Assembly: GCF_016793485.1 (NCBI RefSeq)
Contig: NZ_JAEULZ010000046.1
Coordinates: 248,001 to 312,000 of the forward strand
Direction of reading: 5' to 3'
Source: Mesorhizobium sp.
GTDB taxonomy: Bacteria; Pseudomonadota; Alphaproteobacteria; Rhizobiales; Rhizobiaceae
Length of the DNA: 64,000 nt
The notes below the pieces were generated by a model. That model searched no databases. It saw only the letters and a program-made list of their open reading frames with translations, and was not told the DNA's origin. Of this stretch, positions 1 through 64,000 are shown in pieces. Position 1 is the stretch's first letter. The number at the start of each line of letters is the position of its first letter. A program made the translations under genes and the position numbers.

Positions 1-1
1 C

Positions 2-433
2 AAATACGGGCTCAAGGCCCTGGTGTATCTTTCGAGCATACCGCCCGGCCAACTGGCCTTCGTCGGTGACATCGCCGCGAAGAACAACATTCCCAAGAAA
101 TTCCTCGACGCTATTCTTGGCGAGCTGCGAAACGCCGGTTTCGTCCAGAGCCGGAAGGGCAAGGAAGGCGGCTACCGGCTGGCAAAGGCGCCGACCGAGA
201 TCAAGATCGGCCATGTCGTGCGCGTGCTCGACGGACCGCTTGCGCCGATCCCCTGCGCCAGCCGCAGCCAGTACCAGCGCTGCGAGGACTGCGACGAGGC
301 GACCTGCGAAGTCCGCCACATCATGATGGAAGTGCGCCATGCCGTCGCCGAGTTGCTCGACAACCGCAGCCTGGCGTCGATGCGCGATGCGGCCAACGAC
401 GACCTGCTCGCGGAAGTCCGCCTGCATGTTTGA
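2..433 (+). CDS. Rrf2-family transcriptional regulator (5' end outside window)
   Basis: The reading frame is already open at base 2 and runs to TGA at 431-433, so the start codon lies before the window. The N-terminal part is a winged-helix DNA-binding domain, with KYGLKALVYLS, a recognition-helix region around IPKKFLDAILGELR, and a wing with SRKGKEGGYRLAK, all typical of Rrf2 proteins. The C-terminal half has four closely spaced cysteines in the pattern C-x8-C-x2-C-x4-C. In IscR, NsrR and RirA, cysteines at this place bind an Fe-S cluster, so cluster binding and iron, redox or NO sensing are plausible. The cysteine spacing is not exactly that of IscR or NsrR, so I do not name a subfamily. 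The next gene is convergent. The target genes cannot be deduced from the window. Confidence 0.88.
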   Translation, partial: KYGLKALVYLSSIPPGQLAFVGDIAAKNNIPKKFLDAILGELRNAGFVQSRKGKEGGYRLAKAPTEIKIGHVVRVLDGPLAPIPCASRSQYQRCEDCDEATCEVRHIMMEVRHAVAELLDNRSLASMRDAANDDLLAEVRLHV

Positions 434-457
434 GCTGGGCCCCGCGCGCCTGACCGA

Positions 458-1834
458 CTAATCGGCCAGCGATGCTTCCGCCCTGCGGCGACGCAGGCCG
501 ACCAGCCGTGCCACGGACCCATCCAGTCCTGTCATCTTCTTCGAGGAGTGGCGGAGGAGGGCGGTCATCAGGATGAAGGACATCGTCGTTGCCGAGACGG
601 CGCCCATGATGCCGAAGGATGGGATCAGCGCGAAGAAGCCGACTGCGCGCAGACATACCGCGACCGCGATGATGCGCAGATAGCTGCCCTCGTGGCCTGT
701 GAGCATCAGGATGGAGCCCGACGGCCCCGCGGCGGCCAGCGCCGCCGTTCCGAAGCAAAGCACGACGAGCGCGGGATAGTAGGGCACATAGGCCTCGTTG
801 AAGATGCTCAGGAAGAACTCCCCGCCGCCCAGGATGACGACCATGCCGGCGAGGATCACAGCGAGCGTCAGCGCGGCCACCCAGTCGAGCAGGGCATTAA
901 GCTGCTTCAACTCCCCGCGATAGTAGAGGTCCGGAATATGGCGGGTGGAGAACATGTGCATCGTGTCGGATGCGGTGGCAAACGCGTTGGCGAGCCGCGT
1001 CGTCACGAAATAGGCGCCGGCGACAGCCGGGCTCATCAAATAGCCGATGATCAGCACGTCGAGATACTGGTTTGCGGCCTCCAGCCCGTTGGATATCCAG
1101 AGTTTGAACGAGCGCGCGCGCCATTCGCGCGGCAGGTAGCGTGGTCTCACCCCGGCGAAGGCAGGATAAAGCGCGGCGATCTTGCGGCGCAGGAAGACGA
1201 CGTGCAAGGCAATCGCGACCGCCGCCCCGGCGGCGAACAGGAAGAATACGGCGCTGGAGTCTGTCTGCGCGCCGGTCGCAAGCACGATGGCAAGATACAC
1301 CAGCGCGGGAACGGAAATCATGAGGTTGCCGTAGCCGTCGCCTGCGCCGACGCCGATCGCGGTCCGCACCAGATGCGCCGAGGTCATCACGGTGGCCTGC
1401 ATGACCATGAAGGCGGTCACGGCCACGGCGAGCAGAATGCCGTGTGTCAGCGCCGTCCACGCGAAGAAGCCGCTGCCGACGATGATGCAGCCGGCAAGCA
1501 CGGTCATCGCGCTGAAGATCAGCACGCCTTTCAGCGTCGAGGGGTCTGCGGCGGCCGTGTATTCGTTCCACCAGCGCATGATGGCGACCTGCTGGCCGAA
1601 GGTCGCCACGATGCAGAAAAGCCCGGCCGCCGCGAACAGGATGGAAAAGACTCCGAAGCCGTCGGGGTCGAGTATGCGCGCGGCGAGCATGATCAGCGCG
1701 AAATTCGCGACGATGATCGAGCTTTTCATGACGAAGACGCCGGCGATGCCCCGCAGCGCGGGGTTTCGCAGAAGCGTCTTCAGCCGCCCGGCCGGGCCGG
1801 AGGCGCGGCTGACGCCGCCTTCGTCAACGGACAT
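458..1834 (-). CDS. Polysaccharide flippase, Wzx/MATE-like membrane protein
   Basis: A 458-residue protein made of about a dozen hydrophobic segments, beginning with a short cytoplasmic N-terminus and then a first helix near GIAGVFVMKSSIIVANF. The spacing of helices and the motif AARILDPDGFGVFSILFA resemble the polysaccharide transporter family (Wzx/RfbX) of the MOP superfamily, which flips lipid-linked oligosaccharides across the inner membrane. Its start overlaps the 3' end of the upstream acetyltransferase gene by 11 bases, which suggests translational coupling. Together with the JmjC-like gene they form a three-gene minus-strand operon inside a polysaccharide locus. The family call is firm; the glycan it carries is unknown. 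Confidence 0.85.
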   Translation of the reverse strand: MSVDEGGVSRASGPAGRLKTLLRNPALRGIAGVFVMKSSIIVANFALIMLAARILDPDGFGVFSILFAAAGLFCIVATFGQQVAIMRWWNEYTAAADPSTLKGVLIFSAMTVLAGCIIVGSGFFAWTALTHGILLAVAVTAFMVMQATVMTSAHLVRTAIGVGAGDGYGNLMISVPALVYLAIVLATGAQTDSSAVFFLFAAGAAVAIALHVVFLRRKIAALYPAFAGVRPRYLPREWRARSFKLWISNGLEAANQYLDVLIIGYLMSPAVAGAYFVTTRLANAFATASDTMHMFSTRHIPDLYYRGELKQLNALLDWVAALTLAVILAGMVVILGGGEFFLSIFNEAYVPYYPALVVLCFGTAALAAAGPSGSILMLTGHEGSYLRIIAVAVCLRAVGFFALIPSFGIMGAVSATTMSFILMTALLRHSSKKMTGLDGSVARLVGLRRRRAEASLAD

Positions 1835-2939
1835 TCGGTGCGTAGGTCCTGAGGAAGTTCTTCACCGGCTTGGCGCGATGATAAATCTGCGCCACGGCGT
1901 ATCCTGCCACCGAAAAAGTTTTCGTATGGTTGCGCAGTTGCGTTTCCTCGACGCGGAAATGCGTCTTGTAGCCGGTGTTGCCAAGCCCCATGTCGAAACT
2001 GGTATGGCCCTGAAAAAACCGCTGCTTGATCACCTGGTAGATGAGCTGGATGCCGGGAGATTGTTTGCCGAGCCGTTCCACGTCCGCGCCGATCAGCACG
2101 GCATGGAATTCGCCGTCACCCGTCGGACCGAAGAGCAGGGCCACCGGTTGTCCGCCAGCATAGCTGACATAGGTGGCGGCCTCGCCGCTATCCAGACCGG
2201 CAATCGCATAGTCGCGATAGAAATCGAAATAGACCGGGTTGTTCAGCAGATCGCCTTCGAAACGGCTTGAGCGCCAGGTGCGCAACATGTCGAAGGCATC
2301 CCGGACCTCGTCGGCGCTTGCCGCCAGCCGGTGTTCGTAGCCGCCGAACTCGCGGTCGGTCTGCCGCTGCAGGCGGCCGAGTTCCTTGGAGAACTTGCGC
2401 TTGATCGTGCGGCGCTGCCATTCCTCGAAGTCGTCCCCGATCTCGGCCTGGTAGGCAGCGTTGTCGCTCGGGCTGCTGGCGGATTTGCGCAGGAGCAGGC
2501 CGACATCGAAATCGTCGTCCCGCACCTTGCGGAACATGACGATGTCGCAGCCTTTCAGTTCGGCCTCAATCCGCCGCACGAGAAAGGGGTTGGCGGCGAT
2601 GGCCGCAAGCACGCTGCGATCACCGACAATCGAATTGTAGTCGCAGACGCCGAAATCGGCTGGCGACAGGATGCGTATGCCGCGGCTGCGCTGAAGCACG
2701 AAAGGGATGACCACGACCAGCGAGGCGTCGCCGCGATTGCGCACCGTCAGCGTGCGCTGCTGTGCCCCCAAGTTCGGCGCAAGCCGGCGGTGGACCATGT
2801 CCATCCAGAGCGGTCCTTGGAACGCGGTTGCCCGATCCGGCCGGTAGAAAGCACGGTATTCATCCGACAGGAAGTCGAACGCCGGCTCGATGCGGACATC
2901 CACATCGAGCCGGAACGATGTCTGGTCGATTGACGACAA
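1824..2939 (-). CDS. GNAT-like acetyltransferase, CelD/BcsL (FemAB-like) type
   Basis: The 371-residue product resembles the BioF2-like acetyltransferase proteins often annotated as cellulose biosynthesis protein CelD. The C-terminal half holds the GNAT-like core, with the strand-helix segment GGQPVALLFGPTGDGEFHAVLIGAD followed by SPGIQLIYQVIKQ and FDMGLGNTGYKTHF. No conventional ATG start is available; TTG at 2939 is preceded by GGGAAAGG at a suitable distance, and the next in-frame ATG would remove 45 conserved-looking residues. The gene lies between a JmjC-like gene (30 bases upstream) and the flippase gene (11-base overlap). Within a polysaccharide locus it probably acylates a sugar or a precursor, but the acceptor is not known. 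Confidence 0.8.
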   Translation of the reverse strand: MSSIDQTSFRLDVDVRIEPAFDFLSDEYRAFYRPDRATAFQGPLWMDMVHRRLAPNLGAQQRTLTVRNRGDASLVVVIPFVLQRSRGIRILSPADFGVCDYNSIVGDRSVLAAIAANPFLVRRIEAELKGCDIVMFRKVRDDDFDVGLLLRKSASSPSDNAAYQAEIGDDFEEWQRRTIKRKFSKELGRLQRQTDREFGGYEHRLAASADEVRDAFDMLRTWRSSRFEGDLLNNPVYFDFYRDYAIAGLDSGEAATYVSYAGGQPVALLFGPTGDGEFHAVLIGADVERLGKQSPGIQLIYQVIKQRFFQGHTSFDMGLGNTGYKTHFRVEETQLRNHTKTFSVAGYAVAQIYHRAKPVKNFLRTYAPNVR

Positions 2940-2969
2940 TGGTTTGCCTTTCCCGTTGCCGGGGAGCTC

Positions 2970-3905
2970 TCAGCGGTTGCTCACGCGGCCAAGGGTGGAG
3001 CTGGCGTCGATGCGGAAGTCGCGCTTCTTCACCACATCGCCGTCGATTTGCTTGCCGAACTTCTTCCACACGAACGCGGCGGCCGCCTTCGGGTAGACGT
3101 GAAGGCCGCGCCCGGCGGTGGAGCCGTTCTTGAAGCCGAGCGTCCGGCGCAGCACGCCGTTGCCGTAATGGACCGCATAGGAATTCCAGATTTCCTTCGT
3201 CCAGTGCTCCATCGTGACAGAGATATTGAGACAGTCGTGGTTGTGGACGCGATGCGGCGCGTAGAGCGGCCAGGTCACCATCTCGCCCGGCTTGAGGTCG
3301 ACGACCGTTGCGTAGTCGTCGAACCACTTCTCGTAGGGCATGTCCTCGCCGGTTTCGCGCAGGAGGATCTTCTCGATGTTGCGCGGCTTGATGAAGATTT
3401 CAGAGCGCGGATAGATGTAGACGCTCTTGCTGCCCTCGATCTGCCAAAGCGACTGCCCCTGGATGTCTGCGTGGTAGAAGACGTTAGCGTTGGGCGAAGA
3501 GATCAGCACGCCGAGATTGCGCTTGAACGTTTGGAATCCGGGCATGCGCCCCTCGAATTCCGCGAACACGTCGTCCAGCAGCTTCTTGTATTCGGGAGCC
3601 CAGTCCATCACGCGGCGGATGTTCATCCACATCCGGCCCTTTTCGATCGCCTGGATGGCCTCCATGCCGGTGGCCGTGCCGAGTTCGCCCTCCATCGTCT
3701 TCGGGTCGTCGATTTCCGTGCCGCGCGCGCGGATGCCGAGGTGCTCTGCCGGGCAGCGTTCGATAACCCGCCCCAGCGCCTCGCGGCTGAAAAGCCCGGT
3801 CTCGATGAGTCGGTGGTTCAGCTTGACCAGCTCAATGCCGAAAAGTTCGGCATGACGCGGTTCCCAGTTTGCGATGATGTCGTTCTGCATGACCATGGAG
3901 TTCAT
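2970..3905 (-). CDS. JmjC/cupin-like domain protein in the polysaccharide operon
   Basis: A 311-residue protein without signal peptide or membrane helix. The central part reads as a cupin-like JmjC fold: His145-x-Asp147 in FYHADIQGQ and His218 in LYAPHRVHN would form the HxD...H metal triad of Fe(II)/2-oxoglutarate dioxygenases. The strand KSVYIYPR and the motif KPGEMVTWPLYAPHRV also match cupin-like proteins found near bacterial glycan and peptide loci. The start at 3905 has the ribosome site AAGGAG. It heads the operon with the acetyltransferase and flippase genes, so an oxygenase or binding role in surface glycan assembly is an inference. Proteins of this group are often labelled transcriptional regulator without DNA-binding evidence, and I see no such domain here. 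Confidence 0.72.
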   Translation of the reverse strand: MNSMVMQNDIIANWEPRHAELFGIELVKLNHRLIETGLFSREALGRVIERCPAEHLGIRARGTEIDDPKTMEGELGTATGMEAIQAIEKGRMWMNIRRVMDWAPEYKKLLDDVFAEFEGRMPGFQTFKRNLGVLISSPNANVFYHADIQGQSLWQIEGSKSVYIYPRSEIFIKPRNIEKILLRETGEDMPYEKWFDDYATVVDLKPGEMVTWPLYAPHRVHNHDCLNISVTMEHWTKEIWNSYAVHYGNGVLRRTLGFKNGSTAGRGLHVYPKAAAAFVWKKFGKQIDGDVVKKRDFRIDASSTLGRVSNR

Positions 3906-4333
3906 TCTGGCGCACTCCTTTTAAGCTTCGCGACGCCGCTCGCAAAACCTTAACAATTTATTTCCCGGCTGCCGGGCCATGTCTGCCCCCAACAAACGGG
4001 AGATGACGGAAAACATGTGCTCAATAACGCGTAAGGCGCAGCGAATGGGTAAATACAGCGCCCGAAGTTGAAGCGCCAGTTAAGATTCCGTTAACGGATT
4101 GCAAGGAGTTTGAATAAACCCCGCCATATCCCGGTAACCTTTTGCTTGTGGCGCTGCGAGCCCTTGTCCGACGAGCCCCTCGTCCAGCGAGACCTCGTCC
4201 AGCGAGACCTCGTCAAACGAGACCTTCCGACCGGGACCAGTTCGCGGTTGGAAACCGCGCCAGTCACAAGCGGGCTGCGGGACGGAGCGGCGTGCGGATG
4301 GGTGGGGTGGCGAACGCGGTGCCGGATTGAGGA
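3906..4333. other. 428-base intergenic region upstream of the JmjC operon
   Basis: No convincing gene is present. The part next to 3905 must hold the promoter of the minus-strand operon and is relatively AT-rich (around 3940-3970). The part around 4162-4222 holds a short tandem repeat, listed separately. A plus-strand open frame spans 4110-4553, but it runs antisense into the chain-length gene and its only regularity comes from the tandem repeat, so I do not regard it as a gene. Confidence 0.6.
4162..4222. repeat. Tandem 15-base palindromic repeat, about four copies
   Basis: Units of CCTCGTCCAGCGAGA lie head to tail at 4178-4192, 4193-4207 and, with two changes (CCTCGTCAAACGAGA), at 4208-4222. 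A more diverged unit precedes them at 4162-4176. Each unit contains CTCG...CGAG and can form a small hairpin. It sits just past the 3' end of the Wzz-like gene and upstream of the JmjC operon. Confidence 0.8.
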
Positions 4334-5998
4334 TCAGAGTCCGCGCGGGCTACGCACGCCGTGGTTCGGCGTGCTGTCCGCATCACGCATGGTCTGCGCC
4401 ACCATGAGGAGCGGCTTTGCGGAAGCCTGCTTGTGCGTTCCGACCTGCGCGTCGTCGGGCATCTCCGCGCGATCAGACGAACGTCCCCGCTTCGTCGCGA
4501 CATCCTCATGCCGGTCAATCATCAGCAAGGCGTTGCTTGCCGGACGCGGCTGAGCCTGGCGACGAGGCTCGGTATCAGTTGCATACGGCTTCTGCCTGGA
4601 GCCGCCAGCCGGCGGTGTATCCAAAGGCTGGCTGGTCGTAGGGCGGGCTGCGCGCACGCTGCGAGGGCGCCGGGCGACCGCCATGCCGGTTGTGGCGGCG
4701 ACCATGCTCAGCAGGCCGAGTACGGGAGCGAGCAAGATGATGGAAGGGCGGCTGGAGCGCAGCGGCGGTACGGCCGGCGAGACCACTCTCACGTTGTCGT
4801 TGGCAATCAGTGCCAGTTCGTCGGTCGTCTTGTTACGGGCCAGGAACTTCTCGTAGATATCGCGGTCCGCCGCAGCTTCGCGTCGCAGGGCATCGAGGCG
4901 AACCATGGCTGCGTCGGTCGTCACGGCGCCCGAACTCATGCCTGCGATGTCGGCCTCCAGCTTCTTCTGATGTGCCTCGGCGACGTCGAGTTCGCCTTTG
5001 ATGCGGCGCGTGACGTTCTGCCGTTCCTCGCGAATCTGGCGGTCGATGCCGTCGAGCGCCTGCCGCGCCTGCGCGATGCGCGGATGGCGCGCGCCATAGG
5101 TGAGGCTCAACTGTTCGACCTGCTGCTTGAGCTGTGCCTGTTGCTGGCGCAGGAACGTTAGCTGCGCAGGCTCGCCGCCTCGACCGTCGGAAACCACGAG
5201 ATCGCCGGCACTTTCGCTTGTCTGGCTCTGGTAGCGTGCGCGGGCGGCCTCCGTCTGGTTCCTGGCCAACGCAAGCTGAGCGCTGAGTTCGGTCAACTGG
5301 CGCATCTGCAGCGTATTGTTGTTGTCGACATAGAGAATGCCGTTATCGGCGGCGAAATTTGCGACCGCCTTTTCGGAGTCGTTCAGCTTGCGGCGCAGTT
5401 CTACGAGGCGTTCGGACAGCGCGCGGGCGGCCCCTTCGGTCGCCTGCTTGACGAATGCGTTCTGGGCACCGGCGAATTCGCTGGCGACGCTGTTGGCAAT
5501 GCGGGCGGCTTCTTCCGACGTTTTTGCCCTGTAAGATATTTCGACCAGATAGGTCGCCCCCTTGCGTTCGACGGACAGATTGCCCTTGAACTTCGCGAGC
5601 GCCTTGAGTTGTTCTTCCTCGGACAAACGGTTCTCGACGTTGCCCAGCATGCCGAGCTTGTCCATGACCGATAGCAAAAAGCCGTCTGAACGCATGATCT
5701 GCACCATGCTCTCCAGAACTGCCGCGTCACTGCCGATAGGCTGTATGACGTCCTGCTGCAGCGTCACCTGTTGGTTGCGGGGATCGACGAGAACCGTCGC
5801 CGTCGCCCTGTAGGGAAAGGGAATGAACGAGAACAGCACGACGCCCAGCACTGTGAGCAGGATGGCGATCGCGATGATCCGGACCAGATTGTCGAGCACG
5901 AAACGCAGCAGCGACAAGGGGTCGATCGTGCTCGCAGGCGAGCCGGCGCGCCGGTTGCGATTAGCGGTCTCGGGCATGTCCCAATCGGAACTCATCAC
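4334..5998 (-). CDS. Polysaccharide chain-length/export protein, Wzz-GNVR type without kinase domain
   Basis: The 554-residue product has the layout of a Wzz/ExoP/GumC polysaccharide co-polymerase. A cytoplasmic start is followed by a first membrane helix (about residues 35-57, RIIAIAILLTVLGVVLFSF) and the Wzz signature FPYRATATVLVDPR. A long periplasmic coiled-coil stretch follows (about 150-380), with a GNVR-like segment, and then a second helix (IILLAPVLGLLSMVAATTGMAVA). Unlike ExoP, the roughly 110-residue C-terminal tail is polar and lacks Walker motifs, so no BY-kinase is present in the same chain. The gene is divergent from the polymerase-like gene at 6234, with about 235 bases of shared upstream DNA. 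It probably sets chain length or supports export of the glycan made by this locus. Confidence 0.88.
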   Translation of the reverse strand: MMSSDWDMPETANRNRRAGSPASTIDPLSLLRFVLDNLVRIIAIAILLTVLGVVLFSFIPFPYRATATVLVDPRNQQVTLQQDVIQPIGSDAAVLESMVQIMRSDGFLLSVMDKLGMLGNVENRLSEEEQLKALAKFKGNLSVERKGATYLVEISYRAKTSEEAARIANSVASEFAGAQNAFVKQATEGAARALSERLVELRRKLNDSEKAVANFAADNGILYVDNNNTLQMRQLTELSAQLALARNQTEAARARYQSQTSESAGDLVVSDGRGGEPAQLTFLRQQQAQLKQQVEQLSLTYGARHPRIAQARQALDGIDRQIREERQNVTRRIKGELDVAEAHQKKLEADIAGMSSGAVTTDAAMVRLDALRREAAADRDIYEKFLARNKTTDELALIANDNVRVVSPAVPPLRSSRPSIILLAPVLGLLSMVAATTGMAVARRPRSVRAARPTTSQPLDTPPAGGSRQKPYATDTEPRRQAQPRPASNALLMIDRHEDVATKRGRSSDRAEMPDDAQVGTHKQASAKPLLMVAQTMRDADSTPNHGVRSPRGL

Positions 5999-6233
5999 GC
6001 TTCCAAGGAGATGTGCGCACGCAAGGGTTCGCGACCCGTGGGCAGGTTAATCATGACTGAACCGTAAACAGGAATACTGAATGGGGAGTTAACCAATCAG
6101 ACAGTTTGCGGTTATAGCATGGCGACTAGAACGCAATATCGACCGGATTTTGGCACAAGGCTCGCCTGCCGGTGGAGAGGCGTTGTCCGCATCCAGAAGG
6201 ACCGGGCGCCGGACCCGTCGTCAAGGAGCTTTC

Positions 6234-7778
6234 ATGGCCATCGCGGCCGCCGACAACCGGGACTTTCAGGAGCAGGCGCGTGCCCGCGCAGCCGCCGAGA
6301 GTTTCGCCAACGCAGTCCTTACGGTTGCGGTCGCTGCCGGCATGACCGCTGTGCCGGTGTTAGCGCATCTTGTCCATCCAGCGCTTGGCATCGCGTCTGC
6401 GGCGCTGCTGGCTGGGCTTTGCGCATGGCGCATGCCGCAAACCGCGATCGTGGCGATCTTCTTCGCCTTGCTGTTCCAGAACACATTCGTTTCGTTAGCG
6501 ATCAACGGTGTCACCAGCGACGACGAGTTGGACATCATACGCGGCTACAATTTCGTCACGCTTGCGGTTGTCTGGCTTGTGCTGACCACCGGCTTTCTTC
6601 TGGACTGGGGCAGACGCAATAGGGCTGCCGATCCCTTCGTGAAGGTGCTTGTCGGCGTGTATGCCGTTCTCGGCGTCTACTTCCTGATCGGTTTCTCATT
6701 CTACGGAATGGCCGCGATCATCTACCTCCGGAACATCGTCACGCCGTTCCTGCTGTTCCAGATCTGCATGATTGCCTTCCTGAGGCAGCCAGTGCGGCTT
6801 GGCCAGGCGCTGACCATCCTGTCCGTACTTCTCGTGATTTGCGGATTCGTGGAGTTCTTCTGGCGCGAGACGTGGCTTGACCTGACCAACGGCTATGCCT
6901 TCTGGGAACGGGCGGCCGGGCCGAATTACATCACGATGGCGTATGACAAGAAGCTTGCCGAGACCGGCATCGTCGCCACCGGCTTCCTCGACAACATCAG
7001 GATAACCCTCTTCAACTCGCCGCTTCTGGCGGACTACGAGATACAGGTGATGCGGCTGTTCGGGCCCAACATGCATGCGATCAGCTTCGCCTATGCACTG
7101 TGCTTCATGTCCGTCTTCGCCTTCTATCGTAGCCGTTTTCTGCTGGGCTTTGCGCTCCTGACACTGCTCGTTCTGACCAGTGCGAAAGGGCCCCTGATCG
7201 TGTTCCTGCTGGTGGCTGCTGCCTGGGTGCTGTTCAGGCTGTTCGGCGCGGGCTTCGCCTTCGCATGCCTTGTCCCCGCGCTGGCCGTTTACGCGGTGGC
7301 TGGCATCAAGTTGGGCCTCGACATCGGCGATTACCACGCCATTGGCTTCATGGGGGGCCTGCAGGAATTCCTGACCAACCCGATCGGCCGCGGCATCGGA
7401 GCGGGTGGCAACCTCTCGTCGGAATTCTCAAAGATCAACTGGGAGGCGGCCCAGGCGGCGGGGCGCACGCCATTCGCCGTGGAGAGCGCGGTAGGCGTGC
7501 TGATATCCCAGATTGGCGTCTTCGCGTTTGCCGTGATGGGCGCCTATATCTGGATCGCCTGGCGTGTCCTGCGGATAGCACGCGAAACGGGCAACGACCT
7601 CCAGGCCGCCGCCGCTTTCGCACTGGCTACGTTCGTCGTGGCGGGTCTTTTCCAGGAAGAGGCCTATTTCGCGCCGCTGGCGCTTGGCGTGTTCATGGCG
7701 CTGGCAGGGATGATCGTCGGTGCTGCCGGGCGAGCCGGCCTGCTCGACAGTTCCGCTCCTCCGCCAACGCTTTCTTGA
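6234..7778 (+). CDS. O-antigen polymerase/ligase-like polytopic membrane protein
   Basis: A 514-residue protein with about eleven to twelve hydrophobic helices and one large loop (about residues 225-280), the usual form of Wzy polymerases and WaaL ligases, which show little sequence conservation. ATG at 6234 is chosen because AAGGAG lies six bases upstream; the frame stays open upstream to 6150 without a ribosome site. The segment GRGIGAGGNLS in a late periplasmic loop is typical for this superfamily. It starts the plus-strand arm of the locus, followed after 47 bases by a GT4 gene and then by the GINT1-like gene. Polymerase versus ligase cannot be decided from sequence; its place beside a Wzz-like and a Wzx-like gene favours polymerase. 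Confidence 0.82.
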   Translation: MAIAAADNRDFQEQARARAAAESFANAVLTVAVAAGMTAVPVLAHLVHPALGIASAALLAGLCAWRMPQTAIVAIFFALLFQNTFVSLAINGVTSDDELDIIRGYNFVTLAVVWLVLTTGFLLDWGRRNRAADPFVKVLVGVYAVLGVYFLIGFSFYGMAAIIYLRNIVTPFLLFQICMIAFLRQPVRLGQALTILSVLLVICGFVEFFWRETWLDLTNGYAFWERAAGPNYITMAYDKKLAETGIVATGFLDNIRITLFNSPLLADYEIQVMRLFGPNMHAISFAYALCFMSVFAFYRSRFLLGFALLTLLVLTSAKGPLIVFLLVAAAWVLFRLFGAGFAFACLVPALAVYAVAGIKLGLDIGDYHAIGFMGGLQEFLTNPIGRGIGAGGNLSSEFSKINWEAAQAAGRTPFAVESAVGVLISQIGVFAFAVMGAYIWIAWRVLRIARETGNDLQAAAAFALATFVVAGLFQEEAYFAPLALGVFMALAGMIVGAAGRAGLLDSSAPPPTLS

Positions 7779-7825
7779 GGTTTTTCTGGTCCTTTTGACC
7801 GGAATTCGTTACCGGCGCGCCTGAA

Positions 7826-9034
7826 ATGAATAAGAAACCGATTCGCGGACCGATCCGTCTGCTGTTCATCCAGACCCAGGCCGAAATGGCCGGCGCGCAG
7901 GAGATTTCGCGCCTGCTCGGCGATGGTCTGGGACGCGAGCGTCGCCTCAACGGCGAGCCGGAGTTCGAAATCCACCACCTGTTCTTCTACCGCAAGACCT
8001 CCGCCTTCGACCGCTGGCGCAACGTGCATTTCTGCCTGGAGGACAGCCCGAAGGGGCCGTTCTCGCTCATCGCCTTCATGTCCAAGCTGGTGAAGATGAT
8101 AAGGCGCATCCAGCCCGACGTGCTGCTGACGTTCCAGCACTACGGTAACATTTTCGGGGCTCCTGCCGGGCGGCTGGCAGGCGTCCCTGTCATTGTCGCC
8201 AACCATGTGTCGGCGCCCGCGACGATCTCGACCGCCACACGCGCCATCGACAAGGCGCTCGGCCTGATGGGCGTCTATGACGTCATTACAGTCAACTCCA
8301 ACGAGACCTGGCGCAATTACCAGGCTTACCCCGAGCGCTACCGCAAGCACCTTGTCCACGTGCCGCACGGGTTCGAGGACAAGTCGGTCAATGTGGGCCG
8401 GCAGGAGGCGAGGGCGGCGTTCGGTCTCCCGGCAGGCGTCCCGCTCATCGGCTCCGTCGCGCGGCTGCATCCGCTGAAGCAGCTCGATGCGGCCGTCGAG
8501 GTCATTGCGCGGCGTCCGGCCTTGCATCTGGCCATCGCCGGTCAGGGGCCAGACGAAGCGCGCCTGCGGACCATCGCGCAGGATCTTGGCGTGTCCGATC
8601 GCGTCCATCTTATCGGCGATATGCCGCCGCAGAAGGTCGGCCTGTTCCTCGCGGGTCTCAACGTCTTCGTCTTTCCATCGGCGGCCGAAACCTTCGGGCT
8701 TGCCGCCGTCGAGGCGGCGCAGGCCGGGATCCCCGTCGTCGCCAACGACCTCGCCGTGCTGCGCGAGGTGTTGACGATCGACGGCGAGGCCTGTGCGCTC
8801 TTCGCCGATGCCTCCAACATCGACGACCTCGCAGCAAAGATCGACATCGTCTTCCGCGACCACCAGCAGGCGGCGCGCATGGTGGCGCTGGGGCGCAAGC
8901 TCGCCGGGCGCTATTCCGTGGAGAGCATGGTCGACGCCTACGCCGGCATCATCCGCAATGCGCTTGGTCCCGGAGTGGGCGACGCCGCCGGAGCGCTCGG
9001 GCCCCAGGCCGCGGCCTTGCGCTTGCCGCGGTGA
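7826..9034 (+). CDS. GT4-family glycosyltransferase
   Basis: A 402-residue GT-B glycosyltransferase. The C-terminal half carries the family signature: IGSVARLHPLKQLD, then LAIAGQGPDEARLR, then PSAAETFGLAAVEAAQAG, whose two glutamates form the EX7E motif that binds the nucleotide-sugar donor. The N-terminal half has the motif DVLLTFQHYGNIFG of the acceptor domain. No membrane helix is seen, so the enzyme is cytoplasmic or peripheral. Its stop codon overlaps the start of the next gene (TGATG), indicating coupled translation. It should add one sugar to the lipid-linked repeat unit; donor and linkage are unknown. Confidence 0.92.
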   Translation: MNKKPIRGPIRLLFIQTQAEMAGAQEISRLLGDGLGRERRLNGEPEFEIHHLFFYRKTSAFDRWRNVHFCLEDSPKGPFSLIAFMSKLVKMIRRIQPDVLLTFQHYGNIFGAPAGRLAGVPVIVANHVSAPATISTATRAIDKALGLMGVYDVITVNSNETWRNYQAYPERYRKHLVHVPHGFEDKSVNVGRQEARAAFGLPAGVPLIGSVARLHPLKQLDAAVEVIARRPALHLAIAGQGPDEARLRTIAQDLGVSDRVHLIGDMPPQKVGLFLAGLNVFVFPSAAETFGLAAVEAAQAGIPVVANDLAVLREVLTIDGEACALFADASNIDDLAAKIDIVFRDHQQAARMVALGRKLAGRYSVESMVDAYAGIIRNALGPGVGDAAGALGPQAAALRLPR

Positions 9035-10587
9035 TGCAGGCGCGTCAGCCGCAGGACATTCTCGTCGCCGTCGACACGACCGCATTCGCGCGCTGGATTC
9101 TGTGGCTGACTGAGCGGCTGGCGCGTGAACCGCGCAGCCGGGTTTTCGTGAGGCTTGTCGAGCCGACTGGTGCGACATCCACCGCGCTGCCGACTCTCCT
9201 TTCGCTGGAGAAGATGCTGGTCGGAAAGCGCCAGCCGGGTGGGGCGGATCGCCTTGGGCGCGATGCGCTCGACGCGAAATATGCAGAGCCTGCGGGATTC
9301 CGACCCGATATCGTGATCGACCTGACCGCCGAGGGCATCGATGTGCAGGCGGTGCGGCTGAGGCCTCTCTATGACCGTCAGCCCGGCGAGATCGCTTTGG
9401 CTTCGGCGCTGTTCTTTCGCGGCACGCCCGACATCGCCATAGAGAAGATCGAGCCCGGGCAGGCTGTCGGCACGGTCGTCGCAAGCGGCACGGCCTCGCT
9501 GGAAGCGGCGGCCGGCGTTGGCGGCGGCATCGAAGCCGTCGCCTCGCGTGTCATCACGCTTCTCCTGAAAACCTTGTCTGGTCCGTCAGATGTGCCGGTA
9601 GTCGCGCAATCGACGGCCATCCGGCAGATCCAAAACCGTGACGTCGCCGTCCGCACGGCGAAGGACGTGGCTCGCGCCGCCGTACGCGCCGCCTATAGGC
9701 TGTGCTGCCACGGTTCGCACTGGCGCGTCGGCTGGCGTTTCGCGGAGCCGGGTGGCGATGTGTGGAGCCGCCGCGACCTCGCGGGTGCGCGCTGGAACGT
9801 GCTGCCCGATCCCGTCGACCACTTCTATGCCGATCCGTTCCCGCTGCACTGGCAGGGGCGCGACTATCTGTTTTTCGAGGATCTCGACCACAAGACCGAA
9901 AAGGGCGTAATCGCCGTCGTGGCATTCGACGAGGCCGGCAGGCCCGGTCCCGCGATGCCTGTCATCGAGGAACCCTGGCATCTGTCCTACCCTTTCCTGA
10001 TCGAAAGGGACGGGGACATCTTCATGATCCCGGAAAGTTCCGCGAACCGCGACATTTCTCTCTATCGGGCGGTCGACTTTCCCTTGAAGTGGCAGCGCAC
10101 CGCCACGCTTGTCGACGGTATCGAGGCGGCCGACGCCACCATCGTCGAGCAGGACGGGCTGCTCTACATGTTCGCAGTCGTGCGCGACGGCGTCGGCGGC
10201 TACTCGGATACGCTTGCGATCTGGTGGGCCGAGGACCTGTTTGGACCATGGCAACGGCATGAGGGTAACCCCGTTCTGGTCGATGACCGCACGGCGCGTC
10301 CGGCCGGCAACTTTGTGCGCCTCGACGGCGCGCTCCATCGCCCCGTGCAGGATTGCCGGCGGGCCTACGGCGCGGCGCTGGGGCTGATGAAGGTGACGAG
10401 GCTCGATCGCGAGGGCTTCACACAGAAATCGGAAGGACTGATACAGGCGGGCGGCGCGTGGCCGGGCAAGCGCATCCATACGCTGAACTACAACGGCCGC
10501 CTCGAGGCTATCGACGGCTTTACGCTGCGCCCGAGGCTGAAGCCGGCAGCCGATTTGGTCGATTGGTGGTACGGGCCGAAAGGCTGA
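9034..10587 (+). CDS. Formyltransferase-like / GINT1-like (GIPC glucosaminyltransferase N-domain) protein
   Basis: A 517-residue two-part protein. The N-terminal 200 residues look like a weak formyltransferase-type Rossmann domain (RPDIVIDLTAEG, then GEIALASALFFRGTPDIAI). The C-terminal 280 residues contain DHFYADPFPLHWQGRDYLFFED, PFLIERDGDIFMIPES, and repeated strand patterns of a five-bladed propeller. These resemble the domain named after plant glucosamine inositolphosphorylceramide transferase 1 (GINT1) and, more distantly, GH43/GH32-type propellers. ATG at 9034 overlaps the stop of the GT4 gene; GTG at 9031 is an alternative. The 3' end abuts the convergent GH5 gene. In this context it may add or modify an amino sugar, but no activity is proven for bacterial members that I know of. 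Confidence 0.72.
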   Translation: MQARQPQDILVAVDTTAFARWILWLTERLAREPRSRVFVRLVEPTGATSTALPTLLSLEKMLVGKRQPGGADRLGRDALDAKYAEPAGFRPDIVIDLTAEGIDVQAVRLRPLYDRQPGEIALASALFFRGTPDIAIEKIEPGQAVGTVVASGTASLEAAAGVGGGIEAVASRVITLLLKTLSGPSDVPVVAQSTAIRQIQNRDVAVRTAKDVARAAVRAAYRLCCHGSHWRVGWRFAEPGGDVWSRRDLAGARWNVLPDPVDHFYADPFPLHWQGRDYLFFEDLDHKTEKGVIAVVAFDEAGRPGPAMPVIEEPWHLSYPFLIERDGDIFMIPESSANRDISLYRAVDFPLKWQRTATLVDGIEAADATIVEQDGLLYMFAVVRDGVGGYSDTLAIWWAEDLFGPWQRHEGNPVLVDDRTARPAGNFVRLDGALHRPVQDCRRAYGAALGLMKVTRLDREGFTQKSEGLIQAGGAWPGKRIHTLNYNGRLEAIDGFTLRPRLKPAADLVDWWYGPKG

Positions 10588-11697
10588 TCACTTTTTCGGA
10601 ATGAGCGCGTCCATGACGCCTTCGTCGGGCATCCCCGTGTCCGGGTCCATGAGCCCGAAACCGTCCTGGAAATCCCAATGCGTCCAGCCGATGCAGCGCT
10701 CCTCTGCGTTGCGCCGCACGTCGGCAAGCCAGTCCAGCCGCGACTGCCGGGGCGCGCGCCATGACAGCACGCCAAACTCGTTGACGATCACCGGCCGCTG
10801 CCACCGGCCGCTCCACCCAGCCATCACGTCGAAGGCGGACGAGATCATGGCGTCGTCCCAGGGCTTGTCCAGGGAAAGCTTCACCGCGTCCGCGGCGCGT
10901 ATCTGGCCCGTTGCTTCCAGTTCCGCGAGCCGCGCCGTGATAGCCTGATCGCTGGCCTGTGCCGGGAAGGGCAGTCCGCCGAGAAAACGCAGCGGATCGT
11001 CCGGGCCGCCCCAATCCGCGCCCTGATGCGTGAAGACGAACGGGTCGTAGTAGTGGACGGCATAGATGACATTGGGGTCGGGGAAGGGCTGTAGTCCCGC
11101 CAGCTCCTCATGCCGTTGTGGACCCGCCGGGCCGACGACGATGCTGTGAGAGGGCAGGATGGTGCGAATTTCGGCGACCAGCCTTCCGGCAAGCGGCCAC
11201 CACGTCGCCTGGTCCGCTTGCGGTTCGTTCAGCAGTTCTACGGCGAGCTTGGCTGGATCGAGGAAACGAACCCGCTTCGCAATCTGTTGCCAAAGCTCCG
11301 TCAGGTAGGCTTCCGGGCTTGCCTGCCGGTTGAGGATGTCGCCGGCATGAAGGTCGAGCGAAACCGTGTAGTCGAGGCTGAACAGCAGGATGGCCTGCTC
11401 GTACATCTGGTCCAGATAGGCGGCGCGCCTGGGTCCCTCGAGCCGCGCGCCATCGAGAAGCAGGCGGACATGCGTGAAGCCGCGATCTCTCAGTGCCTCC
11501 AACTGCTGGACGGTGGGCCTGCGGGCCGCGTCATCATTGTCCCAGCCCGGCAGGTTGACGCCGCGCCGCATCGTTGCAAGCAGTGCCGGATTCGCGAACC
11601 GCTCGGCGACGGCGCAGGCCTCGGGGGTGCCCGGTGCGGAAACGGCGCGTGTGGCGAACAGGCCAAGTCCCGCCACGGCCAGCAGAACCCGCCACAT
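10588..11697 (-). CDS. Exported glycoside hydrolase, GH5 cellulase-like
   Basis: A 369-residue protein with an N-terminal signal peptide (MWRVLLAVAGLGLFATRAVS) and a TIM-barrel hydrolase. The GH5/clan A catalytic pair is visible: Glu158 in ELLNEPQ as acid/base and Glu307 in VIVNEFGV as nucleophile. The motif MRRGVNLPGWDN near residue 45 and VHYYDPF near 215 fit the family. ATG at 11697 is chosen because it begins the signal peptide and lies just behind the stop of the upstream WecG/TagA gene; the open frame continues upstream inside that gene. A hydrolase in a polysaccharide locus usually trims or releases the polymer in the periplasm. Its substrate need not be cellulose. Confidence 0.9.
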   Translation of the reverse strand: MWRVLLAVAGLGLFATRAVSAPGTPEACAVAERFANPALLATMRRGVNLPGWDNDDAARRPTVQQLEALRDRGFTHVRLLLDGARLEGPRRAAYLDQMYEQAILLFSLDYTVSLDLHAGDILNRQASPEAYLTELWQQIAKRVRFLDPAKLAVELLNEPQADQATWWPLAGRLVAEIRTILPSHSIVVGPAGPQRHEELAGLQPFPDPNVIYAVHYYDPFVFTHQGADWGGPDDPLRFLGGLPFPAQASDQAITARLAELEATGQIRAADAVKLSLDKPWDDAMISSAFDVMAGWSGRWQRPVIVNEFGVLSWRAPRQSRLDWLADVRRNAEERCIGWTHWDFQDGFGLMDPDTGMPDEGVMDALIPKK

Positions 11698-11702
11698 CGC
11701 GA

Positions 11703-12542
11703 TCACCGTGAGTGGCGAATGAGCGCGCCGAGCGCCTGCGGGTTTGTCGTCAGGTAGCGGACGGCGAGGCGACGCGGCTCCAGCCAGAGGCGGTATAGCC
11801 ACTCCAGGCCGGAAGCCTGCATCCAGTGCGGCGCACGGGAATTCTTGCCCGAAATGAAGTCGAACAGGCCACCCGAGGTCTTCACCACGCCCACGCCGGT
11901 CAGCCTCTCGATGTTTCGGTCGAGGAACTGCTGCTCCAGCGGAACGCCGAGGCCGATCCACAAGATGTCCGGTTTGGCGGCGTTGACTTCAGCGACGATG
12001 GCGTCCTCTTCGTCGCGGCTGAAATAACCATTGCGTCGGCCGGCGAAGACGAGCTTCGGGTAGCGCTGGCGCATTTCCTCGACCGCGCGGGCGTTAACCT
12101 CCTCGGTTGCACCGAGGAAGTAGAAGGATACGCCTGCATCCTGCGCGGCCTTCGCGACATCGTGGACGAGATCGGTCGTGGCGACCCGCTCCGGTAGCGG
12201 CGTCTTCGAGAACAGCTTCGAGTACAGGACCATAGGAGTGCCGTCGGCATGGATTTGGTCGGCCCTCTGCATCAAGGCAAGAAAGGCGGAATCCTTGCCG
12301 CAGAGCGCGAGCACCTGCCCGTTGGCTGAGGTCGAATAGAAGGGACGCTGGCCTTTGCCCCGCCGGGCCCGCGCTTCATCGATGAAGCCACGTGCAGACG
12401 ATGCCAGGTCGGTCTGGGCAATGGGAAGCCGTCCGAGATAGCTCGTCGGCCAATCTTTCATCCGCATTTCGGCAGGCACTGTGGATTCCTGTTCGGCGGT
12501 CGCTTCGGCCAGAATCGCGCCGAATGTCTTTCTGAAACGCAA
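11703..12542 (-). CDS. WecG/TagA/CpsF-family glycosyltransferase
   Basis: A 279-residue protein covering the complete WecG/TagA/CpsF domain: YSTSANGQVLALC, the donor-site motif IHADGTPMVL, FYFLGATEEVNARAVE, FAGRRNGYFS and ILWIGLGVPLEQQFLDRN. Enzymes of this family (GT26) transfer ManNAcA, ManNAc or related sugars to undecaprenyl-linked acceptors at the cytoplasmic face of the membrane. The GH5 gene follows directly, so both are probably co-transcribed. About 40 N-terminal residues precede the domain and could be an extension; the start at 12542 is not supported by a strong ribosome site. It is one of only two classical glycosyltransferases in the locus, and no initiating sugar-1-phosphate transferase is in the window. 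Confidence 0.92.
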   Translation of the reverse strand: MRFRKTFGAILAEATAEQESTVPAEMRMKDWPTSYLGRLPIAQTDLASSARGFIDEARARRGKGQRPFYSTSANGQVLALCGKDSAFLALMQRADQIHADGTPMVLYSKLFSKTPLPERVATTDLVHDVAKAAQDAGVSFYFLGATEEVNARAVEEMRQRYPKLVFAGRRNGYFSRDEEDAIVAEVNAAKPDILWIGLGVPLEQQFLDRNIERLTGVGVVKTSGGLFDFISGKNSRAPHWMQASGLEWLYRLWLEPRRLAVRYLTTNPQALGALIRHSR

Positions 12543-12604
12543 GCGTTGAAGCCCTTATCTTGGGAAAAGGGCCGGTTTTTCAATAGCGGCATATCGCGAT
12601 AGTT

Positions 12605-12618
12605 AACCCGCGCGGGTT
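12605..12618. promoter_or_regulatory. Perfect 14-base palindrome upstream of the WecG/TagA gene
   Basis: AACCCGCGCGGGTT reads the same on both strands. It lies between proC and the WecG/TagA gene, about 65 bases upstream of the latter's start, in a position suitable for an operator. No T-run follows on either strand, so it is not an intrinsic terminator. Confidence 0.4.
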
Positions 12619-12639
12619 CCAGAGCGGTTAAATATCCTC

Positions 12640-13452
12640 CTACTTCCCCAGTTCGATGCTGCGGTCGCGGGCGGCTTCCACGGCTTCCGCCACAAGGTTT
12701 TTTAGCCGATCTTCGCCCATCAGCACGGAAAGCGCAGCGGCCGTCGTGCCGTTGGGGCTGGTCACCTGCTTGCGCAGCACGGCCGGATCTTCGGCGCTTT
12801 CGGCCGCGAGCGACGCCGCGCCGAACACCGTCTGCATGGCAAGCAGTTTCGCGGTGTCTGCCGGCAGCCCGACCTTCTCGGCAGCCGCCGTCAGGCATTC
12901 GATGAAATGGAAGATGTAGGCCGGGCCTGATCCCGATACGGCGGTGACTGCGTCCATCAGGCTCTCGTCGTCGATGGTCGCCACCCTGCCGCTCGCCGAC
13001 AGGAGGTCGCCGACGAACAGCTTTGTCTTCTCCGGCACGTTGGCGTTGGAGAAGACGACCATCATGCCCTTGCCGATCGCGGCTGGCGTGTTCGGCATGC
13101 AGCGGACGATTGCTGCACGCCCGCCCAGTATACCGGTGAAGGTCGCCACGTTCGCGCCGGCGGCGATGGAGAGGAAGGTCGATTTGTCCGCGAAGCCCAC
13201 ATAGCCAGCGACGACATCTCGCAGCACCTGAGGTTTGACCGCGATGACGATGAGTTCCGGAGACAAACCCTGCGGAATGTCCGCGTTTGAGGCGGCAACG
13301 GCGCTGCCGAGACCGACGGCCCGGTGCCGCAAATCCTCGTTGGGCTCGACGACCAGCGTTTCGGAAGCCTTCAGCTTGCCCGAACTCAGCCATCCCGAAA
13401 GCATGGCGTAGCCCATATTGCCGCATCCGACGAGCAGAACCCGGATTGTCAT
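12640..13452 (-). CDS. proC: Pyrroline-5-carboxylate reductase
   Basis: A 270-residue enzyme for the last step of proline synthesis, reducing pyrroline-5-carboxylate with NAD(P)H in the cytoplasm. The dinucleotide site VLLVGCGNMGYAMLSGWL is at the N-terminus. The C-terminal family signature is present as ESLMDAVTAVSGSGPAYIFHFIE and later KQVTSPNGTTAAALSVL. ATG at 13452 is chosen: GGAGAG lies upstream, and it begins right at the Rossmann strand, while the open frame extends 19 residues further without support. It is divergent from folD with about 180 bases between them. Length is normal for the family. Confidence 0.96.
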   Translation of the reverse strand: MTIRVLLVGCGNMGYAMLSGWLSSGKLKASETLVVEPNEDLRHRAVGLGSAVAASNADIPQGLSPELIVIAVKPQVLRDVVAGYVGFADKSTFLSIAAGANVATFTGILGGRAAIVRCMPNTPAAIGKGMMVVFSNANVPEKTKLFVGDLLSASGRVATIDDESLMDAVTAVSGSGPAYIFHFIECLTAAAEKVGLPADTAKLLAMQTVFGAASLAAESAEDPAVLRKQVTSPNGTTAAALSVLMGEDRLKNLVAEAVEAARDRSIELGK

Positions 13453-13634
13453 GTCGCTCTCCAAGGCGGCAACGTGTCTTCGGCCGCGCATTCCCGGCGC
13501 TTTTATCACTGTTGCGGATAGGGTCCAGCATCAACCGGGATTTCGGTTTCGCGGCATCGGACGCCGCAAAGCCAGATTGCCCGCAGGCACGTTCTTCATT
13601 ATGCGGGATGCCTGCAGAATAAATCGGGTGGAGC

Positions 13635-14534
13635 ATGGCCAAAATCATCGACGGGAAACTGGTTGCCGAAGACGTGGTCGCAAAGGTCAAGGATCTGACC
13701 GACGAGTTTTTGGCGAAAGGTCACACCGCCCCCGGGCTGGCCGTGGTCATTGTCGGCGAGGATCCGGCAAGCCAGGTCTATGTCGCGTCGAAGTCCAAGA
13801 AGGCGAAGGAATGCGGTTTCGTCTCGGTCCAGCACACCCTGCCGGCTGACACGAGCGAGGCCGATCTGCTGAAGCTGATCGCCGACCTCAACGCCGACGG
13901 CTCGATTGACGGCATTCTGGTGCAACTGCCGCTGCCCGGCCACATCGATGCGGGCAAGGTCATTCAGACCATCGCGCCGCAGAAGGATGTCGACGGCTTC
14001 CATTTCGTCAATGTCGGCAAGCTCGGCACAGGCGAGCTCGAAACGGCCTTTGTGCCCTGCACGCCAGCGGGTTCGATGATCCTGATCGAACGCGTGCGCG
14101 GCAAGGACCTGTCCGGACTCAACGCCGTCGTCGTCGGCCGCTCAAACATCGTAGGCAAGCCGATGGCGAACCTGCTGCTGGCGGCCAATTGCACCGTGAC
14201 GATCGCCCACAGCCGCACCAAGGACCTGCCGGCGTTGGCCCGCACGGCTGATATCCTCGTCGCCGCGGTCGGCCGTCCCGAGATGGTCCGGGGCGACTGG
14301 GTGAAGCCGGGCGCGACCGTTATCGATGTCGGCATCAACCGCATCCCAGCGCCGGAGAAGGGGGAGGGCAAGAGCCGCCTCGTCGGCGACGTGGCTTTCG
14401 ACGAAGCCGCGAAAAATGCAGGCGCCATCACGCCGGTGCCGGGTGGCGTCGGGCCGATGACGATCGCGCTGCTTATGGCCAATACCGTGGTTTCGGCCTA
14501 TCTCAAGGCTGGACTGAAACGTCCCGTTTTCTGA
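13635..14534 (+). CDS. folD: Bifunctional methylenetetrahydrofolate dehydrogenase/methenyltetrahydrofolate cyclohydrolase
   Basis: A 299-residue FolD protein, which interconverts 5,10-methylene-THF, 5,10-methenyl-THF and 10-formyl-THF. Conserved signatures are all present: [13 protein letters not shown] with the catalytic Tyr and Lys, [56 protein letters not shown] and [15 protein letters not shown]. Length is typical. The GlxA-type regulator gene begins 27 bases after its stop, so the two may be co-transcribed, although no functional link is obvious. Confidence 0.97.
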
Positions 14535-14561
14535 TCGGCGCCTTTTCGCCGGGGGCTCTCA

Positions 14562-15560
14562 ATGCCGACGCCGCCGCTTGCCACGATTGTCCCGCCGCCT
14601 GCCGGCCTCAAGGAAGGCGGCAGGCAGTTCGCGTTCCTGCTGGTCGACAAGTTCTCGATGTTCTCGCTCGCTGCGGCCATCGATGCCTTCCGCTCGGCGA
14701 ACCGTCTGCTCGGGCGCGACTATTACGGCTGGACCACGGTCTCGGCGGACGGCGAGGCGGTGATGGCCTCCAACGGCATCCCGATCAAGATCGACTACAG
14801 CGTCAACGATATTCCCCCAGTCGACATCCTGTTCGTCGCGGTCGGCCTGACCACCGAATTCCCCGGCAAGTCGAAAGTGCTCGGCGCACTGCGCAACTGG
14901 GGACGTCGCGGCGGCGCGCTCGGCGCGCTGTCGGTCGGCTCCTACCTGCTGGCCGAGGCCGGCCAGCTCGATGGCTACCGCTGCACCATCCACTGGGAGA
15001 ACCGCGCGGGCTTCACGGAACGCTTCCCCGAGATCAACTGCACGGGCAACGTCTACGAGATCGACCGCAAGCGCTATACCTGCGCCGGCGGCACGACGTC
15101 GATCGACCTGATGCTGGAGATCATCCGCACCGATTTCGGCTCCAACCTCGCCAACGGCGTCGCCAACCAGTTCCAGCACGAGCGCATCCGTTCGGCCGGC
15201 GACCGCCAGCGCGTCGGCCCCGAGCGCGACCTGACCGGCAAGTCGGAAAAATTGAAGAAGATCGTCGAGCTGATGGCCGACAATCTGGACGAGCCCTTCT
15301 CTGCCGTGCAGCTCGCAAAGGCTGCCGGGCTTTCGGTGCGCCAGGTGGAGCGCCTGTTCCTGCGTCATCTCAACATGACGCCCGGCCGCTACTACATGCG
15401 GCTGCGGCTTGAGCGGGCGCGCGAACTGCTGCGCCAGACCAACATGCCGATCCTCGACATCGCCATCGCGACCGGCTTCACCTCGCATTCCTATTTTGCG
15501 CAGAGCTACCGCCTGCAGTTCGGTCGCCCGCCCAGCGAGGAACGGCGCACGACGTATTGA
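14562..15560 (+). CDS. GlxA-type transcriptional regulator (DJ-1/PfpI-like plus AraC domain)
   Basis: A 332-residue regulator. Residues about 20-190 form a DJ-1/PfpI-like amidotransferase fold (QFAFLLVDKFSMFSLAAAIDAF, then a pseudo-nucleophile elbow ALSVGSYLLAEAG with Ser in place of Cys). Residues about 230-325 form an AraC-type double helix-turn-helix (PFSAVQLAKAAGLSVRQVERLF and ILDIAIATGFTSHSYFAQSY). This architecture is shared by GbdR, CdhR and ArgR-like activators of glycine betaine, carnitine and arginine catabolism. The loss of the catalytic Cys fits a ligand-sensing role. It follows folD closely; the target genes are not evident nearby. Confidence 0.9.
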   Translation: MPTPPLATIVPPPAGLKEGGRQFAFLLVDKFSMFSLAAAIDAFRSANRLLGRDYYGWTTVSADGEAVMASNGIPIKIDYSVNDIPPVDILFVAVGLTTEFPGKSKVLGALRNWGRRGGALGALSVGSYLLAEAGQLDGYRCTIHWENRAGFTERFPEINCTGNVYEIDRKRYTCAGGTTSIDLMLEIIRTDFGSNLANGVANQFQHERIRSAGDRQRVGPERDLTGKSEKLKKIVELMADNLDEPFSAVQLAKAAGLSVRQVERLFLRHLNMTPGRYYMRLRLERARELLRQTNMPILDIAIATGFTSHSYFAQSYRLQFGRPPSEERRTTY

Positions 15561-15700
15561 TCGCGGCCACCTCGGCATTGAACCTTTTCCGTCAGGAGGC
15601 GACACAACTTCGTGGGTTCCGTCACAGGGCCCTTTGCTCTAGCTTCCCCTACGTCCTGACTCGGGACTTGGGCGGAATTCTACCGGGAGGCAGATCGAAG

Positions 15701-17344
15701 ATGGCGGCATTCAAAGGCATCGCAGCGGCTCTCATGCTGTTTTTCGCGACCGGCGCATTCGCAGCCGACCGGGCGATCATCGTGCTCGACGCATCCGGCT
15801 CCATGTGGGGCCAGATCGACGGCAAGGCCAAGCTCGAGATTGCCCGCGACACGCTGAAGACCGTGTTGCAGACCGTTCCGCAGGACATGGAACTCGGCCT
15901 GATGGCCTATGGTCATCGCGAGAAGGGCAGCTGTTCGGATATCGAACTCGTCGTTCCGCCGGCGCCCGGCAGCGGCGGTGCTATCTCGGCTGCCGCCGAC
16001 AAGATGAAGTTCCTCGGCAAGACGCCGCTGTCGGCGGCGGTCAAGCAGGCAGCCGAGGACCTGAAATACACCGAGGACAAGGCCACCGTCATCCTGATCA
16101 CCGACGGGCTGGAAACCTGCAACGCCGACCCGTGCGCGGTTGGAAACGAACTGGAAAAGGCCGGCGTCGACTTCACCGCCCATGTCGTCGGCTTCGGCCT
16201 TACGGCTGAGGAGGGCCGGCAGGTCGCCTGCCTGGCGGAAAACACCGGCGGCAAGTACATCCAGGCCTCCGACGCCGATACGTTGAAGGACGCGCTGGTG
16301 CAGACCGTGGTGGCCGAACCGGCGCCCGCGCCGCAGCCCGCACCCGCCCCTGAACCGGCCGCACCCGAGTTCAACCTCATCCCGAGGGTCTCGCTTGTCG
16401 AAGGCGGGCCGGACCTCCCGGCCGACGCCGGCAACACCTGGTTCGTCCACAGGGCCAACGCGGACGGCAGCCAGGGCGAATATGTTTCAACCGATTATGG
16501 CGCTTGGAAGGGCAATCTGAGCGCTGGCGACTATATCCTCACCGCCAGGCAGGGCCACGCGGAACAGTCGCAACCGGTCAAGATCGCGGCAGGAGAAGTA
16601 GCGCGCCCGCATTTCACGCTGAACGCCGGGACGCTGGTCATCCGGGCCCGCCCCAGCGAAGGCGCGGACATCGCCAGCGGCGCGGCGATCAACGTCAAGT
16701 ATCCGGGTGGCGAAACCACCTACTACGGCGAGATGAAGATGGTCTTCCCGGCCGGCCAGAACGTCGTGACGGTCAAGGTCGGCGAGGGCGTCGTCTCCGA
16801 AACCTTCGATCTGAAGGCAGGCGAGACCATTGAGCGAGACATGATTGCCGGCGTCGGCCAGCTGGTCGCCAACGCCTCCTACGCGCCGGGCATGAAGGTC
16901 GACGCAAGCGGGCTGTCGGTGGAAATCCTGAAGGCGCAGAAGAAGATCGACGGCACGCGCGAAAAGGTCACCTACGGCTTCGGGCCTGACTCGAAATACG
17001 ACCTCCCGCCCGGCGACTACGTGCTGTGGGCGAAGCTGGACGCGGCCGAGGCCGAAATGCCGTTCTCGGTCGCCGTTGCAGCGAACGTTGCGGTCGATGT
17101 CGTGCTGAACGCAGGCGTGCTGGCGGTGTCCGCACCCGGCGCGAAGGAAGTGCGCATCTACGGCGCGGCCAAGGACATCCAGGGCGAGAGGAAGCAGGCC
17201 TGGTACGCCTACGATCAGCAGCTCCAGGTGACGATGCCGGCGGGCGACTTCGTCATCGTCGCGACGCGCGGTGACGACAATGTGCAGACCGAGACGCCCG
17301 TGACGGTCAAGGCAGGCGAGCGCACGGAGGTCACCGCCAACTGA
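15701..17344 (+). CDS. Exported VWA-domain protein (paralog 1)
   Basis: A 547-residue protein with a signal peptide (MAAFKGIAAALMLFFATGAFA) and a von Willebrand factor A domain right behind it. The metal-site motif DASGS is at residues 30-34, followed by LGLMAYGHREKGSCSDIE and VILITDGLETCNADPC. A short Pro/Ala linker (about 205-222) leads to a C-terminal half of repeated beta-rich carboxypeptidase-regulatory/PEGA-like units. ATG at 15701 has GGGAGG ten bases upstream; the frame extends upstream without support. The next gene is a paralog in tandem. VWA domains bind a divalent cation and mediate protein contacts, so this is probably a periplasmic or surface binding protein of unknown partner. 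Confidence 0.85.
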   Translation: MAAFKGIAAALMLFFATGAFAADRAIIVLDASGSMWGQIDGKAKLEIARDTLKTVLQTVPQDMELGLMAYGHREKGSCSDIELVVPPAPGSGGAISAAADKMKFLGKTPLSAAVKQAAEDLKYTEDKATVILITDGLETCNADPCAVGNELEKAGVDFTAHVVGFGLTAEEGRQVACLAENTGGKYIQASDADTLKDALVQTVVAEPAPAPQPAPAPEPAAPEFNLIPRVSLVEGGPDLPADAGNTWFVHRANADGSQGEYVSTDYGAWKGNLSAGDYILTARQGHAEQSQPVKIAAGEVARPHFTLNAGTLVIRARPSEGADIASGAAINVKYPGGETTYYGEMKMVFPAGQNVVTVKVGEGVVSETFDLKAGETIERDMIAGVGQLVANASYAPGMKVDASGLSVEILKAQKKIDGTREKVTYGFGPDSKYDLPPGDYVLWAKLDAAEAEMPFSVAVAANVAVDVVLNAGVLAVSAPGAKEVRIYGAAKDIQGERKQAWYAYDQQLQVTMPAGDFVIVATRGDDNVQTETPVTVKAGERTEVTAN

Positions 17345-17442
17345 GACAGCGGGCGGTACAAACCTCCGTGAGACCGCTTCTGTCCGGCGCTGAAACCGTC
17401 TAGCTTCACGTCGGCGGACACTTGATTCACCGGGAGAGGCAA

Positions 17443-18888
17443 ATGCGGTTTCTTTCACGCGGCGCTATTGCCGCGATGTTGCTTGGCTGTGCGGTTACGT
17501 CGGGTCATGCAGCCGAGCGGGCGATCGTTGTTTTCGATGCCTCCGGGTCGATGTGGGGCCAGATCGACGGAAAGCCGAAGCAGGTGGTCGCGCGCGACAC
17601 GCTGCGCAGTGTCCTGCAAACCCTGCCATCAGGCGCGGAACTCGGGCTGATGGCCTATGGCCACCGCGAGAAGGGTTCCTGCGCCGACATCGAGCTGATC
17701 GTTCCGCCTGCGGCCGGAACCGCGAGCGCCATCACGCAGGCCGTCGACGGGTTGAAATTCGTCGGCAAGACGCCCCTGACGGCGGCCGTGCGGCAGGCTG
17801 CCGAAGCGTTGAAATACACCGAGCAAAAGTCAACCGTGATCCTGGTCACGGACGGCGTAGAGAGCTGCGAGGCCGATCCTTGTGCGCTCGGCAGGGAACT
17901 TGAGCAGGCGGGCGTCGACTTTACCGCCCATGTCGTCGGCTTCGGGCTGACGGCCGACGAGGGCAGGGAAGTCGCCTGCCTGGCTGAAAGTACGGGCGGC
18001 AAGTACCTGCAGGCGTCGGATGCCGAAGGGCTGCGGCAGGCGCTGGCGACCGCTGTTGCATCATCTCCTGAGCCGGCAACCCCCGAGCCTGCGCCTCCGG
18101 TTGCAACTCCCGCCGTACCAGCACCCGCCGCGCAGTCGGTAGAGCCAGCCCCACCCGTGGTGGCAGAGCCGGCTCCTGAGCCTGCCGCGCCGCAACCGGC
18201 GCCGGCTGAACCGGCCGCGCCCGAACCAACGCCCCCGGCCGCGGCGCCGACCGAACCAGCGCCAACCCCCCCCGTTGCTGCGGAGCCTCAGGCGGAACCG
18301 GCTGCTCCGGCCCCGGCCATGCCTGAGGCGCCCGCGGCCGCGCCGCAGCCGGCCGAACCGACGGCAGCGCCGGCCAATGACGCCGCGATCGACGCCGGCC
18401 ACGTCACCGTGAACGCGCTTTATGCGCCGGCCGGAATGCGGGTCGATGCTTCCGGGCTGGACGTGAGGATATTCAAGGCGAGGCCGAACGCAGACGGGAC
18501 GCGAGAGCAGGTTGCCTATAGCTTCGGTGCGGGCTCGAAATTCGATCTCGCCGCGGGCGATCACGTCGCCGTCGTGAAACTCGACCAGGTCGAGGTCGAG
18601 CAGCCGTTCAACGTCAGGGCGGGCGAGACTAAGGACGTGACGGCTATCCTGAACGCGGGAATTCTCGAAATCTCCGCGCCGGCGGCCAAGGACATCAAGG
18701 TTCTGTCAACGACGCGCGACGCGCAGGGCGAGCGCAAACAGTTCGGCCAGGGTTTCGGAGGGCCTTACCGTACGACGCTGCCCGCCGGCGACTATGTCGT
18801 CACGACCGACCGGCGGGACGGCACTGCGGCCAGGGAGACGGCCGTCAGGGTCAGGTTGGGCGGACGAACAGAACTGACGATTGAATAG
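17443..18888 (+). CDS. Exported VWA-domain protein (paralog 2, with long Pro/Ala linker)
   Basis: A 481-residue paralog of the preceding gene. Signal peptide MRFLSRGAIAAMLLGCAVTS, then the VWA domain with DASGS at 32-36 and LGLMAYGHREKGSCADIE, nearly identical to paralog 1. Residues about 207-312 are a low-complexity Pro/Ala/Glu linker that replaces roughly 110 structured residues of paralog 1. The C-terminal part (GMRVDASGLDVRIFKA, NAGILEISAPAAKDIK, LPAGDYVVTTDRRDG) matches the C-terminus of paralog 1. ATG at 17443 has GGGAGAGG upstream. The Pro/Ala linker may span peptidoglycan or hold the VWA domain away from the membrane; this is inference. Confidence 0.85.
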   Translation: MRFLSRGAIAAMLLGCAVTSGHAAERAIVVFDASGSMWGQIDGKPKQVVARDTLRSVLQTLPSGAELGLMAYGHREKGSCADIELIVPPAAGTASAITQAVDGLKFVGKTPLTAAVRQAAEALKYTEQKSTVILVTDGVESCEADPCALGRELEQAGVDFTAHVVGFGLTADEGREVACLAESTGGKYLQASDAEGLRQALATAVASSPEPATPEPAPPVATPAVPAPAAQSVEPAPPVVAEPAPEPAAPQPAPAEPAAPEPTPPAAAPTEPAPTPPVAAEPQAEPAAPAPAMPEAPAAAPQPAEPTAAPANDAAIDAGHVTVNALYAPAGMRVDASGLDVRIFKARPNADGTREQVAYSFGAGSKFDLAAGDHVAVVKLDQVEVEQPFNVRAGETKDVTAILNAGILEISAPAAKDIKVLSTTRDAQGERKQFGQGFGGPYRTTLPAGDYVVTTDRRDGTAARETAVRVRLGGRTELTIE

Positions 18889-18948
18889 TTTTCAAGTTGT
18901 GTGCGAAGTTTGCGAAATGATGCCGATAGATGCGCTGGAGGTCATGCG

Positions 18949-19305
18949 ATGATGAAACCGATTTCCGCGGCGTTCGCGTTGACCATCGTTTGCGCCGCTC
19001 CGGCCCTGGCCGAGCCGTTGACGATCGATCTGCCCGGTGCGGCCTCTGCCGTACGCGACAATGTCGCCTATTCCTGTACGGCCGACCGAAAGCTCGCCGT
19101 GGATTATGTCAATGTCGGGGAAAATTCGCTCGCCATCGTCAACCTTGGCGATCGAACGGTACTGATGGTCACCGTGCTTTCAGGCAGCGGCTCGCGCTAT
19201 GCCGGGCAGCAATATGTCTGGTGGACCAAGGGTGAAACCGGGGACTTCTATGATCTCACCAAGGGTGAGAATGCCCCGCCCGAGTTCTCCTGCACGGCCG
19301 AGTAG
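18949..19305 (+). CDS. MliC-family lysozyme-inhibitor-like exported protein
   Basis: A 118-residue protein with a signal peptide ending near APALA and a small beta-barrel domain. The family features are VAYSCTADRKLAVDYVN, then SGSGSRYAGQQYVWWTKG with the conserved Ser/Tyr loop that in MliC/PliC inserts into the active site of c-type lysozyme, and a terminal Cys (FSCTAE) able to pair with the first. ATG at 18949 follows GGAGG by seven bases. No lipobox is seen, so the product resembles the periplasmic PliC form. It follows the two VWA genes on the same strand and might be co-transcribed with them. Actual lysozyme inhibition is inferred from family only. Confidence 0.82.
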   Translation: MMKPISAAFALTIVCAAPALAEPLTIDLPGAASAVRDNVAYSCTADRKLAVDYVNVGENSLAIVNLGDRTVLMVTVLSGSGSRYAGQQYVWWTKGETGDFYDLTKGENAPPEFSCTAE

Positions 19306-19332
19306 CTGGCGGGGCGCGGGGGGCCGCAGTTT

Positions 19333-20088
19333 CTATTGGGCGCGCTGCTCCGACTTGCCGATCCTCTTCACCATCAGCGTCGCCTCGTTGTAATCGAGCC
19401 CGCGATCGAAACGCCCCTTCTGAAGGAAGGTCAGCGTCTGTGCGATGGTCATCGGGTTGTTCATGATGAAGGTGTGGGTGACGTTCAGGGTGATGTGGTC
19501 CCGCATGCCCTGCAGCCTGGTGCTGGCCACCGTCAGCATGCCGTCATTGGGGCCGCTCAGCTTCGAGGAGAAAATCGGGTTGGCGGAGCGGTCTCCTGCG
19601 ATGATGCCGAGCGTGTAGTTTGCTGGTCCGAGTCGTCTCGGCAGGCTGTCTGGCCCGGTGCCCAGTTCCTTGGCGGCTGGACCCATCATGCCCATCAAGT
19701 CGCTTCCGGAAAAATCATCTGCGATCTCCGACCCCTGGTTGGGCGGCGCCAGCATGACCACATTGCCCAGATTGGCCGGCCGGCTGTCGCGCAGCCAGGC
19801 ACGAAGCACGATTCCTCCCAATGAATGGGTGACGAAGTTAACCTTTACGTCGCCGCATTTCTGCACCGCGGCGGATACATACGGAGTCAATTGCTCTATC
19901 GGCTTGCGCGTAGACGGATACTTCGCGTTGACCACCTTGTAGGAGGCCTTTCTGAGCGCGACCTCCATCGTCTTCATGGATTGCCCGGTCCGCGACAGGC
20001 CATGCAAAAGGACCACACATTCCGCTGCTGCCGCAACCTGCGGCAGCGCAAGGCCGACCAGAAGGAAAAGACAACGGAGGAACATCAT
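19333..20088 (-). CDS. Exported alpha/beta hydrolase, lipase-like
   Basis: A 251-residue protein with signal peptide (MMFLRCLFLLVGLALPQVAA). The alpha/beta hydrolase core shows the oxyanion strand CVVLLHGLSRTG and the nucleophile elbow THSLGG with Ser89. Later, a DGMLTVASTRLQGM segment and THTFIMNN near the C-terminus probably supply the acid and the catalytic His. It resembles PGAP1/DUF676-like lipases or esterases acting outside the cytoplasm. It is convergent with the MliC-like gene and separated from edd by about 150 bases. The substrate is unknown. Confidence 0.85.
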   Translation of the reverse strand: MMFLRCLFLLVGLALPQVAAAAECVVLLHGLSRTGQSMKTMEVALRKASYKVVNAKYPSTRKPIEQLTPYVSAAVQKCGDVKVNFVTHSLGGIVLRAWLRDSRPANLGNVVMLAPPNQGSEIADDFSGSDLMGMMGPAAKELGTGPDSLPRRLGPANYTLGIIAGDRSANPIFSSKLSGPNDGMLTVASTRLQGMRDHITLNVTHTFIMNNPMTIAQTLTFLQKGRFDRGLDYNEATLMVKRIGKSEQRAQ

Positions 20089-20239
20089 TCACAATCTCTT
20101 ACGTGCGAGACGCACCGGCGGATCAGCGGGGTCCTGCGCCGTGCCGTGAGGTTACCGCAGCGCAGCAATTCATGAATCACAATGGGCTCGCTGTCCAGAG
20201 TCCCGAAACGCGAAAAATCCGATGTGCGGTATAGAAGCC

Positions 20240-22063
<1,824 letters not shown>

Positions 22064-22154
22064 CGTCCATCCTTCTGGCGCGCCGCTGGAAAGTGGGAGG
22101 CTCTCCACCGGCACGCAAACGGGGGCCTTGGGAGACGCCCCTCTTGAAACAGGC

Positions 22155-22850
22155 CTATTCGGCCCAGAATATTTCCACCGGTCGCGGCGCGGCCGCGATC
22201 GCCGCGCCGATCGGCAGCTTTTCGCCGGCCAGCACGCGGTCGAGAACGTCCTTCTTGTCCGGACCCTCGATGTGCAGCGCGAGGAACTCAGCCTCGACGA
22301 TCTTGCCCAGCGTCAGCGTCAGCCTGTGCTCGTGGGCGGCGGCGGATTCCACCGGCAGCGCCAGAAGGTTCGCATCGGCCGCGAGCAGTTCCGCGACATT
22401 CGCGGCGTCGGGGAAGAAGGAGGCCGTATGGCCGTCCGGCCCCATGCCGAGGATTGCGACATCGAGCGGCCAGGGCAGCTTGGCGAGCTCGGCGCGCGCA
22501 CGCTTCGCCGCTTCTTCGCCGTCATCGGTGCCCTGATAGAGCGGCACGAAGGTCGCTGCGGAAGCCGGCCCCTGCAACAGCCGGTCAGCCACCAGCTTGG
22601 CGTTGGAGCGCGGCTGGTCCGGCGGCACGAGCCGTTCGTCGATCAGTGTCACGATCACCTTTTTCCAGTCGATGTCCGCCTTGGAGAGCTCACCGAACAG
22701 CAGCGTCGGCGTCGAGCCGCCGGAGACGGCGATCAGGCCGACGCCTCGTTTCGCGACCGCGTCGGCGAGCTTGCCGGCGATCGTACCGGCAAGCGTCTTC
22801 GCAAGCTCGGCGCGGCTGGGGAAGGTGTGCAGTTCGTAGAGAAGCGCCAT
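22155..22850 (-). CDS. pgl: 6-phosphogluconolactonase (DevB/Pgl type)
   Basis: A 231-residue lactonase of the DevB/SOL family, hydrolysing 6-phosphogluconolactone made by Zwf. The motifs [50 protein letters not shown] and [14 protein letters not shown] are the family signatures. It starts three bases behind the stop of zwf, showing tight operon coupling, and is followed by edd. Length is normal. Confidence 0.96.
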
Positions 22851-22853
22851 TGG

Positions 22854-24329
22854 TCAGGCGCTCTCGTGCCATGTGCGGCCGTCGCGCTCGATCAGCGCAA
22901 TCGACGCGGAGGGACCCCATGTGCCGGCAGTATAGCCCTGCACTTCCTGCCGCGTATCAGCCCATGCGTCGAGGATCGGGCCGACCCACATCCATGCCGC
23001 CTCGACCTCGTCGCGGCGCATGAACAGGGTCTGGTTGCCGCGGATCACGTCCATCAGCAGGCGCTCGTAGGCATCAGGCGAGCGGCCTCCGAACGTATCG
23101 GAGAAGATCATGTCCAGCGGAAGCTGCCTCAGCCGCATGCCGCCCGGACCGGGATCCTTGACCATGATAAAGATCTTGACGCTTTCGTCCGGCTGCAGCC
23201 GGATGACGAGCTGGTTGGGCGACATGTTGCCCGCGCCGTCGCCGAAGATGTTGTAGGGCACAGGCTTGAAATTGATGACGATCTCGGAGACGCGCGTCGT
23301 CAGTCGCTTGCCGGTGCGGATGTAGAAGGGCACGCCTGCCCAGCGCCAGTTGTCGATCTCGGCCTTGAGCGCGACGAATGTCTCGGTCGTGCTGTCGGGC
23401 TTGCCGAGTTCCTCCAGATAGCCCTTCACCGGTCCACCGGCCGAGGCGCCCGCGCGATACTGGCCGCGCACCGTCTTCTTCGGCGCTTCCTGTCCGTTGA
23501 TGCGCTTCAGCGAACGCAGGACCTTCAGCTTCTCGTCGCGCACCGCGTTGGCTTCCACCGCCGATGACGGCGGCTCCATGGCGACGAGGCAGACCAGTTG
23601 CAGGATGTGGTTCTGCACCATGTCGCGCAGCGCGCCGGCGGTGTCGTAGTAGGTAACGCGATCCTCCAGGCCGACGGTCTCGGCCACGGTGATCTGCACA
23701 TGGTCGATGTGGGCGGAATTCCACACGGGCTCGAAAAGCGCGTTGGCGAAGCGAACCGCCATCAGGTTCTGCACCGTCTCCTTGCCGAGATAATGGTCGA
23801 TGCGGAAAATCTGGTGCTCGCCGAAGACGCTGCCGATCTGGTCGTTGAGCTGCTTGGCGGACGCGAGGTCGCGCCCGATCGGCTTCTCGACCACGATGCG
23901 GGAGTTCTCGGTGATGACGTCATGCTTCTTCAGCTGCGAAGCGATGCTGCCGAAGAGAGCCGGCGTCACCGCGAGATAGAAGGCGCGGATCACGTCGCTC
24001 TTGCCGATTGCCTTCTTGAGGTCGTCGAAGCCCGCGCCGCTCGTCGCGTCAGCCGGCACGTAGCTCAGCCGCTTGATGAATTTATCCACCTCGGCCTTGT
24101 CGAGATATTCTTTTGCGACGTGCTCGGTCAGCGCCTTGCGGGCGAAATCCTGGAACTCCTTGTCGGTCAGCTTGGAACGCGACGTGCCGATGATGCGCGT
24201 CGGCTCGGAGAACTGATGATCGAGCTGGCGGTGGTAGAGCGCAGGCAGCAGCTTACGCTCGGAGAGGTCGCCCGTGCCTCCGAAGATGATGAGGTCGAAA
24301 GGATCGACGGGAATGATCTGGCTGGTCAT
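22854..24329 (-). CDS. zwf: Glucose-6-phosphate 1-dehydrogenase
   Basis: A 491-residue Zwf that oxidises glucose-6-phosphate with NAD(P)+, the entry step to the Entner-Doudoroff and pentose phosphate routes. The dinucleotide motif IIFGGTGDLSERKLLPALY is at the N-terminus and the active-site signature RIDHYLGKETVQNL in the middle. ATG at 24329 is taken instead of an in-frame codon six residues upstream because it matches the usual start (MTSQIIPVDPFDLIIFGG). It is the first gene of the zwf-pgl-edd operon; an AT-rich stretch at about 24355-24380 probably holds the promoter. Confidence 0.97.
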   Translation of the reverse strand: MTSQIIPVDPFDLIIFGGTGDLSERKLLPALYHRQLDHQFSEPTRIIGTSRSKLTDKEFQDFARKALTEHVAKEYLDKAEVDKFIKRLSYVPADATSGAGFDDLKKAIGKSDVIRAFYLAVTPALFGSIASQLKKHDVITENSRIVVEKPIGRDLASAKQLNDQIGSVFGEHQIFRIDHYLGKETVQNLMAVRFANALFEPVWNSAHIDHVQITVAETVGLEDRVTYYDTAGALRDMVQNHILQLVCLVAMEPPSSAVEANAVRDEKLKVLRSLKRINGQEAPKKTVRGQYRAGASAGGPVKGYLEELGKPDSTTETFVALKAEIDNWRWAGVPFYIRTGKRLTTRVSEIVINFKPVPYNIFGDGAGNMSPNQLVIRLQPDESVKIFIMVKDPGPGGMRLRQLPLDMIFSDTFGGRSPDAYERLLMDVIRGNQTLFMRRDEVEAAWMWVGPILDAWADTRQEVQGYTAGTWGPSASIALIERDGRTWHESA

Positions 24330-24578
24330 AGGGGGTCCACTCCGCACCGCAGTGCAATATATATTCTAATCGATTTAATCTTGCTAGTGCCAACTCGATG
24401 CCAAGGTGCCGCAGGCTTGGAGTCGGCGGCTGGCCGGGCTTGAATTGCGATGGCACCATAGTGCCTCCCTGTGACAGAATTCAAAGGGAGAATCGGCTGC
24501 GGGCGCATATCTTTCGGGCAGAGCACACAAGGGCCGCATCTTCGCAAAGGTGGCGGACCCCGCGATGGAGGGCAAATA

Positions 24579-24977
24579 ATGAACCGGCTGTTGTCCAGCT
24601 CGATGGCGATCCTCGCCCTATGCGCGGCCAGTGCCAGCCTGGCGGCGGACGTGACGGTCATCGATGGCGACACGATCGTGTATGAAGGCAAGCAGGCCGA
24701 GATATGGGGCGTCATCGCGCCGTCGAAGGGCGAAACCTGCGCCACGTCCGGCAACGAGAAATGGCCTTGCGGCGAGCGCGCCTTCACGCAGCTTTCCGAA
24801 GCAGCTGCTGACGAGACTTTTGCCTGCGAGGAAAAGGAGCCTGGCTTTCTCCTGTGCCGCGCCGGCGGGCTGGATGTCGGTCTGCTGATGGTCAAGGAAG
24901 GGCTGGTGCGGGCTCGGCAAGACTATCACGACGTCGAGGCAAGGGCCCGCGAAGCGCGCGTCGGGCTTTGGCAGTAA
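24579..24977 (+). CDS. Exported SNase-fold (thermonuclease-like) protein with lost catalytic residues
   Basis: A 132-residue protein with signal peptide (to about ASASLA). The staphylococcal-nuclease fold is recognisable from VIDGDTIVYEGKQAEIWG, the central hydrophobic strand, and the C-terminal MVKEGLVRARQDYHDVEARAREARVGLWQ. However, the segment aligned with the catalytic RLxxxDTPE reads EIWGVIAPS, and the region of the second catalytic Arg (YGR in active enzymes) reads PGF, so Arg35, Asp40, Glu43 and Arg87 equivalents are missing. Four cysteines (54, 64, 83, 93) could form two disulfides in the periplasm. ATG at 24579 follows GGAGG. It probably acts as a binding protein rather than a nuclease. 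Confidence 0.78.
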   Translation: MNRLLSSSMAILALCAASASLAADVTVIDGDTIVYEGKQAEIWGVIAPSKGETCATSGNEKWPCGERAFTQLSEAAADETFACEEKEPGFLLCRAGGLDVGLLMVKEGLVRARQDYHDVEARAREARVGLWQ

Positions 24978-24981
24978 GGCG

Positions 24982-25980
24982 TCAGTCGCCCGTCGCGGCG
25001 ATGATCTCGCCGAGCAGCGCGTGAAGGTCGTCGCGGTGGCCGCTTTGCGCAGACGGGTCGTCGGGGATCGAGGTCATGGCCACAGTGAGCCCGAGAGCCG
25101 GTACGATGTAGAGCATCTGGCCGCCGAAGCCCCACGCATAGACCACGTCCTGTCCGGCGATCTGGCGCATGAACCAGCCATAGCCGTAGCCGTCACCGGA
25201 ATAGATCGAGTGCGTGCGGACCTTCCAGGATTCGGTCACCCAGTTCTCTGAGACGACCTGTTCGCCCGCGCGGTTCCTGCCGCCGTTACGGTAGAGTTCG
25301 CCGAAGGCCAGCAGCGAGCGCGTCGACATCGCCATCTGGTTGCCGCCGACATAGATGCCCTGCGGGTCGCGGTCCCATGCGCCGATGGAAAAGCCTTCGA
25401 CCGGTCCCAGCCAGTCGCGCGCAAGCTCGCGCGTCGGCTTGCCGCCGGCCCGCGTCAGGATGGCCGAAAGAAGATGCGTCGAGCCGGTGGAATAAAGCAT
25501 CGGCCCGCCCGGATCGCCGTCGAAGGGTTCGGCCAGCGCCGCCCGCACCCAGTTGCGGCTCGACACCCAGCGCCCGTAGTTCGGCCCGGAGGTGCGGCCG
25601 AGCCCCGCCTGCATAGAGAGCAGGTTGCCGATCGTCACGTCATTGAGCCGCGGGTCGGCATTGTCAGGCAGGTCTCGCGCGAGGATTGGCGCGATCTTCT
25701 GGTCGACGCCCTCCAGGACTTGCCTGTCGATGGCGATGCCGACCAGCGCCGAGATGACGGATTTCGAAGCCGACTTGATGTTGGTCGCGGCATCAGGCGA
25801 ACCGCCGTGGTAACCGCGCGCTGCGATCTCCTTGCCGTCGAAGGCGACGACGACGTTCAGCAGCGGCCCGAGATCCCTGGCGCGGTCCAGTACCAGCGGC
25901 AAGGCCTTGCCGGCCTGTGGCCATGCCAGGCGCGTCGAGGCGAGAAGGAGTGGAACTGCGAGGAGGGCGCGTCTGTTCAT
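24982..25980 (-). CDS. Exported serine hydrolase, class C beta-lactamase family
   Basis: A 332-residue protein of the serine beta-lactamase-like superfamily with a signal peptide (ALLAVPLLLASTRLAWPQA). The nucleophile motif SxxK is SASK at residues 70-73, and a YxS-type motif appears as LYSTGS near the middle. The region GYGYGWFMRQ near the C-terminus lies where the third motif is expected. Members include esterases, peptidases and true AmpC enzymes; without the full KTG-type triad a lactamase role is unlikely. It is convergent with the SNase-like gene, with four bases between stops, and upstream of it lies the 3' end of puuB. Confidence 0.85.
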   Translation of the reverse strand: MNRRALLAVPLLLASTRLAWPQAGKALPLVLDRARDLGPLLNVVVAFDGKEIAARGYHGGSPDAATNIKSASKSVISALVGIAIDRQVLEGVDQKIAPILARDLPDNADPRLNDVTIGNLLSMQAGLGRTSGPNYGRWVSSRNWVRAALAEPFDGDPGGPMLYSTGSTHLLSAILTRAGGKPTRELARDWLGPVEGFSIGAWDRDPQGIYVGGNQMAMSTRSLLAFGELYRNGGRNRAGEQVVSENWVTESWKVRTHSIYSGDGYGYGWFMRQIAGQDVVYAWGFGGQMLYIVPALGLTVAMTSIPDDPSAQSGHRDDLHALLGEIIAATGD

Positions 25981-26058
25981 TGGCCGTAAGATAGCCCGGC
26001 CATTCTGACGAAACAGGGGACGGATCTTACTGTCACGCGCTTGTGACGGCAGCGTGGT

Positions 26059-27351
26059 TCAGAAACGATCCCGCAGCGCATACCAGTTGAGCGCCAGGAA
26101 CAGCAGCGGCGCACGGAACGTGCGTCCGCCGGGGAAGGGCGGTATCTTCAGGTCCTCGAACAGCTTGAGGCGGTCGCGGTTGCCCGCGACGGACTCGGCG
26201 TAGAGCTTGCCCATGAAATTGGAAAGCATGACGCCGTGGCCGGAATAGCCGCCGGCGGAGATGACGCCGGGCATCACCTCCTTCACGAAGGGTTTGCGTG
26301 GCAGCGTGATGCCAACATAGCCGCCCCATGCATGGGTGATCTCGACGTCCTTCAGTTGCGGATAGATCTCGACGATCTGCTTGCGGATATGGATGTGGAT
26401 ATCCTGTGGATCGCCGGGCGCGTAGATCTCGCGGCCGCCGAATAGAAGTTCGCCCGTTTTCGCGCGTCGGAAATAACGCACCACGAAGCGCGAGTCCGAC
26501 ACGGACTCGCCGCCCGGCAGTACCGGACTGTCGTCGCCGAGCGGCACGGTCGCGCCGATGAAAGAGCCGATCGGCATGATGTGCGAGGCCGTCTGTGGCT
26601 CAAGGTCGCCACCATAGGAATTCACTGCGATCAGGCACTTCTTCGCGGTAATCGTGCCGGTCGGCGTTTTCACCACGACCTTTCCGCCATTGGTGGAGAT
26701 GTTGGTGGCCTTGGTGTTTTCATGCAGCTTCGCGCCGCTTTCCGCCGCCACGCGCGCCGTGCCGATCACCAGCTTCAGGGGATGGATATGGCCGGTGCCG
26801 GTGTCGCGCACGCCGCCGAAATAGTGATCCGAACCCATGCGCTCATGCGTCTCGGCCGCGTCCATGTACGCAATATGCGGATAGTTGAAACGCGTGTTCA
26901 TCGCCTCGGCATGCTCGACATATTCGGGCAGCGCGCGTTCCTTGTGGCAGACGTTGAGGTGGCCGGGACGGAAGTCAATCTCTATCTTGTTGGTCTCGGC
27001 GAATTCGAGCAGATGCGCCTTGGCCTCCTCGGCCACGTCGAACAGCGCCTTGGCGCGCGTGAAGCCCAGTTCCTTCTCGATCTCCTCCGCGCCGGCGCGC
27101 TGGCCTGTGCCAAGCTGCCCGCCATTGCGGCCTGAGGCGCCGTCGCCGATCCGGTTGCCCTCTATCAGCACGACATTCGTACCGGCTTTCGCCAGATGCG
27201 TCGCGGCCGACAGCCCGGTGAAACCGCCGCCGACGATGACGACATCGGTCGAGACATCGCCGTCGAGAGGCGCATAGTCAGGCCGGGGACCAGCGGTGTC
27301 CTCGTACCAGGAGTAACCGGGCGAGATAGGGGATTGGTATTTCATGATCAC
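26059..27351 (-). CDS. puuB: FAD-dependent amine oxidoreductase, gamma-glutamylputrescine oxidase type
   Basis: A 430-residue DAO-family flavoenzyme. The FAD motif DVVIVGGGFTGLSAATHLAKAG and the downstream GASGRNGGQ signature are those of PuuB/OrdL-like proteins, which oxidise gamma-glutamylputrescine. The C-terminal part (HAWGGYVGITLPRKP, GYSGHGVMLSNFMGKL) fits. Its start overlaps the stop of the glutamine-synthetase-like gene by four bases (ATG at 27351; ATG at 27345 is an alternative), so the pair is translationally coupled. In E. coli, PuuA and PuuB act in succession on putrescine, and the same order of function is inferred here. A second option is oxidation of other glutamylated amines. 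Confidence 0.82.
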   Translation of the reverse strand: MIMKYQSPISPGYSWYEDTAGPRPDYAPLDGDVSTDVVIVGGGFTGLSAATHLAKAGTNVVLIEGNRIGDGASGRNGGQLGTGQRAGAEEIEKELGFTRAKALFDVAEEAKAHLLEFAETNKIEIDFRPGHLNVCHKERALPEYVEHAEAMNTRFNYPHIAYMDAAETHERMGSDHYFGGVRDTGTGHIHPLKLVIGTARVAAESGAKLHENTKATNISTNGGKVVVKTPTGTITAKKCLIAVNSYGGDLEPQTASHIMPIGSFIGATVPLGDDSPVLPGGESVSDSRFVVRYFRRAKTGELLFGGREIYAPGDPQDIHIHIRKQIVEIYPQLKDVEITHAWGGYVGITLPRKPFVKEVMPGVISAGGYSGHGVMLSNFMGKLYAESVAGNRDRLKLFEDLKIPPFPGGRTFRAPLLFLALNWYALRDRF

Positions 27352-28784
27352 ACATTCAGCAGAAGATATTCACGTTCCCACGGCGAGATCACTTCCATGA
27401 AGGTCTCGAATTCCGCACGCTTGATTGCGGCATAGGTGGAGACGAAGGAAGCGCCAAGCACTTCGCGCAGGTCGTCGTCGGCCTCGAACAGGTCGACGGC
27501 TTCCAGCAGGCCGCGCGGCAGGTCGATTTCGTCCTCATTGGCAGTGGTGAGGATAGGTGCGTCCGGCTTCAGCTTTTTGTTGAGGCCGATCAGCCCGCAG
27601 GCGAGCGAAGCGGCGAGCGCCAGATAGGGGTTGGCGTCTGAGGACGGAATGCGGTTTTCCACACGCCGCGCCGCTGGGTCGGAGCGCGGGACGCGGAACG
27701 CCGTGGTGCGGTTGTCGTAGCCCCATTTGTTGTTGACCGGGGCAGACGCCGCCTGCGTCAGCCGGCGGTAGGAATTCACATAGGGCGCGAACATCACCAG
27801 CGCGTTTGGCACATGCTTCTGCATGCCGCCGATGAAATGCAGGAACTCTGCGGACTCACTGCCGTCCTCGTTGGTGAAGAGGTTGCGGCCCGTCTTCGTA
27901 TGGATGAGCGACTGGTGGATGTGCATCGCCGAGCCCGGCTGCCCCTGCATCGGCTTGGCCATGAAGGTGGCGTAGGTCTCGTGTTTCAGCGCTGCCTCAC
28001 GGATGGTGCGCTTGAACAGGAACACCTGGTCGGCGAGTTCCACCGGATGGCCGTGGCGCAGGTTGATCTCGAGCTGCCCGGCGCCCTCTTCGTGGATCAG
28101 CGTGTCGATCTCCAGCCCCTGCGCCTCGGAGAAATGGTAGATGTCGTCGATCAACTCGTCGAACTCGTTGACGCCCGCGATGGAATAGCCTGCGCCGCCG
28201 CCGATGGGACGGCCGGAGCGGCCGACGGGCGGCGTTAGCGGATAGTCCGGGTCGGGATTCTTGCGCACCAGATAGAACTCGATCTCCGGCGCGACGACTG
28301 GCTTCAGTCCCTTGTCGGCATAGGCGGCCAGAACCTTCTTGAGCAGGTTGCGCGGCGTGAATTCCACGGCGCGCCCGTCCTGGTGAACGAGGTCGCAGAT
28401 GACCTGCGCGGTCGGGTCGGATTCCCACGGCACTTCGGACAACGTGCCGAGGTCCGGCATGAGTTTCAGGTCGCCGTCATCCTCGGGATAGGAGAAGCCG
28501 TTGCCGTCCTCGGGATAACCACCCGAAATCGTCGTCATGAAGACTGCGGAAGGCAGCGCCAGCGAGGTATTCGAAGTGAATTTCTTCGACGGCATCATCT
28601 TGCCGCGGGCGATGCCCGCCTGGTCCGGCGTGATGCACTCGATGTCCTCGATGCCGCGCCATTCCAGCCAGGCGCCGGCTTCCTTCCAGTTCTTCACGCC
28701 GCGATGGCTTTTCACGAATGCAGGCGTGCGCGCACGTCCCCCGCGGTTCGACGGACGGGCTTCCTTCTTGTCAGACGGCATCAA
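27348..28784 (-). CDS. puuA: Glutamine synthetase-like gamma-glutamylpolyamine synthetase
   Basis: A 478-residue member of the glutamine synthetase superfamily, class with PuuA. Signatures are VAPEIEFYLV, the ATP-site region QPGSAMHIHQSLI, TTAFRVPRSDPAARRVENRIPS and NPYLALAASLACGLIG. The N-terminal region (WLEWRGIEDIECITPDQAGIARGKMMPS) is that of GS-like ligases rather than housekeeping GlnA. Coupled to the downstream puuB-like gene, it probably glutamylates putrescine. A putrescine ABC importer (potFGHI) lies 8 kb away. It is divergent from the CHAT-domain gene across about 115 bases. Confidence 0.86.
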   Translation of the reverse strand: MMPSDKKEARPSNRGGRARTPAFVKSHRGVKNWKEAGAWLEWRGIEDIECITPDQAGIARGKMMPSKKFTSNTSLALPSAVFMTTISGGYPEDGNGFSYPEDDGDLKLMPDLGTLSEVPWESDPTAQVICDLVHQDGRAVEFTPRNLLKKVLAAYADKGLKPVVAPEIEFYLVRKNPDPDYPLTPPVGRSGRPIGGGAGYSIAGVNEFDELIDDIYHFSEAQGLEIDTLIHEEGAGQLEINLRHGHPVELADQVFLFKRTIREAALKHETYATFMAKPMQGQPGSAMHIHQSLIHTKTGRNLFTNEDGSESAEFLHFIGGMQKHVPNALVMFAPYVNSYRRLTQAASAPVNNKWGYDNRTTAFRVPRSDPAARRVENRIPSSDANPYLALAASLACGLIGLNKKLKPDAPILTTANEDEIDLPRGLLEAVDLFEADDDLREVLGASFVSTYAAIKRAEFETFMEVISPWEREYLLLNV

Positions 28785-28898
28785 TCACCGATTGGATGTT
28801 GCAGATACGATGACTATAACCGAGCCCGACGGAGAGGCAAAGGGCAGGCGACGCGGCTGCTTTCTCACCGATGGCGGCGTCGTGTGAGGGGGAAAACG

Positions 28899-30773
28899 AT
28901 GCGCACATCTTGGCGGTTTGGACTGGCATTGTCGCTTGCGATGGCCGTGGCAACGCCCGCAACAGCTTGCCCTGCTTTCCGCGATGCGGTCGAGTTGGCC
29001 GGCCTGCAATATCAGGACCTGCTCGCCGACAGGAGCGTCGAGAGCCCGTACTCGCCGAACTATGACGGAACCGAAGGCGCCATCGATGCCTACCTCGCCA
29101 TCCCGTCTTCGCCCAGGGAAACCGGGGAGCGCGGCCTGATTTTCTATGTAAATGACGGGCAGCGGCTCTGCGGCTTCTTCTGGGCCAGTGGATCGCAGCG
29201 AACGGTCGAGTTTGCCGTCGCCACGCCGTCGTCAGAGATCGCCGCGCTCATCGAGCGCGCCGTGTCCGCTGTCGCGGAGGGAGGTGCGCCGCTCGAGCGC
29301 CGGGCGATCCGCCGCGCTGAGGCTCGCGAGGGCGAAGAGGCTGGCCTCCGGTCGGCATCTTCGCTGGTGCCGCCGCGTCGATCGGAAGGTGAGGCCCTTC
29401 AACTGCTGAACGAGGTTTCGGCCCAGATATTTCCGGAGCCTGTCCGCGGCAAGCTTTCGACTTTGTCGAGCCTGACGATCGTCCCGGCCATCAATATCGG
29501 CGTTTTGCCGTTCGCGGCGCTCGATCCCGACGGTGACGGAATTCCCCTGGTGGAAACCACGGCGCTGAACATAGAGGCAAGCCTCGGCGATGTGCTGGCA
29601 GGACGCATCTTCGCCATAGGGGGCGGTGTCGAGCCGCAGGCGATCGTCGGCGACCCTGATGCCAGCACGGATCCGGAGTGGATATTCCCGCGCCTGCCGG
29701 GAGCGGAGCGCGAAGCCAGAGCCGTCGCTGAACGCTTCGGCACGGTCGCGGTAATCGGCGCGGAGGCGACCGTGGAGGAGGTCGTCCCGAAGTTGCGCGG
29801 CGCGGGATACGCTCATATCGCCGCTCATGGCTATTCAAGCGCTGCCGATCCGATCGACGGCAGCTTTCTTGCTTTGACCGGCGACCGGCTGACCGCGCGT
29901 GCTATCCAGTCGATGCGTTTCGAGCGACCGGCGCTCGTCACGCTCAGTGCCTGCCAGACCGGGCTCGGTGGGCAGATGGATGTCGGCATCATAGGCCTGT
30001 CGCGCGGTTTCCTGCTCGCCGGAGCGTCGGCGGTCGTGGCCAGTCTCTGGAACGTCGATGACGAGGCCACCGCGCAGATCATGCAGGCCTATGTCGAGGC
30101 TCTCGCGACCGATCCGCCTGCCGAGGCCCTGCGCAAGGCGCAGAGCGAGGCCCGCAGGAAATGGAAGGACCCTTCGCGATGGGCAGCATTCCTGATGTTC
30201 GGTTCACGCATCGTGGTGCTGCCGCCAAAATCCCCGCAGCCTGAAGCCAACACAGAAATCGCCTACGAATTGATACGGGGTGAAAGACCTGTCGAAGCAG
30301 ACCTCGGCGCTGCGGTGCCTGTCGCCGAAGGGGATGTTCTCGCTGGCCGCATCTTCAATGGCGGCAGCGAACCCGCCGACCTTCTCCTTCTTTATGTCGA
30401 TGCCAAGGGCGCCTCCAGCGAAGTCCTTCGCCAGCGCGTTCAGCCGGGGGAGACGGTCGACGAAAGCCTGCTTCAATTCAACGAAGGGACGACTGGCCGC
30501 GAACGGCTCATCACCGTGCTTGAGACGGTGGATCCCGCGGATATCGAAGGCAAGAGCCTGGCTGGGATGGAATTGCTCGCCCCACTGGCGCGGGTCGTGC
30601 GCCTGGTGGGTTACCCTGCCTTGCCCGCGTTCATTTCCGAGCAGGGCATAGTGAGGTTGACTGACATGACGCCCGCTGTACTCGGTGGCGCCGTCTCGAC
30701 CACTCAGCAGCGCGAGGATATCCCGAGCTACCGGCGCTCGGTACAGATCATGGAATTCCAAGTAGGCGAATAG
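28899..30773 (+). CDS. Exported CHAT-domain (caspase-like) protein
   Basis: A 624-residue protein with an N-terminal signal peptide (about residues 1-24, ending ATPATA). Residues about 180-435 form a CHAT domain, a caspase-like peptidase fold: His310 in HIAAHGYSS and Cys352 in LSACQTGLGG are the expected dyad. The downstream motifs GIIGLSRGFLLAGASAVVASLW and EALRKAQSEARRKWKDPSRWAAFLMFG complete the domain. The last 180 residues are a separate beta-rich part (AYELIRGERPVEADLG...). No TPR repeats are seen, unlike many CHAT proteins. ATG at 28899 follows GAGGGGG; the open frame extends far upstream antisense to puuA and is not coding. A protease or a structural role in the periplasm is possible; its targets are unknown. 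Confidence 0.86.
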   Translation: MRTSWRFGLALSLAMAVATPATACPAFRDAVELAGLQYQDLLADRSVESPYSPNYDGTEGAIDAYLAIPSSPRETGERGLIFYVNDGQRLCGFFWASGSQRTVEFAVATPSSEIAALIERAVSAVAEGGAPLERRAIRRAEAREGEEAGLRSASSLVPPRRSEGEALQLLNEVSAQIFPEPVRGKLSTLSSLTIVPAINIGVLPFAALDPDGDGIPLVETTALNIEASLGDVLAGRIFAIGGGVEPQAIVGDPDASTDPEWIFPRLPGAEREARAVAERFGTVAVIGAEATVEEVVPKLRGAGYAHIAAHGYSSAADPIDGSFLALTGDRLTARAIQSMRFERPALVTLSACQTGLGGQMDVGIIGLSRGFLLAGASAVVASLWNVDDEATAQIMQAYVEALATDPPAEALRKAQSEARRKWKDPSRWAAFLMFGSRIVVLPPKSPQPEANTEIAYELIRGERPVEADLGAAVPVAEGDVLAGRIFNGGSEPADLLLLYVDAKGASSEVLRQRVQPGETVDESLLQFNEGTTGRERLITVLETVDPADIEGKSLAGMELLAPLARVVRLVGYPALPAFISEQGIVRLTDMTPAVLGGAVSTTQQREDIPSYRRSVQIMEFQVGE

Positions 30774-30800
30774 GCCAGGTGCCTCGGACCGAGTTGCAAG

Positions 30801-31259
30801 TCAGCATCGCGAGCCCTTGATCAAACGGTCCACGACTGGCTGCAACTGCTCGGTTGTGAAAGGCTTTGTCACCACGGCATCGGTGACACTGTCCAGCGAC
30901 GGTCCGGCCGGTGCTGCCATGCGGTTCGACAACAGGATCACGGCTGGCAGCCGGCCGCCGGAGACACGCCGAAGCGCGACGACGCCTGCTACCACGCTGT
31001 CGCAGTCCCTGTTTTCCGGACCGCCATCGAGGATCACGAGACCCGGAAAGGTCAGCGGCAAAACGCGGACGGCGCTGGCCGGCGGTTCGCACACCGGCTT
31101 CAGCCCGCTGCGCTCTACGATCTTCGCTACTACGATGCGGTTGATCTGCGAATTGCCGACAATCAGCACCCGCGAGAGATCGGGCGTCAGTCCATGTGCG
31201 GCTTCACGGTCGGAAAGGACTTTCGCCTCATCGAAAACCGGTTCATGCCGTGATGCCAT
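30801..31259 (-). CDS. Single-domain response regulator receiver protein
   Basis: A 152-residue protein with a receiver domain at residues about 28-148. The first strand is RVLIVGNSQINRIVVAKIVE; the acceptor Asp lies in LVILDGGPEN and the conserved Lys in VVTKPF. The usual acidic pair after strand 1 is replaced by Asn/Ser (GNSQ), so phosphorylation chemistry may be altered. No output domain follows. ATG at 31259 is chosen as the domain-proximal start; the open frame upstream overlaps aceA antisense-frame sequence and is spurious. It lies downstream of aceA and a 78-codon ORF on the same strand, convergent with the CHAT gene. Confidence 0.82.
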   Translation of the reverse strand: MASRHEPVFDEAKVLSDREAAHGLTPDLSRVLIVGNSQINRIVVAKIVERSGLKPVCEPPASAVRVLPLTFPGLVILDGGPENRDCDSVVAGVVALRRVSGGRLPAVILLSNRMAAPAGPSLDSVTDAVVTKPFTTEQLQPVVDRLIKGSRC

Positions 31260-31384
31260 AATGCCTGCTGTACCCTGAACGCCCACGGAAGCAGCGCTGG
31301 CAGCGTCCGTTGGGAGCACAGTAATTCCGCAATCGGCGGAACGCCAGCGGCAATCTCCCGTTGCCGCTGGGTGGTGACGAGGCC

Positions 31385-31621
31385 TCAGCCCTGCTGCGTG
31401 ACGACCACCGGGATCAGCAGGTCGCCCCAGTTGCCGTTGCCGCTGTGGTGGCGGGCCGAGCGGACCAGTTCGACGGACACGCCGGCATCGACGGCCTGCA
31501 TCACCGCCTGGTTCAGCCTGTGCAGGTCGTTGGCGAGGATGCGGATCGCCGCCTGCTGGTCTGTGGTCATCGCCGAGGCCTGTTCTTCGGCGCGCTGCTT
31601 CACTTGGGGCCTGACGTTCAT
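31385..31621 (-). CDS. Small hypothetical protein downstream of aceA
   Basis: A 78-residue ORF 24 bases behind aceA. It has a good ribosome site (GGGAGAAGG seven or so bases before ATG at 31621) and codon use like its neighbours. The protein is mainly helical: KQRAEEQASAMTTDQQAAIRILANDLHRLNQAVMQAV, followed by SVELVRSARHHSGNGNWGDLL. No signal peptide, membrane segment or known motif is visible. The tight spacing suggests co-transcription with aceA. I do not recognise the family. Confidence 0.7.
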   Translation of the reverse strand: MNVRPQVKQRAEEQASAMTTDQQAAIRILANDLHRLNQAVMQAVDAGVSVELVRSARHHSGNGNWGDLLIPVVVTQQG

Positions 31622-31645
31622 GGTCCTTCTCCCTGTTGTATCCGG

Positions 31646-32935
<1,290 letters not shown>

Positions 32936-32983
32936 TTCCGGCTCCTGATCTGTAAGTAGTAACCTTGGGAGGGTTGTCTCACG

Positions 32984-33000
32984 GTCACGTCGGATGTGAC
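32984..33000. promoter_or_regulatory. Inverted repeat upstream of aceA, candidate operator
   Basis: GTCAC-7-GTGAC (GTCACgtcggatGTGAC), perfect 5-base arms, lies 49 bases before the aceA start on the side of its promoter. It is a plausible operator half of the aceA/ScfR intergenic region. Short arms mean chance cannot be excluded. Confidence 0.4.
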
Positions 33001-33077
33001 TTCATTTACAAAAATGCGCTGAAGCACCAGTAGAGACTTGCGAAATAGCAGGAAATAAAGGAAAATCAGTATTCGGT

Positions 33078-33106
33078 TTGACAGGCACGGTCTGTCACAA
33101 TGTAAA
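33078..33106 (+). promoter_or_regulatory. Promoter with internal inverted repeat, upstream of the membrane protein/ScfR gene pair
   Basis: TTGACA at 33078-33083 and TGTAAA at 33101-33106 are spaced by 17 bases, a good sigma-70 layout. The inverted repeat TGACAG-7-CTGTCA (33079-33097, perfect 6-base arms) covers the -35 box and most of the spacer, an ideal place for a repressor. Autoregulation by the downstream XRE-type regulator is inferred. Confidence 0.6.
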
Positions 33107-33128
33107 TGTTGTAAAATGGACGTGCGAC

Positions 33129-33500
33129 GTGGCTTTTTCCCAACTTGCTATGCTGGTTGCTGCCATGTGCCCTATGGCTTGGATCGCAAGCCTGTTTCAT
33201 GGAGAAAAGGGCAACCTCACCGTGCCGGGCTACAACTTGCCGAGCGCCGGATTCGGCCTGCTTGCGTTCTTTAGCTTGATCCAAGCCGTGGTCATCGCCG
33301 TCGTATTTTTGGTCTCGCTTCGTCATGAGGAACTACGAGAGGTTTCGATCGTGCTGTTAGTAGCGGCACTCGCCTCGATGACGTGTTTGTCTCTGTTCTC
33401 ATACGTTTTTGCCAATTCCCGCTTTGCAAGAGCTGGAGTTTGGTTTGGGTTGGTTGGATTTCTGGCATTGGCTGCCGGCCATCTGACGAAAGCCGTCTAG
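33129..33500 (+). CDS. Small four-helix membrane protein of unknown function
   Basis: A 123-residue protein with four predicted membrane helices: FSQLAMLVAAMCPMAWIASLF, GFGLLAFFSLIQAVVIAVVF, VSIVLLVAALASMTCLSLFSYVF and AGVWFGLVGFLALAAGHL. GTG at 33129 is preferred because it just precedes the first helix and follows the predicted promoter; ATG at 33150 would cut the first helix, and TTG at 33078 coincides with the -35 box. The stop lies one base before the start of the ScfR-type gene, so both are one transcription unit. I do not recognise the family. Confidence 0.65.
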   Translation: MAFSQLAMLVAAMCPMAWIASLFHGEKGNLTVPGYNLPSAGFGLLAFFSLIQAVVIAVVFLVSLRHEELREVSIVLLVAALASMTCLSLFSYVFANSRFARAGVWFGLVGFLALAAGHLTKAV

Positions 33501-33501
33501 A

Positions 33502-34938
33502 ATGGCTGACCAAAAAATCTTCGCCGGTCCGCGCATCCGCCGCCTGCGCATGGAGCGGTCGCTGACCCAGACCGCGATGGCGGAGGGGCTCGGCATTTCG
33601 CCCTCCTATCTCAACCTCATCGAGCGCAATCAACGCCCGATCACCGTCCAGCTCATCCTGAAACTCGCCTCCGTCTACCGTATCGATCCGCACGAATTGC
33701 AGGGCGAGACGCGCAGTTCGGTCGCGGCGCTGAAGGAGGTGTTTTCCGATCCGCTGCTGGCGCGGGAACTGCCGGGCGAACTGCCCGGCGACCAGGAACT
33801 GATCGATCTGGCGGAGGCCGCGCCGAACGCCGCCGCCGCCATGCAGAAACTTTTCCGCGCCTATCGCGAGCAGGCCGAGCGGCTGTCCGACCTCAACGCG
33901 CTGCTGGCGGGTGAGGGCAGGGCGACGTCGCTTTCGGCTGCCCGCCTGCCCGTGGACGAGGTGCGCGACCTGTTCGAGCGCCGTCCTTGGCATTTTGCCG
34001 TGCTGGAAGAGGCTGCCGAAACCTTCCATGCTGAACTTGCCCCGGAGTCCGGCCGCAGCGATGATCTGTTCGCCGCGCTGAAGACATGGCTGCGCAAGGA
34101 GCACGGCATATCGGTCAGGCTGCTGCCTGCCGCGACGATGCCAAACTGGCGGCGTCGCTACGACCGTCACTCTCAGCGTCTTTTCCTGTCCGAGCGCCTG
34201 TCGCGCGCCGATCAGTTGCGGGAGGTCGCGATGGAAGCCTGCCTCATCCGCATGCGCGATGCGCTGGCTGGCGAGGTCGATGCATTGAAGCTTTCGTCCG
34301 ACGAGGCGCGACGGCTCGCCCGCTTCGAGTTAGCGCGCTACGCCGCGCTGGCGCTGATGCTTCCTTACTCCGCCTTTCATCAAGCGGCGACACGCGCGCG
34401 ATACGACATTGCCGTTATCGCCGCGCGCTTCGGCGCCTCCTTCGAGCAGGCGGCGACACGACTGGTCAGCCTGCGGCGTCCCGGCGCGGCGGGCGTGCCC
34501 TTTTTCCTGATCGAGACAGACAACGCCGGAAACCGTCTGCGCCGTATCGGTGCATCGGGCTTTCCGCATGCTGCCTTCGGCGGCGCCTGCCCGAAGCTTG
34601 CTGTGCACGACGCATTTGCCGAACCCGGCCGCACGCTTGCCGAGGCTGTCGAGATGCTAGACGGAACCGCCTTCCTGACGATCGCCCGCACGGTGGACGG
34701 CCCGCAGGGCGGTTTCGACGAACGCCCGCGCCGGACCGCGCTGCTGCTCGGCTGCGACCTGTCGCTCCGGGAACAACTCGTCTATGGGGCGGCACTTGCC
34801 GGCGCGCCGACTCCGATCGGCCCTGCCTGCCGGCTCTGCGAGCGGGCAGGCTGCCTCGCCCGCGCCGAACCGCCCGTCACGCGCCCCCTCGGACTCGACG
34901 AGATGGTGACGGGCCTCAGCGCGTTCGATTTTCAGTAG
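33502..34938 (+). CDS. XRE-family regulator of ScfR/RamB type (short-chain fatty acid metabolism)
   Basis: A 478-residue regulator with an N-terminal XRE helix-turn-helix (residues about 8-62, IRRLRMERSLTQTAMAEGLGI and SPSYLNLIERNQRPIT). A long middle part contains an IrrE/ImmA-like region without a clear HExxH metal motif. The C-terminus is cysteine-containing (CRLCERAGC), which matches the DUF2083 part of ScfR/RamB proteins. RamB in corynebacteria controls aceA and acetate use, and ScfR-type proteins in rhizobia sit near aceA, as here. ATG at 33502 directly follows the membrane-protein gene. Control of the divergent aceA gene is a family-based inference. Confidence 0.85.
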   Translation: MADQKIFAGPRIRRLRMERSLTQTAMAEGLGISPSYLNLIERNQRPITVQLILKLASVYRIDPHELQGETRSSVAALKEVFSDPLLARELPGELPGDQELIDLAEAAPNAAAAMQKLFRAYREQAERLSDLNALLAGEGRATSLSAARLPVDEVRDLFERRPWHFAVLEEAAETFHAELAPESGRSDDLFAALKTWLRKEHGISVRLLPAATMPNWRRRYDRHSQRLFLSERLSRADQLREVAMEACLIRMRDALAGEVDALKLSSDEARRLARFELARYAALALMLPYSAFHQAATRARYDIAVIAARFGASFEQAATRLVSLRRPGAAGVPFFLIETDNAGNRLRRIGASGFPHAAFGGACPKLAVHDAFAEPGRTLAEAVEMLDGTAFLTIARTVDGPQGGFDERPRRTALLLGCDLSLREQLVYGAALAGAPTPIGPACRLCERAGCLARAEPPVTRPLGLDEMVTGLSAFDFQ

Positions 34939-35081
34939 CCGAGATCTCAACGAACCCTTGTTGCCACAACCGCCGGCCGACACTGGACCATGCTGCTAAC
35001 AAGGCTTTGCCTTACGCGGGATCGGCAGCGCGTGTCGCCTTCGGCGCAGCGCGCCCAAGGAAATTCGATCACGTTCGACCC

Positions 35082-36032
35082 ATGACCGACGATGCCACCC
35101 AATCATCTGGCAGGCCGCATGTTTCGCGGCGCGAGGAGCAACTTGGCTTCCTGCTCGTCTTCCTGTCCGCGCTCTTCTGGAGCTTTGGCGGAGCGATTGC
35201 CCGTTTCATCGAGACACCCGACACGTGGGCGGTGGTGTTCTGGCGCTCCTTCTGGGCGACGATATTCCTTGTCGGCTTCATGCTCATGCGGGACGGTGCA
35301 CGGGGCACGCTCAGGCTGTTCCGCGACATGGGTGTGCCGGGCATTGCCGTGGGCGTCTGCTTTGCGATCGCCTCTTCCTGTTTCGTCATAGCGATCGCGC
35401 ACACGACGGTCGCCAATGTCGTGCTGATGCAGGCAGGCGTTCCGCTGATCGCCGCGCTGATGGCCTTCATCTTCTTTCGCGAGAGGGTGTCGCCCGCCAC
35501 TTGGGTCGCCATCGGCGCGGTCATATGCGGCGTGGCCATCATGGTCTCGGAATCCTTCGACGGCACTGTTTCGCCGGTCGGCGACAGCCTCGCGTTGCTG
35601 ATCGCCTTCGCCTTCTCCACCGCCACCGTCATCACGCGGCGCTATTCGCATGTGCGCATGACCCCGGCGACCTGCCTGGGCACATTGATCGCCTGCGTCT
35701 TCGCGTTCACGCAGGCCAGCGCTCTTGCCGTCTCAGGTCACGACATGGCGTGGCTCTTTGCCTTCGGCGCGCTCAATCTCGGTCTCGGCCTCGCCTTTTT
35801 CGCCACCGGCGCACGGCTGATCCCTGCCGCCTTCGCCGCGCTGCTGGGCACCTTCGAGACCCTGCTCGGCCCGGTCTGGGTGTGGCTGGTGCATGGCGAG
35901 GTTCCGTCCGCGCGCACGCTGATCGGCGGTGCTGTCATCTTCGCGGCGCTTCTTGTCCATATCGGGCTTCAATTCCGCCGGATGGCTGCGCCGGCGCGCC
36001 CCGGCGTCACCGGTATTCCCGCACCCAATTGA
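35082..36032 (+). CDS. DMT-superfamily transporter, EamA type
   Basis: A 316-residue protein with ten hydrophobic helices in two EamA repeats. The first repeat begins with LGFLLVFLSALFWSFGGAIAR and the second with DSLALLIAFAFSTATVITRRYSH. Motifs such as VLMQAGVPLIAALMAFIFFRERVSPATWVAIG and AAFAALLGTFETLLGPVWVWLVHGE are typical of drug/metabolite exporters. ATG at 35082 is chosen since it lies shortly before the first helix; the long open frame upstream overlaps the ScfR gene in another frame and is spurious. It stands alone between ScfR and potF; the substrate is unknown. Confidence 0.9.
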   Translation: MTDDATQSSGRPHVSRREEQLGFLLVFLSALFWSFGGAIARFIETPDTWAVVFWRSFWATIFLVGFMLMRDGARGTLRLFRDMGVPGIAVGVCFAIASSCFVIAIAHTTVANVVLMQAGVPLIAALMAFIFFRERVSPATWVAIGAVICGVAIMVSESFDGTVSPVGDSLALLIAFAFSTATVITRRYSHVRMTPATCLGTLIACVFAFTQASALAVSGHDMAWLFAFGALNLGLGLAFFATGARLIPAAFAALLGTFETLLGPVWVWLVHGEVPSARTLIGGAVIFAALLVHIGLQFRRMAAPARPGVTGIPAPN

Positions 36033-36159
36033 CGCGACGTTCGGTCTCGTCGGCAATTCAAACCTTGTCGCCGTCCAAAAAGCTCAATAGGCTCCGTTCA
36101 TACTAGGTATCGGCGCGTAGAGGAGGACGTTTGCCGGTGAGGAAAACAAGGGGAATGGA

Positions 36160-37257
36160 ATGAAGAAGAAACTGTCTTTGCTGTCCACGGCAACCGTTAT
36201 CGCCACGATGATGGCCGGCGCCGCCTTCGCTCAGGAGCGTGTCGTCAACGTCTACAACTGGTCCGACTATATCGACGAATCGATTGTCCAGGACTTCACC
36301 AAGGAAACCGGCATCAAGGTCGTCTACGACGTCTTCGATTCCAACGAACTCCTTGAAACCAAGCTTCTTGCCGGCGGCAGCGGATATGATGTCGTCGTGC
36401 CCACGGGTAACTTCCTCGCCCGCCAGATCCAGGCAGGCGTCTTCCAGAAGCTAGACAAGTCCAAGCTGCCGAATCTCGCCAACATGTGGGATGTGGTGTC
36501 GGAGCGCACCGCCAAGTACGATCCCGGCAACGAGTACTCCATCAACTACATGTGGGGCACCGTCGGCATCGGCTACAACCAGAAGAAGGTCCAGGAAGCG
36601 CTCGGCATCGACAAGATCGACAGCTGGGACGTCGTCTTCAATCCCGAGAAGCTGGCCAAGCTCGCCGATTGCGGCGTCTACATCCTCGATTCGCCGACGG
36701 ATATCATTCCGACAACCTTCAAATATCTCGGCATCGACACGGAATCGACCTCGCCGGAGGACATCGCCAAGGCCGAAGAAGCGCTGCTCAAGATCCGGCC
36801 TTACGTCCGCAAGTTCCATTCCTCGGAATACATCAACGCGCTCGCCAACGGCGACATCTGCCTCGCCATCGGTTGGTCGGGCGACGTGTTCCAGGCGCGT
36901 GATCGCGCGGCCGAAGCCGACCAGGGCGTCATCGTCGACTATGTGATCCCGTCCGAAGGCGCGGAGATGTGGTTCGACCAGCTCGCCATTCCGGCCGATG
37001 CCAAGAACATCGAGGAAGCGCACGAGTTCCTGAACTACATGATGAAGCCGGAAGTCGCCGCGAAGGCAACCAACTACATCTACTTCCCGAACGGCAACAA
37101 GGCTTCGCAGGCATTCATCGACAAGGAGATCATCGACGATCCGGCGATCTATCCGGACGAGGCGACGCTGGCAAAGCTCTTCACCGTGTCGCCCTACGAT
37201 CCGAAGACACAGCGCCTCATCACGCGCAGCTGGACCAAGGTCGTCACCGGCCAGTGA
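36160..37257 (+). CDS. potF: Putrescine/polyamine ABC transporter, substrate-binding protein
   Basis: A 365-residue periplasmic binding protein with signal peptide (to MAGAAFA). The motif VVNVYNWSDYIDESIVQDFTKETGIKV at the N-terminus and the GYNQKKVQEALG, YMWGTVGIGYN and NANYIYFPNGN-like segments are those of PotF/PotD proteins. The order potF-potG-potH-potI with the specific PotF type points to putrescine rather than spermidine. AGGGGAATGG precedes the start. A strong intrinsic terminator follows the gene at 37270-37301, before potG, so the binding protein is likely made in excess over the membrane complex. Confidence 0.94.
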   Translation: MKKKLSLLSTATVIATMMAGAAFAQERVVNVYNWSDYIDESIVQDFTKETGIKVVYDVFDSNELLETKLLAGGSGYDVVVPTGNFLARQIQAGVFQKLDKSKLPNLANMWDVVSERTAKYDPGNEYSINYMWGTVGIGYNQKKVQEALGIDKIDSWDVVFNPEKLAKLADCGVYILDSPTDIIPTTFKYLGIDTESTSPEDIAKAEEALLKIRPYVRKFHSSEYINALANGDICLAIGWSGDVFQARDRAAEADQGVIVDYVIPSEGAEMWFDQLAIPADAKNIEEAHEFLNYMMKPEVAAKATNYIYFPNGNKASQAFIDKEIIDDPAIYPDEATLAKLFTVSPYDPKTQRLITRSWTKVVTGQ

Positions 37258-37269
37258 TCTGACATCAAG

Positions 37270-37301
37270 CCCCGGCGTCCAAGACGCCGGGGTTTTTCTT
37301 T
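37270..37301 (+). terminator. Intrinsic terminator/attenuator between potF and potG
   Basis: CCCCGGCGTC (37270-37279), loop CAA, GACGCCGGGG (37283-37292), followed by TTTTTCTTT. This is a perfect 10-base-pair stem with a T-run. It lies inside an evident operon, 42 bases before potG, so partial read-through is expected. Confidence 0.92.
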
Positions 37302-37334
37302 GAGGGGCGAAGTTACGGGGGTAGCATCGGCATC

Positions 37335-38474
37335 ATGAAGTCGCTCGGCAGCATCAGGCGTTCCTTCGCGCCGTGGAACGATCCATCGGCAAAGCCCTAC
37401 ATCTCGTTCGAGAACGTCACCAAGGTGTTCGGCGATTTCACCGCCGTCGACAATCTGACGCTTCATATCTACGAGCGCGAGTTCTTCGCCCTGCTCGGCG
37501 GCTCGGGTTCGGGCAAGTCCACGCTGCTGCGCATGCTCGCCGGCTTCGACGAGCCGACCAAGGGGCGCATCCTGCTGGACGGACAGGATCTGCGCGGTAT
37601 CCCGCCCTACAAGCGGCCGCTCAACATGATGTTCCAGTCATACGCGCTCTTCCCGCACATGACGGTGGAGTCCAACATCGGCTTTGGCCTGAAGCAGGAA
37701 GGCGTGCCCAAGGCCGAGATAGAGGCGCGCGTCGCCGAGATGCTGAAGCTGGTAAAGCTGGAGCAGTTTGGCAAGCGCAAGCCGCACCAGCTTTCGGGCG
37801 GTCAGCGCCAGCGCGTCGCGCTCGCAAGGGCCGTCGCCAAGCGGCCGAAGGTGCTGTTGCTGGACGAACCGCTCGGCGCTCTGGACAAGAAGCTGCGCGA
37901 GGAAACTCAGTTCGAGCTGATGGACCTGCAACAGTCCCTCGGACTCACCTTCGTGATCGTCACCCACGACCAGGAAGAGGCGATGACCATGGCCGACCGC
38001 ATTGCTATCCTCGACAAGGGCAATCTGATGCAGGTCGCCACGCCAGCGGAAATCTATGAGGCGCCAGCCTCGCGGTTCGTCGCCAACTTCGTCGGCAACG
38101 TCAACATGTTCGAGGGCACGGTCGCGGCGCGCGAAGCCGCCACCGCCCGCATCACCGGGGCCAGCGGTGCGCAGATTCTCGTCGAGAATGCTGGCGATGC
38201 CGCGGCCGGCAATACGGTCGCCTTCGCTGTGCGGCCTGAGAAGATCAAGGTTTCGTCCAAGCGTCCCGAAGGCACCGTGAACGCGATGCAGGGCGAGGTC
38301 TACGACCTCGCCTATCTCGGTGACATGACCGTCTACCATGTCAGGCTCGACGACGGTCAGGTGGTCAAGGCCAGCGCGCTGAATTCGTCTCGCGTGACTG
38401 ATGATCCCCTGACCTGGAACGACCGTGCCTGGATCTCCTTCCAGCCGGACGCCGGCGTCGTGCTGACGCGGTAG
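37335..38474 (+). CDS. potG: Polyamine ABC transporter, ATP-binding protein
   Basis: A 379-residue ABC ATPase. Walker A GGSGSGKST is at residues 55-63, the signature LSGGQRQRVALAR at about 154-166, Walker B VLLLDEPLGALD at about 174-185 and the switch His in VTHDQEEA. The C-terminal 120 residues form a TOBE regulatory domain (FAVRPEKIKVSS, VYDLAYLGDMTVYHV). It energises the PotH/PotI permease at the inner face of the membrane. It stands behind the potF terminator and directly before potH (eight bases). Confidence 0.96.
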   Translation: MKSLGSIRRSFAPWNDPSAKPYISFENVTKVFGDFTAVDNLTLHIYEREFFALLGGSGSGKSTLLRMLAGFDEPTKGRILLDGQDLRGIPPYKRPLNMMFQSYALFPHMTVESNIGFGLKQEGVPKAEIEARVAEMLKLVKLEQFGKRKPHQLSGGQRQRVALARAVAKRPKVLLLDEPLGALDKKLREETQFELMDLQQSLGLTFVIVTHDQEEAMTMADRIAILDKGNLMQVATPAEIYEAPASRFVANFVGNVNMFEGTVAAREAATARITGASGAQILVENAGDAAAGNTVAFAVRPEKIKVSSKRPEGTVNAMQGEVYDLAYLGDMTVYHVRLDDGQVVKASALNSSRVTDDPLTWNDRAWISFQPDAGVVLTR

Positions 38475-38482
38475 GTGACCCC

Positions 38483-39451
38483 ATGGCAGAGGCCACCGCT
38501 TCCCTTTCTTCCGCCGCGCAACCTGCGGCTCCCTCCTTTGGCGATCGCATGTTCCAGGCGCTGACCAGCCGCCTCGTCATCATCGTTCCCTATCTCTGGC
38601 TGCTGCTCTTCTTTCTGATCCCGTTTGTCATCGTCTTCAGGATTTCCCTGTCGCAGACGGCAATCGCCATGCCGCCCTACACTCCGGTGTTCAGCCTGCA
38701 AGACGGGCTTGCGGCGTTCTTCGACCAGTTGCGCGAGCTCAACTTCGACAACTATGTCTGGCTGACCGAGGATCCGCTCTATTTCAACGCCTATGTGTCG
38801 AGCGTCTGGATCGCGGCCGTCTCGACATTCTTCGCGCTTCTCGTCGGCTACCCCGTCGCCTATGGCATGGCGCGCGCCCCGGCCGCCTGGAGGCCGACGC
38901 TGCTGATGCTGGTGATCCTCCCGTTCTGGACGTCTTTCCTCATCCGCGTCTACGCATGGATGGGCATCCTCAAGCCAGAGGGACTGCTCAACCAGTTGCT
39001 GCTCAGCCTGAATGTCATCGACACTCCGCTGCTGATCATGAACACGCACACTGCCATCTTCATCGGCATCGTCTATTCCTATCTGCCGTTCATGATCCTG
39101 CCGCTCTACTCCGCTCTGGAGAAGATGGACTATTCGCTGATCGAGGCGGCGCAGGATCTTGGCTGCACACCGATCAGTGCCTTCTGGAAGATCACCTTCC
39201 CACTGTCGCTGCCGGGCGTCATTGCCGGCTGCATGCTGGTCTTCATCCCTGCCGTCGGCGAATTCGTCATTCCCGATCTCCTCGGCGGCTCGCAGACGCT
39301 GATGATCGGCAAGACGCTTTGGAACGAATTCTTCGCCAACCGCGACTGGCCTGTGTCATCGGCCGTCGCCGTTATCCTGCTCCTGCTGCTGATCGTTCCG
39401 ATCATGATTTTCCAGTTCGCGCAGGCTCGAGCGCAAGAGCAGGGGAGGTGA
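38483..39451 (+). CDS. potH: Polyamine ABC transporter permease 1
   Basis: A 322-residue inner-membrane permease with six main helices. The EAA loop that docks on the ATPase reads AAQDLGCTPISAFWKITFP. Family motifs RVYAWMGILKPEGLLN and FVIPDLLGGSQTLMIG are those of PotB/PotH. The N-terminal cytoplasmic stretch of about 30 residues is Ala/Ser-rich. It starts 8 bases after potG and ends 4 bases before potI. Confidence 0.95.
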   Translation: MAEATASLSSAAQPAAPSFGDRMFQALTSRLVIIVPYLWLLLFFLIPFVIVFRISLSQTAIAMPPYTPVFSLQDGLAAFFDQLRELNFDNYVWLTEDPLYFNAYVSSVWIAAVSTFFALLVGYPVAYGMARAPAAWRPTLLMLVILPFWTSFLIRVYAWMGILKPEGLLNQLLLSLNVIDTPLLIMNTHTAIFIGIVYSYLPFMILPLYSALEKMDYSLIEAAQDLGCTPISAFWKITFPLSLPGVIAGCMLVFIPAVGEFVIPDLLGGSQTLMIGKTLWNEFFANRDWPVSSAVAVILLLLLIVPIMIFQFAQARAQEQGR

Positions 39452-39455
39452 CGCC

Positions 39456-40274
39456 ATGAGCACCTGGACCCGCTTCAACATCGTCTCGGTGGTGCTGGGC
39501 TTCGCCTTTCTCTATCTGCCGATCGTCCTGCTCATCATCTATTCCTTCAACGACTCCAAGCTCGTCACTGTCTGGGGCGGCTTCTCGACGCGCTGGTATG
39601 GCGAACTGTTCCGCAACCAGGGTCTGATGGACGCGGCATGGGTCACGCTGCGCGTCGGCTTCATCTCCGCCACCGTCGCCACAGTGCTCGGTACGCTCGC
39701 CGCGCTCGCGCTGACCCGTTACACGCGCTTTCGCGGCCGCGTGCTGTTTTCAGGCATGGTTTTCGCGCCGCTGGTCATGCCTGAGGTCATCACCGGCCTG
39801 TCGCTGCTCCTGCTGTTCGTCGCGGTCGGCCTAGACCGCGGCTTCTTTACGGTCACGCTCGCCCATATCACCTTTACGATGTGCTTCGTGGCGGTGGTCG
39901 TGCAGGCGCGGCTGATGAGCTTCGACCGCTCGCTGGAGGAAGCCGCGATGGATCTCGGCGCGCCGCCGGTGAAGACCTTCTTCCAGGTCACGCTGCCGGT
40001 CATCCTGCCGGCGATCATCTCAGGCTGGATGCTGGCCTTCACCTTGTCGCTGGACGATCTCGTCATCGCCAGCTTCGCCTCCGGTCCGGGCGCTACGACT
40101 CTGCCGATGAAAATATACAGTCAGGTCCGGCTTGGCGTGACACCGGAAATCAACGCGGCCTGCACACTGATGATCGCGGTGGTGGCTGCTGGCGTGCTGA
40201 TCGCGTCTGTCGTCAACAAGCGCCGCGAAGTCCAGCGCCAACGCGACGAACAGGCTGCGCTGCGGTTGGGTTAG
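39456..40274 (+). CDS. potI: Polyamine ABC transporter permease 2
   Basis: A 272-residue permease, partner of PotH. It has six helices and the EAA loop AAMDLGAPPVKTFFQVTLP; the segments IYSFNDSKLVTVWGGFSTRWY and LSLDDLVIASFASGPGATTLPM are classic for PotC/PotI. It closes the potFGHI operon. The following AsmA-like gene is convergent, and its stop lies 21 bases away. Confidence 0.95.
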   Translation: MSTWTRFNIVSVVLGFAFLYLPIVLLIIYSFNDSKLVTVWGGFSTRWYGELFRNQGLMDAAWVTLRVGFISATVATVLGTLAALALTRYTRFRGRVLFSGMVFAPLVMPEVITGLSLLLLFVAVGLDRGFFTVTLAHITFTMCFVAVVVQARLMSFDRSLEEAAMDLGAPPVKTFFQVTLPVILPAIISGWMLAFTLSLDDLVIASFASGPGATTLPMKIYSQVRLGVTPEINAACTLMIAVVAAGVLIASVVNKRREVQRQRDEQAALRLG

Positions 40275-40295
40275 GCGACTTCGTCGACCTGGCGC

Positions 40296-42122
40296 TTAGT
40301 CCGAGCTTTGGCCCGTCGTTGGCGTGACGAGCGCCTCGTTCGATGAGCCGCTGATCAGGAATGTTGCGGCGGGAACGGCTTCTCCGTCGCCGGCGTTGGC
40401 CTGCTGCGGCGAAGCGATACTGCCCGTCAGCGCGAGGCTGCTGCCGTCGAGCGAAGCGGTACCGCTGGCGGAGAGGCGCTGAAGCGGTGACCTGATCTCC
40501 ACCTTGTCGATACGGGCTACGCCATCGGCCGCGACGCCCCTGATCTCCAACGCGTCGATCTTTGACCCGCTTCCTGCGACGGTGGCGAGCGGGAAGGGTA
40601 CATCTCCCTTGGCGCCCGCCAGCAGGGCGTCGATGTCGATGCCAGGCAGAGCGCCGGGGCCGAAACTTGCCGAGAACGATCCGCTGGCGCGCGCCATCAA
40701 TTCGTTCCAGCTATCGCCCACGCCTTTCAGGATAAGCGACAGCGTTCCGCCTCCTCTTGGTAGGAAAGCCTCCATGCCGGTTGCGGCGCCCAGCGCCTCG
40801 CCGCTGACATCAGAGGCAAGCAGGCGCAACTCGACTTGCGCTGCTTCGTCCTTGTGGTCGAAGCGCAGCCCGGCCTGTATGTCGCCGCCGAAAGCGGAGG
40901 CATCCGAGATGTCGAAAGCCGCGAGCCCGCCATCGATGCGCGCCGTTGCCGCCATGTCGCTCAGGGCGACTGCGCCGAGCGTGGCGCGCGGGGCCGAAAG
41001 CCTGATGTCCAGATTGAGCAGGCTGGCAAAGTCCGCTTCGATTTGGCCTGGACCTTCTCCGGTAAGCGGATCGAACGGCGTGAAGGTGGACAGGAATGCT
41101 CCGAGGTCGAGCGTGTCGAAGGCCATGGTGCCCGACACTTTTGGCGTCGCGCCGCTCAGCAGGAGGTCGAGCACGCCGCGTGCGGTGCTGCCGTCCAGCG
41201 TGATCCTGGCGTCTTCGAAGCGCACGCGCGCGGGGTCGCCGATGATCCGGCTCTCCAGAGTCATGGCCTCTATCGCGGGGCGAACCGGAAGGCCGGCGCC
41301 CGACCATCCAAGCAGGGCTCCGACTGATGGCGTCGAGAAACGCGCCTGACCCGCGACATAGGGGTTGTTACCGAGGCTGGCCGTCCCGTCGAATGCGACG
41401 TTAGTGAGCTCCGATTTCAGGGAAAGCGTCGCAGGCGTTGCCGCGCCGCCGAGCAGCAGCAGGGGATTGGCCGACGAGAATTCGAGCGCCAGCGATTGTC
41501 CCTTCAGCACGCCTTTCACGGATGCGTCGACCTGCCGGTTCAATGCAGGCCACGCAATCCGGCCGTTGATTCCGGTCGCGATCGCAATATAGATGGCGTC
41601 GAAGGACCGTATGATCCGGCCATTGACGAATTCGATCGTGCCGAAATTGTCGGCGGGCAGTCGCGTCGTATCCGGTGCGGCCGAGGCTTCCGCAACGATC
41701 GCGCGCGCAGTCTCGATGCCAAGCGCTATCTTTCCGGTGCGGGGTAGCGCTGGCACCTTTCCGTCACGGTCCAACCGCAGGGCGGGATTGATGAAGCGGG
41801 CGGCGGTGAAATCGATTTCGCCTGCAAGCGCGGCCAGCGCCGAAAGGTCGACCTCCGCACTGTCGGCCGAAGCGATCAGCGTCCCGTCCGGCAGCGAAAG
41901 CCTGATGTCGGCCAGTGTAGCGTGAAGGTTCGGCCAGACGCCGACCTCCGGCGGACCGCCGAGCGACACCGTGAGCCCGCTCCACGAACTCATCTCCTCG
42001 GCGATCCGGTCTCCCGATAGACGCTGAGAGGCGACGGACGGCAGGGCAAGCATCGCAAGCGTGGCAAGGCCTGCTATCGCGGTGATGCCCCAGATCGTGC
42101 GCCTTGTCGTGGAGTCAGCCAT
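40296..42122 (-). CDS. AsmA-family protein
   Basis: A 608-residue protein with one N-terminal membrane anchor (IWGITAIAGLATLAMLALPSV) and a long beta-rich periplasmic part. The AsmA N-terminal pattern (LPSVASQRLSGDRIAEEMSSWSGLTVSL, then the ladder PNLHATLADIRLSLPDGTLIASADSAEVDLS) and the C-terminal AsmA_2-like segment (LPRGGGTLSLILKGVGDSWNELMARASGSFSASF) are present. AsmA-like proteins are thought to form bridge-like structures moving phospholipids or affecting outer-membrane assembly. It stands alone between two convergent/divergent neighbours. Confidence 0.88.
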   Translation of the reverse strand: MADSTTRRTIWGITAIAGLATLAMLALPSVASQRLSGDRIAEEMSSWSGLTVSLGGPPEVGVWPNLHATLADIRLSLPDGTLIASADSAEVDLSALAALAGEIDFTAARFINPALRLDRDGKVPALPRTGKIALGIETARAIVAEASAAPDTTRLPADNFGTIEFVNGRIIRSFDAIYIAIATGINGRIAWPALNRQVDASVKGVLKGQSLALEFSSANPLLLLGGAATPATLSLKSELTNVAFDGTASLGNNPYVAGQARFSTPSVGALLGWSGAGLPVRPAIEAMTLESRIIGDPARVRFEDARITLDGSTARGVLDLLLSGATPKVSGTMAFDTLDLGAFLSTFTPFDPLTGEGPGQIEADFASLLNLDIRLSAPRATLGAVALSDMAATARIDGGLAAFDISDASAFGGDIQAGLRFDHKDEAAQVELRLLASDVSGEALGAATGMEAFLPRGGGTLSLILKGVGDSWNELMARASGSFSASFGPGALPGIDIDALLAGAKGDVPFPLATVAGSGSKIDALEIRGVAADGVARIDKVEIRSPLQRLSASGTASLDGSSLALTGSIASPQQANAGDGEAVPAATFLISGSSNEALVTPTTGQSSD

Positions 42123-42340
42123 CCGTTCTTGTCAGCTCCGCCCCGGGGAGATCGACGGACCGGCCGAACCCGTCGCCGCTCACTTCCCATCAAAGTCCGC
42201 CTTCGTCAAACCCGACCGGAGCAATTTCAAGCCTTTGTGGCCCATGGATGGCGCAGACGCGACGAATCCCGACTTTCGTGGCGCATCTTGCCCCCGGGAA
42301 AGCGCATATGCAAAAAAGGTCGCCCCGTCGAGGACGATAA

Positions 42341-44299
<1,959 letters not shown>

Positions 44300-44550
44300 C
44301 CAAGGAACGGGCGTCGCGTCTTGGTAAACGATCGGCAACCGGGGAATTTACCTAGATTTCACAGGTGATACACTTTCGTAAATATTTTTCGGGGCCGGTA
44401 AGGATTTGTTAAGCCCCGCGCGTCGATAGTCTGGGTAACTTGAGGGAGAAATCCCGCTCCTCTTGATCCCCCGAGGAGGCGACATTCGCTCAAGCCCCGT
44501 TGTCACAGCAATTCGACCTTCAAAGGCGCCCTCCAGGCGCCTTTTTTTTG
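44300..44550 (+). ncRNA. Possible small RNA or long 3' UTR ending in a strong terminator
   Basis: The 222 bases between the aacS stop and the terminator at 44522 hold no ORF but some structure. GGGGC...GCCCC flanks about 44391-44418, and CTCCTC...GAGGAG, around 44457-44480, can form a 6-base-pair hairpin with a 10-base loop. As the next gene lies on the other strand, the terminated plus-strand transcript is either an aacS 3' UTR or an independent sRNA. I found no convincing promoter and do not recognise a known RNA family. Confidence 0.4.
44522..44549 (+). terminator. Strong intrinsic terminator
   Basis: AAAGGCGCC (44522-44530), loop CTCCA, GGCGCCTTT (44536-44544), followed by five more T. 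A perfect 9-base-pair stem with an 8-T run on the plus strand. It ends whatever transcript comes from aacS or from the 44300-44521 region. On the minus strand the T-run is short. Confidence 0.9.
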
Positions 44551-44556
44551 GCCCGC

Positions 44557-46251
44557 TCAAAGCGTTGCTTCGCGATCCCTGGCCAGCGCCCGCGACAGCA
44601 CCAGAACAGGCACGAGCGCCGTTGCGATGATCACGAGCGCCGCCGCCGCGCCATCCTGCGGCTGGCTGCGTGACGCGTTCTCGTAGACATGGGTGGCCAG
44701 CGTCGAGAAGCCGAAGGGCCTGAGCAGGATCGTTGCCGAAAGCTCCTTGGCCGTATCGACGAACACGAGAACGGCCGCCGTCAGGATCGCTGGCGCGAGC
44801 AGCGGTAGCAGGACAGACACTGCGCTCTGCGTGGGGGTCCGCCCGAGGCTTCGCGCCGCCTCGTCGAGCCGCCCCGGCAGCTTCTCCAGTCCGGAACGGA
44901 TCGCCCCCTCGGCCAAAGCGAGGAAGCGGATCGTGCAGGCGATGACGATGCCTGCCGCCGATCCCATCAGGAGTAAACCCGTCGAGCGGTCGAAATAGGC
45001 GCGCATGAAGCTGTCGAGCGTGTTGTCGAAGCGGGCGAGCACGAACAGCAGGCCAAGCCCGAGGATGCCGCCCGGCAATGCATATCCAATTGATGCCAGC
45101 CTGACGGTCACTGCCACATCCGTCGAGCGCACTAGCCGCGCTGCATTCAACAGGAAAAGCGCAAGCGAAACGGTCAGGACAGCCGTGATGCTTGCGGTCA
45201 TCACCGTGTTGAAAAATGCGCTTGCCAGCTCGGACGAGGCGAACTGGTCGAGCCTGCGCATCGCATACTGGCCGAATACGAACACAGGTATGCCAAATCC
45301 CAGCAGGACAGGTAGGGCCACAAGCAGCGTCGCCAGCGGCCCGCGCAAACCTTTTAGCGCGACGCGGGGCGGATGCGCCTTCATGTGCGTCGCGCGGCCG
45401 GTATGGAAGCGCTGATTCGACCGCGCCCACTGTTCGGCGCCGAGGATGGCGAACACCAGCAGCAGCATGATGAGCGCGATCTGTGCGCCGCCTTCCAGGC
45501 TGCCGCGCGCCAGCCAGGTCTGGTAGACCGCGACCGTGAGTGTACGCACACCAAGATATTCCGCTGCGCCGATGTCGTTGATCGTCTCCATCAGCACCAG
45601 CGCGACGCCTGCTACGATCGCCGGCCGCGCGACCGGCAGCAGCACGCGCCAGAACACCCGTCCCGGCCTCGCACCGAGCGTGCGCGCGACGTCGGCGATA
45701 TTGCGCCCCTGCATCAGGAAGACGATGCGCGTTGTCAGGTAGACGTAGGGATAGAGTACCGATGAGAGCACCAGCGCGCATCCCGCCGTGGATCGTATGT
45801 CGGGGAACCAGTAGTCGCGGGCCGACTGGAAGCCGAAGAGCGAACGGTAGAATGTCTGCACCGGGCCGGAGAAGTGGAAGAATTCCGCGAAGGCGTAGGC
45901 GGCGAGATAGGCCGGCACCGCCAGCGGCAGCACAAGCGCCCAGGAAAGCGTCCGCCTGAACGGAAATTCATAGGCGACCATCATCCAGGCCGACGCGACC
46001 CCGATCGTGGTGGTGCCTACGGCCACCATCGCAAGCAGGCCGAACGTGGTAACGCTGGCTCCCGGCAGGACGTTGCGGACGAGATGTGGCCAGTCCTCGC
46101 CCGTGCCCGACAGGGCGACATAGGCAAGCGAGAAGACGGGAAGCAGGACGATGGCGCAAACAACGAGCGCGCCCATCCTCAGCCAGGGATGGTGCGCGCG
46201 CCTGACCGGAAGCGCGAGACCGCGCGCAGGCAGGCCCGCTTCAGCCGGCAT
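44557..46251 (-). CDS. fbpB: Iron(III) ABC transporter permease, fused two-domain FbpB type
   Basis: A 564-residue permease with about twelve helices in two halves, each with its own EAA loop (ARTLGARPGRVFWRVLLPVARP and ARSLGRTPTQSAVSVLLPLLAP). This duplicated form is that of FbpB/SfuB iron(III) and ThiP thiamine permeases. Its partner binding protein just upstream is of the iron type. ATG at 46251 is preferred over TTG at 46293 because AGGGAAG precedes it. The ATPase gene (fbpC) is not adjacent in the window; stop is at 44557, right after the aacS-side terminator. Confidence 0.9.
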   Translation of the reverse strand: MPAEAGLPARGLALPVRRAHHPWLRMGALVVCAIVLLPVFSLAYVALSGTGEDWPHLVRNVLPGASVTTFGLLAMVAVGTTTIGVASAWMMVAYEFPFRRTLSWALVLPLAVPAYLAAYAFAEFFHFSGPVQTFYRSLFGFQSARDYWFPDIRSTAGCALVLSSVLYPYVYLTTRIVFLMQGRNIADVARTLGARPGRVFWRVLLPVARPAIVAGVALVLMETINDIGAAEYLGVRTLTVAVYQTWLARGSLEGGAQIALIMLLLVFAILGAEQWARSNQRFHTGRATHMKAHPPRVALKGLRGPLATLLVALPVLLGFGIPVFVFGQYAMRRLDQFASSELASAFFNTVMTASITAVLTVSLALFLLNAARLVRSTDVAVTVRLASIGYALPGGILGLGLLFVLARFDNTLDSFMRAYFDRSTGLLLMGSAAGIVIACTIRFLALAEGAIRSGLEKLPGRLDEAARSLGRTPTQSAVSVLLPLLAPAILTAAVLVFVDTAKELSATILLRPFGFSTLATHVYENASRSQPQDGAAAALVIIATALVPVLVLSRALARDREATL

Positions 46252-46314
46252 GCTGCTTCCCTGGGGCAGGGCTGGGCGCTGAAAACCCGTCAAACTGTCA
46301 TGTCCCCTTCACGC

Positions 46315-46343
46315 GAAAGGCCGGGCGCATGTGGGCCCGGCCT
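46315..46343 (-). terminator. Hairpin between fbpA and fbpB, likely attenuator
   Basis: GGCCGGGC (46319-46326) pairs with GCCCGGCC (46335-46342) around an 8-base loop; on the minus strand TTTC follows. The stem is perfect with 8 G/C pairs, but the T-run is only three bases. It sits about 70 bases before the permease start and about 50 bases behind the binding-protein gene. Confidence 0.6.
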
Positions 46344-46390
46344 CGATTGGCGTCTGCGTTGACCGCCGTCTGAGCAACGGCCCGTGCTGA

Positions 46391-47428
46391 TCAGCTCGAC
46401 GGGCCGTCGTCGAGGCCGACGCGGTCAACCATTTCCGAAGCCTGCTTGCGGAACTTGGCGATATCCGCGAGCGGCAGCGTATCGGCGTTCAGCGTGCCGA
46501 ACGACTTGACCACATCGGAGGGCTCGAGGCCGCGCTCGACCGGATACTCGAAGTTCTTCTCGGCGTAGAGCTTCTGCGCCTCGTCGCTTGCCAGGAACTG
46601 CAGCAGCTTCACGGCATTGTCGCGGTTTGGCGCATTCTTGGCGAGCGCCGCGCCAGAGACGTTGACGTGGGTCTTGCCGTTTTCGAAGGTCGGGAAGATC
46701 ACGTTGATCGCGTTGCCCCATTCCTTCTCCTGCGGCTCCTTATCGTTGGTCATCATGAGACCGACGTAATAAGTGTAGCCGAGCGCGATGTCGCATTCGC
46801 CGGCAAAAATCGCGCCGGCCTGCGGGCGATCGCCGCCGTCGGGCTTACGGCCGAGATTGGCCTTCAGGCCCTTCATCCACTCCTCGGTCTTTTCCGGACC
46901 CCAATGCGCGATGGCAGCCGAGAACAGGCCGAGATTATAGTCGTGCTGGCCCGAGCGCATGCAGATCTTGCCCTTCCACTTCGGGTCGGCGAGCTCGGCA
47001 TAGGTGATGGCGGTGTCCTTCACGCGCTCCTTGGAGGCGTAAATGACGCGCGCGCGGCTGGTCAGGCCGAACCAGTTGCCGTCCGGATCGCGGTATTCGG
47101 CCGGGATGTTGGCGTTGATGATCTCGTCGTTGAGCGGCTGCGTGATGCCGGCTTCCTTGGCCTTGGTCAGGCGCGAGATGTCGACGGTCATGATCACGTC
47201 GACCGGCGAATTCGTGCCCTCGGACTGCACACGCTCCTCAAGACCCTTGTCGAGGAACAGCACCTCGGTCTTGATGCCGGTCTCGGCCGTGAAGGCGTCG
47301 AGCACGGGCTGGATCAGGGCTGGCTGGCGGTAGGTGTAAATGTTGACGACACCTTCCGCATAGGCGGTGCCGGCGTACAGCGTGGCGAGCGCTATGGCAG
47401 CGGCTACGGAATTTTTCTTCAGGTCCAT
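46391..47428 (-). CDS. fbpA: Iron(III) ABC transporter substrate-binding protein
   Basis: A 345-residue periplasmic binding protein with signal peptide (to about TLYAGTAYA). The mature N-terminus GVVNIYTYRQPALIQPVLDAFTAETG and motifs SRARVIYASKERV, GLFSAAIAHWGPEKTEEWMKGLKANL and CDIALGYTYYVG match FbpA/FutA ferric-binding proteins, with the tyrosine pair likely to ligate Fe(III). ATG at 47428 follows AGGAGAG; the open frame upstream crosses the promoter and is not coding. An Irr-box-like site lies about 140 bases upstream. The permease gene follows behind a hairpin. Confidence 0.92.
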   Translation of the reverse strand: MDLKKNSVAAAIALATLYAGTAYAEGVVNIYTYRQPALIQPVLDAFTAETGIKTEVLFLDKGLEERVQSEGTNSPVDVIMTVDISRLTKAKEAGITQPLNDEIINANIPAEYRDPDGNWFGLTSRARVIYASKERVKDTAITYAELADPKWKGKICMRSGQHDYNLGLFSAAIAHWGPEKTEEWMKGLKANLGRKPDGGDRPQAGAIFAGECDIALGYTYYVGLMMTNDKEPQEKEWGNAINVIFPTFENGKTHVNVSGAALAKNAPNRDNAVKLLQFLASDEAQKLYAEKNFEYPVERGLEPSDVVKSFGTLNADTLPLADIAKFRKQASEMVDRVGLDDGPSS

Positions 47429-47501
47429 GGGTCTCTCCTGGCCGTCGAGGGTCAAGGGGCGTGGCACATGCTTCATCCCTGGTTCCGATGGAACCGCGCT
47501 C

Positions 47502-47530
47502 TCTATGGGAAATGTGACCTTGAGCGTCAA
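47502..47530 (-). promoter_or_regulatory. Predicted promoter of fbpA
   Basis: On the minus strand TTGACG (47525-47530) and CATAGA (47502-47507) are spaced by 17 bases, giving a transcript start about 65-70 bases before the fbpA ATG. This is the best match to a vegetative promoter in the region. Confidence 0.55.
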
Positions 47531-47566
47531 GATAAGTGTCGAGAAAATTCGACGGGATATCAATAA

Positions 47567-47583
47567 CTTGGAACTGTTCTAAA
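47567..47583. promoter_or_regulatory. Irr-box (ICE)-like site upstream of fbpA
   Basis: Read on the minus strand the site is TTTAGAACAGTTCCAAG, which fits the palindrome TTTAGAA-N3-TTCTAAA in 15 of the scored positions, with two mismatches in the second arm. This is the iron control element bound by the Fur-family regulator Irr in Rhizobiales. It lies about 37 bases upstream of the predicted -35 box, an arrangement that suits activation rather than blocking of RNA polymerase. Next to it (47584-47599) is the imperfect palindrome GTGGACAATTATCCAC. Confidence 0.65.
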
Positions 47584-47715
47584 GTGGACAATTATCCACC
47601 TGTTTCAAGCGGATGCGAATGGCGTCGCGCTGTTGGGCGGTGACCGGCCGGTCCGGATCACGGGAAGTTGTTCGCATCGTTCCCGTCCGGCGACCGCCCG
47701 GCAAGACGACCGCGA

Positions 47716-48294
47716 TCAGAACGCGGGCGCCGTGATGCCTTCGTAGAGGATCAGCGAGCCGATCGAGCAGAGCACCACGCCGGCCGCCCCTTCGGCGTAT
47801 TTGCCGAACCGGCTGCCGATCGCCTTGCCGACCATCAGTCCAGCAGTGGAAAGGATGAAGGTTGCGAAGCCAATCGCCAGCGAGATGGTGATTATGCCCG
47901 GCAGCGTGACGTCGATGAAGGCGAGCGACAGGCCAACCGCCATCGCATCGATGCTGGTCCCTAGCGCTGTCGCCATAAGGACCAGCAGCGAACCGTTCTG
48001 TTCACGCGGCTCATCTTCCTTCGCAGAAAACGCGGAATGGATGATGTGCAGCCCCACCAGGAGCAGCAGCAGGAAGGCGAGCCAGTGGTCGAATTGCGAG
48101 ACCCAGCCCGCCGCCGCGACGCCGGCGACCCAGCCGAGGAACGGCGTGATCGCCTCGACGATTCCGAACACTGCGCCGGTGCGCAGCGCCTCGGCGAGAC
48201 GGCTTCTGGAGAGCGTCGTTCCACGTCCTATGGACACGGCGAAGGCATCCGCCGACATGCTGAGCGACAGGAAGAAAACGGTGATGGGGGACAT
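47716..48294 (-). CDS. mntP: Manganese efflux pump MntP
   Basis: A 192-residue inner-membrane protein with six helices in two inverted three-helix repeats. The conserved aspartates that handle Mn(II) appear in LSMSADAFAVSIGRG (repeat 1) and ALGTSIDAMAVGLSLA (repeat 2). Length and motifs match MntP exactly. Expression is almost certainly controlled by the manganese riboswitch in its leader, listed separately, which fits the function: Mn(II) excess turns the exporter on. Confidence 0.96.
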   Translation of the reverse strand: MSPITVFFLSLSMSADAFAVSIGRGTTLSRSRLAEALRTGAVFGIVEAITPFLGWVAGVAAAGWVSQFDHWLAFLLLLLVGLHIIHSAFSAKEDEPREQNGSLLVLMATALGTSIDAMAVGLSLAFIDVTLPGIITISLAIGFATFILSTAGLMVGKAIGSRFGKYAEGAAGVVLCSIGSLILYEGITAPAF

Positions 48295-48361
48295 GGCGAA
48301 TTCACTTGACGGAGTTTTCAGGGCACGCGCGACCGTCGTCCGTCTGCTGGCGGGCGGCGTT

Positions 48362-48461
48362 GCACGGTCTTGCCTGGCCGGTTGACGGCTGGTCGCGCCA
48401 CGCCCGAAGGCGAGTGTGTTGACGCGGCCCCACGGGAGATGTGGTGGCTACTCCCCGATGC
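48362..48461 (-). ncRNA. yybP-ykoY manganese riboswitch in the mntP leader
   Basis: The minus-strand RNA has the hallmarks of this Mn(II) aptamer. A closing stem is formed by GCAUCGG (with one bulged base) at the 5' end and CCGUGC at the 3' end. The invariant loop GGGGAGUAGCC is at 48446-48456, and the second invariant segment CCAGGCAAGACC comes just before the 3' side of the closing stem. Between them a hairpin (CUCGCCUUCGGGCGUG) forms the variable arm. The aptamer ends 67 bases before the mntP ATG, leaving room for an expression platform that could hide the weak ribosome site. Confidence 0.9.
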
Positions 48462-48466
48462 GAGGG

Positions 48467-48495
48467 CAGATATTTTGTGCGCTGCAAAATGTCAA
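48467..48495 (-). promoter_or_regulatory. mntP promoter with inverted repeat in the spacer
   Basis: On the minus strand TTGACA (48490-48495) and TATCTG (48467-48472) are spaced by exactly 17 bases, placing the transcript start at the 5' edge of the riboswitch. The spacer contains ATTTTG-7-CAAAAT (48472-48490, perfect arms), which could bind a metal regulator such as MntR/Mur in addition to the riboswitch. Confidence 0.75.
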
Positions 48496-48740
48496 TTGAA
48501 ATCAACTACTTAAATAGACATGAGAGGCATTTGCAACTGGAGTTGCAAGTGACGTTGCGTCTGGGAGGGTTGGAGCCTTCCATTGATTGCAGGATGAAGG
48601 GGAAACATGACGCACAGCGGCATCGGGGTAGTCGCTATGGCATGAAAATCGGGGATCGCATGTCGCGTGATCCTCATCTGACGCGACATGCCTTGGTCGC
48701 TTCGTTGGCAGCGTGGCGCGGGTCGCTGGAGCGGCCGCGT
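48496..48740. other. Non-coding stretch between mntP promoter and the kinase fragment, with two perfect inverted repeats
   Basis: No gene is seen. TTGCAACT-GG-AGTTGCAA at 48531-48548 is a perfect 18-base palindromic site with a two-base centre, like a dimer operator. GCATGTCGCG (48658-48667) and CGCGACATGC (48682-48691) are perfect 10-base arms around 14 bases and would form a strong hairpin in RNA from either strand, without an adjacent T-run. Confidence 0.6.
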
Positions 48741-48920
48741 TCAGTCCGCCAGCACGCGCGTGGAAGGCAATGCGATGTCCACCAGTGTTCCTTCGCCTGG
48801 CGTCGAGTGGATCGACAAGCGGGCGCGGTTCGCCTCCGCCATCGCCTTGGTCGGCGTCAGCCCAAGCGCGGTACCGTCGCCACGGGTCGGTTGCAGCGAA
48901 TTGATCTGCTTGCGTGGCGG
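48741..48920 (-). pseudogene. Duplicated 3' fragment of the PdhS/CbrA-like kinase gene
   Basis: The minus-strand frame reads KQINSLQPTRGDGTALGL and later SIHSTPGEGTLVDIALPS, ending STRVLAD and stop. This is the last 56 or so residues of the kinase at 50099-53914 (KQINSLQRTRGDGTGLGL..., STRVLAD) with about ten substitutions. The similarity also holds at the DNA level over roughly 175 bases and ends abruptly about 20 bases before the stop of the AraC gene. It contains only the end of the ATPase domain with altered G2-box residues, no start signal, and cannot work as a kinase. It is a remnant of a duplication or of gene rearrangement. Confidence 0.88.
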
Positions 48921-48937
48921 CGTGGGCCGCGATGCAC

Positions 48938-49900
48938 TCAATTGCCTCCGCCGCGAAGTGTCTGCAGCGGCGTTTCGCCGAACAACGTCCTGTAGCTTTG
49001 GGCAAAGCGGCTGAGATGGGTGATGCCTACCCCCATCGCGATGTCGGTGACTGTGCGCGATCCGGCACGCCCCGACTTCAGCTGTCGCCTGCTCTCATTG
49101 AGCCGGAGCAGGCGCAAATATTCTCTCGGGCCTATGCCGAAGGTGGTCTGGAATGCGTATTCGAGTTGCCTTCGACTGACCCGGACCTCACGGCATATGC
49201 CCATGACGGACAGCGGCTCGTGCAGCTTGGCATGAATCAATTCTTCCGCCAGCCAGGCTTGCTTTTGCCTGTGGTGCGAGGAGCGACTGAGGCGCCGGTG
49301 AAACTCATCTGGGCCGGCCGTGCTGGAGGCGACCGCGCCTAGATAGTCGATGTAAGGCCCGGGCATCTCCGTGCCCGCGTCCTCTTGACGGTCGAAGCTG
49401 GCTATCGCTGATGTCAGGGACTTTGCCATGAGCGCGAACGCTTCGGGGCTTTGCCGCAGTGCGTGGGCTTGCTCGATTATCGCGGGCTCGGCACCGCCGG
49501 TGGCGACATCGACGATGCCCGCCCATGTATCGACCGGTAGCACGGAGGCCGAATAGACCACCGCATTGCGAATGCTCGCCGTGATCTCGGCTCCGTCCGG
49601 CAAAACCAGGATCATCCCGTCGTCCAGCGGCACGCCGCAGATTGACGCATCGCCGCCGCGCATAACCGTCAGCACGACGACGTGGTCTTTCTGAAAGGCG
49701 CCGCGCGCCCGCACGTGCGCGTTGAGCGCTGCGGTATCGAACGTCCATCCTCCGGGAGAACCGGTTTTTCGAATTCTCGACAGTCCGCCCTTTGCCGACA
49801 GGACATCGACTTCGAGCAGCGTCATGGATGCCGCATCGACGAGTTCGTCCGGCAGAAGTTCGACAGTCTGTGAGAAGGCTGAGTGCAGGAGGCGATTCAC
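48938..49900 (-). CDS. AraC-family transcriptional regulator
   Basis: A 320-residue regulator. The C-terminal 110 residues form the AraC double helix-turn-helix: EPLSVMGICREVRVSRRQLEYAFQTTFGIGPREYLRLLRLNESRRQL and TVTDIAMGVGITHLSRFAQSYRTLFGETP. The N-terminal 200 residues are a sensing domain without clear cupin metal residues. It resembles regulators of the type found upstream of oxidoreductase or quorum-type genes, but the ligand is unknown. It lies between the kinase gene (on the same strand) and the kinase fragment, so the duplication that produced the fragment spans this gene. Confidence 0.88.
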   Translation of the reverse strand: MNRLLHSAFSQTVELLPDELVDAASMTLLEVDVLSAKGGLSRIRKTGSPGGWTFDTAALNAHVRARGAFQKDHVVVLTVMRGGDASICGVPLDDGMILVLPDGAEITASIRNAVVYSASVLPVDTWAGIVDVATGGAEPAIIEQAHALRQSPEAFALMAKSLTSAIASFDRQEDAGTEMPGPYIDYLGAVASSTAGPDEFHRRLSRSSHHRQKQAWLAEELIHAKLHEPLSVMGICREVRVSRRQLEYAFQTTFGIGPREYLRLLRLNESRRQLKSGRAGSRTVTDIAMGVGITHLSRFAQSYRTLFGETPLQTLRGGGN

Positions 49901-50098
49901 GGCTTGCGGACAGTTTTTTGCGCAAAACGGATATCACCATAATGTGAACAAGCCAAAGGCGCTAGCCGTCGGGCGCGATGCGCCCTGGCATCGACGCCGC
50001 GGGCCTTGCGCCCGGCGGCCATCCCGAACTCGCCCAGAGTCCGAGCCTCGTCAGGCGAGGCATGTCATATGTCGGTCATGGATGGCCGGAGGGTAGGC

Positions 50099-53000
50099 CT
50101 AGTCCGCCAGCACCCGCGTCGAAGGGAACGCAATCTCCACCAGCGTGCCTTCGCCGGGCGTCGAGTGGATCGAGAAGCGGGCGCGGTTCGCCTCGACCAT
50201 TGCCTTGGTCAGCGGCAGGCCGAGCCCGGTGCCGTCGCCGCGGGTCCGTTGCAGCGAATTGATCTGCTTGAACGGCTTCAGCGCCTGCTCGATCTCCGCC
50301 GGCGTCATGCCGACGCCAGTGTCGCGCACCCGCATCACGACCTCGCCATGCGATTCATAGGCGGTCGAGACGATCACCTGGCCGCCTGCCTGCGTGTAGC
50401 GAACGGCGTTCGAGAGGATGTTCAGTGCGATCTGGCGCACGGAGCGAAGGTCGGCGACCACGTCGGGCATCTTCGAGGCGAAGCTTGAGCGGATGATGAC
50501 GCGCTCGCGGTTCGCCTGTGGCTGCATCAGCGCGACCGTCTCGGCCAGCGTCTCGTTCAGCGATACCGCTTCGTAGCTCATCTCCTGCTGGCCCGCCTCG
50601 ATCTTGGAGATGTCGAGCAGATCGTTGACAAGGTCTAGCACATGGCTGCCGGAGCGGTTGATGTCGCGGAGGTAGTCGCGGTAGCGGTCGTTGGCGACAG
50701 GCCCGAACTTCTCGTCCAGCATCAGTTCCGAGAACCCAATGATGGCGTTGAGCGGCGTCCGGATCTCGTGACTCACCCGCGCGAGGAATTCGCTCTTGTG
50801 CGAGGAAGCGCGCTCGGCGCTGGCGCGCGCCTGCGTCAATTCCTCCTCGGCGCGCTTCCATTGCGTGATGTCGCGCACCACTGCGCAGAAGCCGCTGTCG
50901 CCCGGCAGCCTGCCGATCGTCATGAAGAGCGGGATGAAGCGTCCCTCGGCCTCGCGGCCGATCACCTCGCGCCCGTCATTGAGCACGCTCGCCACGCCAT
51001 TGTCGGTCAGGCCGGCGAGATAGTCGCGGGCTGCCTTCTGGCTTTCGATCGCGAACAGCGAACTGAAGGGCTTTCCCGCGACCTCGTCGCTGTCCATGCC
51101 GAACAGCGCTTCCGCCGGGCGGCTGATCGAGCGGATATGCCCGTTCGCGCCGATAAGCACGACGCCGTCGGTCGCCGTGTCGATGATGGTGCGCATCTCG
51201 GCGACGCGCGCCTCCAGTTGCGTGATCAGCGATGTCTGCCCGCCGGCAACGCCGTCCTTTATGCGGGAAAGAACCAGCGCGAGCGCCTTGCCGTTTTCCC
51301 ACGGGATGGACTGCAGGAACGCCTCGACGGGAAACTCTCGGTCGTCCTGCGTCCTGATGCGCATGTGCCGGTCGGTGCGGTTCTGCGGCTCGCCATCTTG
51401 CCCATCCGCGTTTTCGTCCTCGTAGGGATCGACGAAAAGCGCATCGAGCCCGCCCGCCTTGGCAAGCTCGGCGAGCGAGCCGTAGCCGGTCAGGGAGAAG
51501 AATTCCTCGTTGGCGTAATGCAAGATGTCGCCGGAATGAACCAGCACCGGAACCGGAAGTTTTTCGATGATCGACAGCCCGCCGTCACCGGTGGATGCCG
51601 TCTGCGAACCGGATTCTTCCGTCACCGTTTCGAAGTCATCGACGGCGTCGATAGCATTGGGCTCGACAGGCTCGAAATCCGTCTCGGCAAAAAGCGTGTC
51701 CTCGGTATCCGCAGTCTCCGTGGCGGCAGTATCGAACGCTTCATCAGCGTCAGGAGCGTTTGTCGATTCCTCGCGTACCTCGGACGAAATCTCGTCTTCA
51801 GTCGAGCCGGATGCGTCGTCGAGGGCCCCCTCCGGTTCGAACCCTTCTTTCGCGGCTTCGGCCGCTTCCTCCATTTCGACCTGCGCGGCCGCTTCTGCTA
51901 CCCCGTCCTTTTCCCACTTGGCGAAATCGAGCAGCGAGAGCCCGGGCCGCTCGCCCTTGCGCCGTGGCTGCTCTACAGTCGCCTGAGATATGGCTTCTGC
52001 AGCCGGCGACTGCGTGTCGATCTCCGGTACTGACTCGGGCGCTTCGGTGGTCGCGCCGTCGAGTTCCAGCAGTTCGTTTACCGCCTCGACCGCGACGGAG
52101 TCCTCCGCCTCCGATGGCAGCTCGGCCTCGTTGGCAGGAGCGGCGTCAGCCGTTTCGCGCTTCGGCGTTTCGACGGCAGCCTTCTCGTCTTCGCGTCGCG
52201 GGGTCGCGCCTTCTCGCTTCAGCCGGTCGCCGATCTGCTGGAAGGCCATGCGCTCGCCTGGCGAAAGCAGCCTTTCGCTGCCCGGCGGACGCTCCTGCGG
52301 CGGGCGATGTTCGGCGAGCCGAATGACCTTGTCGGATTGCCGACGGTCGGGAACAGGCGTCAGCTCGAGCGCCGGCTTCTCGCCCTGGAACGGATCGGCG
52401 GATTTCTCGCTAGCGGGCTCAATCTCGTCGTTGTCGTTGGTCTCCGCCGAAACGGCTACGTCTTCCGGCGTTACCACCTGTTGGGTAACCGACTCCTCCG
52501 CCAGAGGAATGCTTGGCAAAGCCAGCCCGGTGCCTGCGGGATCGAGGGCGGCTTCCGCCACCCGCGCCACGCCGAAACCGCGAAAACCCTGGAACTCCCT
52601 GCTGCGGTCGTAGACCGGCAGCGCGGCCAGGTCGACCGGAACCCGAAGGTCCGTCTCGGCGATCGGCCACGATACCGTGCGACCTGACCATGTGTCGCGC
52701 CGCGCAAGCAGGCCGGCGATTTCTCCTGTAGGGTCGAGGCCGAATGCGTCGGCCACGTCGCCAAAACGCCGGCCGATGATATCCGCCGCGGCCGCGCCTA
52801 CAGCGCTGGAAAATTCCGCCGAGACCTGGCTGAACCTGCCCTCCGCGTCCGTCCGCCAGACGAAGCGCGCCGGCGCGTCCGTCCGCTTTATGATCGTCCG
52901 TTCGATGGTCGCATGCGGTTGCGGAGCAGGCTGCTCTTCCTCCAGCACATCCTCGACTTCGACTTCCTCGAAACTGGTCGCGTATACCTCGGCGGGAGCC

Positions 53001-53914
53001 TCCGCCTCCGGCAATGTCGCGGCAGCGATGCTCTCGACATCGTCTTGCGCCACGATCTCAGGCTGTATCGCAGCCGTCGGTTCTAGCGCGTCATCTTCAG
53101 CCGGACCCGCTTCGTCGGGTTCGGTCGCCCCTTGGTCCATCGAGGCTTCTGCCACCGTGGCTGGCGCGTCTTCCGTCGACGCAAAACTGTCCCTGCCGAG
53201 CCGCCAGATTTCGCGCACATGATCGACCGGCTCCTCGGCATGCGCGACGTCGTCCTCGTCGTCGGCCCAGTTCTCGTCCACCACGACGACGAGGCTCCGG
53301 CCGTCCGTCAGCCGCGCAAGTCCCGCGGGCAGGGGACCGCGCCGCCCTTCTACCAGTTGCTTCACCACCCGCTGGGCATCGTCCGATTCGCCGACCATCG
53401 CGGCGAGGGTAGTCGCCGACAGCCCCAGGCGCTCGAAGCCCGGTGTGCCCGCCTCGACGGTCCCAGCGGTGTCGATGAACGCGATGAAGTGCCCCGGCTG
53501 GGAGAACCCGCCGATGGCGCGTGGCAGCGCCTTGTCCTGCTCAGCCTCGATTGCCGGTTGCGCCAGCAGGATGGCGATCTCCCCGTCGGGCAGCGTCACC
53601 GTGCTGGCGAGGAAACGCACCGCCTCGCTGGAGACGCCGAGCGTCACGCGCACCAGGAGTGGCTTGTCGCGCCCGATCTGTGGAAAGCCGCGCAGCGCCG
53701 CGATCTGCCGCTTCGCCGCCGCTCCAAGCGGGGCGTTAGCGCCGAAGATCGGCTCGACGTCGTCATGGCCGAAGAGAGCCGCGCCCGGGCCGTTGGCCCA
53801 GATCACTTCCTCGAGGTCGGCCGACAGGATGACCAGAGCGTCGCCGGCGGCGAAGCGCTGGCGCACGACATCCAGTCCGGCAACGTCGAGAAATGAGTAG
53901 GACGCTTGCGCCAT
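50099..53914 (-). CDS. Large PAS sensor histidine kinase, PdhS/CbrA-like
   Basis: A 1271-residue protein with no membrane helix, so probably cytoplasmic. Residues 1-130 and about 340-460 look like PAS-type folds (VILSADLEEVIWANGPGAALFG; RFVWRTDAEGRFSQVSAEF). Residues about 460-780 are acidic, low-complexity and probably disordered. Two PAS domains (LVHSGDILHYANEEFFSLTGY; VVLIGANGHIRSISRPAEALFGM) precede a HisKA domain with His1049 in VSHEIRTPLNAIIGFSELM and a HATPase domain (NILSNAVRYTQAGG, VRDTGVGM, GDGTGLGLPLTKAMVEANRA). The kinase core resembles PdhS of Brucella and CbrA of Sinorhizobium, which act on DivK in cell-cycle control. This assignment is by similarity of the core only. Confidence 0.85.
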   Translation of the reverse strand: MAQASYSFLDVAGLDVVRQRFAAGDALVILSADLEEVIWANGPGAALFGHDDVEPIFGANAPLGAAAKRQIAALRGFPQIGRDKPLLVRVTLGVSSEAVRFLASTVTLPDGEIAILLAQPAIEAEQDKALPRAIGGFSQPGHFIAFIDTAGTVEAGTPGFERLGLSATTLAAMVGESDDAQRVVKQLVEGRRGPLPAGLARLTDGRSLVVVVDENWADDEDDVAHAEEPVDHVREIWRLGRDSFASTEDAPATVAEASMDQGATEPDEAGPAEDDALEPTAAIQPEIVAQDDVESIAAATLPEAEAPAEVYATSFEEVEVEDVLEEEQPAPQPHATIERTIIKRTDAPARFVWRTDAEGRFSQVSAEFSSAVGAAAADIIGRRFGDVADAFGLDPTGEIAGLLARRDTWSGRTVSWPIAETDLRVPVDLAALPVYDRSREFQGFRGFGVARVAEAALDPAGTGLALPSIPLAEESVTQQVVTPEDVAVSAETNDNDEIEPASEKSADPFQGEKPALELTPVPDRRQSDKVIRLAEHRPPQERPPGSERLLSPGERMAFQQIGDRLKREGATPRREDEKAAVETPKRETADAAPANEAELPSEAEDSVAVEAVNELLELDGATTEAPESVPEIDTQSPAAEAISQATVEQPRRKGERPGLSLLDFAKWEKDGVAEAAAQVEMEEAAEAAKEGFEPEGALDDASGSTEDEISSEVREESTNAPDADEAFDTAATETADTEDTLFAETDFEPVEPNAIDAVDDFETVTEESGSQTASTGDGGLSIIEKLPVPVLVHSGDILHYANEEFFSLTGYGSLAELAKAGGLDALFVDPYEDENADGQDGEPQNRTDRHMRIRTQDDREFPVEAFLQSIPWENGKALALVLSRIKDGVAGGQTSLITQLEARVAEMRTIIDTATDGVVLIGANGHIRSISRPAEALFGMDSDEVAGKPFSSLFAIESQKAARDYLAGLTDNGVASVLNDGREVIGREAEGRFIPLFMTIGRLPGDSGFCAVVRDITQWKRAEEELTQARASAERASSHKSEFLARVSHEIRTPLNAIIGFSELMLDEKFGPVANDRYRDYLRDINRSGSHVLDLVNDLLDISKIEAGQQEMSYEAVSLNETLAETVALMQPQANRERVIIRSSFASKMPDVVADLRSVRQIALNILSNAVRYTQAGGQVIVSTAYESHGEVVMRVRDTGVGMTPAEIEQALKPFKQINSLQRTRGDGTGLGLPLTKAMVEANRARFSIHSTPGEGTLVEIAFPSTRVLAD

Positions 53915-54065
53915 GCGGCTCCCGAAACATCAGATCGAAGGGTTTCGAGCGGGAGTCCGCCCTTAACCCTTTATTAATAAAACCGGACCGCAGTGTCCGT
54001 CCACACAGGTGGTGGCTGCAATGCGGCAATTTCGCGGTTTGGTTAATGTTTACAGCCATTTATGG

Positions 54066-54093
54066 TGCGACGCACAAATTTTGTTGCACTGCA
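54066..54093. promoter_or_regulatory. Two TGC-N3-GCA sites, candidate PhaR operators of the phasin gene
   Basis: TGCGACGCA (54066-54074) and TGCACTGCA (54085-54093) have the same TGC-N3-GCA form, with centres 19 bases apart, nearly two helix turns. PhaR, the polyhydroxybutyrate-sensing repressor, recognises TGC/GCA-type repeats before phasin genes in Paracoccus and Rhodobacter. The second site overlaps the predicted -35 box. Confidence 0.65.
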
Positions 54094-54112
54094 CAAGAGA
54101 ATGGTCTATATG
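54084..54112 (+). promoter_or_regulatory. Predicted phasin promoter
   Basis: TTGCAC at 54084-54089 and TATATG at 54107-54112 are spaced by 17 bases, about 60 bases upstream of the phasin ATG at 54171. The -35 box is inside the second TGC-N3-GCA site, which fits repression when PhaR is not bound to polymer. Confidence 0.6.
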
Positions 54113-54170
54113 ATCGCTATCCCGAAACAAGACGGCTTCTCTCAAGCCGCAGCGACCAAAGGACAGGAAA

Positions 54171-54638
54171 ATGGCCAAGACCGCAGAGAAAGTATCCGCA
54201 GAATTTATCGACAACATCGAGTTTCCGAGCTTCGACGCCTCGAAGGCGACCGACCAGTTCCGCGCCTTCGCCGAGAAGAGCGTCGAGCAGTCGAAGGAAG
54301 CCTACGCGAAGCTGAAGACCGGCGCCGAAGAGACGCAGAAGGCGCTTGAGAGCACCTTCGAGAGCGCCAAGACGGTTTCCAATGACCTCTCTCTCAAGAC
54401 CATTTCCGCCATCCGCGACAACGCCGAAGCCAGCTTCGCTCATCTCGAGGCCCTCATCGGCGCCAAGAGCCTTTCCGAGGTTGTCGAACTCCAGACCTCC
54501 TTCCTGCGCAAGCGCGTCGAGGCCGGTGTCGAGCAGGCCAAGGACTTCCAGTCGGCCGCCAGCAAGGCCGCCGAGAAGGTTTCCGGCCCGATGAAGACGG
54601 TCTTCGAGAAGGCCGTGAAGGAACTCAAGGTCGCCTGA
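54171..54638 (+). CDS. phaP: Phasin family protein
   Basis: A 155-residue, almost fully helical protein of the phasin family: FDASKATDQFRAFAEKSVEQSKEAYAKLKTGAEETQKALE, then SFAHLEALIGAKSLSEVVELQTSFLRKRVEAGVEQAKDFQ and a C-terminal AAEKVSGPMK. Phasins coat polyhydroxyalkanoate granules and control their number and size. No signal peptide is present, as expected for a granule protein. AAAGGACAGG precedes the ATG. The 3' region carries three unusual hairpins (54657-54764), and the promoter has PhaR-like sites. It is divergent from the kinase gene. Confidence 0.93.
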   Translation: MAKTAEKVSAEFIDNIEFPSFDASKATDQFRAFAEKSVEQSKEAYAKLKTGAEETQKALESTFESAKTVSNDLSLKTISAIRDNAEASFAHLEALIGAKSLSEVVELQTSFLRKRVEAGVEQAKDFQSAASKAAEKVSGPMKTVFEKAVKELKVA

Positions 54639-54656
54639 TTGGTGATCTAAAGAATA

Positions 54657-54764
54657 CCGGAAGGCGGCACCTCCTCCCGCTTCCTTCCGGAGTAAAGCCG
54701 GCACCTCCTCCCGCCGGCTCGTAAAAGGAAAAGGCCGGCACCTCCTCCCGCCGGCCTTTTTCTT
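54657..54764 (+). ncRNA. Array of three CCUCCUCCC-loop hairpins in the phasin 3' region (cuckoo-type sRNA candidate)
   Basis: Three hairpins in tandem share the 16-base core CGGCACCTCCTCCCGC at 54665-54680, 54699-54714 and 54736-54751. Stems are CCGGAAGG/CCTTCCGG (54657-54690), AGCCGG/CCGGCT (54696-54719) and AAGGCCGG/CCGGCCTT (54731-54758); the last is followed by TTTTTCTT and is an intrinsic terminator. The stems differ in sequence while the loops stay identical, so the loop sequence is what is kept. CCUCCUCCC resembles the anti-Shine-Dalgarno end of 16S rRNA and is the hallmark of the CcsR/cuckoo RNAs of Alphaproteobacteria. The array begins 19 bases behind the phasin stop, so it is probably cut from or co-transcribed with phasin mRNA. 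Confidence 0.85.
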
Positions 54765-55028
54765 GTTCACTTGGCTGCTACGGTGCGAAACCACGGCGAC
54801 CGGTTCTGGCGGGCGACGCTGCGCTTGGAGGCTTTCCCGAGGTCGCGCCCGCCGCAGTCGGCGGCAAGGTTCCTGGATCGGAAGCCCGCAAAGCCTTTCT
54901 CCCGATAGCGGATTTCCCCGTGACGACGAATCCTGGCGGTTGGATCGCGAACGGGGTTGAATTAAGATGCGATAGCCCGTATGCACCGCTCGCCGACAGG
55001 CAGGCCCTTCGCGGGCTGGCGTTGCTGT
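54765..55028. other. Intergenic region before tRNA-His
   Basis: I see no gene, repeat or clear promoter here. A short plus-strand open frame from 54763 begins inside the terminator and has no ribosome site. The promoter of the tRNA must lie in the last 100 bases, but I cannot point to its boxes with confidence. Confidence 0.5.
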
Positions 55029-55105
55029 GCCGTTGTAGCTCAGTTGGTTAGAGCGCCGGATTGTGGATCCGGAGGTCGCTGGTTCGAGCCCAGCCAACGG
55101 TACCA
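55029..55105 (+). tRNA. tRNA-His (GTG), alphaproteobacterial type with A73 and no G-1
   Basis: The 77 bases fold into a full cloverleaf: acceptor GCCGTTG with CAACGGT, D arm GCTC/GAGC, anticodon arm CCGGA/TCCGG with loop TTGTGGA (anticodon GTG), and T arm GCTGG/CCAGC with TTCGAGC. CCA is encoded. The first base pairs as G1-U72, the discriminator is A73, and there is no partner for an extra G-1; in most bacteria tRNA-His has G-1 paired with C73. The unusual form is known from Caulobacter and relatives. Confidence 0.96.
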
Positions 55106-55285
55106 TCTGAAATCACGACCTTGTTGCTGCGCAGTCGATTTCATGTCACTACTCGACGAGACATGAATGCGACTTGGAGCGGAGTTCTTCGCCGATTTTG
55201 TCCGGCATGCCGTTAGGGAGTCGCTTGCCCCTATCCCGATTACACTGCATGCTATCTCTGGTTGAGTTAGACACAGCTTTGGAGG
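55106..55285. other. Region between tRNA-His and the YxxP small ORF
   Basis: No gene is recognised in these 180 bases. They precede the GGAGG site of the small ORF. No repeat of the tRNA 3' end that would mark an integration site was found by eye here or near 58935-59227. Confidence 0.45.
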
Positions 55286-55291
55286 ATGGCA

Positions 55292-55420
55292 GTGCAAACG
55301 ATGAAACGCGCCTACGAGAAGCCGATCCTGATGCGCTCGACAATTCTGTTGCAGTCGGTGACCGCGCAAAACATGTCTGAAATCCCGGCTACGACCGACG
55401 GAAGCGGCGGCGCAGGCTGA
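55292..55420 (+). CDS. Small ORF with YxxPxL leader-like motif, possible RiPP precursor
   Basis: GGAGG at 55281-55285 is followed six bases later by GTG at 55292, opening a 42-residue frame that ends TGA at 55418-55420; ATG at 55301 gives 39 residues. The N-terminus reads KRAYEKPILMRS, and the rest is SVTAQNMSEIPATTDGSGGAG-like, small and polar with a Gly-rich end. A Lys-rich start with YxxPxL is the recognition motif of lasso-peptide leaders and of small orphan proteins often labelled putative RiPP precursor in Rhizobiales. No cyclase, protease or transporter gene is adjacent. It lies between tRNA-His and the 3' end of the convergent GT29 fusion gene. Confidence 0.5.
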   Translation: MQTMKRAYEKPILMRSTILLQSVTAQNMSEIPATTDGSGGAG

Positions 55421-55479
55421 TCTCGCACAACGCGCGCTTGCCCGCCCACCCGTATCTGTGGCCATAGCGTCAGGCGTTG

Positions 55480-56685
55480 TCAGAGTGTGTGCAATACGAA
55501 CCGGTCGTCTCTGCGGCAAAGGTGAGAAACGAACTCTCTCTCCGCGCTGAAATTGTGGTCGGCGGTCTCCGCTGTCGCGTGTCCGGACAGCGACCGGCTT
55601 TTGAAAAAATCGAAACCGTAAATATCGACCCGACCGCATTGAGAGATCGACAGCAGGTCGAGCAAGATCAGGCCGCTCGATGGGCGACGCCCCAGCAATT
55701 TTGTAAGCCTGTGGTGGTTTTGCCGCGGCTCCAGGAACAGGCTTCTGTCCCTGACCATGGATGGCGTCAGTTCCCGCCGAAAAGGTGAAAGCCAGAGCAC
55801 TCTTTTAACACCACGGCGCTTGATGAAGCCGTCGTCGAGGGCAATTCCCGTAGCGATCCAGTCTGTCCTCGTGCCGGAACTCTGCACACTGAAGATCGGC
55901 GCTTTGTTGAACCTGACAACCAGATCGTGGGAATCTATCTCCTGCCCGTGGTTTCCCGCGCCCAGTGACCGGGCATTGCCAACCACGGATATCGATTTCC
56001 CCCTGACCTCACCGAAGAGATCACCTTGTGACGCATACCGGCCCAGACAGGCTTTCGTCGTGCTGGCCAATGTAGCGAAAAGCGGCCATGTGGCAGCTTT
56101 GAGTTTCTTGATTTTCCGGCGTTTTAACGAACCGCCATCAACTTTGCGTAACCTCCGCCGGGCTGCCGTTGCCAGCGGCCACGTTATGAATGAGCAGGTA
56201 TCCGGCACGGTGAGTGGAATCTTCTCGACATGTTCGAAATGAGCACCAACGCGCGCTTGCCACCATTCATCCGGCCGAACGGTGCAATGTGCGTTCTGCC
56301 CGTTCGATAGCAAAGTGTCCGCATAGCGCGTCGAAATGACAAAAAAGCACTTGTGCGATAGGGACGACATATCGGCAAGGACGGCGTCCAGATCAGGCTC
56401 CGGGATGTGCTCTAGGACATCAGTGCTGACCAGCAGATCGAAACGACCGCGTGGCCTGTCGGAAAACTCATGAACGTATGGGTCATAGCAGCAGACATCG
56501 ATCCCGGTGCGGGCAATCGCTTTCCCTAAAGTGCCCTTGCCGCAACCGTAGTCGATCAAGCGCTGATAGCCGATGGAAAGGCCCATGATCTCTGCGTAAC
56601 GCGCGAGCTTCACGCTTGCGACACCATAGCCTTCCTGCCGTGCATGGATGTCTTGGTACTGCGATGCAAAATCAGTCATGAGCAC
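55480..56685 (-). CDS. Fusion of SAM methyltransferase and GT29 (sialyltransferase-type) domain
   Basis: A 401-residue cytoplasmic protein. Residues about 35-165 are a class I methyltransferase: motif I LIDYGCGKGTLG (43-54) and FDLLVSTDVLEHIPEP (82-97). Residues about 228-395 are a GT29 domain. Sialylmotif L is VVGNARSLGAGNHGQEIDSH (234-253), continuing into RFNKAP and GTRTDW; sialylmotif S is PSSGLILLDLL (335-345) with YGFDF; motif VS (HX4E) is HNFSAE (377-382). GT29 is the eukaryotic-type sialyltransferase family using CMP-sugars. It is the last gene of a minus-strand operon with three GT25 genes. No CMP-sialate synthesis gene is in the window, so the donor could be CMP-Kdo or another CMP-sugar. 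G+C is lower than in the flanks. Confidence 0.85.
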   Translation of the reverse strand: MLMTDFASQYQDIHARQEGYGVASVKLARYAEIMGLSIGYQRLIDYGCGKGTLGKAIARTGIDVCCYDPYVHEFSDRPRGRFDLLVSTDVLEHIPEPDLDAVLADMSSLSHKCFFVISTRYADTLLSNGQNAHCTVRPDEWWQARVGAHFEHVEKIPLTVPDTCSFITWPLATAARRRLRKVDGGSLKRRKIKKLKAATWPLFATLASTTKACLGRYASQGDLFGEVRGKSISVVGNARSLGAGNHGQEIDSHDLVVRFNKAPIFSVQSSGTRTDWIATGIALDDGFIKRRGVKRVLWLSPFRRELTPSMVRDRSLFLEPRQNHHRLTKLLGRRPSSGLILLDLLSISQCGRVDIYGFDFFKSRSLSGHATAETADHNFSAEREFVSHLCRRDDRFVLHTL

Positions 56686-56721
56686 ACCTACGACAAGGCG
56701 ATGCGTCGGTCCGCCAGTGTG

Positions 56722-57456
56722 TCATCTGAAACCGACACGAACGCGCCGTGTCTTCGAAGGCAGCAACCCCAGCAGTTGGCGCCCCAGCCTTCGAGCCTCT
56801 CGCGCAAGCTTGGCGCCTGGACTCAAGGCATGACTTTGAACCTGCGTCTCCTCTTCTCTCTCAATCGTCAGTCCAAAACTGGGTGAACATGTCAATTTAT
56901 CTTGGATGCTAAGCGCAGGCAGAAGTTTGTAAATCGCCAGTTCTGGAAGCGATCTATTGAACAATATCTGGTCGAACTCGACGTCGATGGTTTTGAGGTC
57001 AATTAGCAACTTGGCGGCGCATGCTCGGGATATGACATAGCAGCCGGTTCCAGTTCCGCCCCCCAGGGTCCTAACGAGTTTTCGTCCCATGGCATATCGC
57101 ACTCGCCCGGACACGGTGACCAGCGTCTGAGTTCGTTCGGCGTGGATGATGTCGGCGTCATCCGGTATCCACGATTCATCTGAGAGAAATTTTGGAATTT
57201 CGGGACTCAAATGAGCGTCATCTTCAAGGACGAGTACGAACCTTTCTTTGCCCTCAGCGACTGTGGACCAGACAGCCCTGTGGCTTAGAAAACAGCCAAC
57301 TGCTCCCAAGCTGATGTCAGGGAAAGGATTGCGCTCGAGGGTAGTGCCGTCGACAGCTGCAAACCTCTCGATGGAAATTCCAAGGCTTCTTGCCTGCGCT
57401 TCCATCCAGTCGCGTCTTTCCGTCGAACGGTCAAGGTTGATGTAGATAGCGCGCAC
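56722..57456 (-). CDS. GT25-family (LgtB/LpsA-like) glycosyltransferase, copy C
   Basis: A 244-residue GT25 protein, the type that adds galactose or glucose to lipooligosaccharide. The N-terminal motif RAIYINLDRSTERRDWMEAQ, the switch region LGAVGCFLSHRAVW and the acidic motif LVLEDDAHLSPEI are all present, and GTGCYVISRACAAKLL follows. It shares its layout with the next upstream gene (RALYINLDRSPERRQW..., also ending RVRVGFR or RIRVGFR), so the two are recent paralogs. It lies four bases behind that gene and 36 bases before the GT29 fusion gene. Two sampled lines within it (56881-57000) have 45% G+C, well below the window's usual level. Confidence 0.88.
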   Translation of the reverse strand: MRAIYINLDRSTERRDWMEAQARSLGISIERFAAVDGTTLERNPFPDISLGAVGCFLSHRAVWSTVAEGKERFVLVLEDDAHLSPEIPKFLSDESWIPDDADIIHAERTQTLVTVSGRVRYAMGRKLVRTLGGGTGTGCYVISRACAAKLLIDLKTIDVEFDQILFNRSLPELAIYKLLPALSIQDKLTCSPSFGLTIEREEETQVQSHALSPGAKLAREARRLGRQLLGLLPSKTRRVRVGFR

Positions 57457-57460
57457 GGAA

Positions 57461-58204
57461 CTACCGAAACCCCACCCTTATGCGCACAGGAGCTTTGAGT
57501 CCCAGAGTGGCTGTGATGCCTCGCTTCAGCTTGCCGATCTGACGCGCGACCTCGCGGCGAAGCTTGCCGTCAAGCGGTTTAGGGCGTGGCCGTCTTTCGA
57601 TCTGACTCGTGAAGATGGGAGCTTCCAGAAACTCGTCCTGGATGCAGAGCGCCGGCTCGACTTTGTAGATATTGAGGTTCAGGACATTCCGGTCGAGCAG
57701 TGCGAGGTCGAATTCTTCCGCGACCTCGGTGAAGTCTTCGATCAGGCGCTGGGCGCAGGCCCTTGAGATCAAATAGCCGCCGGTTCCGGAATTTTCCGAT
57801 ATTGTCTTGTAGAGCTTGCGACCGAAGACTTTGCTGCCCCTGTTTATGACCATGCAGCGCTCGCGCACACGTTCGATATGCACGATGTCCGCATCATCAG
57901 GGATCCACGACGTGTCGGCCAGAAAACGCGGCAGATCGGGGCTCATATGCACATCGTCTTCGAAGATCGCGGCGTAGCGATCCTCGCCGCTGACGACCAT
58001 GTCCCAAGCCTTGCGGTGGCTGTGGAAACAGGCGAGCGCGCCGGCCGACAGGCCAGCCGGCCCGGCGCACGGCATCGCGCCGTCCAGTGCAGCACCGTCG
58101 ATCGCGGCGATCCGTTCAACGGCCAGTCCGAGCGCCGCAGCCTGTTGCTCGATCCACTGCCTCCGTTCTGGCGACCTGTCGAGATTGATGTAGAGCGCGC
58201 GCAC
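57461..58204 (-). CDS. GT25-family glycosyltransferase, copy B
   Basis: A 247-residue paralog with the same motifs: RALYINLDRSPERRQWIEQQ at the start, AGALACFHSHRKAWDMVV, the acidic motif AIFEDDVHMSPDL, then WIPDDADIVHIERV and GTGGYLISRACAQRLIED. The C-terminal 40 residues are basic (RPRPKPLDGKLRREVARQIGKLKRG) and probably lie on the membrane surface. It starts ten bases behind copy A and ends four bases before copy C, so translation is likely coupled. Acceptor and sugar are unknown; GT25 enzymes of this type often add beta-linked galactose to outer-membrane oligosaccharides. Confidence 0.88.
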   Translation of the reverse strand: MRALYINLDRSPERRQWIEQQAAALGLAVERIAAIDGAALDGAMPCAGPAGLSAGALACFHSHRKAWDMVVSGEDRYAAIFEDDVHMSPDLPRFLADTSWIPDDADIVHIERVRERCMVINRGSKVFGRKLYKTISENSGTGGYLISRACAQRLIEDFTEVAEEFDLALLDRNVLNLNIYKVEPALCIQDEFLEAPIFTSQIERRPRPKPLDGKLRREVARQIGKLKRGITATLGLKAPVRIRVGFR

Positions 58205-58214
58205 GACGAAGGTC

Positions 58215-58934
58215 TCACTGTGCCTTGAGCAGATGCGAACGATGGCGCAGGCGCTTCACGACCTGCAACGCCTCTCCCCAGAGCGAGCGGAGGCGTCGGC
58301 GGTCTGCCGAGATGCGTTCGGCCTCGATGGTCGAACCGGCGGCAATGTCGGTGACCGGGTTTGGCCACACCGACCAGACCTGCGCGCCGAATTCCCAAGC
58401 GTGCGAGAAATCCTCGTCCACGGCCCTGAACACCGATCTTCGCCTGAGCATCTTCGCGGCAGCGTCTCTGGAGATCAGGTAGCAGCCGGTTCCCGAGGCG
58501 ATCATCTTGTGGACAACGATCTGCGTATCCCCCAACCGCCGCCGCGCGATCACCGGCTTCGGCTTGATGTCCCACAGCTTCACGATGTCGAACGGTGCGC
58601 TCGTCACATCCTGCACCGCGCGGTCAAACGCGGCGCGGTCGGTGATCTGCGCGTCGTCCTCGAAGACGATCGCATGAGGATCTTGACGTTCGACAATCGT
58701 CTGCCAGATCAGCCGGTGACCGGCATAGCAGGCGATCTCGCCGGGGCTGAGCGAGCGCTTGCTGAGCAGCAGGTTCTTCGCCGGCGAGTAGAGCGCGTCG
58801 AGGATCGGGTCGCCCTTGCGGTATCCATCCACAAATTCCCAGCCGAAGGGCATATCGGCCAACTCGCTCGCGATGCTCCGGCGCCGCAGGCCGTCAGGGG
58901 GATCGATGGTCAACACGTAGCCGCGCATCGCCAC
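58215..58934 (-). CDS. GT25-family glycosyltransferase, copy A
   Basis: A 239-residue protein, more diverged than copies B and C. It begins MRGYVLTIDPPDGLRRRSI, has the GT25 switch region LSPGEIACYAGHRLIWQTIV and the acidic motif AIVFEDDAQITD, and later GTGCYLISRDAAAKML. Start could be ATG at 58934 or 58928. It is the first gene of the operon GT25-GT25-GT25-GT29 fusion. G+C here is higher than in copy C, suggesting that the operon was assembled from pieces of different origin. Confidence 0.86.
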   Translation of the reverse strand: MAMRGYVLTIDPPDGLRRRSIASELADMPFGWEFVDGYRKGDPILDALYSPAKNLLLSKRSLSPGEIACYAGHRLIWQTIVERQDPHAIVFEDDAQITDRAAFDRAVQDVTSAPFDIVKLWDIKPKPVIARRRLGDTQIVVHKMIASGTGCYLISRDAAAKMLRRRSVFRAVDEDFSHAWEFGAQVWSVWPNPVTDIAAGSTIEAERISADRRRLRSLWGEALQVVKRLRHRSHLLKAQ

Positions 58935-59227
58935 CGGACCGGGCTATCGCAGCTGCATTGGAGCACCGACGCCGCACGGCAGCCCGATGCTCCGCAAACC
59001 ATCGCTCATGGCCTCCGGGCATGCGTTCCTGCGAATTCGTGCTGCCGCGCTCCACATGCTCGCCTGAGTAGCAGAATGTCGGAGAAAAATACAATCTTAA
59101 AGTGCATTATCTGTAAGTGCGCACCTTAAAGTTGTTTACGCCATCTTCTCCCTCGCGGCCCATTTGATAGTGGACAGCCGCGCCCCGCCGGCTAAAAGCA
59201 TCCCGGAAATCGTAACGGGAGGTTCCG
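58935..59227. other. Intergenic region with promoters for the GT25 operon and the dehydrogenase gene
   Basis: No gene is seen. CTTAAAGT occurs twice, at 59096-59103 and 59125-59132, 29 bases apart, in an AT-rich stretch about 100-130 bases before the dehydrogenase start; these may be operator or promoter elements. The start of the GT25 operon has no clear boxes. Confidence 0.45.
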
Positions 59228-60259
59228 TTGAAAGCGGTCGTCGTCCACGCACCCCATGATCTGCGCATCGATACGGTGGAGGAGCAGCCGCTAGGGCCTG
59301 ACGATGTACGCGTCCGGATCGGCGCGGGCGGCATCTGTGGCTCGGACCTGCATTATTATCACAATGGCGGCTTCGGCACGGTCAGGATCAAGCAGCCGAT
59401 GATCCTCGGGCACGAGATCGCAGGCACCGTGACCGAGATCGGCGCGGCGGTGTCCGGCGTCCAGGTCGGTCAGACGGTGGCGGTCAATCCGAGCCGCCCT
59501 TGCGGCATCTGCGAATATTGCCAGCGCGGCATGCAGAACCACTGCCTCGACATGCGCTTCTATGGCAGCGCCATGCGCTTCCCCCATGTCGACGGCGGCT
59601 TCCGCGAGGTGCTCGTCTGCACGCAGGCGCAGGCCGTGCCCGTCGCCGGCAACGTGTCGGTCGGCGAAGCGGCCTTTGCCGAGCCGCTGTCAGTCGTGCT
59701 GCACGCTATAAGGCGGGCAGGCTCCCTGCTCGGCGCAAAGGTGCTCATCATGGGATCCGGGCCGATCGGCGTGCTGCTCGCCGCCGCCGTGCGCCGCGCA
59801 GGTGCGGCGACCATCGTCGTGACCGACATCCTCGACGCGCCGCTCGAATTTGCCCGCAGCGTTGGCGCCGACGAGACGATCAACGTCGCCGCTCGCCCGG
59901 ATGATCTCAACCGCCACGAGGGCGCCAAGGGCACCTTCGACGTCGTGTTCGAGGCCTCGGGAAGTGGCGCGGTCCTTCCTACAGCCCTCCGACTCCTGCG
60001 TCCGCGCGGTATCATCGTCTGCGTCGGGCAGGGCGGAGAGGCAGCGCTTGCCATCTCGGCCATCGTCACGAAAGAAGCCGAGCTGCGCGGCGCGTTCCGC
60101 TTCCACGAGGAATTCCGCACCGCCGTGTCCTTCCTCGGCGACAGGCTTATCGATGTCGGCCCGTTGCTCACCGCGACTGTCGATGTCGACGATGCGGTGA
60201 AGGGTTTCGAGCTGGCGTCGGACAAGAGCCGCTCGATGAAGGTGCAGCTGCGGTTCTAA
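59228..60259 (+). CDS. Zinc-dependent alcohol/polyol dehydrogenase, L-idonate 5-dehydrogenase-like
   Basis: A 343-residue medium-chain dehydrogenase. The catalytic zinc site starts in GGICGSDLHYYHNGG and LGHEIAG, and the structural zinc lobe is CGICEYCQRGMQNHC (C-x2-C-x2-C-x7-C). The dinucleotide motif is IMGSGPIGVLLAAAVRRAG, followed by an acidic residue (DILD) that favours NAD+. Closest family look is L-idonate 5-dehydrogenase, though sorbitol and threonine dehydrogenases are related. The start is TTG at 59228, with GGGAGG five bases upstream and no better codon. It is convergent with the PfkB gene, with stop codons overlapping by four bases. Confidence 0.85.
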   Translation: MKAVVVHAPHDLRIDTVEEQPLGPDDVRVRIGAGGICGSDLHYYHNGGFGTVRIKQPMILGHEIAGTVTEIGAAVSGVQVGQTVAVNPSRPCGICEYCQRGMQNHCLDMRFYGSAMRFPHVDGGFREVLVCTQAQAVPVAGNVSVGEAAFAEPLSVVLHAIRRAGSLLGAKVLIMGSGPIGVLLAAAVRRAGAATIVVTDILDAPLEFARSVGADETINVAARPDDLNRHEGAKGTFDVVFEASGSGAVLPTALRLLRPRGIIVCVGQGGEAALAISAIVTKEAELRGAFRFHEEFRTAVSFLGDRLIDVGPLLTATVDVDDAVKGFELASDKSRSMKVQLRF

Positions 60260-61200
60260 CCTTTTATCGTCAGTATCCGCATCGTCTCCAGCGTCTGCTC
60301 GAACGAGCGGATGCCGGCGTCCGAACCCAGGCCGCCGGCGACGAGCGCGGCGCTCGCCTGCGCGAAGCGCAGCGACGTCTCCAGATCCATCCTGTGGTGC
60401 AGCGCCGTGATGAAGCCGGCGTCGAATGCGTCGCCGCAGCCGGTAGTGTCCACCACGTCGATCGCATAGGCCGGGGACTTCGCCCGCGTGCCGTCTCGGT
60501 GCGCATAGTAGGCGCCGTCGCCGCCCAGCGTGAACACGCAGGCTGTCGCGCCCTTGCCGAGATAGAACTCAGCGCAGGATTCCGGTCCCTGCCTGCCGGA
60601 AATGTCCTGCGCTTCCTCGATGGACGGCATGAAGTAATCGACATGCGGCAACAGCGGCAGCACCAGATGCGCACTCGAGGCGTTGGCACCTAGCAGATCG
60701 AAGGTCGTGGTGCGCCCGCGCCGCTTGGCTTCGGCCAGCAGCTTCACGCTCTGCGTGCCGTCGAGTTTGCGCAGCAGGCCGGTGCCGCCGAGATGCACGA
60801 TCGGCGCATCCAGCACATGGTCGTAGTCGGCCTCGGTCACGTCGAAATGGTCGGACGCGCCGCGCACATGCAGCGCGGGCCGGTCGCCGTTGGGCCTGAC
60901 ATTGAGGATGGTCGCGGAAGTCGGTACGCCGGCGATGCGCTGCATGGCCGATGTATCGACGCCGAACTTGCCGAGCGTCATCAGCACCCAGTCGGCCTTC
61001 TCGTCCTCACCCACAGCGCCGACCGCCAGGCTCCTCAGCCCGAGCTTTGCCGTATCGATCACGGTGCCGCCGGCGGTGCCCGCGACGGTAAGACGTATCT
61101 CGTCGATGAACTCGACATTGCCGCGATCCGGAATGCGCTCGACCGGCCGGCCGAGAATGTCGAGGATGTAGAGCCCGATGACGGAGACATCATACAGCAT
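60256..61200 (-). CDS. PfkB-family carbohydrate kinase
   Basis: A 314-residue ribokinase-like sugar kinase. The N-terminal strand MLYDVSVIGLYILDILGRP and GGTVIDTAKLGLRSLAVGAVGEDE form the sugar site; the ATP/anion-hole signature DTTGCGDAFDAGF contains the catalytic Asp. Substrate could be a ketose, ribose or nucleoside. Start at 61200 is chosen for fit to the fold; GTG at 61236 is in frame too. Directly upstream a 12-codon frame with an ideal ribosome site (61243-61205) ends four bases before this ATG and may couple translation. Overlap of stops with the dehydrogenase gene is four bases. Confidence 0.88.
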   Translation of the reverse strand: MLYDVSVIGLYILDILGRPVERIPDRGNVEFIDEIRLTVAGTAGGTVIDTAKLGLRSLAVGAVGEDEKADWVLMTLGKFGVDTSAMQRIAGVPTSATILNVRPNGDRPALHVRGASDHFDVTEADYDHVLDAPIVHLGGTGLLRKLDGTQSVKLLAEAKRRGRTTTFDLLGANASSAHLVLPLLPHVDYFMPSIEEAQDISGRQGPESCAEFYLGKGATACVFTLGGDGAYYAHRDGTRAKSPAYAIDVVDTTGCGDAFDAGFITALHHRMDLETSLRFAQASAALVAGGLGSDAGIRSFEQTLETMRILTIKG

Positions 61201-61304
61201 GGGATCAGCCGCGCTCCGCTGGCGCGTTTGCTTCACGGTTCATGGCTTCCTCCCTCGTCCCGTTTCTGTCAGGTCGATAGCATCGCGAGGAAGTGAAGCA
61301 AAGC

Positions 61305-62423
61305 TTATCCGAAGCGCTGCGTGAGCCAATCCCTCGGCAGCGCCGGCACGAAATTGCCGTCGCGTCCTGTCATATCCTCGTTGGCGACCAGCGCATTGAG
61401 GATCGCTTCCTCGGTTGCCTGCACCACCGCGTCGAAGAACGGGTTGATGTCTGTGTCTGGAATGAAGCGCGCCTGAGAAAGCGCCCCGGCTTTGCCGCGC
61501 GCGGCCTCGGCGTTGGCGGTGGTGAAAGCGAGGAAGATGTCGCCCGACGACGTGTAACCATAGCCGCCGGTCAGCGCGACGCCGAGCGGCACGCGTTTCG
61601 CCAGCCGCTTCATCTGGTGCGACAGGAACGGCGCGTCGGTGGCGACGATCCCGATGATCGAGCTCTTTTCGGCACGCGCCGTGCCCTCGCGGATCGCCGG
61701 TTCTGCGAGCTCCGGCCCGGCGCGCACACCGCGTATGGTCAGGTTCGTTCGCGTGCCGAAGTTCGACTGCACGAACACGCCAACGGTATACCGGCTGCCA
61801 GCCCATTCCACCACGCGCGAAGCCGTACCCGAGCCGGCCTTGAACCCGAAGGTGATCATGCCGGTGCCGCCGCCGACGCTGCCTTCCTCGATCGCGCCGC
61901 CGCCGGCTGCATCCAGCGCGGAGAACACATGTTCGAAGGTCACGTGGTGGCCGTTGATGTCGTTCAGGAACCCGTCATAGGTCTCGCCCGCGACCGGCAG
62001 CGCCCACCCATCGTCCAGCGCGTCCGGGTGGCGCTTCTGCATCCAGCGCAGCGTCGCGTCGCGCGTCACGCCGCACGAATGCGTGTTGGTGATCGTAATC
62101 GGGAAATTGAACGCGCCGAACTCCTCGATCAGATGCGAGCCGGTCAGTTCGCCGTCGCCATTCTGGCTGAACATGCCGGCGAACACGGGCAGCACAAGGT
62201 CGTCCACCGGACGCGGCAGGATCGCCGTGACGCCGGTCCTCATCGGTCCCTTGCCGACCACCAGCGGCCCGTCGCCTGAGATCAGCGTGGTGTAGCCGAC
62301 GCTCACGCCGGGCACGTCGGTGATGGCATTGTTCGGCCCAGGCGTTCCGTCGAACGGAATGCCGAAGCTGCGTGCGCGCGGTTTGCCTGACGGGGTCGCG
62401 AGATAGGAACTTTGCTTCATCAT
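61305..62423 (-). CDS. P1-family peptidase (DmpA/L-aminopeptidase-D-esterase type)
   Basis: A 372-residue protein of peptidase family P1 (S58), Ntn-hydrolase-like enzymes that cut themselves into two chains. N-terminal family motifs are NAITDVPGVSVGYTTL and KGPMRTGVTAILPR; GEFGAFNFPI-like and TNTHSCGVTRDATLRWM follow. The activation region is GGGTGMITFGFKAGSGTASR, where a Gly-Ser bond of this kind is cut to free the nucleophilic Ser. Members hydrolyse small peptides, beta-amino acyl bonds or amides. It begins six bases behind xseA, so both are likely co-transcribed. Confidence 0.9.
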   Translation of the reverse strand: MMKQSSYLATPSGKPRARSFGIPFDGTPGPNNAITDVPGVSVGYTTLISGDGPLVVGKGPMRTGVTAILPRPVDDLVLPVFAGMFSQNGDGELTGSHLIEEFGAFNFPITITNTHSCGVTRDATLRWMQKRHPDALDDGWALPVAGETYDGFLNDINGHHVTFEHVFSALDAAGGGAIEEGSVGGGTGMITFGFKAGSGTASRVVEWAGSRYTVGVFVQSNFGTRTNLTIRGVRAGPELAEPAIREGTARAEKSSIIGIVATDAPFLSHQMKRLAKRVPLGVALTGGYGYTSSGDIFLAFTTANAEAARGKAGALSQARFIPDTDINPFFDAVVQATEEAILNALVANEDMTGRDGNFVPALPRDWLTQRFG

Positions 62424-62428
62424 TGCTC

Positions 62429-64000
62429 TCAGAACAGGCTTCCCTGAGAGCCCGGGTCTTTCGGTTTCGCCGCCGGCCTTGTCGATTTCAGCCGTAGAGC
62501 TCCGCCTGTTGCCTGCGCCGTGCCGTCGGCAAATTTCAGCGTCAGTTCAGCACCCTGCGCAACTTCCGCTGCGCGTTTGATCAGCTTGCCGTCGGCGTCG
62601 ATCACCAGCGCATAGCCACGATCGAGGATGGACTGGTCGGAGAGCTTCAGCGTCGCGAGCAGCCTGTCGGCATGCGCCAGCCGTGTACGGCTGCGCTCCA
62701 GAAGCAACGCGAGCGCCTGGTCGCCGCGCCGTGCCAGATCGCCGACACGCTCAGTCGCCTGCCTTTGCCTGCGCACGAGCGGATCGGGGTTCAGCCGGCT
62801 CGCCGACCGGTCGAACTTGCCGCGCCGCTCGCGCAGGATGGCGAAGAGCGCAGTCTGTGCGCGCTTGAAGTCGCGCTCCGCCTGTCGTTTTGCCTCGGCC
62901 AGCCGTCGTTCCAGCATGGCGGGCGTCAGCCGCGCAGCGGAAAGCCGTGCCCGCTTGCGTTCGGTCGAAACCTCCAGCGCGCGTCCCAGCCTGCTCGTCG
63001 CCTCATCGAAACGTCTTCTCGGCAGGGCGAGCAACTGGTCCGGCGAGGGCAGGGCGCGTGCGGCCGCTCGTAGCGCCTGTCGGCGGCGGTCGAAGCCGCG
63101 CGACATGCAGGCCTTCAGCCGTGCCGAGAGGCTGGCCAGCGTCGCCTCCAGTTCGGCCTTCACCGGCACGGCGAATTCGGCCGCGCCCGTCGGTGTCGGC
63201 GCGCGGACATCGGCCGCGTAGTCGATCAGCGTCCAGTCCGTCTCGTGGCCGACGGCGGAGATGACGGGAATGCCGGAGGCCGCCACCGTGCGCGCCAGCG
63301 CCTCGTCGTTGAAGCCCCAGAGGTCTTCGAGGCTGCCGCCGCCCCGTGCCACGATCAGCACGTCGGGACGCGGGATGGCGCCGCCGTCGCTCAGCATGTT
63401 GAAGCCGGCCACAGCCGCTGCCGCTTCAGGCCCCGCCGTCTCGCCCTGCACGCGCACCGGCCAGACCAGGACATGCAGCGGGAAGCGATCCTTGATCCGA
63501 TGGATGATGTCGCGGATGACGGAACCGGTCGGCGATGTCACCACGCCGATTACCCGTGGCATGTATGGCAGGGGCCGCTTGCGCTCCCTGTCGAACAGCC
63601 CTTCCGCCGCCAGCCGCTTCTTGCGTTCTTCCAGCAGCGCCATCAGCGCGCCGGCGCCGGCCGGCTCCAGATTGTCGATAACGATCTGGTAGCTGGATTT
63701 GCCGGGATAGGTGGTGAGCTTGCCGGTAGCGATCACCTCCATGCCCTCTTCCGGCTTGAACTTCAGCCGCTGCATGGTGGTGCGCCAGACGACGGCGTCG
63801 ATCTTCGCCTTGTCGTCCTTGAGGCCAAAATAGGCGTGGCCAGAGGAATGCGGCCCGCGATAGCCCGAAATCTCGCCACGCACGCGCACATGGCCGAACG
63901 TATCTTCCACCGTGCGCTTCAGCGCGTTGGAGATTTCGCTGACCGTGAATTCGGCGGCGTTGCTGCGTGGTGCGGACGATTCGAATGTCTGGTCGCTCAT
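62429..64000 (-). CDS. xseA: Exodeoxyribonuclease VII large subunit
   Basis: A 523-residue XseA, which with XseB degrades single-stranded DNA to oligonucleotides. An N-terminal OB-fold (residues about 18-115: [47 protein letters not shown]) binds DNA. The catalytic part follows with [42 protein letters not shown] and [25 protein letters not shown], then a long Arg-rich coiled-coil that binds XseB. The tail is rich in Lys/Pro. ATG occupies the last three bases of the window; a start further upstream cannot be excluded. The small subunit gene is not in the window. Confidence 0.95.

Follow-up and report, generated by a model that had tools for sequence, protein, structure and literature searches.

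An ar14-family RNA array with three anti-Shine-Dalgarno loops behind a phasin gene of Mesorhizobium sp. and its relatives

Three hairpins with the same loop lie directly behind a phasin stop codon in Mesorhizobium sp., which raises the question of what they are and whether they belong to the gene in front of them. We analyzed the window, a 64-kb stretch of DNA in which the phasin gene occupies positions 54171–54638 of the + strand and encodes a protein of 155 amino acids; the protein matches Pfam Phasin_2 and passes the NCBIfam model TIGR01985 (137.5 bits against a cut-off of 99.7). The gap between the phasin stop and the array is 13 nt, so that the array begins 14 nt behind the stop. A string search located CCTCCTCCC three times within 80 nt of the + strand, at 54670–54678, 54704–54712 and 54741–54749, and nowhere else in the 64-kb window; shuffled windows held 0.48 copies on average, and three copies were reached in 0 of 100 shuffles. 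The repeat finder returned three in-register 20-nt copies containing CGGCACCTCCTCCCGC.

RNA folding, proposed as a check in an earlier sequence-only reading of this DNA, gave three hairpins for 54652–54766 with an energy of −56.5 kcal/mol (z = −6.2 versus 200 shuffles), and the CCTCCTCCC/CCUCCUCCC motif was unpaired in each of them. Hairpins 1 (54657–54690), 2 (54696–54719) and 3 (54725–54764), all on the + strand and all found by motif search and folding, carry CCUCCUCCC at the three positions given above. Three copies and three folded hairpins show that the identical loops on three differing stems behind the phasin stop, as described in that reading, are real. The loop had been given as 12 bases long, but its outer C and G pair, so that the unpaired part is 10 nt, ACCUCCUCCC. 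Hairpin 3 has a 15-bp stem with a U-rich run at the end of its 3' arm and is likely the terminator shared by the phasin gene and the array. It did not appear in the output of the terminator scan, which permits loops of 3–8 only.

Several other features surround the locus. A divergent 1271-aa PAS histidine kinase (50099–53914) adjoins the phasin gene, and a manganese riboswitch (yybP-ykoY, RF00080) lies on the − strand at 48338–48477. A tRNA (55029–55102, + strand, RF00005), whose anticodon GTG for histidine was read from the sequence, is a conserved neighbor of the array. A 44-aa open reading frame with a good ribosome site (MAVQTMKRAYEKPILMRSTILLQSVTAQNMSEIPATTDGSGGAG) follows at 55286–55420; it had no match in Pfam or NCBIfam, and we take it to resemble a small modified-peptide precursor. 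The − strand of 55480–58204 encodes two family 25 glycosyltransferases side by side, together with a protein in which a methyltransferase domain is fused to a sialyltransferase-like part (family 29).

Comparison with the Rfam covariance models identified the array. The best families for the stretch were ar14, CcsR1 and ar7. The ar14 model (RF02344) matched 54652–54763 on the + strand over its full length (model positions 1–123) with 67.1 bits, above its gathering threshold of 58.8, whereas CcsR1 (RF02791), the type to which the array had been likened from its letters, fell far short with 29.2 against 65.3. In the available parts of the published descriptions, ar14 RNAs consist of three hairpins with CCUCCUCCC/anti-Shine-Dalgarno sequences in their loops and highly different stems (PMC10746234, PMC7143759), and families with three and with four such hairpins are described in section 2.7 of another paper (PMC3927594). 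Both traits are found here: the array has three hairpins, each with an unpaired CCUCCUCCC, and the arrays of relatives have stems that differ in sequence yet remain paired. The segment 54652–54763 is a member of the known ar14/NfeR1 family. Because the family's published description is precisely this, three hairpins whose CCUCCUCCC loops are identical and whose stems differ, the loops themselves are not new, and the three-loop form, which had been regarded as unusual, is the normal form of ar14 and not an oddity. Over the whole genome, CCTCCTCCC occurs at 43 places against 50 for the reversed string, and thus is not enriched; only its clustering in hairpins is special, not its genome-wide frequency.

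The claim that covariation protects both hairpin form and loop sequence cannot be judged from one sequence, and the arrays of relatives upheld it. The covariation alignment contained 37 of the 42 extracted arrays; four near-copies (L057, L068, L069 and L100) and one array with an irregular middle hairpin (G063) were left out. In 18 of the 25 consensus pairs, at least one sequence was changed on both sides with the pair kept. Some pairs of hairpin 1 were broken in up to 11 of the 37 rows of this alignment, which was built on sequence only. The partial arrays of seven survey genomes and that of G090 are also outside the array list, and the pairing percentages are therefore favorable. When 3' arms were swapped between taxa, the mean energy changed from −18.1 to −12.3 kcal/mol for hairpin 1, from −13.5 to −9.4 for hairpin 2 and from −16.8 to −11.1 for hairpin 3, and the swapped arm folded better than the hairpin's own in 13%, 14% and 5% of swaps, respectively. 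As far as these alignments and folds indicate, the stems co-vary around constant loops. In the folds of the genus survey described below, an exact CCTCCTCCC remained in 26 of 28 cases for hairpin 1, in 22 of 29 for hairpin 2 and in 13 of 29 for hairpin 3, in a tally made by hand and confirmed by a string count. Loop 1 is the most constant and the terminator loop the least; several genomes have lost loops 2 and 3 with the hairpins still in place.

The array accompanies the phasin gene throughout the close relatives. From 104 related phasin loci we took the best 80; one of these ends too early, leaving 79 informative loci. Inspection of their phasin downstream regions, which the sequence-only reading had recommended, revealed motif hairpins behind the phasin in 79 of 79, with at least one exact CCTCCTCCC within 300 nt of the stop in every case (68 loci have three copies, 9 have two and 2 have one). 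Among 20 related loci, the ar14 model scored above its gathering threshold in 18, and a tRNA lay downstream in 19. Loop 1 stands at least 90 nt behind the phasin stop in 54 of the 79 named loci, mostly in Mesorhizobium. In many of the loci listed, this long spacer (3445–3530 in L040, for example) includes a conserved GATGCAACAAAAGGTCGCATTT or a close variant, and it could contain a processing site or a promoter of an unusual kind.

So that Mesorhizobium would not be counted over and over, we surveyed 101 genomes from 100 genera of the window's family. TIGR01985 matched in 79 of them, and 74 were examined, the five with only weak matches being left out. Motif hairpins stood behind the phasin in 29 of the 74 genomes, which amounts to 28 of 73 genera, the window's genus being represented by two genomes; an exact CCTCCTCCC occurred at least once in 27 of these 29. 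Two or three motif loops were present in 21 survey genomes and fewer loops or near-motifs in 8; G090 has one motif loop, and the rows scored as being without an array include decayed remnants (G033, G058 and G089). In a phasin tree of 79 rows (the 74 best phasins and five paralogues), all 29 array genomes fell in one group of 43 rows and none among the 36 rows outside; the support of this group is 92/93, below the starred level, and the tree is midpoint-rooted with many unresolved forks. In other families of the order, none of the 28 phasins with loci (68 genomes matched, members of the window's own family included) had an array, and neither CCTCCTCC nor CTCCTCCC occurred within 300 nt. The proposed phasin linkage is thus conserved in related genomes but not general, being confined, in the samples taken, to one phasin group within the family. 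This distribution fits one probable origin in the lineage followed by decay. As side observations, a shorter TTCCTCCC lies near the phasin stop in three of the 28 other-family phasins (L283, L299 and L308), and many phasins outside the array group carry a plain terminator-like inverted repeat in place of the array.

The region upstream of the phasin gene bears on how the transcript may be controlled. The likely phasin promoter lies at 54083–54111 on the + strand, with GTTGCA at 54083–54088 and CTATAT at 54106–54111 separated by 17 nt; it is sigma70-like, with 9 of 12 matches to CTTGAC-N17-CTATAT. A scan for E. coli-type promoters reported none at this place. Two + strand sites, TGCGACGCA at 54066–54074 and TGCACTGCA at 54085–54093, the latter overlapping the −35 element, match YGCRNYGCR, the core of the S. 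meliloti motif for PhaR, a PHB sensor, so that the core marking the PhaR regulon is found at the promoter; a script search with the same pattern found a third match at 54017. Within 160 nt upstream of the phasin, PhaR-like sites were present in 77 of 77 relatives (two in 76 and three in one), while a control window further upstream had any such site in only 2 of 77, the core alone being used in this test without its AT-rich arms. This test and that of synonymous variation covered 77 of the 80 loci, since the script found no start in L084, L089 and L110. PhaR and PHB synthase genes each have one match in the window's genome. In S. meliloti, according to the available part of the source, the PhaR motif occurs in two copies in the phaP1 promoter (PMC12542648), and PhaR is described as a repressor of phaP1.

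The promoter score upstream of the phasin was 8 or 9 of 12 in 71 of the 79 loci. In the 90 nt before the array, the best match was at most 8 of 12 in all 79 loci, and 8 was reached in 5. These matches were no better than shuffled sequence; shuffles, built from the pre-array stretch only, reached 8 or 9 in 25 of 79, and a score of 8 alone is therefore weak. The case for the phasin promoter is made by its constant sequence and 17-nt spacing, seen in the eleven loci listed with the exception of L117, which has none in the stretch tested. Promoter scans of the window, L040 and L048 found none before the array. The sigma70 promoter of NfeR1, CTTAGAC-N17-CTATAT, has no counterpart before the array that is better than shuffled sequence; such a promoter is a trait of NfeR1 and not of every ar14 copy. 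The phasin gene shows a slight dip in synonymous variation close to its 3' end, with similar dips in other parts of the gene. A promoter of its own inside the phasin gene or the spacer was set aside, as neither synonymous variation, consensus scans nor the scored alphaproteobacterial promoter supported one. The origin from a 3' UTR that had been suggested from the letters fits with no sign of a separate promoter, and a single phasin–ar14 transcript ended by hairpin 3 would be the simplest reading.

Our analysis of predicted targets followed a further proposal of the sequence-only reading, and the proposed equivalence of the loop to an anti-Shine-Dalgarno string was supported. The complement GGGAGGAG, followed by an ATG at 3–9 nt, occurs at 29 sites in the genome, against 7 for the reversed pattern, the start codons being putative. 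Twenty-five of the 29 sites were scanned for protein families, the other four having open reading frames of 2–54 aa. Parts of ABC transporters account for 11 of the 29 (three ATPases, five Peripla_BP_4 binding proteins and three permeases), and the other families include Dak1, ROK, SGL, aldo/keto reductase and acyl-CoA dehydrogenase. The genome as a whole matches Peripla_BP_4 50 times, and the chance of finding 5 among 29 sites is about 1e-5, a value resting on a guessed number of about 5000 genes. Another strong ribosome site, AAGGAGGT, served as control: it was present at 17 sites, and a scan of the 8 that have an open reading frame of at least 60 aa showed one transporter part, an ABC-2 membrane protein; the ABC share of 11/29 versus 1/17 differs with a Fisher p of 0.03, given that the control is small. 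Since the ar14 copies of the genome share the loop, it is impossible to assign targets to copies, and the target set is that of the loop.

Ten candidate targets had computed loop pairings of −15.5 to −19.7 kcal/mol, compared with −5.5 for the phasin start, which is close to the median of the 45 open reading frames of the window (−5.6). In 77 relatives, pairing of the phasin start averaged −6.8 kcal/mol (range −10.2 to −3.0). Self-control of the phasin by its own loops was accordingly rejected as the main idea, the start region pairing only averagely; because of this weak pairing, the phasin would escape its own RNA.

The ar14 model matched six places in the window's genome, four of them above the cut-off; the phasin copy thus has five companions, three above the cut-off, which would make it partly redundant. 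A tandem ar14 pair at 1353–1778 of L002 (G000, contig 18) immediately follows a 46-aa DUF1127 gene; one PhaR-like site lies upstream, and the layout resembles that of Rhodobacter ccaF1–CcsR. A degenerate copy without an exact CCTCCTCCC follows a second DUF1127 gene (L005, 1501–1757), and the copy in L003 has no DUF1127-like gene in the preceding 420 nt. The match in L006, at 32.7 bits below the cut-off and without CCTCCTCCC, is probably due to chance.

In other genera, 8 of 30 ar14 loci sit behind a DUF1127-like reading frame. Of the 30 ar14 genes from other genera (L148–L177), 22, among them some DUF1127-linked ones, have the stricter PhaR-like pattern TGCRNYGCA in the 350 nt before them, compared with 7 of 30 downstream of ar14 and 4 of 92 flanks of other genes; these 30 loci are the best-scoring and not a random set, and the flanks are both sides of 46 loci in one genome, that of the window. 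For the looser YGCRNYGCR, the figures were 27 of 30 on the upstream side, 11 of 30 on the downstream side and 26 of the 92 flanks. A regulator other than PhaR may read these sites, since some of the TGCRNYGCA matches lie near the place of the LsrB site, given as TGCA-N6-GCAT in the available part of its description.

The nearest known systems differ from the phasin array in informative ways. NfeR1 (Smr14C2) of Sinorhizobium meliloti likewise has three hairpins, unpaired CCUCCUCCC and hypervariable stems, with a length of 123 nt in S. meliloti as far as its description was available, against a 112-nt match in the window. According to the available text, its three loops act redundantly on the ribosome sites of mRNAs and thereby silence them; ABC transport systems make up most of the predicted targets, reporter assays confirmed two of these systems, and ntrBC followed later (PMC10746234). 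It is tied to nitrogen stress, salt shock and symbiosis (PMC10746234, PMC7143759). In contrast to the phasin array, which has no recognizable promoter, NfeR1 is described as having its own sigma70 promoter, activated by LsrB and repressed by NtrC (PMC10746234).

CcsR1–4 of Rhodobacter sphaeroides (RF02791; CIN1 locus), which stands behind ccaF1 (DUF1127), shares the loop motif and, in the parts of its description available, the location of the RNA in a 3' UTR, but has two loops and another host gene, DUF1127 instead of phasin. The array likewise follows directly on a protein gene, in the position of a 3' UTR; the likeness is one of layout only, with phasin in place of DUF1127. We take RS0680a to be the CcsR1–4 RNA. 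RS0680a is given two loops in the available part of PMC3927594, and ccaF1–CcsR1–4 is described as a processed gene-plus-RNA transcript matured with RNase E (PMC8625941, PMC10253847). MmgR (alpha-r8) of S. meliloti is a small RNA tied to PHB and phasins and repressed by PhaR/AniA, but it belongs to another family, is 77 nt long, has its anti-Shine-Dalgarno motif in the first loop, and is not placed behind a phasin in the available part of its description (PMC7143759). We set this identity aside, the best families being ar14, CcsR1 and ar7 and the architecture of MmgR being different (PMC7143759).

In the literature searched, which did not extend to the CcaF1 paper and the cuckoo-RNA paper of 2015, we found no description of an ar14 RNA, or any other RNA with CCUCCUCCC, downstream of a phasin gene; PMC3927594, PMC10746234 and PMC5596092 do not contain the word phasin. 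The linkage may already be in print, for example in the cuckoo-RNA work of Reinkensmeier and Giegerich (2015). The feature is real and its family known; as far as the literature searched is concerned, the new element is the conserved phasin host gene.

We consider it most probable, at about 0.58, that the array is a PHB-controlled, 3'-UTR-derived ar14 RNA of the phasin mRNA that silences uptake genes, for which we infer a shared transcript, cleavage, stability, silencing and PHB control. Transcription would start at a PhaR-repressed phasin promoter, the mRNA would be translated into phasin, and the transcript would end at hairpin 3. Cleavage of the mRNA by a nuclease, possibly RNase E by analogy with ccaF1–CcsR, would then release the part with the three hairpins. 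Through its exposed CCUCCUCCC loops this RNA would base-pair with strong Shine-Dalgarno sequences of the GGGAGGAG type, many of which belong to ABC systems for nutrient uptake, and silence these genes, while the weak Shine-Dalgarno of the phasin itself would be spared. PHB granules hold PhaR once the polymer accumulates, and the storage of carbon would thereby lower any further uptake. The long spacer, which is the commoner form (54 of 79 named loci), the lost loops 2 and 3, the broken pairs of hairpin 1, the 5–14% of swapped arms that fold better, the slight dip in synonymous variation and the partial redundancy with five other ar14 matches count against this explanation.

The same long spacer would suit a small RNA that is independent of the phasin and transcribed from a promoter within the spacer or the last part of the phasin gene, its linkage to the phasin being mere neighborhood. 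NfeR1 of S. meliloti is such an RNA in the available account of its sigma70 promoter (PMC10746234), and the slight dip in synonymous variation near the phasin 3' end points the same way. We find this doubtful, however: only 13 nt separate the stop from the array in the window, the 90 nt before the array are no better than shuffled sequence in 79 loci and the scans of the window, L040 and L048 were negative, and the linkage is kept in 29 of 74 survey genomes.

That hairpins outlast loops, the exact CCTCCTCCC being kept in 26/28, 22/29 and 13/29 of hairpins 1, 2 and 3, would also be expected if the array were mainly a terminator and 3' stabilizer of the phasin mRNA with loops left over from an old ar14 insertion, and many phasins outside the group do have a plain terminator-like inverted repeat. 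Such a function needs no loop sequence, yet loop 1 is kept in 26 of 28 despite its changing stem, and the stems appear to co-vary around constant loops; we judge this account unlikely. The loops contain CACCUCCU, like the 16S rRNA tail. Still attached to the phasin mRNA, they might act as a decoy that competes broadly with ribosomes for Shine-Dalgarno sequences. Both the sequence of the loops and their weak pairing with the start region of their own phasin would speak for this. Such a decoy is very improbable, as NfeR1 acts on particular mRNAs in the available account (PMC10746234) and the strongest complements in the genome are rich in one functional class. Hence a silencing RNA derived from the phasin mRNA remains our preferred reading.

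Our results suggest, tentatively and with rather less assurance than the reading of the locus itself, that in Mesorhizobium-like bacteria one PhaR-repressed transcript yields both a coat protein of PHB granules and a triple-loop ar14 RNA lowering the uptake of sugars and other ABC substrates. The ar14 family as a whole may belong to the PHB regulon, since TGCRNYGCA lies upstream of 22 of the 30 ar14 genes from other genera. If true, RNAs of the anti-Shine-Dalgarno kind would have become established at the 3' ends of genes for unrelated proteins, DUF1127 and phasin. The phasin array would then provide a direct physical link between carbon storage and the post-transcriptional control of nutrient uptake, and would constitute a storage-sensing negative feedback on carbon intake.
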